Shown here: piece by piece, positions 1 through 40,697 of the stretch
Layout: the number at the start of each line of letters is the position of its first letter
Position numbering within the stretch: position 1 is the first letter of the stretch
Source: a virus
IMG/VR virus record: IMGVR_UViG_3300011436_000002
Coordinates: 1-40,697 of that record
DNA length: 40,697 nucleotides
Direction: 5' to 3' (one strand)
Notes under the pieces: generated by a model
What the model saw: only the letters and a program-made list of their open reading frames with translations
What the model was told of the DNA's origin: nothing
Databases searched by the model: none
Made by a program: the position numbers and the translations under genes

Positions 1-60
1 CCTAGCCAAGTTTGTGAAGAACAGGGGTAGCTTTAACGACTTGCCCTTGAGGTCGCCCGA

Positions 61-1065
61 CTATGGGTAGAGAACTTTCAATCGAGCATCTGTCAGAGGC
101 CCGACTGCTCCTGTACCGGTAGGATGCAGACCTTCTCTTACTTGGAAATCACTGACAGCTTTTCTCGTGATAGGGCCAAAGACACCGGTGCTCGGCTGAT
201 TGGATGGGAATGTTCCGTAGTGCTTTAGAGAATCCTGAAGAGAAACTGTATTGCCGGTGATGTAATGAGGCTTTTCGGCCACCACATCCGGATCGAAGGT
301 AAAGACATCCAACGCATCAGCGAGAATACACCTTCGGCTGATGAAATCTTGAGTGAGTTCTCTTACTGGCAGACCGCCAAAGTGAGCAGAATCATTGATG
401 TAGATTCTTTTCATTCCATTGCCATCTAGGAAGTAATCAACACCTACCACTTCATGTTTTATTGGAGCATTAGCGTAAGTGAGACTTGGATCAATCACGA
501 CAGGAATCATTCGAGAATATTCATCATAGTTTCCATAAATGAGTAGTGAAACTACTTTTTGTGCTTCAATTGTTTGAGCGATGCGGTCGATGTCGATAGG
601 AATGTAGAGGTATCGCACCACAGCTTCAGCAATTGCTTTGCCAAAGAGATCTGCTACTTTCGATCTTCGTACAGCATTAATCTCTGCTTCAGAAAGACCT
701 TGGCTCTTCATGAGGGCTTCGAGAGTTACCCCTGTTTTGTTTACGATCTCATTAGCATCAGCAATGTTCATGCCACCTCCCGGCTTATTAGCTCGAAGCT
801 GATAGATCGATGCCGGAGAGAAATCGATCCACACACCGGTCATCTGGTAGATCCTGATTGAAACTTGTTTCGCTTTAGAGAAGGCGACACAAGCACTCGA
901 TCCGGCCTGATCCCACACCGGATATTTAACCACTTCGGAGATGCCTTTTTTTCTCCAATTAATCACTGCCGCTTCAGGCAAAATTTCACCAATTTGAAAA
1001 CCATTGATAACCCTCGCATCTGTGCGTGGATCACCGAGTACACCTGTAAAGAGTTCATTTTCCAT
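61..1065 (-). CDS. Papain-like cysteine peptidase with C-terminal peptidoglycan-binding domain (probable lysis or virion wall enzyme)
   Basis: The 334-residue protein has a papain-like core. Cys59 lies in DQAGSSACVAFS, with a Gln (Gln53) six residues before it as in papain, followed by His204 (KHEVVGVDYF) and Asn224 (IYINDS). This order Gln-Cys-His-Asn is the C1A catalytic layout. Residues about 274-332 form a PG_binding_1 domain (GVFGPITRKAVSDFQ, then TGAVGPLTDARL). I infer a cell-wall-targeted hydrolase, either the endolysin or a virion-associated enzyme; no other endolysin is visible. Papain folds in phages can also cut proteins, so the substrate is open. There is no signal peptide. It starts 1 nt after the stop of the preceding ejection-type protein. 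If the window ends join, the next leftward genes are two small proteins and a holin-like protein, which supports a lysis role. Confidence 0.75.
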   Translation of the reverse strand: MENELFTGVLGDPRTDARVINGFQIGEILPEAAVINWRKKGISEVVKYPVWDQAGSSACVAFSKAKQVSIRIYQMTGVWIDFSPASIYQLRANKPGGGMNIADANEIVNKTGVTLEALMKSQGLSEAEINAVRRSKVADLFGKAIAEAVVRYLYIPIDIDRIAQTIEAQKVVSLLIYGNYDEYSRMIPVVIDPSLTYANAPIKHEVVGVDYFLDGNGMKRIYINDSAHFGGLPVRELTQDFISRRCILADALDVFTFDPDVVAEKPHYITGNTVSLQDSLKHYGTFPSNQPSTGVFGPITRKAVSDFQVREGLHPTGTGAVGPLTDARLKVLYP

Positions 1066-1066
1066 G

Positions 1067-3463
1067 TTATTGAGTTAAGGTTTTTAATTTCTTCTCAAAG
1101 AGTTCCACACCGAGGTCAGATCCTCCTCCATTATACCTCCTGTACAACTCTACGAGATCGATGTCCTTTGGAGTAGAACCATCCTTCAGATTGCCGGATT
1201 CACCGAAATCACGCATCAAGTGATTGGCGAAAGCCGCCGCACTTTTGATGGCCGCCTCCGGAGTATCGAAGTTTAATTTGGCAAGAAGATTTTTGTAACG
1301 CTCTGAAGTTTTTGCTTGTTTGACAATATCTTCATAGGTTGGCTTAGTGAAACCAACGAGGTAGCCGAATTTTCCATGACTAAGATTTTCATGGCGTTTA
1401 TCGAGGCCGTTGCTTGATTCTTGATCCACGAGAACTTTGATGAATTTTGGATCGATGAATGGAAAATCTTTGAGATCTACACTCACCGGCTTGTTATCTA
1501 TAACGAGATCGGCTGTTGTGGTAGAGGTTGCCTTTTTTAGAGGTTGGGGCTTTGCCGCCAATTTTTTTGGTGTAGAAGTCGGAGCAACGACCTGTTCAAT
1601 CTCCGCTACCGGAGCTTTATATTCAGTCGTAGATGGTGTCATAAGAGCCGTTGCCGCACCTAGCCCCAATGCCCCGGCCGCAAGTGTGCTGATATTAGTC
1701 ATGCCTTTTTCAGACTTTTTTTTTACTATTTTTGCAGGTTTTGCAGGAAGAGTTTTCTTATTAATTTTTTGAGGCTTCGCTTCTTTTAAGAAGGCATCGA
1801 GCTTGCTCTCCATTTGGTTTGCCGGAGTGTCGATAATGTCATCAAGCCTTTTAAGACTTTTGTTAATGAGTTCCTGAATTTCCAGTGCATTCATTGAGGT
1901 CTTAGCTTTGAAAAGGCCAAGATCTCGACCGGATTGAAGGAAGCCTCGAGATACACCGAAGGTTGAGAAGTTGAGGATCTGTTCAAGAGCCGCACCTAAC
2001 TTTTCTCTAAGCGTAGAATCTCGTGTCTGTTGCTGAACCTTGAGAACTTTCTCTTCCATGTCAGTAATGAGATCTCGAGTTTTGATGAGGTCGGAAAGTG
2101 CGGCATCAGTCTCATCGTAAACTTTGCTTTTGAATTGCTCACGAGCAGTTTGTTTTAATCCTTTACGAGTATTTTCTGCCAACTGTTTTTTGAGGCCAGA
2201 AGCAAGTTCGCCAGTTGCCGGTGAGAAGCCGGAGAGATCTTGGCCGTGCCTGATGGCGAGGTCATTGATTTCCTGCACAGTGATGCCTTCTCGAGCCGCC
2301 TTTTGTTTGAGGGCTTGCATTCGTGCGGCATCTTCGTAGTTACCGGTTTTTGTATAAAAATCATCAAGCTGACTGATCGCATCATCTACGAAATTTCGAG
2401 ACACATCGACATCACCTACCTTTGAAGTGATGGTGAGTTCATCAAGAGGCTTCACATACGGCTCAAAACCTAAAGCTTCACGAAGCTTCTCTGATCCAGT
2501 TTTGATTTTGGCATTCAAAGCTTCTTTCAAACCACTATAAGTTTTGATGCCTTCAGTATCGATCTGTGAAAATGCCCTACGAGCCGCAGGGAGATCCTTG
2601 GCCTCACCCTGAATGATTGTGCCAATAAGATGATCTATTTCGCCGGCCGCTTTCGCCGCACGATTAGCGATCACATCTTTTACTTTGGAAGTAGCGGCTT
2701 TAGCACCGATTCCTGCACCTTTTACAAGAGCCGGAGCGACTGCACCGATAGCAGTGCCGATGCCGGGCTTGAATGCACCTGCCCCTTCTTTTTCTTGAAG
2801 CCCTTGTGTTACATCGACACCATAGCCAAATGCCGCACCTTCAGCCGCTTGTTTCGCACCCTCTTTGGTAAGAAACTTGCTCGGCTTGGTGAGCAATTCT
2901 TTTGTAGCCTTCACAGCAGTTGGTGCGGCTGTAACCTTTGGAGCAAGCTGACCGGCTTTCATGCCCTTTGTAGCTTTGCCATAAGTACCAAATGGAGCAA
3001 TTTCAAGGGCAGTACCGGCCGCTTCTCCAAGCACTTGACCAGTAGTTTTATTGATCACATCACCAGTGAAATCCTCGAGCTTGGGAGTGTCTTTGACATA
3101 CTCATCGAGAGCACGTTCAAGGCGAGAAGTATCTTCGCCTCTTTCTCTTTTTTCTTTGATCCGTTTATTAAGATCATTTGCAAGCTTTGTGTGGCCGGCA
3201 AGAGCTTCTGAAAACATCTCTGCATTCTTTGGTGCGGCAACAGCTTCACCGATTGTCTTTCCAAAGCGTTGAGTGTTGCCTGTGAGAATGTCGCCAACGA
3301 TGCCACCCTTCACTTTATTTGGATCTTCTACCGGTGGAGTTGAAGTAGCAACAGGTCGAATCTTAGATGCGAAAGATACACTCGGTTGTGCCGGTGGTTG
3401 TGTTGTAGGAGCAGGAGCACCTGATCCCTGAACTGGTCGTGCTTTATCTAAGAATGAGGCCAT
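1067..3463 (-). CDS. Large internal virion (ejection-type) protein with lytic transglycosylase-like C-terminus
   Basis: About 798 residues, rich in Ala, Lys and Pro, with long helical stretches. The C-terminal ~130 residues resemble the SLT lytic transglycosylase fold: VDQESSNG with a candidate catalytic Glu, then GYLVGFTKPTYEDI, AAAFANHLMRDFG and LVELYRRYNGGG, which mirrors the usual ES...G..G.....YN.G series. A hydrophobic segment (STLAAGALGLGAATALM) precedes it. Podoviruses carry such enzymes in internal core proteins that enter the cell envelope during DNA ejection, and I infer this role. The reading frame extends 7 codons upstream to a TTG at 3484 that overlaps the previous gene; I chose the ATG at 3463, behind an A-rich leader. 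The substrate cleft has not been verified. Confidence 0.7.
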   Translation of the reverse strand: MASFLDKARPVQGSGAPAPTTQPPAQPSVSFASKIRPVATSTPPVEDPNKVKGGIVGDILTGNTQRFGKTIGEAVAAPKNAEMFSEALAGHTKLANDLNKRIKEKRERGEDTSRLERALDEYVKDTPKLEDFTGDVINKTTGQVLGEAAGTALEIAPFGTYGKATKGMKAGQLAPKVTAAPTAVKATKELLTKPSKFLTKEGAKQAAEGAAFGYGVDVTQGLQEKEGAGAFKPGIGTAIGAVAPALVKGAGIGAKAATSKVKDVIANRAAKAAGEIDHLIGTIIQGEAKDLPAARRAFSQIDTEGIKTYSGLKEALNAKIKTGSEKLREALGFEPYVKPLDELTITSKVGDVDVSRNFVDDAISQLDDFYTKTGNYEDAARMQALKQKAAREGITVQEINDLAIRHGQDLSGFSPATGELASGLKKQLAENTRKGLKQTAREQFKSKVYDETDAALSDLIKTRDLITDMEEKVLKVQQQTRDSTLREKLGAALEQILNFSTFGVSRGFLQSGRDLGLFKAKTSMNALEIQELINKSLKRLDDIIDTPANQMESKLDAFLKEAKPQKINKKTLPAKPAKIVKKKSEKGMTNISTLAAGALGLGAATALMTPSTTEYKAPVAEIEQVVAPTSTPKKLAAKPQPLKKATSTTTADLVIDNKPVSVDLKDFPFIDPKFIKVLVDQESSNGLDKRHENLSHGKFGYLVGFTKPTYEDIVKQAKTSERYKNLLAKLNFDTPEAAIKSAAAFANHLMRDFGESGNLKDGSTPKDIDLVELYRRYNGGGSDLGVELFEKKLKTLTQ

Positions 3464-3474
3464 ATGTTTTTTAA

Positions 3475-5004
3475 TTATTGCCAACCTGCGGCTCTGGCTT
3501 CTGCTAATTCTTCAGGTGTCAATTCATTCACATCTACTTCTTGCGTTCCATCGGGGCTAGTGAGGACTTCACCACCACCACCTCCTTCAGTACCGGCAAT
3601 TTCTCCTGTCGCCAATCGATCAATGATAGTTTGAAGAGTTTTCTTGAACTCTGATTCTGATTGCGAAAGATTAAGTTTCGTAACTGCTTGAGAGAGAAGT
3701 GCTCGTTCAGCATCTGACACTGCACCTTGACCTTTGAGGTATTTCACAGCTTCAAGTGAAAGTTGGGACTTGAGAGAATTGAAATCATTCTTAAAGTTGA
3801 AGGCATCCGAACCGGGGGTATTGGCCGCTAATAAGCCAGTGAACAAACCGCCCAAACCTCTACTTGCTCCAACAGCCGAAGTGCCTTTCTTCTCATCGAA
3901 TTTAATCAGGAGATCATTGGCAGTAGCGAGGGCTTGCTTACCAAGCTCTGTAGTCGTTGGACGACCTTCAGGAGAATTTCCCATCTCATTGAGAGCCACT
4001 GTAACAGCACTTCTAAGGCCAGACTGTGCGGCAGGAATATCGGTGATTTTTGCAGATCCTTCTTGAATTCTTTTAGCCCAAGCATCAACTGTTGGATTTT
4101 CACCTTCAACATATTTACCACCACCATAAGTGCCGCCACCAGTGCCGGGAGCGTAAGTTTTACCGACACTTGCGATCTTTTCGTATTGACCAGTTGCAGG
4201 ATTAAGTTCGTATCGAGCCTGACCTTCAGAGAGTGAGAATCCTTCCTTCGCCTTCGAGCTTGGAATGAGTTTGCCTGTTTTTGGATCGTAATAACTATCG
4301 CCGATCTGAAGGGGCTTATTAAGTTCCATAGCAGTTTTGTACGCAGAAGTTTCGGCTTCCTTCGCACCAGTGAGAGCAGAAAGACCTCGAGCCGCACCGC
4401 TTTCAGCGATACCAAGATCAGCAAGTTCGGAAGCCGATCGGCGACCAATCTGATTTGCGGCAGTGATTGCACCACTTCGAGTGCCCCCCATTTCATCGAG
4501 CTTGGCTTCTTCTTCACGTCTTGCGGCAAGAGATCTTTCATCGATCTTTTGTTGAACCTGACCAAGCTTTGTTCTGGCCGCATTGATCTCATCAGAAGGC
4601 TTCAAAGATTCTGCATACTGCGAGAGATAATCCCGATAGGAATCCAAGTAAGAGGTGTCCTCCTTTGGAGGAGTGGGAGTTGCCCCCGGTGGAGTGTATG
4701 CCGGAGTGGGAGGAGCGACTACAGTGTTGATGTAGTTTGTTTTTGCCGCACTTGATTGCTGTGTGGGAGGAGTTACAGGAGGCTTCACCACAGTCGGACT
4801 TGTGGCCGGAGTTGCCGCAGGAGCACTCGATTGAATCGGTGCAGGAGCACTCGCCGGTTTAGTTGTTCCGAAGAGATTCAAGGATGGAGCTTGAAAACTT
4901 GGGAGCAAACTTTTGTATGTTGCCGGCGTTGAAAACAAACTTGCATATGAAGGTTTTGCTTTCGGTTTAGTTAAGGAACTGATGTAGTCGTTTAGTGAAG
5001 CCAT
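3475..5004 (-). CDS. Internal virion / DNA-ejection-type protein
   Basis: A 509-residue protein with a Pro/Ala/Ser/Thr-rich first ~120 residues (low complexity), then helical, Ala-rich sequence, then a Gly/Thr-rich linker. Near the C-terminus is a conserved-looking block (EAVKYLKGQGAVSDAERALL) of a kind seen in internal or ejection proteins of short-tailed phages. It ends with an acidic tail after a run of five Gly. The position between the neck/nozzle genes and the transglycosylase-bearing giant protein supports an ejection-complex role. No catalytic motif is visible. The ATG at 5004 follows the leader TTACTAAC, close to the leaders of the capsid and GroES genes. The family assignment rests on composition and context, so it is tentative. 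Confidence 0.55.
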   Translation of the reverse strand: MASLNDYISSLTKPKAKPSYASLFSTPATYKSLLPSFQAPSLNLFGTTKPASAPAPIQSSAPAATPATSPTVVKPPVTPPTQQSSAAKTNYINTVVAPPTPAYTPPGATPTPPKEDTSYLDSYRDYLSQYAESLKPSDEINAARTKLGQVQQKIDERSLAARREEEAKLDEMGGTRSGAITAANQIGRRSASELADLGIAESGAARGLSALTGAKEAETSAYKTAMELNKPLQIGDSYYDPKTGKLIPSSKAKEGFSLSEGQARYELNPATGQYEKIASVGKTYAPGTGGGTYGGGKYVEGENPTVDAWAKRIQEGSAKITDIPAAQSGLRSAVTVALNEMGNSPEGRPTTTELGKQALATANDLLIKFDEKKGTSAVGASRGLGGLFTGLLAANTPGSDAFNFKNDFNSLKSQLSLEAVKYLKGQGAVSDAERALLSQAVTKLNLSQSESEFKKTLQTIIDRLATGEIAGTEGGGGGEVLTSPDGTQEVDVNELTPEELAEARAAGWQ

Positions 5005-5022
5005 GTTAGTAATGATTATATA

Positions 5023-6009
5023 TTAAAACCCACTCGCATCCTGAAACGGCAAGTAATAAGGTACTTGCGGAAGATTGTTTCCCTGACCGAAAGGAGGGAT
5101 GTATGATCCTTCTTCAGTCTCACCTTCATTCGCAAGCATCTGACCTACCAAGCCTCCGTAGGTGTCAGAAAGCCCCTGCTCATTACCTCCATCGTATTTG
5201 AGCCAGTAGCCCTTTGCTCGATCATCTTTTTGGTTATCCCAATACAAAGCCGTAGCACGATACACAATGCCGATGTCATACGCCTCCGGAATCACCGAAC
5301 ACTGACCGAGCGTGTAAGCGGCAGTGCCGGCGGCAATCGATGTCCCCTCATATGGCTTCAAAAGCGTGATATGAGTGGCATCAGTCCATGCCCCGATCTG
5401 ATACCAGAAACCATCACCGCCATTTGCCGCAGTAGTTTCTGTGATCTGGATGTATCGACCAACCATGTCGGCAGTCCAGACTGTGCTCGATCCCACTACC
5501 GCCGTGCCACCATTTGCGATAGAAGTGATTGTGCCGGTGGTGTAGTCAGCAAAGAGAAGATCTCTTGTTTGAAGTCGGCCTCGAAGTCTGATCAAGAGGC
5601 CAGTAGTTGCAGGAGTAGGATTGAGGTAATACTTCTGATTTTCAACATAAGCAAAATAAGGCACATCAGAAGTTCCGAGCTTCATTTGTTGCACAAGCTT
5701 CCACTTCGTAGGATCAAAGATCATCTCCGGAGCGTAGATGGTCGCAGAAGCGGCATCAGTGGATTCACTATAGACTTGAAGATCAATGATTTTCCTGAAC
5801 CCATTCGGGATTTGATAGCTAGGCTGACTAGCAACAGTTGCCATATCTTTTGTGGCCTCTAGGAAGCGGAGCTTGCCTCCCTGAAGGCCGCACATGGTTC
5901 TAATGGAATCATTGACATTGGCATCAATGAGGGCCATTTTCACTGTATCGCTTGTGTTTACGTTACAGAACTTAGCTGTCGTATTTCTTAATGTGGTAAA
6001 GGTTTTCAT
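5023..6009 (-). CDS. Probable head-tail adaptor / neck protein
   Basis: A 328-residue protein. Its N-terminal ~100 residues look like the adaptor (gp4/gp11-type) proteins of short-tailed phages: an opening helical stretch (TVKMALIDANVNDSIRTM) followed by PSYQIPNGFRKIIDLQVY, a pattern common in neck proteins. A beta-rich inserted module (about residues 155-235, GTITSIANGGTAVVG and following) and a C-terminal segment rich in Pro/Gln follow. It overlaps the preceding nozzle-like gene by 4 nt (ATGA), so translation is probably coupled. The role is inferred from these patterns and from its place between nozzle and ejection genes. Confidence 0.5.
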   Translation of the reverse strand: MKTFTTLRNTTAKFCNVNTSDTVKMALIDANVNDSIRTMCGLQGGKLRFLEATKDMATVASQPSYQIPNGFRKIIDLQVYSESTDAASATIYAPEMIFDPTKWKLVQQMKLGTSDVPYFAYVENQKYYLNPTPATTGLLIRLRGRLQTRDLLFADYTTGTITSIANGGTAVVGSSTVWTADMVGRYIQITETTAANGGDGFWYQIGAWTDATHITLLKPYEGTSIAAGTAAYTLGQCSVIPEAYDIGIVYRATALYWDNQKDDRAKGYWLKYDGGNEQGLSDTYGGLVGQMLANEGETEEGSYIPPFGQGNNLPQVPYYLPFQDASGF

Positions 6010-7835
6010 GTTGTTGCTTCAATATCTTCAACGCTAGTAATCACACTCTTGTAAAACTCTCCATTGCCGGTGAAGGTAAAGCAGAGCTTCATCTGAATCC
6101 TCGGCTCACTCTCCGTCCCTATTGCAAACTGCTCCCAATTTGCAGGGGTGGCAGTTGAATTTGATGGAAAGATCTTGATCCACTTCTGGAATCGGGCTGT
6201 CGCTGTTGAAGTGGCCGCCGTTGGATTGAGAGTTTCATCGATCGTTACTGTCCATGTGCCGGCATTATTTACAGCATTTGTGATGTGAGCACATCCACCA
6301 CCTCCAACTCCCCGGAGGATTTCAACTTCTCCACCTGTGCCGGAAGTCCAGTAATCATCTATATCGACAGCAGAGTTGAGAACAGTAAAAGTAGTCCCTG
6401 TAACCCAAGTGATCGCCGCCGATACAGGAGGCTCTTCTATGGCACGATACTTCGGAACGAGGCTATCACTCACTGTTCGGAAGCGGCGGTAAGTGGCCCA
6501 AAACACATCCCAAGCACTTGCAATCTCTTCTGATTCAAACCATGTGGTTACGGCATAACCTTTTTTCTGAATCGTGTTATTGGAATCATCGTAAGCGATT
6601 ACACTCGTAGTGCTTGAAGCATCAGTGAAAAGCGTTGCTCCTGCCAAAATCGTACCATTCCTTGTAGCAGAAGTGCTCGGAAGATTCATCACTGCTACCG
6701 CACCTGCTCGAGAAATTCTATTTTGACCCCAATCAGTGATTGTAGAATTTTTTGCATAAGTAAAACCTTGACGATGAACGAGGCCGGTTTCTTTACTCCA
6801 CTCCCAAATACCCGAAGGCAGGTTCTCATTTTGAGTGGCCGCATTGTCATTATTAAGGCCATTGATATTGGCAACGATTGTATTATTTTGCGTGAAAACT
6901 ATACCATTTGGATGAATGAAGCGATCATTTTTACTCCCTGAAGTAATAGCGGCAGTACCGGCGTAAGGCATATTTTCTGGTGTGAAAGGGAAGCGTGTCA
7001 TCTCGACAAATCCTGTTCCATTAAACTCATACCAGATTCCAGAGCCACCGATGGCAATTGGGGAATCCCTTGTCTCATCAATTACGATTGCTACAATCGC
7101 CCACTCACCGGGAATCATATATTCCTTTTCAGGCTGTGCAGAAATGCCGTCCCATCTCCAAATTGGAGCACCTTCAACACCAATGAAATTTGATTGCTTC
7201 ATGGCAATCCAGATTGATTCTGTTGTGGCTTTGAAATCAGTAACATCAATACGACCATTATTCCAATTAAGCGTATAGTCGCCGGTGTCAGCTACTACGA
7301 AATCCACATCCATCGAGTTTATAAAGTGATCATTAGCAGTCCAATACATTCGATTGAACTTTTTAAAATAGAGAAGTTTGTGAGGAGTATCATTTGAGGA
7401 GAGGGCATCTCTTTCTGTCCAAGTGCTTCCAGTTAGAGTTACAACAGCATCTACAGTCGTTCCCACTATCACATCAGAATTGTCATCAAGATTGAAGGTG
7501 GCAAGATCTGAATAATCAGAACTAAAGTCTGTTGGAGTTCCTGTGCCGGCATCTTCAATGAAAGCATCATTGTCCCCCAATCCGGCATTGTGAAAAGCTC
7601 TTGCTCCGGCAATCGTATAAAGAGCTGTACTAAGTCGTGCAAAAGCCACAGGAGTTCCTAGATTTGCAAGATCGGTCGTGTTCACGTTCACGAGCATTCG
7701 AGGGGAAAGACGAAGCACTCCTACATCACTCTGGAAATCTAGGTTGAGACTACTCCAAATGTTACCTTTCGGAAAAACATTCGTCCGGTTGTTTTGGAGG
7801 TAAGCCTTATTTGATTCTGGAAAATTTATTCTCAT
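6006..7835 (-). CDS. Probable tail nozzle / tubular protein
   Basis: A 609-residue, beta-rich protein with many Trp, Asn and Thr residues. The first half carries repeated short blade-like segments (ALYTIAGARAFHNAG, HKLLYFKKFNRMYWTANDHF, IAIGGSGIWYEFNG) like those of phage nozzle proteins, where a propeller-like platform attaches the tail tip. Size and order (next to the adaptor) match the T7 gp12 / P22 gp10 position. Residues about 470-560 form a separate beta module (WVTGTTFTVLNSAVDIDDYW). The stop overlaps the adaptor start as ATGA. The start ATG follows an A/T-rich leader with no Shine-Dalgarno. The assignment is by pattern and synteny. Confidence 0.5.
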   Translation of the reverse strand: MRINFPESNKAYLQNNRTNVFPKGNIWSSLNLDFQSDVGVLRLSPRMLVNVNTTDLANLGTPVAFARLSTALYTIAGARAFHNAGLGDNDAFIEDAGTGTPTDFSSDYSDLATFNLDDNSDVIVGTTVDAVVTLTGSTWTERDALSSNDTPHKLLYFKKFNRMYWTANDHFINSMDVDFVVADTGDYTLNWNNGRIDVTDFKATTESIWIAMKQSNFIGVEGAPIWRWDGISAQPEKEYMIPGEWAIVAIVIDETRDSPIAIGGSGIWYEFNGTGFVEMTRFPFTPENMPYAGTAAITSGSKNDRFIHPNGIVFTQNNTIVANINGLNNDNAATQNENLPSGIWEWSKETGLVHRQGFTYAKNSTITDWGQNRISRAGAVAVMNLPSTSATRNGTILAGATLFTDASSTTSVIAYDDSNNTIQKKGYAVTTWFESEEIASAWDVFWATYRRFRTVSDSLVPKYRAIEEPPVSAAITWVTGTTFTVLNSAVDIDDYWTSGTGGEVEILRGVGGGGCAHITNAVNNAGTWTVTIDETLNPTAATSTATARFQKWIKIFPSNSTATPANWEQFAIGTESEPRIQMKLCFTFTGNGEFYKSVITSVEDIEATT

Positions 7836-7841
7836 ATATTT

Positions 7842-8330
7842 TTAGAAGAAGAATACATACTGCTCTCCTGTGCCGGCATCAGTAATGTTTATTGCCGCAC
7901 CTCCCAATGTAGCAGAAACTTGGAAGGATGTGCCTTCAGCATTGGCATTAACTACATAATAGTCAGTGCCAGATACCAGAGGAGCAGGGACAGTATCTGA
8001 AGATAGGAAGTAAACCTGTTCATCATCGAAGAATCGGAATCGACTATCTGCCGCAATCGTAAAGATATTAGAAGAAACATTGACAGTGTATGGGACGAAA
8101 GTATCTTCACTAACAACAAATTTCTTATTATCTTGAATACCCTTGTAGGTTATGAATACCTTTCCTGCCGCACCACCTGTCGTAAGAATTGTTCCCGTGA
8201 TCCTCATCAGGTATTTTGAAAGAATATCTATGCTTTGTTTATCGAGAGGGAAAACAATCTGCTGTTTTTCACGCTGAAGTTTCCACTGTTCAAGGGCCGC
8301 TATTCTGCTTTCTAGTGTGTCAGGATTCAT
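7842..8330 (-). CDS. Small tail/structural protein with coiled-coil start and beta domain
   Basis: A 162-residue protein. Residues 1-30 (LESRIAALEQWKLQREKQQ) form a short coiled coil. The C-terminal half holds the phage structural motif DTVPAPLVSGTDYYVVNA followed by SFQVSATLGGAAINI, which recurs in tail and fibre proteins and is usually a small beta module. It overlaps the preceding membrane/coiled-coil gene by 4 nt (ATGA). I infer a virion component attached to the tail; the exact role is unknown. Confidence 0.5.
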   Translation of the reverse strand: MNPDTLESRIAALEQWKLQREKQQIVFPLDKQSIDILSKYLMRITGTILTTGGAAGKVFITYKGIQDNKKFVVSEDTFVPYTVNVSSNIFTIAADSRFRFFDDEQVYFLSSDTVPAPLVSGTDYYVVNANAEGTSFQVSATLGGAAINITDAGTGEQYVFFF

Positions 8331-8626
8331 TTTATTTTAAGTAAGGCTTCTATTCGTGCCGTTGCTTCAATCTGCTCAATCTGCCGATCTTCGATTCTCT
8401 GCATTCGAAGTTGAATCTCATGTAAATCATTATTTTTAATCTTTGAAAGCTCGGCGGCCACAGTCTCATTACTTTCCACTTGCCCTTGAAGTCTGACCAC
8501 CTCAAGCTTCAATTCCTGCTGTGGATTCAAGATCCAAAATACAGTACTCAAGACGAAGCCTACCAAGGCTACTCCTAGGGAGATTTCATTAAAGAGAACT
8601 TTTCTGATTTTGGATTCGTGTTCCAT
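8327..8626 (-). CDS. Membrane-anchored coiled-coil protein
   Basis: A 99-residue protein with one transmembrane helix (about residues 15-33, SLGVALVGFVLSTVFWIL) followed by a long amphipathic coiled coil to the C-terminus. The layout could suit an inner-membrane spanin-like or holin-accessory protein, or a virion membrane protein, but no family is recognised. It sits within the tail gene cluster and overlaps the next gene by ATGA. Confidence 0.55.
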   Translation of the reverse strand: MEHESKIRKVLFNEISLGVALVGFVLSTVFWILNPQQELKLEVVRLQGQVESNETVAAELSKIKNNDLHEIQLRMQRIEDRQIEQIEATARIEALLKIK

Positions 8627-8630
8627 TGTT

Positions 8631-9686
8631 TTATGCGTTAGTATCGAACGTCTTGACGTTGGCGATAAGATTAGTATTCATTGACTTGATGTTCGCCTTG
8701 AGATTCGTATCGTAAGATTTCAGATTTGCAGGGCCGGCCGCTACAGCAGGGGCAATTGAAAATACGATTCCTCCAGTAGTTCCGTTAGCCGCCCTAGTCC
8801 ACGACATAGATTGTGATCCTGTGCCTACAGTGCCATTGGAATCTCCTGTAGCTAAGGACGTTCCGGCTTGTCGCAATGTTGTACCTGTACTTGCAGATGC
8901 TCCCCCTGTATTGTTTCTCGCACAACTAACGAGCCAACAGTTTGAAGCCACGACAGTGGTAGTGAGAGCCACCAATGCCGGGTTAGCGGCCGCATTTACA
9001 TTTGTGGCACTTGAATCAATTGGCGAGGTTTGATGACATCCTGAATATGTAAGTACGCCTATTTCTTCGTCATCCGCACTATCAATGAGCGTAAAGAGAT
9101 AGGTAGTACTAGAGCTTGTTGGAGGAGCAATATAATAAAGACCATACAGGGATTGTGCCCCAAACGGGTTGTAATTGGTTACTACAGTGGTCGTGGCTTG
9201 CCCCTCTACGGTTACACTAGAGAATCTATTGCCACCACCAGAGAGGGTGAAGATGACAGCCAGTCTGTCTGTACCTGATGATGCCAGATCCAAACTAGCA
9301 GTCGTAGAGGCATTAGTGTAAGCATTGCCAGAGGTTTCATAAGCAATCGCAAATAGGTAGGGTGAAGGGAAAACAACGCCTTGAGGTGTCGCTAGTTGGG
9401 GTATATATATTTTGATAGGCAGAAGTTCAAGACCTTTGAACCACTCCTTTAATCGACCTTCTCCGTTTACCAACAGAGCCTCCCAAGTGTGAAAGGCGTA
9501 GTAAGTTTTTCCATCTCTTGCTCGAATAGCAGTGATTTCGGGTCGAATCCCAACCTTTCTCCAAAATACGAGTTCGTACAATCTAAACAACTTAAAAACC
9601 CAAGACCCTTCTGCCCATTTTATCTCGGGTAGGTATCTGTCCTGTTTTGTCAGGCAAACCATTAATGTAGGAAGTAGGTTTTTCAT
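8631..9686 (-). CDS. Tail-associated protein with beta domain and C-terminal short repeats
   Basis: A 351-residue protein. The N-terminal ~95 residues are rich in aromatic and basic residues (EGSWVFKLFRLYELVFWRK) and look like a distinct module. Residues about 105-310 are a Ser/Thr/Gly-rich beta domain of the kind found in phage surface proteins. The last 30 residues contain three imperfect ~11-residue repeats built on K-S/T-x-D/N-T-N (SYDTNLKAN, SMNTNLIAN, TFDTNA). It probably belongs to the tail or host-contact apparatus. It overlaps the upstream 82-residue gene by ATGA. Confidence 0.5.
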   Translation of the reverse strand: MKNLLPTLMVCLTKQDRYLPEIKWAEGSWVFKLFRLYELVFWRKVGIRPEITAIRARDGKTYYAFHTWEALLVNGEGRLKEWFKGLELLPIKIYIPQLATPQGVVFPSPYLFAIAYETSGNAYTNASTTASLDLASSGTDRLAVIFTLSGGGNRFSSVTVEGQATTTVVTNYNPFGAQSLYGLYYIAPPTSSSTTYLFTLIDSADDEEIGVLTYSGCHQTSPIDSSATNVNAAANPALVALTTTVVASNCWLVSCARNNTGGASASTGTTLRQAGTSLATGDSNGTVGTGSQSMSWTRAANGTTGGIVFSIAPAVAAGPANLKSYDTNLKANIKSMNTNLIANVKTFDTNA

Positions 9687-9931
9687 TTAGAGAATGTTTT
9701 ATTGGCTCTGTCGTAACCATTTTTCACTAGAGTGTTCAGAAAACTCTCATGAGCCGTTTTTTCATCCAAGCTGTCTACACTACAAGCGAAATTTGGCTTC
9801 ATCTCGCCATTAGAGTTTAGAGACAAAATGGGGCTAGAGTAGGACAATCCAAAGGAAGACCCCTTCTTGCCTTGATAAGGCGGTAGTTCCTTCTTAATTT
9901 CTTCAACTGTCATGTCTTTAGTCTCTTTCAT
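9683..9931 (-). CDS. Small hypothetical protein in tail cluster
   Basis: An 82-residue, Lys/Ser-rich soluble protein with no recognised motif. It lies between the tail fibre-like gene and the repeat-bearing tail protein and is coupled to the latter by a 4-nt overlap, which supports translation. No function can be assigned. Confidence 0.5.
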   Translation of the reverse strand: MKETKDMTVEEIKKELPPYQGKKGSSFGLSYSSPILSLNSNGEMKPNFACSVDSLDEKTAHESFLNTLVKNGYDRANKTFSK

Positions 9932-9936
9932 GTTGG

Positions 9937-11670
9937 TTAAGCTACTGTCGTTTGCGAATCCATTGATGGATTGAAGTACAATTCATCGGCTGTTAAAGCG
10001 TACCCAACTCTGCGAACCACATTGTCTGCCCCTGTTGGAATAGTAGTTAATATTGCCCCGGCGGTAGTGTCCGAAATATATAATGCCGAACCAATAGTCA
10101 TGGCAGGAAATTGTGAATCAGCCCTGATATTTCCCATAAGAAGAAGTCTTGTAGGATCTCCATCTGCGGCGGCGGCCAACACCACCATTCCAAGCATTCT
10201 GTCAGCAGTAGTTACAGAATCAGAATCAGTGAGTTCCCATCTTGAATCTGCGGCCGCCAAATAAACAAGCTGTCCGAAAGCTAGAGTTGCCCCGGCTGTT
10301 CCGGCAATAGTAATTCCAGACCAAGATTGATCCGCTAGGGCCGCATCAAGAGAGATCGAAGCGGCTTCAGCAAGTTGGGTGATGCCTCCGAGCGTTGGTG
10401 CTGTAAGAGTTTTTGCTGTGAGTGTTTGAGTACCGCCGACAGTTACGACCGAGGCGGCATTTGTACCGGCAGTCGTTACTCTAAGATCACCAGTTGAAAC
10501 TGTAAGCACTGCGGATGAGTGAGTAAGGACAGCATTTCCGTTCGCCCAATTAATTGTCGATGCGGAAGCAAGTCCGAGGATTGAGAATCCAAGCGTTGCT
10601 GAACCGAGAGCCGCACCACCATCTGCATCTGGAAGGAAGCTCGTGTTCGCTGTGATAGTCGTTCCAACGATCGTGGTCGCAGAAGTTGCTCCGATTGTTG
10701 CTCCATCGATTGTGCCTCCGTTGATGTCAGCAGTCGTAAGGACAGCACTCGCTGAAGTGAGAACACCAGTATTTGAATTAAAAGTAAGATTGGCATTTGT
10801 CTTTGGGCCGAGATCACCTGTTGCCGCAGTGAAGAATGCAATGAAACATGAAGTATCAGTCGCTTCATCAGCCACTGTGATCGTAGTAGGAACTCCACCG
10901 GCTGATTCCCAAGTAGTATTTCCACTACCATCAGTTGTGAGAACTTGACCAGAATCTCCATCATTTGCAGGAAGCTTCAATGTCCAAGTTCCTGCGGCAT
11001 CAGCAACCGAAAGAGTAACTGTTCCCGAGGTTGTCCCTTTGAAAATCACTGATCCTGTAGCACCTGCGGCCACTCCAACAGTGATTGAAGAAGTAAAGAC
11101 CGGTGCTCCGGCGAGGGCGACTGCTCCTGTTCCAGTTACAGCAGAAATTCCTGTGCCGTTAATCCTGAACACATTACCTGCTCCGGCAGTGTCATAAGTC
11201 TTTCCGGTAAGGGTTGCTGTGCCACCAACAGTGATCACCGAGGCGGTGTTTGTACCGATGGTAGTAATTCTCATTTCACCTGTACCCATCGTTAAGATAC
11301 CGGCTGTATGAGTCAGCACGACATTTCCGTTATTGAAATTCACAACTGCTCCGGAGGCCAAGAAGAGATCTGACCACATAAGAGCAGTTGAGCCGAGAGA
11401 AACACCATCGGAAACAGTCGGAGAAAAGACAGTTGTAACCTGTTTAATGGTGGAATCCTTGAGAAGTTTTCCTGTCGTTCCGTCAAAGAGAGCAACCGCA
11501 TTATCTGTAGATGAGGCAGGGCCGACCACATCACCAGATCCCGAGGCACTGTCCGTAAGCAACCTTCCAGTAGAAGAGCTTATTTTGAACGGAAGCGTAA
11601 CAGTCGCATCAGTATTTGATTGTCCGAGAGCGACTGGAACATAATTTTGATCTCTGTTTGCATCAGCCAT
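9937..11670 (-). CDS. Tail fibre-like protein with internal duplication
   Basis: A 577-residue, Thr/Gly/Ala/Ser-rich beta protein typical of phage fibres. A ~73-residue unit occurs twice, at about residues 88-160 and 350-422: each has LGS(T/A), then VNFNNGNVVLTH or INWANGNAVLTH, then GTG/STGD, R(I/V)TT, GTN and VGGT. The N-terminus (MADANRDQNYVPVALG) matches that of the next gene (MAEAIRDQNHVKSKLG), suggesting a common virion-attachment module. The C-terminal ~130 residues are less repetitive and could be the tip domain. Receptor binding is inferred, not shown. Confidence 0.6.
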   Translation of the reverse strand: MADANRDQNYVPVALGQSNTDATVTLPFKISSSTGRLLTDSASGSGDVVGPASSTDNAVALFDGTTGKLLKDSTIKQVTTVFSPTVSDGVSLGSTALMWSDLFLASGAVVNFNNGNVVLTHTAGILTMGTGEMRITTIGTNTASVITVGGTATLTGKTYDTAGAGNVFRINGTGISAVTGTGAVALAGAPVFTSSITVGVAAGATGSVIFKGTTSGTVTLSVADAAGTWTLKLPANDGDSGQVLTTDGSGNTTWESAGGVPTTITVADEATDTSCFIAFFTAATGDLGPKTNANLTFNSNTGVLTSASAVLTTADINGGTIDGATIGATSATTIVGTTITANTSFLPDADGGAALGSATLGFSILGLASASTINWANGNAVLTHSSAVLTVSTGDLRVTTAGTNAASVVTVGGTQTLTAKTLTAPTLGGITQLAEAASISLDAALADQSWSGITIAGTAGATLAFGQLVYLAAADSRWELTDSDSVTTADRMLGMVVLAAAADGDPTRLLLMGNIRADSQFPAMTIGSALYISDTTAGAILTTIPTGADNVVRRVGYALTADELYFNPSMDSQTTVA

Positions 11671-11680
11671 GATAATAATT

Positions 11681-11968
11681 TTATAAATCTACTAATACTG
11701 CTCCATCTGCATCAACGAATAATGGGTACTCTACTGTTGGATCGGTGTCGGATTGTGCTGACCACGCAGGGACATTATTTGCATCCCTTGGAATGGTCTT
11801 ACCATTGTCGTAAAGAGCTAAGATTGCCGGATCTACCACATCAACTGTATTGATCCTCATACCATCATTTGATGGATTAATGGCAATCCTGACAAGAGTT
11901 TCACCATCGGAGAACAAAACTCCTAACTTAGATTTCACATGGTTTTGATCTCTGATAGCTTCAGCCAT
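11681..11968 (-). CDS. Short virion protein sharing the fibre N-terminal module
   Basis: A 95-residue protein whose first ~16 residues (MAEAIRDQNHVKSKLG) parallel the start of the tail fibre-like protein encoded just after it. The rest (VRIAINPSNDGMRIN, then an acidic segment) resembles a short fibre-base or attachment protein. Separated from the fibre gene by 10 nt. Its role as a fibre base or adaptor is inferred. Confidence 0.5.
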   Translation of the reverse strand: MAEAIRDQNHVKSKLGVLFSDGETLVRIAINPSNDGMRINTVDVVDPAILALYDNGKTIPRDANNVPAWSAQSDTDPTVEYPLFVDADGAVLVDL

Positions 11969-11969
11969 T

Positions 11970-12251
11970 TTATTTCTCTACAACTACTAATTTGGCAGTG
12001 ACTGATTCCTGAATGAATTGAGCCGTAGCCGCCAAGATCGGATAGACCCTTGTGGTGTTAGCTGAAATGAATTCATCGAAATCTGATGAAGCGGCAGTCG
12101 CTCCCCATTTCAGAAAGACTCCCTTATCGATTGCGGAAACTTCTATGTAGGTTGTTCCTGCGGCAAACGTAACTTCAGTTGAGGCACTGACTGTTGAATC
12201 ATATGTCTCTTGAAGCGTAGGAGCTTTCGGGTTGAAAAAGTAATTATTCAT
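11970..12251 (-). CDS. Small structural protein
   Basis: A 93-residue, Thr/Ala-rich beta protein (TEVTFAAGTTYIEVSAIDKG) of the kind found among minor virion components. Its start overlaps the stop of the upstream coiled-coil gene by one base (TAATG), which implies coupled translation. No family is recognised. Confidence 0.5.
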   Translation of the reverse strand: MNNYFFNPKAPTLQETYDSTVSASTEVTFAAGTTYIEVSAIDKGVFLKWGATAASSDFDEFISANTTRVYPILAATAQFIQESVTAKLVVVEK

Positions 12252-12775
12252 TATATTCTTCCTTCTTTTAATCTAGTAATGGCACGATCCAACTCACCTC
12301 GATCCGACACAATTTTCTTTCTTTCAAGATCTAATGATTTCTCCCATCTCTTGAGAGATTCCTGATCATTGATGATTCGCACTTTGTCAGAATTAATCTC
12401 CTGACGAATTTTCGCAAATCCCTCTTCGATCTCACTAACCTTGTTATCCCAAAGATCGTTTCTCTCTCGAAAATCCTTGAGCAGACCAACAAATGCCTCA
12501 TATGCCTTAGAAAGAAATCCGGCAACCGATGACACTGTGTTACGAAGTTCTCGAATCTGTGAGTAATTGCTTTGAGCTTCAATTAAGAGATCCTTACTAT
12601 CATCAAGAACTTTTTGAATACGGCCCATAACTTTCTTCTCTCTCTCCTCGAAATAAGAAGTCTCACTCTGCTCAAGCTTGATCAGAGTAGCTTTAGCTTC
12701 ACCAATTTTCATATTGGTTTCAGCCAAAAACTGTACCGCATCCATCTGTTCTTTTGATAATATTTTTTCGTCCAT
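12251..12775 (-). CDS. Coiled-coil protein
   Basis: A 174-residue, highly charged protein predicted almost wholly helical, with heptad-like stretches about residues 15-80 and 110-170. No membrane segment or enzyme motif is seen. It lies between a capsid-associated protein and fibre-base genes, so a structural or assembly role is likely. A hairpin (8-bp arms) ends directly before its ATG. Confidence 0.5.
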   Translation of the reverse strand: MDEKILSKEQMDAVQFLAETNMKIGEAKATLIKLEQSETSYFEEREKKVMGRIQKVLDDSKDLLIEAQSNYSQIRELRNTVSSVAGFLSKAYEAFVGLLKDFRERNDLWDNKVSEIEEGFAKIRQEINSDKVRIINDQESLKRWEKSLDLERKKIVSDRGELDRAITRLKEGRI

Positions 12776-12824
12776 AAGCTATGTGTGAGCTTGCATCACT
12801 TTTCACGTCTGTACGCCATAGCTT
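12776..12824 (-). promoter_or_regulatory. Stem-loop directly upstream of a start codon
   Basis: Perfect 8-bp arms (AAGCTATG at 12776-12783 and CATAGCTT at 12817-12824) enclose a 33-nt loop. In the leftward transcript the 3' arm abuts the ATG of the coiled-coil gene, so folding could affect initiation. No U-tract follows, which argues against a terminator. Confidence 0.35.
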
Positions 12825-12833
12825 CAACGCAAA

Positions 12834-13496
12834 CTAGGCGTTCAGAAGTTTCTCAAGATCGGACTTACTCTTTCGCTTGTCGTGTTGAATTCCACGCTTC
12901 TCAAGCTCTACGATAACGTCCTTCTTATCTTGATAAACTGTCGGAGCTTTGACCTCCGGTGCATCCGGAATCTGTGCATGATCCGGATCTTTTACAACTT
13001 CCGGAGGAACAGTAGCATCCGTATTGGGTGCTATCGTTACCGGCTCTGCTACAGGGATGGGAGTAGGTGCAGGGGCTTGGTTTTGAACCAATCCTTCTAC
13101 AGTCTTATTAAGATCTGCGACCATCTGCATCAGCCTTTCAGTCTCGGTCTGTGCAATTGGGCTTGCCATTGTGTAGAGATCAGTGAGATAGGAATTTTTC
13201 AAATTCTCTAACTTTACTGTGTCCCACAATGGAACTCCGGTAGGAATTCCTGCCGGATCTATCGCCGGTGCTTGTCTCGTCATTGCGATCTTCGCAAGAT
13301 TCACCGCTAATCTTTGTGCCACATGGTATGGCAACTTCATACTCTCACCTGCATTGATCCCGGGTGCTCCTGTAATACCAAAGATGGGGCTTCCGTTGAA
13401 CATACAGCCCATTTCAGGAGTGAACGTAAAGTCGCATTTGTTTGTGAACTCAACAACTTTATGTTCATTGGGATCGGAAACTTGTGGATTATTCAT
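12834..13496 (-). CDS. Capsid-region protein with C-terminal SAP/HeH-like motif
   Basis: A 220-residue protein. Residues 10-75 (EFTNKCDFTFTPEMGCMFNG and following) form a compact domain, then a Pro/Ala-rich linker (about 140-190), then a C-terminal ~33 residues (DVIVELEKRGIQHDKRKSKS) that look like a SAP/HeH/LEM-type helix-extended-helix. Such tails occur in phage head-completion or capsid-associated proteins and can bind DNA. It follows the decoration-like gene after a structured 120-nt gap. Confidence 0.45.
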   Translation of the reverse strand: MNNPQVSDPNEHKVVEFTNKCDFTFTPEMGCMFNGSPIFGITGAPGINAGESMKLPYHVAQRLAVNLAKIAMTRQAPAIDPAGIPTGVPLWDTVKLENLKNSYLTDLYTMASPIAQTETERLMQMVADLNKTVEGLVQNQAPAPTPIPVAEPVTIAPNTDATVPPEVVKDPDHAQIPDAPEVKAPTVYQDKKDVIVELEKRGIQHDKRKSKSDLEKLLNA

Positions 13497-13542
13497 CAGT
13501 TTTCAATCCTAACTATTAATTTGAAGCTTTGTCATTCTTCAA

Positions 13543-13610
13543 GCGGTAACGTACCGCACCATACTCCCCTCAATGGCAGGGAAAAGATAACCCTTAAAAA
13601 GAGGAGTATG
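13543..13610 (-). promoter_or_regulatory. Structured intergenic RNA between head genes
   Basis: The 123-nt gap 13497-13619 holds no gene. It contains a 6-bp hairpin with a 3-nt loop (GCGGTA at 13543-13548, TACCGC at 13552-13557) next to a longer stem (CATACTCC from 13560, GGAGTATG at 13603-13610) whose loop could fold further (GGG/CCC). In the leftward transcript it follows the decoration-like gene. A long U-run occurs inside the large loop and not after the stem, so a processing or attenuation element seems more likely than a simple terminator. Confidence 0.4.
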
Positions 13611-13619
13611 AGCGAAACA

Positions 13620-14324
13620 CTAACGAGTGATCCAACGAACGAGAGTAGCTATGTCTGAAGCTCCGTTAGCTACGATTGTGTAGCCAAGGTTTTGTGCAGT
13701 GAGTGCACCTTCAGTAATAACCGCAACGTCCACCTGACCCTCAACATCATCTCCAGTGCTGAAACCTGTTCCAACAAGGAGAGATGTATCTCCGGCTAAT
13801 GCACGTCCATCACCATTCGTAAGAACCCATCCATAATCACCAGATGCGAAGGAAACCTGAATGCCTCCTTGACACATCTGAAGTTTGGAAGTAACAGCCG
13901 CAAGCTCGACATTCGACATACCGATCCATGTTAGATCCGAAGATCCAACAGCAAGGGCAGTACCAAATGCGTTCTCTGGATAGAGAGTGAAGGTGGTAGC
14001 GTTGTTGGTCTTAATCTTGAAAGATTGACCCAATCCAGTACCCTCATCAACAATACCGATCCAGTCCTCGTAAGCACCCACAGTCATAGTGGAAGCCGCA
14101 CGAGTTGCATACACAATTCTACCCTGTTGATCTGAACTCGAAGAGAACAAATCAGCAGAGACAGCCGCTACAGGAACAACCGCCGCACCACTACCCATCG
14201 CTTCGGTTGCCGCCTTTACGAACTGCCATTCACGTCCATCAGGGGTCATCGCTCTCTGACCGAGTTTGAACTCGCCCCGAGCAGTAATCGTCTGATATAC
14301 GCTTTGGAAGGAAATTTGATTCAT
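13620..14324 (-). CDS. Probable capsid decoration / minor head protein
   Basis: A 234-residue protein opening with FKLGQRAMTPDGREWQFVKA, followed by Ala/Val-rich and Gly/Thr-rich beta sequence (SFKIKTNNATTFTLYPENAF). It has no enzyme motif. The size, composition and position shortly after the major capsid gene suggest a decoration or auxiliary head protein. The ATG follows GAAAGAAATAAA, an A-rich leader. Confidence 0.45.
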   Translation of the reverse strand: MNQISFQSVYQTITARGEFKLGQRAMTPDGREWQFVKAATEAMGSGAAVVPVAAVSADLFSSSSDQQGRIVYATRAASTMTVGAYEDWIGIVDEGTGLGQSFKIKTNNATTFTLYPENAFGTALAVGSSDLTWIGMSNVELAAVTSKLQMCQGGIQVSFASGDYGWVLTNGDGRALAGDTSLLVGTGFSTGDDVEGQVDVAVITEGALTAQNLGYTIVANGASDIATLVRWITR

Positions 14325-14421
14325 TTTATTTCTTTCAGCCTCCGGCTCTTAACCTCGGGCCGTTCGGAGCATCGCTCCTTAACTTGTAATCTCCTTTTGC
14401 TAGGTAGAGTAACCATCAACA
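14325..14421 (-). other. Intergenic gap with small hairpin
   Basis: A 97-nt gap between the repetitive capsid-region gene and the decoration-like gene. The clearest element is a 5-bp hairpin with a 3-nt loop (GGAGC at 14366-14370, GCTCC at 14374-14378); weaker GC-rich pairings flank it. No open reading frame or promoter stands out. Confidence 0.35.
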
Positions 14422-15621
14422 CTAAGCGAGGGCAGTCCAAGCGGTCGAACCATCTGTATTCCAGAAAGCCTGACCAGTTGCAGAGCCATTGAGACAGATA
14501 GAACCCTCCACCGCAGTCAAAGCTCCGTTAGGAGTTGTTTGATCTGAAATGTAGAGAGAAATTGTCCCAAAGGTTGCCATCAACTTAAAGTTTGTCGAAG
14601 TAACCGCATCTTGCTGAATGTACAACGGAGTTGTACCAGTAGCCGCAGTGTTGTCATTTACGATTCGAACGAGAGAGTGAGTGCCAGTGTCTGAAGAGTT
14701 GGAAACAACATTGATTGCTGTACCAGTCGTAAGACCATCGGCATTACTAATATCGAGAATCACGCCTGTCGTAACTGCCGCACCTGAAAGGAAGGCCACT
14801 TTACCTGCCGCCAATGCCGCAGATGCAGTAACTTTAAAGATCACAGTCTCATCAGCCGCCGCAGAAGAAATTTCTGCAATAACTGTTGAAACACCTGCAT
14901 TTCCAGAGTGGCTGACATGGAACAACCTTCCGGTTGAAGTCATGACAGTTGAGGAAGATGCAACAATCAATCCTTTTCCATCAGTAAGAGCATTGCCATT
15001 AATCCTAAGCAAACCGGCCGCAGTTGTTGCGGAATTTGCTGTAAGAGTAACAAGGCTTGCAGTAGTAAGCATTGCTCCTGTTGAAACTACAGATATACCA
15101 GTACCTGCTGTAGAAGCTCCAAGAGAAAGATTAATACCACCGCCTGACGAAGTGTAGTTAGCACCACCGCCTGTTAGGGCCATGATGAACCCATCCGTAA
15201 GACCGGTTGCACTCACACGCACGATACCTGTTGAGGTGGTCGCAGTGTTAGCCGCAATCGAGAGCACATCTCCGGTAGTTACTATCGTTCCTGTAGAAAC
15301 AAGAGATAGTAAATGTCCAGAGGTTAAACCATTCGCTGTCATCAATACGATCGTACCGGTAGTAGCAGAGTTTGCTACAACTGACACAACACTTGCACCA
15401 GTAAAGATGCCTGTATTAGTTACAGTGAAGGCTGATGCAGAAGTGGAGTTGGATGTGATGTCTCCAAGAGCCACGACTGCCGAACCGCCAATAGTAGTAG
15501 TCGAAGGAAGAACTACAGTCGCATCATCGGAGATCGTAACATCTTTGTTGGTACGAAAACCGGCGAACTTTGTAACTGGAATGAAATCTTCCTGAAGATT
15601 ACCAGATAGGGTTGTTGCCAT
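14422..15621 (-). CDS. Repetitive beta-rich virion protein encoded after the major capsid protein
   Basis: A 399-residue, Thr/Ser/Gly/Ala-rich protein built from imperfect repeats of roughly 23-46 residues. Recurring elements are V-x-ANSATT or AANTATT, GLT(S/D)G and VSTGT/VSTGA (for example VVANSATTGTIVLM, SIAANTATTSTGIVRV, TLTANSATTAAGLLRI). This looks like a beta-solenoid or fibre-type fold. The C-terminus (GSICLNGSATGQAFWNTDGS) resembles the ends of fibre-like proteins. Its place in the capsid module, away from the tail fibre genes, suggests a head-attached fibre or decoration, which is inference. Confidence 0.5.
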   Translation of the reverse strand: MATTLSGNLQEDFIPVTKFAGFRTNKDVTISDDATVVLPSTTTIGGSAVVALGDITSNSTSASAFTVTNTGIFTGASVVSVVANSATTGTIVLMTANGLTSGHLLSLVSTGTIVTTGDVLSIAANTATTSTGIVRVSATGLTDGFIMALTGGGANYTSSGGGINLSLGASTAGTGISVVSTGAMLTTASLVTLTANSATTAAGLLRINGNALTDGKGLIVASSSTVMTSTGRLFHVSHSGNAGVSTVIAEISSAAADETVIFKVTASAALAAGKVAFLSGAAVTTGVILDISNADGLTTGTAINVVSNSSDTGTHSLVRIVNDNTAATGTTPLYIQQDAVTSTNFKLMATFGTISLYISDQTTPNGALTAVEGSICLNGSATGQAFWNTDGSTAWTALA

Positions 15622-15696
15622 ATATTTTTTCTTTTTCTTGCTCCCTCTGATGTAGTCTTTAACTCACCGTAGAAGGCAAAAAATATAGTTTAACGA

Positions 15697-15927
15697 TTAA
15701 TTAGATGCTTCCTCTGAAGCCGGAGCTTCTTCAGAAACAGGAGTTTCCTCCACCGGAGCTTCTACAGCCTCCGCAACTGGTGATTCAGGAACAGCTTCCG
15801 CTACTCCCTCTTCCGCAACGTCTGGAATAAGAACGCCATCCACGATCTTGCCTCGGTAGTTGATTACTTTCTCGCTACCATCGGAGAAGGTGATGACCTG
15901 CTTAACCATGTGTGGGGCTTCACTCAT
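15697..15927 (-). CDS. Small acidic Glu/Ala/Pro-rich protein next to the capsid gene
   Basis: A 76-residue protein. The first ~38 residues look foldable (MVKQVITFSDGSEKVINYRG); the rest is a Pro/Glu/Ala/Val low-complexity tail (PVEETPVSEEAPASEE). It lies 11 nt after the major capsid gene. A similar tail occurs in a small rightward gene at 35656-35805. A capsid accessory role is possible but unproven. Confidence 0.5.
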   Translation of the reverse strand: MSEAPHMVKQVITFSDGSEKVINYRGKIVDGVLIPDVAEEGVAEAVPESPVAEAVEAPVEETPVSEEAPASEEASN

Positions 15928-15938
15928 AATTTTATGAA

Positions 15939-16997
15939 TTAAGAAGCTCCGTTAAGCTGACCTTGAAGGCGAGGTTGGGTAGCAATGAAGTTACCGGCGT
16001 AGAGCAGATAACCAACCTTGGTTAGCTGATTCACTGGCGACATCATCTTACGAAACTGGAAGCCTCGAGTGGACTTAACATTGCCCGGCACACCTGATGG
16101 AACAGCATCAGAAGTCTCACGGAAGTTCGCCTTCATGATGGTTTCATCCTTGTAATCGAATCCTACGAAACCGAATCCCTTCGAATTCACAAAGAAGAAC
16201 TTTCCAGATGGAACTTGTTCATCCTTTGCAATTGGAGTACCTCGGAAGGAGAGATATACGAATCCCTGTACACCTCCGTTGGTTGGGCCAGTTGGCACAC
16301 CTCCCCAAGCGTTCATCTTTGGATAACCGGTTGTAGAGAAGTTTGCACGAACTGCCGGGGTCAAGAGGCTTTCATATGTAGACCAAATAGCCTTGGTTGT
16401 GAAAGCAAGATCCGGAGAATCCACACCGATCGTTACTGCATCTTCTGCGGTAGCGAGTTTGGCGAGGGTCAATGCACCAGTGGAGGCTAGGTAATAGCCA
16501 TTCCATGCTGTGTAGGTCGATCGTGAAAGACCTCCATAGGTCGAGAACACAGTCGAATCTGCGGCGGCATTGGCGAGAGAATCCCAATCGTTTCCTGTTC
16601 CGTTGCCGGTGTACAGGTTTTGAGCGAGAAGATTCATAAGCGACTGTGCCTGTGAATCAAACTCTGCATCAAGAAGATTTACGATCTGTTCATCTCCCAT
16701 GTTTACTGTCGTTTCAGCAATTGCCACTACGACAGGCTTATAAGAGGACTTCAAATTGAAGGAAGCCCTGACACGGACATTCTGGCGATCAGTATCGAGT
16801 GAATCAGCAATACCGATGTTACCACCATTGGTAGTATCAGTATATTTGATTGGGAACTCGTACGAAGTGCCGGAATTCCACTCTTTCGGCTTTTGAAGGA
16901 AAGTCATCAGACCCGGTGTACCAGTGGTAACTTGGTCGAAAACTTTCTTCAAGATGAACTCACGAGTGGTCGTGGTTACTGCGGCGTTAAATATCAT
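15939..16997 (-). CDS. Major capsid protein (probable HK97-type fold)
   Basis: A 352-residue protein with sequence features of phage major capsid proteins: an N-terminal helical arm, then TPGLMTFLQKPKEWNSGTSY, a helix with LLAQNLYTGNGT, DSLANAAADSTVFSTYGGLS and a C-terminal KMMSPVNQLTKVGYLLYAGN. The order portal, scaffold, this gene is the canonical head module. Its start context (TTTACTAAGATGA) is identical over 13 nt to that of the GroES-like gene. It forms the procapsid shell with the scaffold encoded just before it. Confidence 0.8.
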   Translation of the reverse strand: MIFNAAVTTTTREFILKKVFDQVTTGTPGLMTFLQKPKEWNSGTSYEFPIKYTDTTNGGNIGIADSLDTDRQNVRVRASFNLKSSYKPVVVAIAETTVNMGDEQIVNLLDAEFDSQAQSLMNLLAQNLYTGNGTGNDWDSLANAAADSTVFSTYGGLSRSTYTAWNGYYLASTGALTLAKLATAEDAVTIGVDSPDLAFTTKAIWSTYESLLTPAVRANFSTTGYPKMNAWGGVPTGPTNGGVQGFVYLSFRGTPIAKDEQVPSGKFFFVNSKGFGFVGFDYKDETIMKANFRETSDAVPSGVPGNVKSTRGFQFRKMMSPVNQLTKVGYLLYAGNFIATQPRLQGQLNGAS

Positions 16998-17016
16998 CTT
17001 AGTAAACTGTTAAGAC

Positions 17017-17754
17017 CTACTTCCCAATTGCACGGAAGTAATCTACGGCGGTAGCAAATTGGCTCGGATTTGGTGTTCCTCCGGTTGCACCGGGCGAAAC
17101 ACTGACGGGATCAGATCGCTTCTGAATGTCTTTGGCCGTAGCCTGTTTAACATTCTTGGCAAGATCAGCCATATCTTTCATATTCTGATAAGCCGCCTTC
17201 AAATCTGGAAATTTGTACTTTGTAGCGTGGAGGAAAAGAGCATTTTCATTGAGGTTAGGATCGAGTGTCTTGAGTTCTGTCAGTTGTCCTGACACAACAT
17301 CTTCGATAGCTCGCCTCTCATCAACGATGGCTTTTTCTTTTGCCTCTAGCTCCGCAAGCGTACTTTCACGGATCGCCTTAGCTAACTCCTCATATGATTG
17401 AGGCACATAGTTGGGATCTGCAAAAGGGCTAGTAGGTTTGGTTGTAATGTTCGGATCTCTATCCTTTTCTGCAAGGAGTTGAGATTTTCGGGTAAACTCC
17501 GGAAGAAAGTTTTCTTTCCATTCTTTCGTAAGCGTAACCGCATCTACCTTTCGTCCGTCTGGAAGCTCAAACAATTGAACTTCTGGCGGTGTAGATGGAT
17601 CTGCCGGAGGAGTAGTATCGGCCGGATTTGGTGGGACAACTGGTGGAACTCCATTACCTCCGTCATCGGAGGCATCAACTGGCATATTCCCATTATCCTC
17701 ACTAGGCGGCACGTCTATCGCATCTTCAACAGTTGGCACGATTGGATCTGGCAT
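17017..17754 (-). CDS. Scaffolding protein
   Basis: A 245-residue protein with a Pro/Asp-rich disordered start (residues 1-55), then LPDGRKVDAVTLTKEWKENF, then long charged helices (about 120-215) with coiled-coil character and a small C-terminal segment. This composition and the position between portal and major capsid genes are typical of phage scaffolds, which template procapsid assembly and leave before maturation. A protease cannot be excluded in principle, but no catalytic motif is present. Confidence 0.7.
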   Translation of the reverse strand: MPDPIVPTVEDAIDVPPSEDNGNMPVDASDDGGNGVPPVVPPNPADTTPPADPSTPPEVQLFELPDGRKVDAVTLTKEWKENFLPEFTRKSQLLAEKDRDPNITTKPTSPFADPNYVPQSYEELAKAIRESTLAELEAKEKAIVDERRAIEDVVSGQLTELKTLDPNLNENALFLHATKYKFPDLKAAYQNMKDMADLAKNVKQATAKDIQKRSDPVSVSPGATGGTPNPSQFATAVDYFRAIGK

Positions 17755-17771
17755 AATTTTAAGATTGCCCC

Positions 17772-17801
17772 TTCGTTTCTTGGCCTCTCGGCTGAAACGA
17801 A
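17772..17801 (-). promoter_or_regulatory. GNRA-capped hairpin upstream of the scaffold gene
   Basis: Perfect 8-bp arms (TTCGTTTC and GAAACGAA) close a small internal loop and a 3-bp inner helix (GCC/GGC) with a GAGA tetraloop in the leftward transcript. It ends 17 nt before the scaffold start codon. The shape suggests a stable RNA element such as an mRNA stabiliser, processing site or translational control. Confidence 0.45.
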
Positions 17802-17825
17802 TTGCTTGATCAAATTAGCTACTAA

Positions 17826-17909
17826 TTCAGGGTTTGTGCCCTGAAGTTTGGAGATGATTCACCTTATTCTATAGTAAAAAGTGAAATAAGTGATCGTGCT
17901 CCAAACTTC
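17826..17909 (-). promoter_or_regulatory. Two competing stem-loops in the portal-scaffold gap
   Basis: An 11-bp perfect inverted repeat (GAAGTTTGGAG at 17843-17853, CTCCAAACTTC at 17899-17909) encloses a loop with further pairing (CTTATT/AATAAG). A second hairpin with 7-bp arms (TTCAGGG at 17826-17832, CCCTGAA at 17839-17845) shares three bases with the first stem, so the two helices cannot both form fully. This alternative pairing resembles an attenuator. The 198-nt gap between portal and scaffold genes holds no coding region. Confidence 0.45.
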
Positions 17910-17952
17910 AAAGTACAAATTTATGCGTTGAAGGGTCGCATCCCCCACACTT

Positions 17953-19827
17953 CTATACCACCGGTGGCGGTGATATAGCTTCACCACCTCCGGCCGGTGC
18001 AAGCTCTCTGAATTGATCGAGAGTTGGCTTACCCGGTTGGAATGGAACAGGCATATCTTCTTCTGTCAGGCCCACAGCTTCCATAGGATTTTGTGCGTAA
18101 AGCACAGCATTCCTTGAAAGCTCCTTTGGATTGTCGTATTGTGCGATCTTCAAATAATCAACAGGAGAAATGTAACCTTTCTCAACATCATTCTGTGCCT
18201 GTTCAAATTTAAATTCATCATCAACAGGAAGAGTTTTACCGGCGATAATCGTAAGCTCTGATCCAGTTTCGAAATCATCCTGAATCAACTCAATCACTTC
18301 ACGAGCACCTTCTTCACCCATCCACTTTGCGTAGTGATACTCGGTATATCGGGTCTTTGCCAACTGCATACCCCAATTGAACATTTCTCCATAAATATAA
18401 TCGACAGTCTGTACCAATTCATTTAGACGAAGGTAAGATTGCTGAATGAGAGCCAATCGGCCGGCTTTTGTTTCCTGACCTTCTCGCTCACCTTTGAACG
18501 CTGAAGTAGCGGCCATAATATTGTCGATCTCATTTCGAGAATCGATCATGTCATCAAAGACCATCTGTGGAAGTGCCTGACCTGTTTCTCGTGTAACACC
18601 ATCCTTCACACCCTTGCCCCAAATAATGCCTTTCGTTTCAAAACGAATTCTCTGTGCATCGGATTTACCCATGACAGAGGCATCGACTTTGAGTACGCCA
18701 TTGGCGAGTTCGCAGTTTTCATCGATGTCCATCTTTCGCTTATCGATACCTCTCTGCAATTCAGCAGAAAGAGTGATCATGTCAGTACGACCGATCGGAG
18801 TGTTTTCATTATTGAAAATCGTTGCAAAAATGTAAGGCTTTCGAGGATTGTCGAAATAATTGAAGTAGTAACTCTTGTACTGAACTGATTCAGTATTTGC
18901 AGTCCCTGTTGCCCCAAGAGTGGCCTCGATCTGACCCTCCGGAACGACTTCATTTGTCTGCTCCTTCGGTTGTCGATTTGGCTGTTCTAGTTTGATTCTC
19001 TGAATCTCATTTCTTCGAGCTTCACCTTCGAGAGATGTTTCATCAGAACCCAATGATTTTTCTTCCTCTTCAGTAACATAGATACCTTCCCAATCCCAAT
19101 ACGGATTTTTGATACAACCGAGAATGATATTATCGTATTTAAAAATGACGTAATCCTGAATCCAAGCTTCTTTATATTTCACATCCGGATTCTTGATATA
19201 CATCTCCGCAACACCTTTCTCATCGTCAGTAAATCCAAGCTTCTTCATAAGTTCCGTTCTCTTTGCAGGGAAGCGTTGAACTACAGCACAAAGATTGTCC
19301 TCAATCTCTTCAATAGCAAACTCTGTATCAGGCTCTTTTCGAGCGTATTTTCCAACACGCAAATTCCTTGGATCTACCGCACGATAATCGAAATCATTGA
19401 TAAGAGGATTCCAATATGCCTTGATCACAATCAAACGGCCGAAATAAAGATTTCGAAGCCCCATTCGAACAATCTCCTTCAAATTCAAATCGATATATTT
19501 CTTTCTAAAATAACTCTCAAGCTTTCGTGAAAATTCTTGTGCCACTTCTCCATCTCGTGATGGAAGAATATTTATTCCCGGTGGGTTGGCAATCAAAGAG
19601 TTGATCACCGCCTCTTGGTTTACGAAAACACGATTGGCCTGTACTCGAAATTTTCTTCGTCTTTCTGGAACATACTGCAACCAGTCGGCATTATTTCCAT
19701 AAACATCGGTGTTGGTTTTATATACGCTTTTTACTGTGTCCCAAAGTTCAGATGAAGATAGCCATCGGGCTTCGACAAGTTGAGCCTTTGCTACATCATC
19801 TAATTTTTCAATATCGAGTTTGGACAT
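17953..19827 (-). CDS. Portal protein
   Basis: A 624-residue protein with the portal pattern of short-tailed phages: an N-terminal helical region (WLQYVPERRRKFRVQANRVF), NQEAVINSLIANPPGINILP, then a wing region with YRAVDPRNLRVGKYA, a long central helix (ETKAGRLALIQQSYLRLNEL) and an acidic/Pro-rich C-terminus. It forms the dodecameric DNA gate at one capsid vertex and binds terminase and the neck proteins. The position directly after the terminase gene fits. A stable hairpin precedes the gene. Confidence 0.8.
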   Translation of the reverse strand: MSKLDIEKLDDVAKAQLVEARWLSSSELWDTVKSVYKTNTDVYGNNADWLQYVPERRRKFRVQANRVFVNQEAVINSLIANPPGINILPSRDGEVAQEFSRKLESYFRKKYIDLNLKEIVRMGLRNLYFGRLIVIKAYWNPLINDFDYRAVDPRNLRVGKYARKEPDTEFAIEEIEDNLCAVVQRFPAKRTELMKKLGFTDDEKGVAEMYIKNPDVKYKEAWIQDYVIFKYDNIILGCIKNPYWDWEGIYVTEEEEKSLGSDETSLEGEARRNEIQRIKLEQPNRQPKEQTNEVVPEGQIEATLGATGTANTESVQYKSYYFNYFDNPRKPYIFATIFNNENTPIGRTDMITLSAELQRGIDKRKMDIDENCELANGVLKVDASVMGKSDAQRIRFETKGIIWGKGVKDGVTRETGQALPQMVFDDMIDSRNEIDNIMAATSAFKGEREGQETKAGRLALIQQSYLRLNELVQTVDYIYGEMFNWGMQLAKTRYTEYHYAKWMGEEGAREVIELIQDDFETGSELTIIAGKTLPVDDEFKFEQAQNDVEKGYISPVDYLKIAQYDNPKELSRNAVLYAQNPMEAVGLTEEDMPVPFQPGKPTLDQFRELAPAGGGEAISPPPVV

Positions 19828-19855
19828 GATTCATTAAATTTTTATTTAAAGCACG

Positions 19856-19887
19856 AAGCCGAACACTCCTTTCGGAATGCTCGGCTT
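19856..19887 (-). terminator. Long GAAA-tetraloop hairpin before the portal gene (terminator or stability element)
   Basis: The leftward transcript folds into a 14-bp stem (AAGCCGAGCATTCC against GGAGTGTTCGGCTT, two G-U pairs) capped by GAAA, and it can extend by 3-4 pairs past one bulged base. It is followed by CGTGCTTTAAATAAAAATTT, a weak U-run. It could end part of the transcript after the packaging genes or protect a 5' end near the portal start (29 nt away). Confidence 0.5.
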
Positions 19888-19960
19888 GTGTGAAGCGTTG
19901 AGCGTATTACCTAGCTAACACCATGAGTATATTACGAATTCAATACAAAAAGCAATGAGA

Positions 19961-19969
19961 TGTGGATAA
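19961..19969 (-). promoter_or_regulatory. Perfect DnaA-box match
   Basis: TTATCCACA on the minus strand, in the gap between the portal gene and the 74-residue gene. A 9-bp match can occur by chance; it may be unrelated to replication. Confidence 0.25.
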
Positions 19970-20194
19970 CTACTTACGATTCGTGAAGAGAAAATCAGAT
20001 CTTCGAATCGATCGAAGCACTCCAAATTTATCGAAATCAAGTGAGATCGTGGCATTCTTTTGATCGAACACCCCTTTCTCAATCATAAGCATGAAAGGTT
20101 GATAGAATTTCTGGAAAAGGATGAATTTTTCCACCTCTTCATCTGGTATAAAGACCGGGATCTCTACTTTCAATGGTATTTTATTCAATTCCAT
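19970..20194 (-). CDS. Small hypothetical protein between terminase and portal
   Basis: A 74-residue protein (MELNKIPLKVEIPVFIPDEE) with hydrophobic and acidic segments and a basic C-terminus. The frame is open further upstream, but the ATG at 20194 overlaps the terminase stop by 14 nt and is the likely start by coupling. No family is recognised. Its position suggests a packaging or portal-associated accessory role. Confidence 0.55.
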   Translation of the reverse strand: MELNKIPLKVEIPVFIPDEEVEKFILFQKFYQPFMLMIEKGVFDQKNATISLDFDKFGVLRSIRRSDFLFTNRK

Positions 20195-21767
20195 AGTTGT
20201 TTTCACTAAAAGCACGGCTAATATCATACGCATTATCAGAATCGATGACCGGAATTTTATCTCCGGCTGTAACCTCTCCATAAAACGCCCCTGCTCCGCT
20301 ACCCTGCATGGCTAGATCAGCATAAAGATCAGCAAAAACGAAGTGATCAACCCCTGTAGTCGATTCCCATACATATCGCTCAATTCCCTTATTATTCACC
20401 ACTTTTACCCTCCTCAAAGTCTCGTAATGCTTGATGAAATCAGTAAACATTTTGTCCGGCTGAACGCCAATCAAATGCTTTGCCTCGATCATATCCATAA
20501 GATGCCGATCCAAAGCCCGATCTCGGTGAGAATAGACAATTCCCTTCTTGTCGCCCTCACCCCACCATGTGATTAATTGCGGATTATTGGCATTTTCTTG
20601 GAAAAACGACATCATCATGAAGGGATATGTTTCAACGTAATACTTCGACATCGTATTGTCTGGCATGGCATCAATTACCCCGGCTTTCGGCTTATAAAGG
20701 GCCAAAATATCATCCAAATCTTTCCAATCAGTGAATTTCCCGATCTTGATCAGCCCCTTCACTGTCCGGATGACATAATGCTTGATATTTCCCACATCGA
20801 TACCAATGAACCGATCGCCTTCATCGAGGATCTTCGGTGTCCAAATATCGAGGATTGTGGCTTTCGACACAGAAAGATCGCCCGGCGAATAAGGCTTCCC
20901 GAGCACGAAGTTATTGAAGTAGCCCGGATCTCCTTGGCTGTCATCGATGATTTCCTCCGCACTGATCCAAGGGCACATGAGGTGAGAAATGTGATAGCCA
21001 GAGATCTTTGAACCGGGATTTTGAGCCACCCAAATACCTTTTCGCCTCACGTTATCCTCAATCGGCTTCTTACATTCCCGGCAGACGTAACACTTTTTTT
21101 CCATATCAATCGAATGCGGCCACACCAATTCGTGCTTGTCGCCACAATGAGGGCAAGTGATCGTCCATTCTTTCTGATCCGACTTATTCCATGCGAGATC
21201 CAATTCATCACGCTCACCTCCCGGGTTAGAGAAGAGCCATCGGCCCTTGTATTGACTGGCCTTAGTACGAGATTTGTAAGTCTCAATAGCCATCTGATCA
21301 GATCGGCTCACCTCATCGTGCACCAAGAGATCGGCAGTAGTGGAGATCGGGGCAGTTTTAGAAACTGTACCCTTGAAGAAGATGAAGCGGTTGTTTAATT
21401 CTTTTCGCTCGATGTTATCTGTCTCCATACCAAAAAACTCGTGGTAATTCGCTTGGATGATTTTATTCATCTTCGAAGAAACGAACTCCTTCACGTCATC
21501 ATCAGTCGGAAAAGTGTAGATCACATTCAAATGCTGATACTTCACCGCAAAGAGAATCTTGAGTGAGAAGCTGACGGATTTTCCGACCTGTGCACACGCA
21601 CACACTACGATATTTGGGTTCGTATCAGTGAGAATATCCAAGAGAAAAGAGCGATCTCTGAAGTTAAAGATCTCGCCCTTCTCATTCACAATGTTCTCAC
21701 TAACTATCCATTGGAGAATGGAGAAGTATTGTTTGATCTCATCTGGTTTATTCTTCGGTTTTATCAT
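20181..21767 (-). CDS. terL: Large terminase subunit (GpA-like, with zinc ribbon)
   Basis: A 528-residue packaging ATPase and nuclease. Walker A is CACAQVGKS (Lys63), Walker B is LLVHDE (147-152), and a coupling-like segment FSNPGG follows at 179-184. A zinc ribbon with CPHC (205-208) and CYVCREC (226-232) is typical of lambda GpA-like terminases. RNase H-like nuclease motifs are IGIDVGN (Asp324), GVIDAMPD (Asp366) and a late DHFVFADLYADLA. It cuts and translocates phage DNA into the procapsid through the portal. The start overlaps the end of groEL by 20 nt, an unusual coupling of a chaperonin gene to the packaging motor gene. Confidence 0.85.
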   Translation of the reverse strand: MIKPKNKPDEIKQYFSILQWIVSENIVNEKGEIFNFRDRSFLLDILTDTNPNIVVCACAQVGKSVSFSLKILFAVKYQHLNVIYTFPTDDDVKEFVSSKMNKIIQANYHEFFGMETDNIERKELNNRFIFFKGTVSKTAPISTTADLLVHDEVSRSDQMAIETYKSRTKASQYKGRWLFSNPGGERDELDLAWNKSDQKEWTITCPHCGDKHELVWPHSIDMEKKCYVCRECKKPIEDNVRRKGIWVAQNPGSKISGYHISHLMCPWISAEEIIDDSQGDPGYFNNFVLGKPYSPGDLSVSKATILDIWTPKILDEGDRFIGIDVGNIKHYVIRTVKGLIKIGKFTDWKDLDDILALYKPKAGVIDAMPDNTMSKYYVETYPFMMMSFFQENANNPQLITWWGEGDKKGIVYSHRDRALDRHLMDMIEAKHLIGVQPDKMFTDFIKHYETLRRVKVVNNKGIERYVWESTTGVDHFVFADLYADLAMQGSGAGAFYGEVTAGDKIPVIDSDNAYDISRAFSENNYGIE

Positions 21768-23328
21768 CTTCGACTACGATCGCAGTCTCAACATTGATAA
21801 GTGAAGTCGTAATTGCCACAGCACTTTCCAGAGCCAACCGCACAACCTTAAACGGATCGATAATACCGGCTTCGAACATATCTACGACTTCTTTTGTCTT
21901 GAAGTTTAAGCCCATCGAACCTTGAATGTTTTGAGGCATACCAATTGTTTCAATACCTGCATTCCGCATCATCTGGAAGAAAGGAGCAGTCAATGCTCTC
22001 TTGAAAATCACATCATCAGATTTATCGGCGGCATTCATGAGAGCTGTTCCACCACCGGGCAAGATGCCCTCTTGGAGTGCGGCTTGAGTTGCGTTGATTG
22101 CATTCTCAAACTTATATTTCTTGGCGTTGTATTCCGTATCAGTGTACGCACCCACTCGGATCACGCCGATACCTCCGGTAAGCTGTGCTAAACGATCCTC
22201 AAGCTGACCCTTCACGAATTCGCTTGTAGTCTCATCGATCAATTTCTCGATCTCGGCCACTCGTGGAGCAAGGGTATCTTTAGACATTCCCCCGATGATA
22301 GTGGTGTTGTCCCTTGTGATGATGACCTTTTCTGCTCGGCCACACTGATCAATTGTTGCGAGATCAAGTCTCATGCCGGCTTCTTCACTGATAACAGTGC
22401 CACCAGTGAGGGCCGCCATGTCTCGCAAGAAATCTCGGGATGCACTAGCAGTGAAGGGATTTTTTACGCACGCTATGTCATATGTTCCTTGCTTCTGCTG
22501 TCCATCCGGCCCTACGAGCGAAACACTTTTCGAGGCTTGGATGAGTGAAGCAAGAGCAATGCCATCAATATCATCAGCAATGAAGAGCACGGATTTATGG
22601 CCTGTCGATGCGACACTATTCATGATGCTTTTCACTTGATCACCAAGAGAAATCTTCCGATCAACTAGCACAATGTAGGGATTATCGAGCACACATCGAC
22701 CTTGCTCAAAATCATTGGTGAAGTATTGCGAAATCATACCTTTGTCAAATCGTGCACCCTTCACCACTTCTTTCGTATAGCCAATTGCCGATCCTTTCTC
22801 CACTGTTACGACACCATGTACACCTACTTCTCGGATGATTTCTGCAATCATTTTGGCAACCTCTGGATCAAGCGAGGAGATGTTAGCAATTCTTTCAATA
22901 TCAGCATCAGTTACATCTCGTTTGAGCGTAACCAATTCCTCAAGAGTTTTTGATAAACCTTTCTCGAGGCGTTCTCTGACTTCTCGGATTTTACTCGAAT
23001 CATTAGCGATTTCTTTGAAAGCTTCGTGTACCAAGGCTTGAGTAAGAACAGTGGTAGTCGCAGTGCCATCACCGCCTTCAACGGATGTTCGAACCGCCGC
23101 TTTACGAAGTTTCTGAAGTCCCATGTTTTCATAATGGTCTTTGAATTCAAGATTTTTAAGTATTGTTACGCCGTCATCACATTCTATCGGATCAAGGCCT
23201 AGCCATTCGATCATTGCTGTCATACCGACTGGCCCAAGTGTAGGGCGAACAGCATCACACGCACGATCAACGCCTCTTTTAATTTTTACTCGGGCATCAT
23301 GACCCATTGAAATTTCTTTATTTGCCAT
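21748..23328 (-). CDS. groEL: Phage-encoded GroEL chaperonin (catalytic Asp398 position is Asn)
   Basis: A 526-residue group I chaperonin, close to full length (E. coli 548). Visible motifs: VRPTLGPVG near residue 30, CDDGVTIL with Asp52, GGDGTATTTVL with Asp87, apical domain about 190-375, TGGTVISEE at 309-316 and ILPGGG at 422-427. The conserved RVEDALHAT block that holds catalytic Asp398 in E. coli reads KFENAINAT, so the residue is Asn409 (codon AAT). There is a short apical insertion (VGPDGQQKQ) and no C-terminal GGM tail. It presumably folds phage proteins such as the capsid protein. The start overlaps the upstream 93-residue gene by 11 nt, and the GroES-like gene lies just before that. 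Confidence 0.92.
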   Translation of the reverse strand: MANKEISMGHDARVKIKRGVDRACDAVRPTLGPVGMTAMIEWLGLDPIECDDGVTILKNLEFKDHYENMGLQKLRKAAVRTSVEGGDGTATTTVLTQALVHEAFKEIANDSSKIREVRERLEKGLSKTLEELVTLKRDVTDADIERIANISSLDPEVAKMIAEIIREVGVHGVVTVEKGSAIGYTKEVVKGARFDKGMISQYFTNDFEQGRCVLDNPYIVLVDRKISLGDQVKSIMNSVASTGHKSVLFIADDIDGIALASLIQASKSVSLVGPDGQQKQGTYDIACVKNPFTASASRDFLRDMAALTGGTVISEEAGMRLDLATIDQCGRAEKVIITRDNTTIIGGMSKDTLAPRVAEIEKLIDETTSEFVKGQLEDRLAQLTGGIGVIRVGAYTDTEYNAKKYKFENAINATQAALQEGILPGGGTALMNAADKSDDVIFKRALTAPFFQMMRNAGIETIGMPQNIQGSMGLNFKTKEVVDMFEAGIIDPFKVVRLALESAVAITTSLINVETAIVVEDDKTEE

Positions 23329-23599
23329 TTGCTTTGTCTCTTAGAATCACACCTTCGTTATAAGCTTTTACTAAATCCTCGACCTTACTTGCTCGAATCT
23401 CTCCAAAAGCATTAGGCACGAACGCTACATAATCTCCTTTGTGTTCAACTGGCTCACCTTTGGCATTGTTGATCGTTACATCAGGGATCTTGTAAGAGAA
23501 TCCTTCAGGAATTCCATCTATCTGTACTAGCTCAAGATCAACATTCTCGGCATATTGCTTGAGATTGGCTAGAGTGTTTTGCATTCTTGATTGTTCCAT
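23318..23599 (-). CDS. Small protein between groES-like and groEL
   Basis: A 93-residue protein starting MEQSRMQNTLANLKQY, with a central beta-like part (IPEGFSYKIPDVTINN) and no recognised motif. It is translationally coupled on both sides: its ATG shares a base with the stop of the GroES-like gene (TAATG), and its end overlaps groEL by 11 nt. Context suggests a chaperonin-related or virion assembly role, but nothing in the sequence proves it. Confidence 0.6.
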   Translation of the reverse strand: MEQSRMQNTLANLKQYAENVDLELVQIDGIPEGFSYKIPDVTINNAKGEPVEHKGDYVAFVPNAFGEIRASKVEDLVKAYNEGVILRDKANGK

Positions 23600-23868
23600 T
23601 ATAGTTTCGCTAAAACATCTGTTAATTTCACGAACTTCAGCTTCTTGCCTTCGATCTCAATCTCCACTGTGTCCGGAGAATATTTGGCAAAGATGATCAC
23701 ATCACCAAGGGCTAGATGATCATCACCTAGATACATAGGTTGAGTTTCTGGAAGTTTTACGATCTTTCCTTTATACACGAAGCTATCCTGTATCTCGACT
23801 GCTTGAAAGCCCTCTGATACTGGCTCTTCAAACTTTTCAACGACTACATAATTAATTGATATTTTCAT
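23599..23868 (-). CDS. groES: GroES-like co-chaperonin
   Basis: An 89-residue protein resembling GroES and T4 gp31: it opens with MKISINYVVVEKFEEP (compare the KIRPLHDRVIV start), then FVYKGKIVKLPE, LALGDVIIFAKYSP (compare VGDIVIFNDGYG) and a C-terminal LKFVKLTDVLAKL. The mobile-loop region (SEGFQAVEIQDS) has lost the classical GGIVL, so it may be matched to the phage GroEL. The frame is open upstream to 23961, but the ATG at 23868 fits GroES length and overlaps the previous stop as ATGA. Its leader TTTACTAAG is the same as that of the major capsid gene. It would cap the GroEL ring. Confidence 0.75.
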   Translation of the reverse strand: MKISINYVVVEKFEEPVSEGFQAVEIQDSFVYKGKIVKLPETQPMYLGDDHLALGDVIIFAKYSPDTVEIEIEGKKLKFVKLTDVLAKL

Positions 23869-24023
23869 CTTAGTAAAGCGATTATCGAACATATTAATGC
23901 GACCGGCACAGCAATACGCCAAAACCACATCTCGAGGGGGAAAGCATGAAAGATTATCCAAGGCTCGTGTTCCTTCTTGAGATTTTCTTTCACCTGTTCT
24001 AGTACATCTTTATCGTTTTCCAT
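23865..24023 (-). CDS. Small single-pass membrane protein
   Basis: A 52-residue protein (MENDKDVLEQVKENLKKEHE) with a charged helical N-terminus and a hydrophobic C-terminal helix (about residues 30-51, MWFWRIAVPVALICSIIALL). The ATG at 24023 is chosen over an upstream frame extension because the preceding gene ends only 14 nt inside. It overlaps the GroES-like gene by ATGA. Function unknown. Confidence 0.5.
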   Translation of the reverse strand: MENDKDVLEQVKENLKKEHEPWIIFHAFPLEMWFWRIAVPVALICSIIALLR

Positions 24024-24450
24024 AAAGCATATTATAACCAGTCTCGAAAGGTTGTAGAAGATCATTGTGATACTTGCCTTGCTCTAGCCTCATCGCTCTT
24101 GATCGTTGCCAAAATCCATCGAGGTGTTTGTCTGTTAAGTTTCGAATGGCCCAAGCACCACATAACCGATGCTTAGACTTGTAGAAAGCGATCATCTGGC
24201 TAGGCTTTGACCAGTCTTGCTCGACCTGTAGCACAGCATTGGCTTTAAAGTCTTGCCTACATCTGATGCAATGAAAATCTGTTGAGACTAACATTTTTGC
24301 ATCATCAATGATCTTCGATCGCTCTTCAGCATTCTTCACACGTTGTCGATGATACTCTCGATCCTCTGCTCGCTTTTCTTGAGCATCGATTAATTCATCA
24401 ATGTGGTAATGCTCTTCGACTAGAGGCTTTGCTGTGTGTTTTAACGCCAT
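24010..24450 (-). CDS. Hypothetical protein with CxxC motif
   Basis: A 146-residue, His/Arg/Lys-rich protein. The N-terminal ~50 residues are helical and charged; FHCIRCRQDF (residues 59-68) may be half of a zinc knuckle, with Cys97 and nearby His residues as possible ligands. No family is recognised. It overlaps the zinc-ribbon gene upstream and the membrane protein gene downstream. Confidence 0.5.
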   Translation of the reverse strand: MALKHTAKPLVEEHYHIDELIDAQEKRAEDREYHRQRVKNAEERSKIIDDAKMLVSTDFHCIRCRQDFKANAVLQVEQDWSKPSQMIAFYKSKHRLCGAWAIRNLTDKHLDGFWQRSRAMRLEQGKYHNDLLQPFETGYNMLYGKR

Positions 24451-24611
24451 TTCATTTTACTTGTTAGATGCCACGCTCCACTTGCCGGACACTGATAAAT
24501 TCTTAGATCTCTTTCAACACCTAGCTTGATCAGATAGTTTCGCTTTGTTTGTGCAGTTTTCTTATCAAAGCTAACTTTACCACACATACATCTTTGCTTT
24601 CTGTCAAGCAT
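24441..24611 (-). CDS. Small zinc-ribbon protein
   Basis: A 56-residue protein starting MLDRKQRCMCGKVSF and ending YQCPASGAWHLTSKMKWR. The pattern of a Cys pair, a spacer with basic helix (TAQTKRNYLIK), then Y-x-C-P...G-x-WHLTS is a common small phage zinc-ribbon family found next to terminase genes. It overlaps the next gene by 10 nt. Its role is unknown; nucleic acid binding is plausible. Confidence 0.6.
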   Translation of the reverse strand: MLDRKQRCMCGKVSFDKKTAQTKRNYLIKLGVERDLRIYQCPASGAWHLTSKMKWR

Positions 24612-24613
24612 GA

Positions 24614-24838
24614 CTAGAGCTTATTCAAAAGATCGTACCAAGGCTTCATCCCTTCATCTTCTTTTTTAAGCTCTTCAAGCTCTTCCGGCGTTCCTTCACC
24701 AAAGAATTCAGCTTGACCATCACCTTCTGATACATCTGGTACAGCTTTTAACTGCTCATCCGTTAAACCTTCCAAAACCTTCAAAGCTTCCGGATCTTTA
24801 CTGGCTAGGGTTATCAGTCGTTTTATTTTCTTGAACAT
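24614..24838 (-). CDS. Small acidic hypothetical protein
   Basis: A 74-residue protein with a basic start (MFKKIKRLITLASKDPEALK) and a Glu-rich remainder. It overlaps the end of the small terminase-like gene by 41 nt. No motif is recognised. The spacing and absence of gaps support a real gene. Confidence 0.45.
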   Translation of the reverse strand: MFKKIKRLITLASKDPEALKVLEGLTDEQLKAVPDVSEGDGQAEFFGEGTPEELEELKKEDEGMKPWYDLLNKL

Positions 24839-25469
24839 CTTGAGTTAAGAGATCTTTAATTTCTGCATCAATTATTTTCACACGCTCACGAACAGAGTTT
24901 GAGAAGATGAAATTGTAAGTGGTAGAAGGTTGCTTATTTGATCCATCCTCATCTTTGTATCGACCTTTGAGTTTGTAGGCCATGTCTAACGCTTCTTTTT
25001 TGGCTTTGTTATCAGACGACCAAAAATAAACGTGTCGAGCAGTCTCGCCATGTACGATCCGGCGTGATCGACAATTTACTTCAGCAAGCATTTCAACAAT
25101 TTCTTCATCACTCAAAACATCTTTTTCAACATTCTTTTTACCATCGAGCATTTTGAACCACTCTTCTTTTTCAGAATTCTTTTTCGGGCCTAAAGGAAAA
25201 ACTAAATGATCGATTCGTGTGCTGTTTAATAATTCTTGATGTTTTTCCATCAACAAATCATCGCCGAGTTTTTCTTCGACCACTTCATTCCAAGTTAGAG
25301 AATTCACAATCTTTTCCGGATGAAGAGCTTGACTAGGAGAATAAAGCCCACTTTCAACAATGGCTTTACTCATATTTCCCCCATTTTCTACCAATTTGTC
25401 AAATACCTTCTTATGTTTGATCGCAGTGGTAGGACGAGTGAATTTACACTGTTTTTTCACCACCTTCAT
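24798..25469 (-). CDS. Probable small terminase subunit
   Basis: About 223 residues from the ATG at 25469 (the frame is open to 25514, inside the previous gene). The N-terminal part has a helix-turn-helix-like block, KVFDKLVENGGNMSKAIVES followed by YSPSQALHPEKIV and LTWNEVVEEKLGDDLLMEKH, the pattern of small terminase DNA-recognition domains, in which successive residues recall the (A/S)KA...GYS...A.R...W..L...LPD..L...H.ELL series. The C-terminal part is charged and helical (oligomerisation). It would recognise packaging sites and recruit the large subunit encoded downstream. Assignment by pattern and context. Confidence 0.5.
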   Translation of the reverse strand: MKVVKKQCKFTRPTTAIKHKKVFDKLVENGGNMSKAIVESGLYSPSQALHPEKIVNSLTWNEVVEEKLGDDLLMEKHQELLNSTRIDHLVFPLGPKKNSEKEEWFKMLDGKKNVEKDVLSDEEIVEMLAEVNCRSRRIVHGETARHVYFWSSDNKAKKEALDMAYKLKGRYKDEDGSNKQPSTTYNFIFSNSVRERVKIIDAEIKDLLTQDVQENKTTDNPSQ

Positions 25470-25701
25470 TTGGTAAAAATTCGCTAGGAGAAGGCACAGA
25501 ACCTTTCGGTACAAGTTCTAATTTCTTAAACAATTCCGCTTTTGCTCCGATCGTACCATCCTTATTAATCATTGGAGTTACGACCAAATCAATACAATTT
25601 TCCTCAAAAAACGCTTTCAATTTCACAACCATCAATTCCCCTTCCTCCTTCCCTAAAGGTGAAAGTGTAAACTGTGGCTCATTCTTATTTTCCATAGACA
25701 T
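25444..25701 (-). CDS. Hypothetical protein
   Basis: An 85-residue protein (MSMENKNEPQFTLSPLGKEE) with a helical central part (MVVKLKAFFEENCIDLVVTP) and acidic end. It overlaps the small terminase-like gene by 26 nt. No family is recognised. Confidence 0.5.
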   Translation of the reverse strand: MSMENKNEPQFTLSPLGKEEGELMVVKLKAFFEENCIDLVVTPMINKDGTIGAKAELFKKLELVPKGSVPSPSEFLPNEGGEKTV

Positions 25702-25718
25702 TATTAATTAACTTATAA

Positions 25719-25886
25719 TCACGGCCCTTGCTTGGCCTCATTCATCCTCTTCATATGGAGTTGCTTTTCATCCGGTGTCATCTTCTTATGCTTGATTAAA
25801 GCTATCTTTCTCATTCGTTTAGATCTCTCCTCCTTCGGTATCTTAGCCCATCTCTTCTTACTAGCCAAGGAGTATTTATTGCTCAT
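25719..25886 (-). CDS. Small basic protein, first gene of the leftward operon
   Basis: A 55-residue, Lys/Arg/Met-rich protein (MSNKYSLASKKRWAKIPKEE) ending MKRMNEAKQGP. Short basic proteins with ASKKRWAKI-type starts are frequent in phages and may bind nucleic acid; the function is unknown. It is the first leftward gene from the divergent control region, 17 nt before the next gene. Confidence 0.55.
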   Translation of the reverse strand: MSNKYSLASKKRWAKIPKEERSKRMRKIALIKHKKMTPDEKQLHMKRMNEAKQGP

Positions 25887-25929
25887 ACCCTATGTATATC
25901 ATGCGTATGATTAAACACCTAGATCTCTT

Positions 25930-25938
25930 TGTGGATAA
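25930..25938 (-). promoter_or_regulatory. Perfect DnaA-box match
   Basis: TTATCCACA on the minus strand within the divergent control region. It could bind DnaA for replication or transcription control, or be a chance match. Confidence 0.3.
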
Positions 25939-25962
25939 GCACTGCAATATCCAATTTAGATC

Positions 25963-25979
25963 ATTACTATAATAGTAAT
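25963..25979. promoter_or_regulatory. Candidate operator: 8-bp inverted repeat
   Basis: ATTACTAT, a single central A, then ATAGTAAT: a perfect dyad of 17 bp about 77 bp upstream of the first leftward gene. The length and symmetry suit a dimeric repressor or activator. No phage regulator gene was recognised, so the binder could be a host protein. Confidence 0.4.
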
Positions 25980-26036
25980 CTCGAGACATCTGATACAGCT
26001 TATTTTATAAAGTCCCTACAGTTCCAATAATGAAAA

Positions 26037-26065
26037 TATATAGTTATATATAAAAATCTAATCAA
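26037..26065 (-). promoter_or_regulatory. Candidate leftward sigma70-type promoter
   Basis: On the minus strand TTGATT (26060-26065) is followed after 17 bp by TATATA (26037-26042). This would give a leader of about 140 nt that passes through the inverted repeat. The A/T-rich setting makes chance matches likely. Confidence 0.3.
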
Positions 26066-26203
26066 GAAAGTTATAAAGATGTATCTGTTGTATCATGAAG
26101 AATTTCCCAAACCCCAATTCTACGGCTTATCTTAGCCCTCTTTTAAGCATTTTTGAAGAGCATTTGACAAAAAAAGTTCTATGTGTTCTGACCATAAAAA
26201 CAC

Positions 26204-26232
26204 TTGCATTCGCATAGTCATTAAGCTACTAT
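26204..26232 (+). promoter_or_regulatory. Candidate rightward promoter
   Basis: TTGCAT (26204-26209), 17-bp spacer, TACTAT (26227-26232), placing the start site roughly 10 nt before the first rightward ATG. A better -35 hexamer, TTGACA at 26164-26169, has no well-spaced -10. Evidence is weak. Confidence 0.3.
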
Positions 26233-26248
26233 TTATTTATTAATAGTT

Positions 26249-26533
26249 ATGCGAAAGCAAGATAAAAACATGAAATATCAGGTAAAAACAAGAAATTGGC
26301 ATTGTAAGAAATTCGTCCACAATTTGATAGCTTTTGCTCCTCACGAGAGAGGCGACAGTTATGAAGATGGCGATGGTAAATTCTTCTATGAAAGTAACAG
26401 TCTCATAAAGGCTCTTCCAGTGTGGTTATGGTGGATGCTTCTTAGAAAGTGGTCAGGTGGATGGACATACATCACCGATGACACGAATAAGCTCAATGTG
26501 GGTACTTATAAGTCATTTTATCTATTCAACTAA
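26249..26533 (+). CDS. Hypothetical early protein
   Basis: A 94-residue protein with a Trp/aromatic-rich C-terminal half (LPVWLWWMLLRKWSGGWTYI). A second ATG at 26270 (MKYQVKTRNWHCKKF) is an alternative start. It is the first rightward gene. No family is recognised. The start follows AATAGTT, the same leader as the gene at 27070. Confidence 0.5.
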   Translation: MRKQDKNMKYQVKTRNWHCKKFVHNLIAFAPHERGDSYEDGDGKFFYESNSLIKALPVWLWWMLLRKWSGGWTYITDDTNKLNVGTYKSFYLFN

Positions 26534-26534
26534 C

Positions 26535-26855
26535 ATGATCATCAAAATAGCAGTGTACGATCGCAACCAATACCTAAAGTCAGGTAAGCTCAAAAAGAAA
26601 GCTCAAGTAGATTTCGGCCGTACCTTAATCGATGTTGGTACTACAAAAAAGAGCGTGCAGACGAACTTCACAAAGGAAACGGCTCAAGAATTGAAGAAAG
26701 ATTACGCCGGTTTCAAAAGCCCTTATTTCTTTACCCACATTGAAGCGGTAAAGATCTCGACAGGCGAGCCGGTGTATATCTATGAAGATGTAACCATCAA
26801 CGGCCACAAATTCATCACAAGTCCGACAAAATTACTAGAAGCTCTAACAAAATAA
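26535..26855 (+). CDS. Hypothetical early protein
   Basis: A 107-residue protein starting MIIKIAVYDRNQYLKSGKLK, with mixed alpha/beta character. The frame extends upstream, but ATG 26535, just after the previous stop, is the best start. Function unknown. Confidence 0.55.
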   Translation: MIIKIAVYDRNQYLKSGKLKKKAQVDFGRTLIDVGTTKKSVQTNFTKETAQELKKDYAGFKSPYFFTHIEAVKISTGEPVYIYEDVTINGHKFITSPTKLLEALTK

Positions 26856-26857
26856 CC

Positions 26858-27067
26858 ATGAAAGAAGTCCTATTCAACCTTGCATTAATTGACACCATCA
26901 ATTTCTGCAAAGAACATAAGATCGATTGCTCGGGCACGCATCTATTCAAGATCCCTAGAAAGCACCAGTATGCCCTATGCCGAGACAAAGACGGCTTAGC
27001 GATCATCACGACAACATTCTACAAGAATCAAGTACCGCATCATTCAATTAATCCTAAAATTAAATAG
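26858..27067 (+). CDS. Hypothetical early protein
   Basis: A 69-residue soluble protein (MKEVLFNLALIDTINFCKEH) with two Cys and several His residues. It begins 2 nt after the previous stop, consistent with an operon. No family is recognised. Confidence 0.5.
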   Translation: MKEVLFNLALIDTINFCKEHKIDCSGTHLFKIPRKHQYALCRDKDGLAIITTTFYKNQVPHHSINPKIK

Positions 27068-27069
27068 TT

Positions 27070-27264
27070 ATGCAAAAAGAACTAAAAGGACGAAACCTTA
27101 TAAAAGAGATCCGAGCCGAGCAGAAGCAAAAAAACCCACAATGCCGGATCTACGGAGGCGATGTGCTTCCGGATGAGGAAAATAACTGCTCATTGTGTGG
27201 AGGCTTGATGAACGAATTCGGAGAGTGTCAGGGCAAAAGAAATTTACCAGTTAAGCATGAGTAA
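27070..27264 (+). CDS. Small protein with possible zinc knuckle
   Basis: A 64-residue protein with a basic start (MQKELKGRNLIKEIRAEQKQ) and Cys residues at CRIYGG, NNCSLCGG and ECQGKR, which could bind one zinc ion. Overlaps the next gene by 8 nt. Function unknown. Confidence 0.5.
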   Translation: MQKELKGRNLIKEIRAEQKQKNPQCRIYGGDVLPDEENNCSLCGGLMNEFGECQGKRNLPVKHE

Positions 27265-27385
27265 GAGAAAGAATAAGGCCGAGCTTATAGAGGATTGGAT
27301 CGGCCGGAATATCGGAAACATCCTCTACATCATAGGCTCGATCGTGTGGGCCGTGATATTACTAGCAATAATCAATAAAAAGTAG
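27257..27385 (+). CDS. Small single-pass membrane protein
   Basis: A 42-residue protein: charged N-terminus (MSKRKNKAELIEDWIGRN) and a C-terminal hydrophobic helix (ILYIIGSIVWAVILLAII). The stop is directly followed by the next ATG. Small membrane peptides of this kind recur in early phage regions; the role is unknown. Confidence 0.5.
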   Translation: MSKRKNKAELIEDWIGRNIGNILYIIGSIVWAVILLAIINKK

Positions 27386-27727
27386 ATGGACAAAAACTTC
27401 GTGAAGAAGAGATTGTGGAATCGAAGCATCAGCGTGAAGGATATGTCAGCTATTGATCCGAATCTTCCCTATGATCTGATTGTGAATGAAGAGAAGAAGG
27501 TCAAGGTGCTTACATACACGAAAAGGCTAGGATTGCTCGATCTCGAGCCTACCGGCTTTGATATTCTCGCCATTGTCTTTCCGGACGAGACATGGAGCAG
27601 GATATTTTACAAGAAGTCAGGAAGGAGGCTTGAAGAGATCCGGATGGAGATCGTAACTCATGAATTGCTCAAGAAGCATTTCACGACAAAGATCAGAGAA
27701 TTAATTAATCATCCAACAAAAAGATAA
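27386..27727 (+). CDS. Hypothetical early protein
   Basis: A 113-residue, Lys/Arg-rich protein with mixed alpha/beta sequence (YDLIVNEEKKVKVLTYTKRL) and a helical C-terminus. No family is recognised. It abuts its neighbours, supporting an operon. Confidence 0.5.
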   Translation: MDKNFVKKRLWNRSISVKDMSAIDPNLPYDLIVNEEKKVKVLTYTKRLGLLDLEPTGFDILAIVFPDETWSRIFYKKSGRRLEEIRMEIVTHELLKKHFTTKIRELINHPTKR

Positions 27728-27728
27728 A

Positions 27729-28343
27729 ATGGCACAAATAAAAAAGACAAACATGGAAGATAAGCAGATCGCTCTAATACAGACCGAACTCTCGCCTATC
27801 GTAACGAAGGCTAAAGCCATCGTTGTTAAGGATCAAAAGACAATGGAAGTAGCATCTCAAATGCTCTCCGAACTCAATAAGAAGGCCGACATGATCGAGG
27901 AAGAGAAGCAGAAAGTGCTCAAGCCTCTCAATCAGGCTCGAACAGCCGAACTCAACCGATGGAAGCCGGTGCTAGGCATTCTCGACACGGCAACGGATTA
28001 TCTCCGAGGCACGATAAGCTCTTGGCAAACAGCCGAGGTCAAGCGTGTGCGTGAAGAAGAGCAAGCGATCGCAAATCGTGTGGGCGAAGGCAAAGGTAAG
28101 CTCAAAGTCGAAACGGCAGTGAAGAAGATTGAAGAGATCGACACGCCGGATCATCAGGTTTCAACCGAAGCCGGCCTAGTGAAGTTTCGTGAGGATAAGG
28201 TGCTCAAGATCACAGATGAGAAGAAGATCCCTAGGGAATATCTCATGATCGATGAAAAGAAACTACTTGAAGCATTAAAAGGTGGGGTCATTGTCGCCGG
28301 GGCAGAATTAGATATTCGCATGACACCTGTTAATTTCCGATAA
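27729..28343 (+). CDS. Coiled-coil early protein with a conserved C-terminal domain
   Basis: A 204-residue protein. Residues 15-125 form long charged helices (coiled coil). The C-terminal ~60 residues (VLKITDEKKIPREYLMIDEK, then LLEALKGGVIVAGAELDIR) match a domain seen in many phage early-region proteins that often lie near recombination genes (IPREYL...D...I..A.K.G....G). The function of that family is not established to my knowledge; a DNA metabolism role is inferred. The last base of its stop is the first base of the next ATG. Confidence 0.55.
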   Translation: MAQIKKTNMEDKQIALIQTELSPIVTKAKAIVVKDQKTMEVASQMLSELNKKADMIEEEKQKVLKPLNQARTAELNRWKPVLGILDTATDYLRGTISSWQTAEVKRVREEEQAIANRVGEGKGKLKVETAVKKIEEIDTPDHQVSTEAGLVKFREDKVLKITDEKKIPREYLMIDEKKLLEALKGGVIVAGAELDIRMTPVNFR

Positions 28344-28513
28344 TGAAGAAGAAATTAGCAGAGCCGACAGCACCGGATCATGAGAAGGGCAAGCATCAAA
28401 AATGTTCACAATGTAGAAAGCAAATGTGTTTCTACAATCGAGAAGGTGCGTATTGGGTTTGCTTTACGAAGGGAATCTGTGAGCAGTGCTACATTAAAAA
28501 CTTAAAGAAATAA
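28343..28513 (+). CDS. Small zinc-finger-like protein
   Basis: A 56-residue protein with CSQCRKQMC (residues 21-29) and GICEQCYIK (45-53), two CxxC pairs able to bind zinc, and a basic start (MKKKLAEPTAPDHEKGKHQK). Its ATG shares a base with the previous TAA. Function unknown; nucleic acid or protein binding is likely. Confidence 0.55.
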   Translation: MKKKLAEPTAPDHEKGKHQKCSQCRKQMCFYNREGAYWVCFTKGICEQCYIKNLKK

Positions 28514-28517
28514 TTCA

Positions 28518-28679
28518 ATGGAATCATATACAAACGAAAAAGGTGAGGTAGTAGTTATCAAAGACATGGAGGCACGCCGATTGATCCATGCGATCGCAAA
28601 GTACGCCAAGCTCGACATGGAAGAGGTAGTAAAAGCTCTGAAAGAGGAAGCAATTAAAAGATTAACACCAGTGGTATAA
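28518..28679 (+). CDS. Small hypothetical protein
   Basis: A 53-residue protein (MESYTNEKGEVVVIKDMEAR) with a helical, charged C-terminus (AIAKYAKLDMEEVVKALKEE). It fits snugly between neighbours in the early operon. No family is recognised. Confidence 0.5.
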   Translation: MESYTNEKGEVVVIKDMEARRLIHAIAKYAKLDMEEVVKALKEEAIKRLTPVV

Positions 28680-28684
28680 TCAAT

Positions 28685-28834
28685 ATGAACAAATTCGACT
28701 TAGACGAAATCAGGGGTATGAAAAAGAAAGATCCTACAAAGACATTCATCGGGGGCTTGGTCATAGGGTTCATCATCTTTGGATCACTCGGGTTCTTTAT
28801 CGGCTTTAATTTTCACCTATGGATGATCTCTTAG
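28685..28834 (+). CDS. Small single-pass membrane protein
   Basis: A 49-residue protein: a charged start (MNKFDLDEIRGMKKKDPTK) and a Gly/Phe-rich hydrophobic helix (FIGGLVIGFIIFGSLGFFIG). It overlaps the following membrane-protein gene by 16 nt. Function unknown. Confidence 0.5.
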   Translation: MNKFDLDEIRGMKKKDPTKTFIGGLVIGFIIFGSLGFFIGFNFHLWMIS

Positions 28835-29088
28835 AGCCTTCAGATCTCTCCAAGGCCATAATGGATCGGCCAGAGGAGACAGAACATCGTCTGTGGCTTT
28901 ATGTGGGCCTCGCCACGCTATGTTTGCTCGCTTTGGCGACAGTTGTGCTATCTAGCTCAATTGACACCACAAAAGTCGGAGGCGATGCTATACAGGGCGT
29001 TCAGGAGATCGAAGGAGTGCTCTACTATCCCGATGGTCAGCCGGTGAGAAACTACGAGCAGTTGAATCTCTACTTGCAATCCGAGTAA
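28819..29088 (+). CDS. Membrane protein, last gene before the terminator
   Basis: An 89-residue protein with one transmembrane helix (about residues 26-45, LWLYVGLATLCLLALATVVL) and a soluble C-terminal part (EGVLYYPDGQPVRNYEQLNL). It ends the first early transcript, followed after 21 nt by a strong hairpin. No family is recognised; together with the two other small membrane proteins it may act on the host envelope. Confidence 0.5.
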   Translation: MDDLLEPSDLSKAIMDRPEETEHRLWLYVGLATLCLLALATVVLSSSIDTTKVGGDAIQGVQEIEGVLYYPDGQPVRNYEQLNLYLQSE

Positions 29089-29109
29089 TACAGAATGAAT
29101 TCTCGATTT

Positions 29110-29141
29110 GAAAACTACACCATACAATTGGTGTAGTTTTC
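29110..29141 (+). terminator. Rho-independent terminator
   Basis: A perfect 12-bp stem (GAAAACTACACC against GGTGTAGTTTTC) with an 8-nt loop, ending in TTTTCTT, located 21 nt after the last gene of the first early group. The A-run on the 5' side means it could work in both directions. Confidence 0.75.
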
Positions 29142-29162
29142 TTGTCCCCGTTCTCCCCTGTT

Positions 29163-29215
29163 TTATCCCCATAGGAAGTTATCCCCACTTTACGCATGAG
29201 TTACTTTACGCATGA
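29163..29215 (+). other. Candidate replication origin: DnaA-box-like sites plus direct repeats
   Basis: TTATCCCCA (8 of 9 DnaA-box bases) occurs at 29163-29171 and 29179-29187. The 13-bp repeat ACTTTACGCATGA occurs at 29187-29199 and 29203-29215. Both pairs have a 16-bp period, like iterons. The array lies in a 154-bp gap after a terminator and upstream of the prim-pol/helicase gene. It may instead be a regulatory array. Confidence 0.4.
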
Positions 29216-29242
29216 CGACTGGTTTATGTTAATCTTACAGGT

Positions 29243-29842
29243 ATGGAACAAACGATGAGATCTTTCAATAATATTCGTCAGTCAAAAGCAGGTGTTCGAC
29301 ATAGGCTCTCATCGGCCTGTTCCAACGGACACCTGCTTTTGCGTGATGAAATATGGAAAGATATTAAGGGATATGAGGGAATGTATCAGATCAGTAATTT
29401 AGGGCGTGTTAAAAGTTTAAAAAGAGGTGGAGTAAGGATATTAAAGTTAAATAAAAAGAAGCGAGGGTACATTGATGTTGTCTTATCTAAAAAAGGGAAT
29501 GTAAAGACTATTAGAGTTCATCGACTTGTTGCTTTAGCTTTTTTGAAAAATAAAAATAAATACCCATGTATTAATCACATAGACAATTGCCCCTCAAACA
29601 ATCAAGTTGTTAATTTGGAATGGACAACTTATCTTAAAAATACTCAACACGCCCTAAGACAAGGGCGAATGACGGGAGCACGAGGAGAAATCCAAACCAC
29701 ATCTAAACTTGTGAAAAAGCAAGTTTTACAAATTCGTAAATTGTCAGGAAAGATTTCTCAAGAAGCAATAGCTAAAAGATACGGAGTATCACGAGGGGCA
29801 ATCACAAGTATCTTGTTAAGAAAAAATTGGAAACACATATGA
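29243..29842 (+). CDS. HNH homing endonuclease with NUMOD4 and HTH (HNH-1)
   Basis: A 199-residue protein. NUMOD4 at about residues 36-60 (EIWKDIKGYEGMYQISNLGR), an HNH_3 domain at 91-135 (VHRLVALAF with His93; CINHIDNCPSNN with His112; NLEW), and a C-terminal helix-turn-helix (ISQEAIAKRYGVSRGAITSI). The first ~33 codons span a long hairpin and may not be translated; a TTG at 29339 is an alternative start. It is more A/T-rich than nearby genes and lies between the origin-like array and the primase gene, overlapping the latter by ATGA. Probably a mobile element gene acting on phage DNA. Confidence 0.8.
   Translation: MEQTMRSFNNIRQSKAGVRHRLSSACSNGHLLLRDEIWKDIKGYEGMYQISNLGRVKSLKRGGVRILKLNKKKRGYIDVVLSKKGNVKTIRVHRLVALAFLKNKNKYPCINHIDNCPSNNQVVNLEWTTYLKNTQHALRQGRMTGARGEIQTTSKLVKKQVLQIRKLSGKISQEAIAKRYGVSRGAITSILLRKNWKHI
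29284..29340 (+). promoter_or_regulatory. Branched hairpin inside the HNH-1 5' region
   Basis: Perfect 12-bp arms (AAAAGCAGGTGT at 29284-29295, ACACCTGCTTTT at 29329-29340) enclose about 33 nt with an inner pairing (AGGC/GCCT). It ends in only four T. It could be a weak terminator, a structured leader, or a fold that controls which start codon is used. Confidence 0.5.
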
Positions 29843-31962
29843 CTAATTTAAAGTACGCATTAAAATATTTGGAACAGGGATGGAGTATTATACCGATAAA
29901 ATCTGGATCTAAATTGCCGGCTATCCCCTCTTGGCTTGAATATCAAAAAAGATTACCTACAGAGGAGGAAATAAATAACTGGTGGAAAAAATTTCCTAAT
30001 GCGAATGTTGCTCTTATCTGTGGTGAAATATCGGGAATTATCGTAGTCGATATAGACCCCGGTAGTGGCGGTACAACGGAAGGGCTTATGTTACCGCCTA
30101 CGCTTTGCTCACGCACCGGAGGCGGTGGACAACATATCTTCTATAAGTGGAATTCAAGACTGGTTGGGGCAAAGGTTGGGATAAAAGCGGGCATCGATAT
30201 TCGATCCGAGGCATCGTATGTTGTATTGCCTCCATCGCTTCACGCCTCCGGTAACACCTATGAATGGATCAATGAAGGTGATGCTATTTCCGATCCCCCC
30301 CTGTGGCTCTATAAAGCAGAAGAGGAAAAGAAGCAAACAGACTGGACGAAGTTTCTTGCAAAAAATAAAGAGAAAGGCATTCGTAATATGAGTGCGACAC
30401 AGCTTGCCGGCAAAATTCTCTATGAAATTTCGCCTGATCTTTGGGACACGCTAGGCTATCCGTTATTTTCTCAATGGAATAAAGATCACAATGTTCCTAG
30501 CTTGCCGGAGAAGGAACTGAAAACAATTTGGAACTCAATCAAGAAAACGCACATTAAAAATAATCCTGCACCGGAGAGAAGAGAAGATGGAGAAGAGGAA
30601 TTTACTGAAGAAAAGATGCAAGAGGAAAGTATTGTGAAAGATTTCCTCAAGAACAAGACCAAGGGCACATTCTGGATTGCCAAACATCTTACAGAGAAAT
30701 ACAACATCATTACTGTCGGTGAAAAGGAACGTGAAGTTTCAGTTTATAAAGATGGTGTATACAAAAGGGCCGAGAATGAAATCATTTATCCAGAGATGCA
30801 GAGAATATTGCAGGAGAATGTTACTAAGAGTGCAAAGAGTGAAGTTTTCCACAAGATTGCCGACATGACGAGCCATCCACGCTCGGTGTTTGAAAGTGCC
30901 CCACTCAATTTCATTCCGCTTGCTAATGGAGTGTTTGATCTTAATACAAAGGAACTCTTGCCACACGACAGTCAGTATCGATTTACATATCAATTCCCCA
31001 TCAGATATATTCCTACAGCTACTTGTCCTAATACAGAGGCGTTTTTCAATCAAGTATTATCACCTGATCAGGTCATCATCGTTCAAGAGTGGCTTGGTTA
31101 TTATTTCTATCGCCTCTATTCGCAGAAGAAGGCGATCATCTTTGTGGGTGAAGGCGATACCGGCAAGACCACATTACTCGAGACAATCATTCACTTAATT
31201 GGCAAGGATAATATTTCAGGAGTGTCGCTTCATAAAATGAGTAGTGATAAATTTGCGGCGGCCCATCTTTATAAAAAACACGGCAACATAGTTGATGAGC
31301 TTTCAGCACAGGATGTTAAAGACACTGGTAACTTCAAGATCGCAACCGGAGGAGGATCAATTTCTGGTGAATACAAGTTCGGTAATCAATTCTCATTCCA
31401 AAACTTCTCGAAGCTCACCTTCGCTTGTAACCGCATCCCCGATGTTGCCGATTTTGATGACGAAGCGTATTTCAACCGATGGATGATCATCCGATTTGAA
31501 AAGACAATTGAAAAGAAAATCCCGAATTTCATCGCAACTCTCACAACTGAAGAAGAGCGATCTGGCCTTTTCAATTACGCAATGGTGGGCCTCGAGCGAT
31601 TGCTGAAGCAGGGCCAATTCAGTTATTACAGAAATGCTGTTGAAACCAAAATGGAGATGATGCGATCCGGCTCATCAATCGCAATCTTTGCGGCCGAGCA
31701 GATCGAGCAGGAGGCCGGCAAGGAGATGAGTAAGGCCGAGATGTATGATGCTTACACTGCCTTTTGTGTTGAGCGAGGGCTTGCCACAGAGACAATGGAT
31801 ATGTTTGGTAAGAAGTTTTTGTTCTATGTAACGTATGCGGCCGAGGGGTTGATCTACGATACGGACAGCACTCGAGGTAAGCGTGTGCGTGGATGGAGGA
31901 ATGTGAAGGTTAAGCCGACTGTAAAAGATGATAAAGTAGAAGAGGAATATCAAAAATTCTAA
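29839..31962 (+). CDS. Prim-pol primase fused to SF3 (D5/P4-type) helicase
   Basis: A 707-residue replication protein. The N-terminal prim-pol domain (about 1-160) has VVDIDPG (Asp71, Asp73), GGGGQHIFY (His99) and GIDIRSEASYVVLPPS. A linker (about 240-265) is acidic. The C-terminal part has the D5_N-type region (LANGVFDLNT), Walker A GEGDTGKT (437-444), Walker B NIVDEL (483-488) and an SF3 motif C with KLTFACNRIPDV. It probably makes primers and unwinds the origin; host polymerase would extend. The ATG at 29839 overlaps the HNH-1 stop by 4 nt; a TTG 12 nt upstream is less likely. The origin-like repeats lie about 0.6 kb upstream. Confidence 0.88.
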   Translation: MTNLKYALKYLEQGWSIIPIKSGSKLPAIPSWLEYQKRLPTEEEINNWWKKFPNANVALICGEISGIIVVDIDPGSGGTTEGLMLPPTLCSRTGGGGQHIFYKWNSRLVGAKVGIKAGIDIRSEASYVVLPPSLHASGNTYEWINEGDAISDPPLWLYKAEEEKKQTDWTKFLAKNKEKGIRNMSATQLAGKILYEISPDLWDTLGYPLFSQWNKDHNVPSLPEKELKTIWNSIKKTHIKNNPAPERREDGEEEFTEEKMQEESIVKDFLKNKTKGTFWIAKHLTEKYNIITVGEKEREVSVYKDGVYKRAENEIIYPEMQRILQENVTKSAKSEVFHKIADMTSHPRSVFESAPLNFIPLANGVFDLNTKELLPHDSQYRFTYQFPIRYIPTATCPNTEAFFNQVLSPDQVIIVQEWLGYYFYRLYSQKKAIIFVGEGDTGKTTLLETIIHLIGKDNISGVSLHKMSSDKFAAAHLYKKHGNIVDELSAQDVKDTGNFKIATGGGSISGEYKFGNQFSFQNFSKLTFACNRIPDVADFDDEAYFNRWMIIRFEKTIEKKIPNFIATLTTEEERSGLFNYAMVGLERLLKQGQFSYYRNAVETKMEMMRSGSSIAIFAAEQIEQEAGKEMSKAEMYDAYTAFCVERGLATETMDMFGKKFLFYVTYAAEGLIYDTDSTRGKRVRGWRNVKVKPTVKDDKVEEEYQKF

Positions 31963-31963
31963 C

Positions 31964-32257
31964 ATGAACCTCCTACCAGACATCGATGAGAACGGGCAGT
32001 TAATTTTAGAAAAAGAAGATCGAAAGCTTCTTACAGTTGTGCCTACAATGAGAGAAAGAAGAAGCACCTTGAAACAGAGAATTGAAGAGATTAAGGCTCG
32101 AAAGGTTGATGAGGAGATAAAGAGGTCAGAGGAATTAAATAATGACGGCCATAAAGAAGTTACGCCGGATTTTGAAGATAGTCCTCATGCCGATCGAGTG
32201 CCTTTAGTAGAAGAAAATGAAGAAGCCGAAGAGGAAAAAGAAGATGAAGAAGAATAA
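31964..32257 (+). CDS. Small acidic protein
   Basis: A 97-residue, very charged protein (MNLLPDIDENGQLILEKEDR) with a Glu/Asp-rich tail (VEENEEAEEEKEDEEE). It begins 1 nt after the primase-helicase stop. A replication accessory or DNA-mimic role is possible by charge, but there is no specific evidence. Overlaps HNH-2 by 14 nt. Confidence 0.5.
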   Translation: MNLLPDIDENGQLILEKEDRKLLTVVPTMRERRSTLKQRIEEIKARKVDEEIKRSEELNNDGHKEVTPDFEDSPHADRVPLVEENEEAEEEKEDEEE

Positions 32258-32801
32258 ATCCTATAAAAGAACAGAAGAACATCGTGAGCGAATGAGGATC
32301 ATTTGCACCGGTAGAAAGATGCCTCAATCTATGAAAGATAAAATAAGTAAAATTCATAAAGGTAGAAAACTTTCTGAAAAGCAGAAGAAGGAACATAGTG
32401 AATTTATGAAGAAGAATCCTCCATCTCCTGAAATTATTGCTAATTTAGTTAAACTTAATAAAAGTAAATCAGGTAAAAAACATTGGAATTGGCAAGGAGG
32501 TATTTCAAAGAATAAAAAACATTTAGCTAAAATTTATTCAGCATCTCATCGAAAAAGAATAAATATAAAATTAAAGATAGGAGGATTTCATACTGAAGAA
32601 GAATGGGGTGAATTAAAAAAGATATGTGGTTTTATATGTCTTTGTTGTAAAAGAAAAGAACCAGAAATCAAGCTTTCTAGGGATCATATTATTCCCTTGA
32701 ATAAAAAAGGAAGTGATAATATAGAAAATATTCAACCATTATGTAAATCATGTAATAGTAGGAAACATACTAAAATCATAAAATATGAAAACAAAAAGTA
32801 A
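32244..32801 (+). CDS. HNH homing endonuclease with NUMOD3 motifs (HNH-2)
   Basis: About 185 residues, strongly basic and A/T-rich compared with neighbours. NUMOD3-type segments (KMPQSMKDKISKIHKGRKLS; KSGKKHWNWQGG) are followed by a zinc-bound HNH domain: CLCC (132-135), SRDHIIPL (Asp147-His148), NIENIQPLC, then CKSCN (167-170). The start at 32244 overlaps the upstream stop; 32217 is an alternative. It ends 17 nt inside the following nuclease gene. The codon and base bias suggests later acquisition. Confidence 0.8.
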   Translation: MKKNKSYKRTEEHRERMRIICTGRKMPQSMKDKISKIHKGRKLSEKQKKEHSEFMKKNPPSPEIIANLVKLNKSKSGKKHWNWQGGISKNKKHLAKIYSASHRKRINIKLKIGGFHTEEEWGELKKICGFICLCCKRKEPEIKLSRDHIIPLNKKGSDNIENIQPLCKSCNSRKHTKIIKYENKK

Positions 32802-33408
32802 ACCTATTGCGTATCACAAAATTGAAATGGACGTACCTTGGGAGCAGAGGCCGTTTCATTGGAGTCAAATATCCTCTTGGGAATATTCACCTGAACAATG
32901 GTATTCGACCTACTACCTTGGCATCCCCCAAACGATTAATAAAGAGCTTGCCTTCGGTAAGAAGGTCGATGATCGAATACAAGATGATCCGGACTTTATT
33001 CCATCACTTGAGCGATACCCGATTCAGCAACATTCAATGTCGGTGATGTATAACGGCATCAAGCTCAATGGCACAGCCGATCATTTCGATCGCAAAGGCC
33101 GCCGGTTGAAGGATGACAAGACTGGTAAAAAAGCGTGGACACAAGACCGAGCTGATGAAACTGGTCAGCTTACGATGTATCTCTTGCTCGTTTATATTTC
33201 AGAGAAGATAAAGCCGGAGGAGATGACTTGCTACATCGATTGGCTTCCTACTGTAGATCGAGGCGACTTCACGATCCAATTTAGAGATGATCCGCCTGTA
33301 CCGGTTCAATTTAAAACCACTCGCTCCATGAAGGATCTCCTCACCTTTGGAGCTTATATTAATTCTGTGAGGAAAGAGATGAAGGCTTATATTAAAAATC
33401 ATGAGTAA
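32785..33408 (+). CDS. RecB/Cas4-like PD-(D/E)XK nuclease
   Basis: A 207-residue protein. HWSQISSWEYSPEQWYSTYY and ELAFGKKVDDRI give the usual N-terminal helices. GTADHFD (Asp99) followed by RLKDDKTGK (Asp110-x-Lys112) is the PD-(D/E)XK core, and ETGQLTMYLLL is the downstream QxxxY-type motif. Cysteines for a Cas4 iron-sulfur cluster are absent, so it is closer to RecB/phage exonucleases. It may process phage DNA ends or recombination intermediates. The start lies inside the HNH-2 gene (17-nt overlap). Confidence 0.75.
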   Translation: MKTKSKPIAYHKIEMDVPWEQRPFHWSQISSWEYSPEQWYSTYYLGIPQTINKELAFGKKVDDRIQDDPDFIPSLERYPIQQHSMSVMYNGIKLNGTADHFDRKGRRLKDDKTGKKAWTQDRADETGQLTMYLLLVYISEKIKPEEMTCYIDWLPTVDRGDFTIQFRDDPPVPVQFKTTRSMKDLLTFGAYINSVRKEMKAYIKNHE

Positions 33409-33964
33409 AAAATATAAAATAATCTACGCCGATCCACCTTGGAGCTACAGAGATAAGGCTCTAGCCGGAAATCGTGGGGCAGGATGCAAGTACAAAGTTA
33501 TGTCTATTCAGGATATTTGTGATTTACCAGTGGGGGGGGTAGCGGACGATGATTGCGTATTATTCATGTGGGTAACAATGCCAAAACTCGATGAATGTTT
33601 TGAAGTAATAAAGGCATGGGGATTCACTTATAAAACTGTGGCATTTACTTGGGTGAAAAGAAATAAGAAATCCCCCTCATGGTTTTGGGGAATGGGGAGG
33701 TGGACAAGAGCAAATGCTGAACTTTGTATGATTGCTACAAAGGGGAAACCGAAAAGAATGAGTGCGGCAGTAAGTTCAGTTATAGACACTCCTATTGAGG
33801 GGCATAGCAAGAAGCCGAGTGAAGTTAGAAAGAGGATTTTACAGCTTGTTGGGGATCTTCCTCGAATAGAGTTGTTTGCTAGAGAAAAAATAGAAGGTTG
33901 GGATGTGTGGGGAAATGAGATAGATAGTGATATTGAGTTATCCCCACATCCTCTCTTGCGGTAG
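33401..33964 (+). CDS. MT-A70-type DNA adenine methyltransferase
   Basis: A 187-residue protein with the MT-A70 pattern: KYKIIYADPPWSY (DPPW at 11-14), DDDCVLFMWVTMPKLDECFE, AFTWVKRNKKSPSWFWGMG, ANAELCMIATKGKP and VRKRILQLVGDLPRIELFAR near the end. It methylates adenine N6, probably to shield phage DNA from host restriction or mark it. A run of eight G (33532-33539) lies in the coding region and could be prone to slippage. It overlaps the preceding nuclease gene by 8 nt. Confidence 0.85.
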   Translation: MSKKYKIIYADPPWSYRDKALAGNRGAGCKYKVMSIQDICDLPVGGVADDDCVLFMWVTMPKLDECFEVIKAWGFTYKTVAFTWVKRNKKSPSWFWGMGRWTRANAELCMIATKGKPKRMSAAVSSVIDTPIEGHSKKPSEVRKRILQLVGDLPRIELFAREKIEGWDVWGNEIDSDIELSPHPLLR

Positions 33965-33985
33965 ATTTTTACCGTATGATACAAT
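33956..33985 (+). promoter_or_regulatory. Promoter with extended -10
   Basis: TTGCGG (33956-33961), 18-bp spacer, TACAAT (33980-33985) preceded by TGA, forming an extended -10. It lies in the 65-bp gap before the possible ssDNA-binding protein gene. A DnaA-box-like TTATCCCCA (33938-33946) is just upstream. Confidence 0.55.
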
Positions 33986-34029
33986 ATAGAGGTGTTTATT
34001 AATAAAAATAAGATAATACATAAGATAAA

Positions 34030-34824
34030 ATGTCAAAATCAAAAATTGACGAGAAGGAGTTAGCGAATCTGAATGAAGCGTTTCCAGTTGTAGAGGCCAA
34101 TAATCGTTTGGTGCTTCCACGATTCGGAATGCTTTCGAAAGACATTGTTGAAGAGACTGGTACAGGGAAGAAGAAAACCATCAAGGTGATCGAGGCTTCC
34201 GGCACTTTCTTCACAGAGGTTGGAAATGGTGAGGATGTTGAGAAAACTTTTCTCGAAGGAGAAGAGAAAGATGTCATCATCGTATTCCACAGAAAGCAAC
34301 TTAAATACTTCGACAAGGGACTTGAGCAGTTTATCTCTTCACCGGTGTTCGACACCGATGATCAGATCATTCCTCTCTACCTCGATAAGCGAGTAGTTGC
34401 GAAAGGCACGAAGGATGAGTTGCAAGCTCGATACCCTGCTCTCACACAGAAGGGAAAGAAAACGAGCGATCTGAAGGAGCATAAAGTTCTCTACGTTCTC
34501 GTAGATGGCGAGTTCTACCAGATGAATGTTTCGATTTCAAGCGGTTGGGCCTTCAGCAAGTATGCTTCAGGCTTCAAAGATGGAACTTCACCGGCTACAG
34601 TGGTTACAACCCTTAGCTCATCTGAAGAGACATTTGGTACGAACACATTCAGAAAAATTGTCTTTACCAACAAGCGACCGATCAATGCTGAAGAATTGGC
34701 ACAGGTAAAAGAAAGCCAATCTCTTATCAAGGATGTTGCAGAAGCTACTCAAGCTTATTATCTCGAGCAGTCTAAATTGGCTCTTGAGGGTGCGAAGGTT
34801 GAGAAGGACTTTAACGATCTATAG
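34030..34824 (+). CDS. Possible single-stranded DNA-binding protein
   Basis: A 264-residue protein with mixed beta sequence (VIEASGTFFTEVGNG, DVIIVFHRKQLKYFD, IIPLYLDKRVVAKG, HKVLYVLVDGEFYQMNVSIS, TFRKIVFTNKRPINAEEL) and a short acidic C-terminal end (EKDFNDL). The layout of aromatic beta strands plus an acidic tail, the position among replication genes and its own promoter suggest an abundant ssDNA-binding protein, but no signature proves it. It precedes the SPFH gene by 2 nt. Confidence 0.4.
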   Translation: MSKSKIDEKELANLNEAFPVVEANNRLVLPRFGMLSKDIVEETGTGKKKTIKVIEASGTFFTEVGNGEDVEKTFLEGEEKDVIIVFHRKQLKYFDKGLEQFISSPVFDTDDQIIPLYLDKRVVAKGTKDELQARYPALTQKGKKTSDLKEHKVLYVLVDGEFYQMNVSISSGWAFSKYASGFKDGTSPATVVTTLSSSEETFGTNTFRKIVFTNKRPINAEELAQVKESQSLIKDVAEATQAYYLEQSKLALEGAKVEKDFNDL

Positions 34825-34826
34825 TC

Positions 34827-35651
34827 ATGACTGAAGAAGAAAAATTCGCATTGTTCATGAAATGGGTTAAGCGAGCAGTCGGGGGATTAATTCTCTTAAT
34901 CCTCGTGCTCGGTTCATTCGGTACAGTTGATGCCGGTGAGAGAGGAGTTAAGACAAGACTTGGAAACATTGTAGGTACAGTGCAACCCGGTTTTTATCTT
35001 AAGCTTCCCTTCTTAGAGAAAGTAACTAAAATTGATGTGAGGACACGTTCAGTAATTTATGAACGTGAAGAGCCTCTTGATGCCGCCTCTTCTGATCTTC
35101 AAGATGTGGCGATTGCGACAGTTGTAAACTACCACATTGATCCACAGCAGGTCATTGAGATCTACAGAAATTATGAAGATGTAGATAACTATGAAGCCAC
35201 TGTGGTTAGGCCGGGAGTTCGAGACATTGTTAAGGCAACAGCATCAGGATTCAGTGCGGCCGAGCTTGTTACAAAACGAGCGGAGTTCACACAATCGGTG
35301 CTTTCCAAGATCAATGAACGATTGGTCAATCAGTTTGCAGTTGTAGAGCAGGTGAACATTACCAACTTCAAGTTTTCTGCATCATTCACTCAAGCAATTG
35401 AGAAGAAAGTAACAGCCGAGCAAGAAGCTTTAGCCGCAGAAAATAAACTTGCACAGGTAAAGTTCGAGGCACAGCAACAGGTCGAGAAGGCTAAGGCTGA
35501 AGCCGAGACAATCCGCATTCAAGCACAGGCCATTAACTCTCAAGGAGGGACTGACTATGTGAATCTGAAAGCGATTGAGAAGTGGAATGGAATCTTGCCG
35601 AGCCAGATGATTCCGGGTGCGGCAGTGCCGTTTATTAATCTAACGAGATAA
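34827..35651 (+). CDS. SPFH / prohibitin-like membrane protein
   Basis: A 274-residue protein with an N-terminal transmembrane helix (residues 15-33, AVGGLILLILVLGSFGTVD) and a band-7/SPFH domain: GERGVKTRLGNIVGTVQPGF, LPFLEKVTKIDVRTRS, DLQDVAIATVVNYHIDP, VRPGVRDIVKATASG, ITNFKFSASFTQAIEKKVTA. A coiled coil (about 190-245, AEAETIRIQAQ) follows. The order is that of prohibitin/HflC-type proteins, which form ring scaffolds on membranes and modulate proteases. In a phage it may organise replication at the membrane or restrain host FtsH-type proteolysis; this is inference. Confidence 0.85.
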   Translation: MTEEEKFALFMKWVKRAVGGLILLILVLGSFGTVDAGERGVKTRLGNIVGTVQPGFYLKLPFLEKVTKIDVRTRSVIYEREEPLDAASSDLQDVAIATVVNYHIDPQQVIEIYRNYEDVDNYEATVVRPGVRDIVKATASGFSAAELVTKRAEFTQSVLSKINERLVNQFAVVEQVNITNFKFSASFTQAIEKKVTAEQEALAAENKLAQVKFEAQQQVEKAKAEAETIRIQAQAINSQGGTDYVNLKAIEKWNGILPSQMIPGAAVPFINLTR

Positions 35652-35655
35652 TAAT

Positions 35656-35805
35656 ATGTCTGAAGAAAATGATGTTCAGAAGGAAGAGGTAGTTGAAGAG
35701 GCGGCTGTCGCCCCTGAAGCTCCTGTTGAATCTGCTCCCGAGGCAGAAGTTGCTCCTGAAGCACATGCTGAAGAAGCAAAGCCGGAGGAAGAAGTAGTCG
35801 CTTAG
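35656..35805 (+). CDS. Small acidic Glu/Ala/Pro-rich protein
   Basis: A 49-residue protein made almost entirely of Glu, Ala, Pro and Val (for example APEAPVESAPEAEVAPEA), probably disordered. It resembles the tail of the capsid-linked protein at 15697-15927. It begins 4 nt after the SPFH gene. Function unknown. Confidence 0.45.
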   Translation: MSEENDVQKEEVVEEAAVAPEAPVESAPEAEVAPEAHAEEAKPEEEVVA

Positions 35806-35869
35806 TGCTTCCACTCTGCTCCTTTATAGGAGTGGAGATGGGGACATTAAAAATAAATAAAATAATTCA

Positions 35870-36190
35870 ATGGAAGGACAATCAACAGGATCAGTAATGC
35901 CAACAGGCATGAGAACGGCCGGAAATGCTCTAGTTGCAGGGCCAAAAGAATCTGAAGCAACTCGTGCAACAACAAGACTTCATAATGCAGTAGAACATCT
36001 TTCTAAGATAATGATGGATTTAGAACAAAAAATTAATCCAATTCTTAATAACAATATTCCGACAGGGATTGATAAAGTACCTCAATTGGAATTCTCTTCT
36101 CTACTTGCAAAAGATATTGGATCAGCGATCTCTAAAGTGGATGGAATCATTAGTCATGTGATCAGCATTAGCACACGAGTAGAAGTGTAA
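35870..36190 (+). CDS. Hypothetical protein
   Basis: A 106-residue, mostly helical protein (TRLHNAVEHLSKIMMDLEQK) with a flexible start (MEGQSTGSVMPTGMRTAGNA). No family is recognised. Preceded by a 64-nt gap that has a short CTCCT/AGGAG hairpin but no U-run. Confidence 0.5.
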   Translation: MEGQSTGSVMPTGMRTAGNALVAGPKESEATRATTRLHNAVEHLSKIMMDLEQKINPILNNNIPTGIDKVPQLEFSSLLAKDIGSAISKVDGIISHVISISTRVEV

Positions 36191-36196
36191 ATAGCT

Positions 36197-36481
36197 ATGC
36201 AACCAATAACATCTGAAGCATTCGCCCTTGTGTGCTACCTAGTCCTCATGCAGAATGGCGAAGGAATTATGGATAAGCACATCAGCTACATCCTCGAGAA
36301 ACAGAGATTGCTTGAAGCCGGATTCAGTGCCTTTGGTGCTCTTGATATTCACAATATGCGAAGAGTAAAGGGATGGTGCGACAAATGGAAAATTGAGATG
36401 CCAGAGGTTGCAAGGATCTATTTGGAGCAAACAGAAAAAGCCGTTATAGCACAGCCAATTCTTTTTAAGGAACAGGTATGA
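36197..36481 (+). CDS. Hypothetical protein
   Basis: A 94-residue, helical protein (TSEAFALVCYLVLMQNGEGI; KGWCDKWKIEMPEVARIYLE). No family is recognised. It is coupled to the next gene by ATGA overlap. The leader ATAGCT before its ATG resembles other early leaders. Confidence 0.5.
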   Translation: MQPITSEAFALVCYLVLMQNGEGIMDKHISYILEKQRLLEAGFSAFGALDIHNMRRVKGWCDKWKIEMPEVARIYLEQTEKAVIAQPILFKEQV

Positions 36482-36633
36482 GTAAGCTAGGCCGCAACAG
36501 AAAGGGGAGAGGCTACGGAGCAAAGCCTACAGGTTGGAAGCCGGCAATCGCTACTCATGAAGAGCGATTCCAGATCATTAAAAAGCCCAATGGTCAGATC
36601 GATTACAAACCAATAATTCTTCCAAAGAAATGA
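36478..36633 (+). CDS. Small basic protein
   Basis: A 51-residue, Lys/Arg/Gly-rich protein (MSKLGRNRKGRGYGAKPTGW) ending YKPIILPKK. Overlaps both neighbours by 4 nt (ATGA). Nucleic acid binding is possible from charge alone. Confidence 0.5.
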   Translation: MSKLGRNRKGRGYGAKPTGWKPAIATHEERFQIIKKPNGQIDYKPIILPKK

Positions 36634-36947
36634 AATATTTAGAGATTAAATCTTGTGTGCTTGGGGATGTGCGAGTGGCTGTGAAAATAGACTATAAAGC
36701 CGAGCAGATCAGCCTTGTTGAAGTGAACGACAAAAGCACACCTGTTTCCTATCCGGCAAAGCAGTGGATCTTCTCAAATCGATCAGTCGAGTATATGAAT
36801 GGTTGGATCGCTATTCTCGATGCTATGAAGCTTGCCATCAAAGAAGCGAAAAAAGAGATGGATGAGTATTTGACCGCAGAAGAAAAAGCAAAAGCTGATC
36901 TTATGATTGCAATTGCTAAGGAAGATCTAAAATCTAAAAAGAAATGA
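36630..36947 (+). CDS. Hypothetical protein
   Basis: A 105-residue protein with a beta-rich first half (VRVAVKIDYKAEQISLVEVN) and a charged helical C-terminus (EEKAKADLMIAIAKEDLKSK). ATGA overlaps on both sides place it firmly in the operon. No family is recognised. Confidence 0.5.
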   Translation: MKYLEIKSCVLGDVRVAVKIDYKAEQISLVEVNDKSTPVSYPAKQWIFSNRSVEYMNGWIAILDAMKLAIKEAKKEMDEYLTAEEKAKADLMIAIAKEDLKSKKK

Positions 36948-37045
36948 TGCCTACAGCCGGAGAATTCGCAGTGGTTGCACTCATCGGAATTTTTGCTCCG
37001 AAGCTTGCCTTCTTTATTCTGCTAGTAATCATGTTACTCAAATGA
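36944..37045 (+). CDS. Very small hydrophobic membrane peptide
   Basis: A 33-residue peptide that is nearly all hydrophobic after the start (FAVVALIGIFAPKLAFFILL). Two ATG codons in tandem; the first overlaps the previous stop and the end overlaps the next start as ATGA. Function unknown; could be a membrane-active peptide. Confidence 0.45.
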   Translation: MMPTAGEFAVVALIGIFAPKLAFFILLVIMLLK

Positions 37046-37263
37046 AATTAGAATCAGAACAGTTGAAAGAAATAAAAAGTTATGGATGGAAAGAGATCCT
37101 GCCTCAAAAGAACGAATACATGATTTCTTTTGAGAGGGATAATATCCGAGTCAATATCTACCTGACCACTGGCACAGTTACTTTTCAGGATAAGAATTTT
37201 AGATACGATAAGGGGCAAGTGCACAACAACGGATTGGATATTTTAGAAGAAATATTCAAATGA
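37042..37263 (+). CDS. Hypothetical protein
   Basis: A 73-residue protein with a beta-rich centre (YMISFERDNIRVNIYLTTGT) and helical end. It overlaps both neighbours by ATGA. The fold hints at a small alpha/beta protein; no family is recognised. Confidence 0.5.
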   Translation: MKLESEQLKEIKSYGWKEILPQKNEYMISFERDNIRVNIYLTTGTVTFQDKNFRYDKGQVHNNGLDILEEIFK

Positions 37264-37481
37264 AACAGAGAGAAGAGAAAAAGCGAAAATTTGATGAGAT
37301 CATTTCGCAATGCCCGGGATGCAAACTTCTCACGATTTTAACGCCAGATGGTCGAAAGCAATTTGTTTCTACTCACTGCGTCTTTCCGCTTGCCCCGAAG
37401 GAGGAATGCTTCTCATGCAAATCGAAAATACCGAGCAAGCCGCCACGACCAAAAAGAAAAGGGCGAGTACGAAAAGCATGA
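37260..37481 (+). CDS. Small zinc-finger-like basic protein
   Basis: A 73-residue protein with CPGC (residues 18-21) and CFSC (50-53) pairs and a Lys/Arg/Pro-rich tail (KPPRPKRKGRVRKA). Probably binds zinc and nucleic acid. It overlaps the previous gene by ATGA. Function unknown. Confidence 0.5.
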   Translation: MKQREEKKRKFDEIISQCPGCKLLTILTPDGRKQFVSTHCVFPLAPKEECFSCKSKIPSKPPRPKRKGRVRKA

Positions 37482-37496
37482 TACATAGTATAACGG

Positions 37497-37886
37497 ATGA
37501 AGAATGAATTCCTTATGAAGTGCAAAAACCCAAAATGTGAAAATCAGGCCACCACGAAACCTTATGAGAAGGGGCTGTACTGCTCTCCTAAGTGTGTTTT
37601 AGCTGTAGTTCGAACTAGGGAGCATCAGATTAAGGCCGGTAAAGCCGGGGCTAAGGTTAATATTGACCGCTATAGGGGGACAGGAACTAAATCTTATGTA
37701 AAGGAGTTGGGACGGCATCAGCACCGAGTTGTTATGGAGAAAAAACTTGGTAGAAAATTGAGAAAAGGAGAAGTTATTCATCATATTGATAATAATAAAA
37801 AGAATAATGATCTTAAAAATCTTCAAGTAATGACCCAAAGTCAGCACATTAAACTTCATCTAAAACAAAATGGCGGCACTTTATAA
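37497..37886 (+). CDS. HNH homing endonuclease with N-terminal zinc finger (HNH-3)
   Basis: A 129-residue protein: a four-Cys zinc finger (Cys9, 14, 29, 33, in CKNPKCENQ and YCSPKC) and an HNH_3 domain (HQHRVVMEKKLGRKLRKGEV, then HHIDNNKKNNDLKNLQVMT with His95-His96 and Asn103). An internal ATG at 37515 is an alternative start. It ends 17 nt inside the SF2 helicase N-part gene. As with the other HNH genes it is directly upstream of, and overlaps, a replication gene. Confidence 0.78.
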   Translation: MKNEFLMKCKNPKCENQATTKPYEKGLYCSPKCVLAVVRTREHQIKAGKAGAKVNIDRYRGTGTKSYVKELGRHQHRVVMEKKLGRKLRKGEVIHHIDNNKKNNDLKNLQVMTQSQHIKLHLKQNGGTL

Positions 37887-38352
37887 ACACCAGATGGATA
37901 TTGTGAGAGAAGATAAGTCTAAGATCGGCTTATTCCTCGGTACTGGGGCAGGAAAAAGTTTGATCGGGTTATCCCTCGCTCGAGGCTCTACTCTGGTTAT
38001 TTGCCCTAAGACACAGAAGGAAGATCGCAATTGGGAGCGTGAGGCCCAAAGAAATAAGCTTAAAATCGATCTAACAGTAATCAGTAAGGAAGAATTTCGA
38101 AAGAGAGCCTTTGGTCTTAAGCCCTACGACACAGTGATCGTGGATGAGGCCCACACCTGCCTTGGTGTTACCCCAAGCGTTAAATGGGTGAAGAAACAGG
38201 CCGTACCAAAGACTTCACAGCTTTTTGAAGAGCTTTATAAATATATTCAACGAACTAAACCTAAAAGATTGTATCTTTGTACAGCTACAATCATTAGAAG
38301 TCCTATGACTGTTTGGGCGGCTTCAGTTCTTTTAGGAAAAATACCGGCATGA
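37870..38352 (+). CDS. SF2 helicase, N-terminal part (split gene)
   Basis: A 160-residue protein equal to RecA-like domain 1 of an SF2 helicase: Q-like start LYKHQMDIV, motif I GTGAGKS (24-30), motif Ia VICPKTQKEDRNW, motif II VDEAHT (DEAH 92-95), motif III LCTAT (138-140), then RSPMTVWAASVLLGK. The frame stops three codons later, where the HNH-4 ATG overlaps the TGA. The missing domain 2 is encoded in the same frame register downstream of HNH-4. Together they resemble UvsW-type or other phage DEAH helicases; alone this part would bind ATP but not unwind DNA. Confidence 0.8.
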   Translation: MAALYKHQMDIVREDKSKIGLFLGTGAGKSLIGLSLARGSTLVICPKTQKEDRNWEREAQRNKLKIDLTVISKEEFRKRAFGLKPYDTVIVDEAHTCLGVTPSVKWVKKQAVPKTSQLFEELYKYIQRTKPKRLYLCTATIIRSPMTVWAASVLLGKIPA

Positions 38353-38852
38353 AAAAAGTATCTTTAGAAACACGACTTAAAATGAGTAATGCTCAAAAAG
38401 GAAAGAAACGCTCTCCTGAAGCAATAAGGAATTCTGCTATAGCTCACACAAGATTAAAGAGAACTATTGAAACTCGAAAGAAAATGAGTAAGGTTAGGAT
38501 AGGAATGAAATTTTCTAAGGAACATATATTAAATTTAAGTAAATCCCATACTCCGGAACGAAGAAAAAAGGCAAGCCAAATTAGAAAAGGCGAAAGAAGT
38601 CATTTATGGAAAGGAGGAGTGTGTGAGAAACATGAAATTATGAGAAAATCTGTAGAATATTCATTGTGGCGTGAGGCTGTGTTCAAAAGAGATAATTGGA
38701 CTTGTGTGTGGGGCGGAAAAGCTCATGGAAATAAATTACATGCAGATCATATTCAAAAATTTTCTGAATATCCAGAATTAAGATTTGCTATTGATAACGG
38801 AAGGACATTATGCGTAAATTGCCATAAAAAAAGACATGCAAGAATTAGCTAA
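38349..38852 (+). CDS. HNH homing endonuclease splitting the helicase (HNH-4)
   Basis: A 167-residue, basic, A/T-rich protein. NUMOD3-like repeats (LKMSNAQKGKKRSPEAIRNS; KMSKVRIGMKFSKEHILNLS) precede an HNH domain: WTCVWGGKAHGNKLHADHIQ, Asn150, then LCVNCHKK. The usual first CxxC pair reads Cys119-Val-Trp-Gly122, so one zinc ligand is missing (TGC to GGC would be a single change). Its ATG overlaps the stop of helicase part 1 and its end overlaps part 2 by 17 nt, so the insert is essentially only this gene, with no room for an intron RNA. Confidence 0.8.
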   Translation: MKKVSLETRLKMSNAQKGKKRSPEAIRNSAIAHTRLKRTIETRKKMSKVRIGMKFSKEHILNLSKSHTPERRKKASQIRKGERSHLWKGGVCEKHEIMRKSVEYSLWREAVFKRDNWTCVWGGKAHGNKLHADHIQKFSEYPELRFAIDNGRTLCVNCHKKRHARIS

Positions 38853-39621
38853 TTCATTTTATAAGTTCAGGGATAGATTCTATGTTCAGCTCCCCATGCC
38901 GGGACGACAAGTTTTTGCTCCGAAAAAAGATGAAAGCACAAAACAAGCGTTGGCTGATTTAGTAAGACAAATTGGCTATGTAGGCCGGCTCGAGGATTAT
39001 TTTGATGTGCCGGATCAGAATTATAAGACTGTTTATGTCGGTCTTTCGATTGAGCAGAAAGCGAGGATAAAAAGCATGGCTCTCGAGTACCCTGATCCGT
39101 TGGTCAGAGTGGGTAAAATCAACCAGATCGAAAATGGAGTGCTTGCCGGTGATGAGTTCTCTGCTCCGGAGATTTTCGATAATGAAAAAATCGACCTTCT
39201 TTTGGAGTATGCTATCGAGTTTCCTAGGATGGTGATCTTCGCTAAATATACGGCCCAAATCGCCCAGATTGCCACAGCAATGGAAAAAGCCGGCAAAAAG
39301 GTACTTACCCTCACCGGAGCGACAAAAGAGCGTGGTGAGGTCATCAGAGAGGCACAGGAGGCCAAAGAATGCGTGTTTGTGGCCCAAGCACAGATCTCGG
39401 CCGGGTGGGAGCTTCCGGATTACCCGGTGATGGTCTTTGCAAGCCGTACCTACAGCTTTGTCGATTACGATCAGGCTATAGGCAGGATTCAGAGGGCCAA
39501 CAACATCAAAAAGAACCTCTACATAAACCTTGTGGTGAAGGGAGGTGTAGATGAAGCGGTGGATAAGTGTATTAGCATGAAGCAGGACTTTAATGAGAAA
39601 CTATATATAACAACACCATGA
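38836..39621 (+). CDS. SF2 helicase, C-terminal part (split gene)
   Basis: A 261-residue protein equal to helicase domain 2: NSFYKFRDRFYV continues the end of part 1, followed by motif IV-like RMVIFAKYTAQIAQIA, motif V-like VFVAQAQISAGWELP and motif VI DYDQAIGRIQRAN. The start codon ATG (MQELA) appears to have been supplied by the HNH-4 sequence. Joined to part 1 it would give one complete helicase of about 415 residues. The two chains may assemble non-covalently. Confidence 0.8.
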   Translation: MQELANSFYKFRDRFYVQLPMPGRQVFAPKKDESTKQALADLVRQIGYVGRLEDYFDVPDQNYKTVYVGLSIEQKARIKSMALEYPDPLVRVGKINQIENGVLAGDEFSAPEIFDNEKIDLLLEYAIEFPRMVIFAKYTAQIAQIATAMEKAGKKVLTLTGATKERGEVIREAQEAKECVFVAQAQISAGWELPDYPVMVFASRTYSFVDYDQAIGRIQRANNIKKNLYINLVVKGGVDEAVDKCISMKQDFNEKLYITTP

Positions 39622-39674
39622 TTGATGAAGGACTTCCAGAGGGTAAATATCGACTTGAAATCTATGATTGTTAA
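39618..39674 (+). CDS. Possible 18-residue peptide
   Basis: MIDEGLPEGKYRLEIYDC, coupled to the helicase stop by ATGA and ending 6 nt before the resolvase-like gene. The length is too short for confidence; the overlap and protein-like composition are the only support. Confidence 0.3.
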   Translation: MIDEGLPEGKYRLEIYDC

Positions 39675-39680
39675 GACTAA

Positions 39681-40064
39681 ATGAAAAAAAGAGAAGCTGA
39701 TTTTGGAAGGTTGTTTCGACACTGGCTCAAGACCACTGCAATGATCAGTGCCGCTTTTGAATTGAAACAAACAATAAGTAATTCATTACCATTCTCTGAT
39801 GTACAGGAACACCAGATTGATGCCCTTTCTGCGGCCGCTAGTCGCACAGGAATTCTTTTTAAGATTCCGGATGACAGTAGGGGAGTAAAACCTTTCGATT
39901 TTTTCTACCTCCGGCACTCACTGGCCTTTGTGGTCATCAAATATCCAAGGTTTTTTTGCCTGATTGAACTGGAAGCTTTTTTGAGAGAGAAGGAAATAAG
40001 CAAAAGAAAAAGCCTTACCTCTGAAAGAGCCAAGGCCATTTCTTATATAAGCGTATTACTCTGA
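39681..40064 (+). CDS. RecU-like Holliday junction resolvase
   Basis: A 127-residue protein with the phage RecU-like pattern: FGRLFRHWLKT, SAAFELKQTISNSLPFSDVQ (Glu27-x-Lys29), EHQIDALSAAASRTGILFKI, and GVKPFDFFYLR (Asp73), giving a PD-(D/E)XK-type active site. It would cut branched DNA from replication or recombination before packaging. It is the last rightward gene and overlaps the convergent holin-like gene tail to tail by 9 bp. Confidence 0.65.
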   Translation: MKKREADFGRLFRHWLKTTAMISAAFELKQTISNSLPFSDVQEHQIDALSAAASRTGILFKIPDDSRGVKPFDFFYLRHSLAFVVIKYPRFFCLIELEAFLREKEISKRKSLTSERAKAISYISVLL

Positions 40065-40304
40065 TACCGGAGTGTTCGATGCCTTTGGGAATCGGGCAAT
40101 AACGAATGCGTAGAATGCACCTGCTGTTGTAAGAATTTCCTTTAACCCACCTAAAAGATCGGCCGATCCTAGATAGTGATACCCTACGGCTGAAGCCACA
40201 GAAAGACCTGCAACTGTTGCGAGGGTGGAATATTCACTCGTGCCAAAAACTTTTTTTGAAGTTTGAGCAACAAGAGAAACGATTACACCAAGAATTATTT
40301 CCAT
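40056..40304 (-). CDS. Holin-like membrane protein
   Basis: An 82-residue protein with hydrophobic segments at about residues 1-14 and 27-42 and a third at 55-70 (AGAFYAFVIA), and a charged polar C-terminal tail. Size and topology fit a small holin. It is the last gene of the leftward series that follows the papain-like peptidase if the ends are joined, so it could permit release of that enzyme. No family signature proves it. Confidence 0.45.
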   Translation of the reverse strand: MEIILGVIVSLVAQTSKKVFGTSEYSTLATVAGLSVASAVGYHYLGSADLLGGLKEILTTAGAFYAFVIARFPKASNTPVSE

Positions 40305-40328
40305 ATATGGTTGATTAAATGATAAGAG

Positions 40329-40353
40329 CTAAGGGGCTGTACTAGCCCCTTAG
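40329..40353 (-). terminator. Strong hairpin between the 65-residue gene and the holin-like gene
   Basis: Perfect 10-bp arms (CTAAGGGGCT at 40329-40338, AGCCCCTTAG at 40344-40353) with a 5-nt loop, overlapping the stop codon of the upstream gene. The following sequence CTCTTATC is a poor U-run, so partial termination or mRNA processing is as likely as full termination. Confidence 0.45.
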
Positions 40354-40547
40354 TGTACAAGCTTGGAAGTCGGGAGCACACATGGCATCTGCTTCTCTCC
40401 ATACTTTATCGCCAGTACGGTAGCGTGGACTAAAGCCCAAAGCTCATCAGGATCAAGATCCCGAATAAACTTTTTATCTCCAATGTAGAGGAGATAGTTT
40501 TCGGCAACTTCGAGAAAAGCTTTGCCATCGGCGAAGTAGATGCTCAT
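40350..40547 (-). CDS. Hypothetical protein
   Basis: A 65-residue protein (MSIYFADGKAFLEVAENYLL) with a helical middle (DLDPDELWALVHATVLAIKY). No family is recognised. Unlike nearly all other genes here it has a near-perfect Shine-Dalgarno (AGGAGG, 4 nt before the ATG), which also spans the stop of the preceding gene. Confidence 0.5.
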   Translation of the reverse strand: MSIYFADGKAFLEVAENYLLYIGDKKFIRDLDPDELWALVHATVLAIKYGEKQMPCVLPTSKLVH

Positions 40548-40555
40548 ATCGCCTC

Positions 40556-40672
40556 CTAGGGATCTTTAATCGGTTGCCACTTGCCTTCGGCAATTTCTTT
40601 GACCTTGGTTTCTCCTACACACTTGATGTGGTAAAGGATTCCATTGATCTGAACGATCTTGCCGGTTGCCAT
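40556..40672 (-). CDS. Very small hypothetical protein
   Basis: A 38-residue protein (MATGKIVQINGILYHIKCVG) of beta-like sequence, ending GKWQPIKDP. It follows the papain-like peptidase gene after 85 nt if the two window ends are joined. Its TAG lies within the Shine-Dalgarno of the next gene. No family is recognised. Confidence 0.45.
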   Translation of the reverse strand: MATGKIVQINGILYHIKCVGETKVKEIAEGKWQPIKDP

Positions 40673-40697
40673 CGCCCAATTACTACAATCAGTTACA

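Follow-up and report, generated by a model that had tools for sequence, protein, structure and literature searches.

A free-standing HNH endonuclease gene lies within an SNF2-like SF2 helicase gene of a phage and divides it into two open reading frames without the loss of a single helicase codon. In the favored interpretation, insertion of the HNH gene split the helicase losslessly, three proteins are made and the two helicase lobes pair into a working ATPase; the probability of this is put at about 0.74. The window, that is, the whole stretch of DNA analyzed, is 40,697 nucleotides long, and the split helicase comes from a single metagenomic contig. The features concerned are as follows.

37497-37886, plus strand: HNH-3, an HNH_3 family gene of 129 aa directly 5′ of helicase part 1
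37870-38352, plus strand: helicase part 1, 160 aa, RecA-like lobe 1
38341-38847, no strand assigned: the insertion, 507 bp, placed by composition and by alignments without gaps, first to 8 and later to 23 uninterrupted relatives
38349-38852, plus strand: HNH-4, a free-standing NUMOD3 + HNH gene of 167 aa, with its TAA stop at 38850-38852
38836-39621, plus strand: helicase part 2, 261 aa, RecA-like lobe 2 with motifs IV-VI
39681-40064, plus strand: a RecU/Holliday-junction-resolvase-like gene downstream of part 2

Together, the two parts are an SF2 (SNF2-like) phage helicase with two RecA lobes and motifs I-VI. Part 1 carries the Walker A sequence GTGAGKS, DEAH and the motif III sequence TAT. 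Part 2 gives a Helicase_C match (1.4e-08) and contains QAIGRIQR. On the phrog_62 (DNA helicase) profile, part 1 matches positions 697-859 and part 2 positions 871-1132, and an uninterrupted relative matches in one piece at 695-1132. The allocation of motifs I-III to part 1 and IV-VI to part 2, as described in an earlier note on this DNA, was seen in the alignments with relatives.

The helicase is one uninterrupted open reading frame in all 24 related viral contigs from IMG/VR (403-455 aa, the 403-aa relative being truncated by its contig end). Eight distinct contigs were found at first and 24 after a profile query had been built from the intact rows. Among distant annotated phage helicases, six of the six examined were likewise encoded by a single gene. 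The earlier note had allowed that homologues might always consist of two separate genes with no HNH gene between them; these counts show the opposite. Since the relatives are uninterrupted, the split is derived, and among the sampled relatives it was seen only in the present phage. The best identity to a relative ranges from 60% (part 1) to 72% (part 2) at the amino acid level. No relative was found in bacterial and archaeal genomes (GTDB). One of the uninterrupted helicases, L013:5974-7272, has GTGSTKT in place of GTGSGKT at Walker A, and its ATPase is possibly weakened.

Comparison with the uninterrupted homologues, which had been suggested as a check, placed the insertion at 38341-38847. 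Aligned to the intact sequences, the two halves abut with no gap between them (...SPMTVWAASVLLGK/ANSFYKFRDRFY..., where the slash marks the insertion point), and no helicase codons are missing at the junction. The edges of the insert are uncertain by a few nucleotides each, with the length fixed at 507 bp (3 × 169). A junction of LLGK/NSFYKFRD had been proposed. Its LLGK edge held, and its right edge had to be moved by one residue to give LLGK/ANSFYKFRD, since LG and FY are separated by four residues in the relatives. The GC content of the insert is 34%, compared with 43% and 46% in the helicase halves. As read from the sequence, chance is not a realistic explanation for two collinear halves of one family that join exactly with no codon lost.

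The expectation that the insert would bring new start and stop codons agrees with its anatomy. Part 1 ends in the native LLGK followed by the insert-derived residues IPA and a TGA stop. Part 2 begins with the insert-derived MQEL (ATG CAA GAA TTA) and continues with the native ANSFYKFRD. The insert thus gives part 1 its stop and part 2 its ATG, and the stop of HNH-4 comes in turn from helicase sequence, the codons GCT AAT providing its TAA. The open reading frames also bear out the claim that only the HNH-4 gene separates the halves and overlaps both of them, with one refinement: HNH-4 most likely starts at ATG 38349 and not at the upstream TTG 38313 chosen by the ORF finder. This ATG overlaps the TGA of part 1 as ATGA, and the 3′ end of HNH-4 overlaps part 2 by 17 nt.

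HNH-4 matches the HNH (3.9e-07) and NUMOD3 (2.3e-05) domains, and its relatives include HNH proteins of Bacillus and Leeuwenhoekiella phages. NUMOD3 lies at residues 14-32 and HNH at residues 136-177, in the numbering of the TTG-started frame. With the domains near opposite ends of an open reading frame that occupies about 501 of the 507 nt, the insert is coding throughout. On the catalytic side, D-H ... N and the CxxCH side are retained. The first CxxC, present in most relatives, reads CVWG here. One zinc-ligand cysteine is therefore seemingly lost, and the endonuclease activity of HNH-4 may be weak or absent.

Both halves of the helicase are well preserved. Of the alignment columns in which conservation across the 23 relatives reaches 95% or more, 38 of 40 are kept in part 1 and all 62 in part 2. 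The two changed columns in part 1 are a T to S change in Walker A and an A to G change, and this retention falls within the range of the intact relatives. Neither half has a frameshift, a premature stop or a broken motif. The insertion point is a loop whose length differs by 0-6 residues across the relatives. In an AlphaFold model of the 417-aa helicase of the intact relative G001 (mean pLDDT 87.5, pTM 0.54, 25-row alignment), the site is a coil between helices 149-158 and 165-172. The model places it past the motif III strand (137-142) and far ahead of the second RecA lobe, which starts from about residue 274, so that each half holds one RecA lobe. The best Foldseek matches of the model are SNF2-family remodellers (E 3e-17).

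The main rival to the favored interpretation is that the insertion inactivated the helicase. The open reading frames would then be remnants that have not yet decayed, the enzyme being dispensable or a host helicase being used instead. Insertions of homing endonuclease genes (HEGs) are under no selection to spare host function, and a split that occurs in one contig alone, with no empty-site sister, may be very recent. No empty site turned up in a phage closely related to this one, the nearest relative sharing 60-72% amino acid identity. The insertion is consequently undatable, and a gene inactivated by a recent insertion would look identical. Nevertheless, the preserved columns and frames, the start codon of part 2 and the tolerant loop at the site all speak against inactivation, which is considered unlikely. 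The same preservation suggests that helicase function is retained.

An assembly chimera, in which the HNH gene of a different phage was wrongly joined into the helicase, is conceivable for a single metagenomic contig. However, such an error is not expected to leave both junctions exact and free of codon loss, with starts and stops coupled. Moreover, the gene order near the helicase resembles that of a relative: G001 has a homologue of the RecU/Holliday-junction-resolvase-like gene on the same side of its helicase, with 60% identity. A chimera is thus very unlikely. The phage also encodes a GroEL-like chaperonin (21748-23328, minus strand; phrog_5725, E 1e-113), of which G001 has a divergent homologue with 26% identity.

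It is scarcely credible that the HNH gene is housed in a group I (or II) intron that is very small or degenerate and that the helicase mRNA is spliced. HNH endonucleases are often carried in phage group I introns (PMC7344957), and the length of the insert is a multiple of three. The argument from reading frame against an intron was dropped, as 26 U...G pairs keep a frame open (e.g. 38350/38848, giving LLGKIPASNSFYKF), and what speaks against an intron is consequently the lack of a core. Rfam matched no group I, group II or other intron, the Intron_gpI core included, whether at gathering thresholds across the whole window or at E values up to 5 in 37000-40000. A group II 5′ GUGYG is absent near the insert edge. 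The HNH-4 coding sequence leaves no space for a core, in agreement with the earlier note, which had seen no room for a group I intron and no continuous frame for an intein. Inteins occur frequently in helicases, and there are known cases of split inteins that have an endonuclease gene between their pieces. Rejoining of the halves as protein by an intein or split intein (a ‘fractured gene’) is nevertheless a negligible prospect here, unless such pieces are encoded elsewhere. Stop codons are numerous in the reading frame that leads from part 1 into part 2, and the only residues gained, IPA and MQEL, are too short for N- and C-intein pieces, which rejects cis and split inteins alike.

Splitting by lossless insertion would have proceeded as follows. 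In a tailed phage, a free-standing HNH homing endonuclease gene entered the SNF2-like SF2 helicase gene, which was then intact, probably directly after LLGK. The ATG of the insert itself, in the ATGA shared with the TGA that ends the N-terminal half, would start HNH-4, and the ATG near the 3′ end of the insert would restart the C-terminal half in frame. Ribosomes would probably read the operon by termination-reinitiation to give three separate proteins, and the two lobes would then reassociate non-covalently into a working ATPase. Part 2 could be translated only through the ATG of the insert, so that loss or shift of HNH-4 would cost the phage its helicase. Such dependence would favor retention of the element.

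The start of part 1 has a similar layout. Its start codon lies 17 nt ahead of the end of HNH-3, just as the start codon of part 2 lies 17 nt ahead of the end of HNH-4, and the TAA of HNH-3 sits in the helicase codons CTT TAT AAA. HNH-3 probably replaced the native helicase start, because relatives begin with M-x-L-[YF]-x-HQ and the split helicase with MAALYKHQ. Counting HNH-3, the phage has three further HNH genes (29243-29842, 32217-32801 and 37497-37886), which overlap a downstream ATG by 4, 17 and 17 nt, respectively. Their targets are a primase (29839), an exonuclease-like gene (32785) and the helicase, and homologues of all three targets are present in G001. Tentatively, synthesis of the whole motor might depend on reinitiation after two unrelated HNH genes in a two-HEG operon, the SF2 motor being a natural heterodimer. 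If this were true, both endonucleases would be hard to lose.

A 17-nt overlap with the next gene is shared by HNH-2, HNH-3, HNH-4 and an HNH gene of a related phage, L016. The last of these, an HNH_3-type gene at L016:3800-4201, overlaps the start of a gene that by eye resembles a fragment of a C5 DNA methyltransferase. A 17-nt restart is not a general rule, as the HNH genes scored in other relatives vary (8 nt is commonest, with 4, 11, 17 or gaps). Overlap restarts are common among related HNH genes, with varied lengths. Other HNH relatives were inspected by eye as possible gene splitters, and the open reading frames that flank them look like separate genes. Translation can be coupled across overlaps, and overlapping gene pairs are enriched for subunits of one complex (PMC10666635). 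No Shine-Dalgarno-like site precedes part 2, nor most genes of the phage, and its absence is uninformative on coupling. The scarcity of such sites suggests a host with leaderless or Shine-Dalgarno-independent initiation.

Few HEG-split genes are documented, and among the splits ascribed to HEG insertion full function has been shown only for nrdA of Aeromonas phage Aeh1. No helicase turned up in a literature search, although this does not prove that none exists; helicases are apparently a new target class for genes in pieces made by HEGs. If the present enzyme is functional, a motor cut between its RecA lobes would mean that an SF2 helicase can act as two polypeptides, and the cut site could serve as a naturally occurring split point in engineering or in studies of lobe-lobe coupling. 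More generally, free-standing endonucleases with their own stop and start codons could make two subunits from one gene in a single step.

The closest parallel is the nrdA-a/mobE/nrdA-b arrangement of Aeh1, in which the two halves form a functional ribonucleotide reductase (Friedrich et al. 2007; Gibb & Edgell 2007; reviewed in PMC2988022). In both cases a free-standing HNH gene sits in a conserved phage enzyme gene, which yields two polypeptides with no splicing element. The intact homologues, the lossless junction, the HNH-only insert and the kept motifs agree with the earlier note in its proposal of an Aeh1 nrdA-like gene in pieces, in which the mRNA is probably not spliced and the parts probably reassemble. 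In contrast to Aeh1, the target here is an SNF2-like SF2 helicase and not a ribonucleotide reductase, HNH-4 is of the NUMOD3-HNH type and the joint function of the halves is a prediction.

The topoisomerase genes 39 and 60 of T4 stem from a single ancestral replication gene and likewise flank an HNH endonuclease gene, mobA (PMC2988022). The enzyme is a different one, and the present split falls between the two lobes of a motor. In Aeromonas phage 25, gp43A and gp43B co-purify with polymerase activity (PMC2988022). This seg43-type insertion resembles the present case as a replication enzyme in two pieces beside a free-standing HEG (PMC2988022). However, the HEG of phage 25 is of the GIY-YIG type and may have entered a gene that was already split, whereas here the gene is an HNH and the uninterrupted relatives argue that its insertion made the split. 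The phrog_62/SNF2-like helicases of Thermoanaerobacterium phage THSA-485A and Faecalibacterium phage FP_Epona share the family, the motifs and the length class of the split helicase but, unlike it, are uninterrupted.
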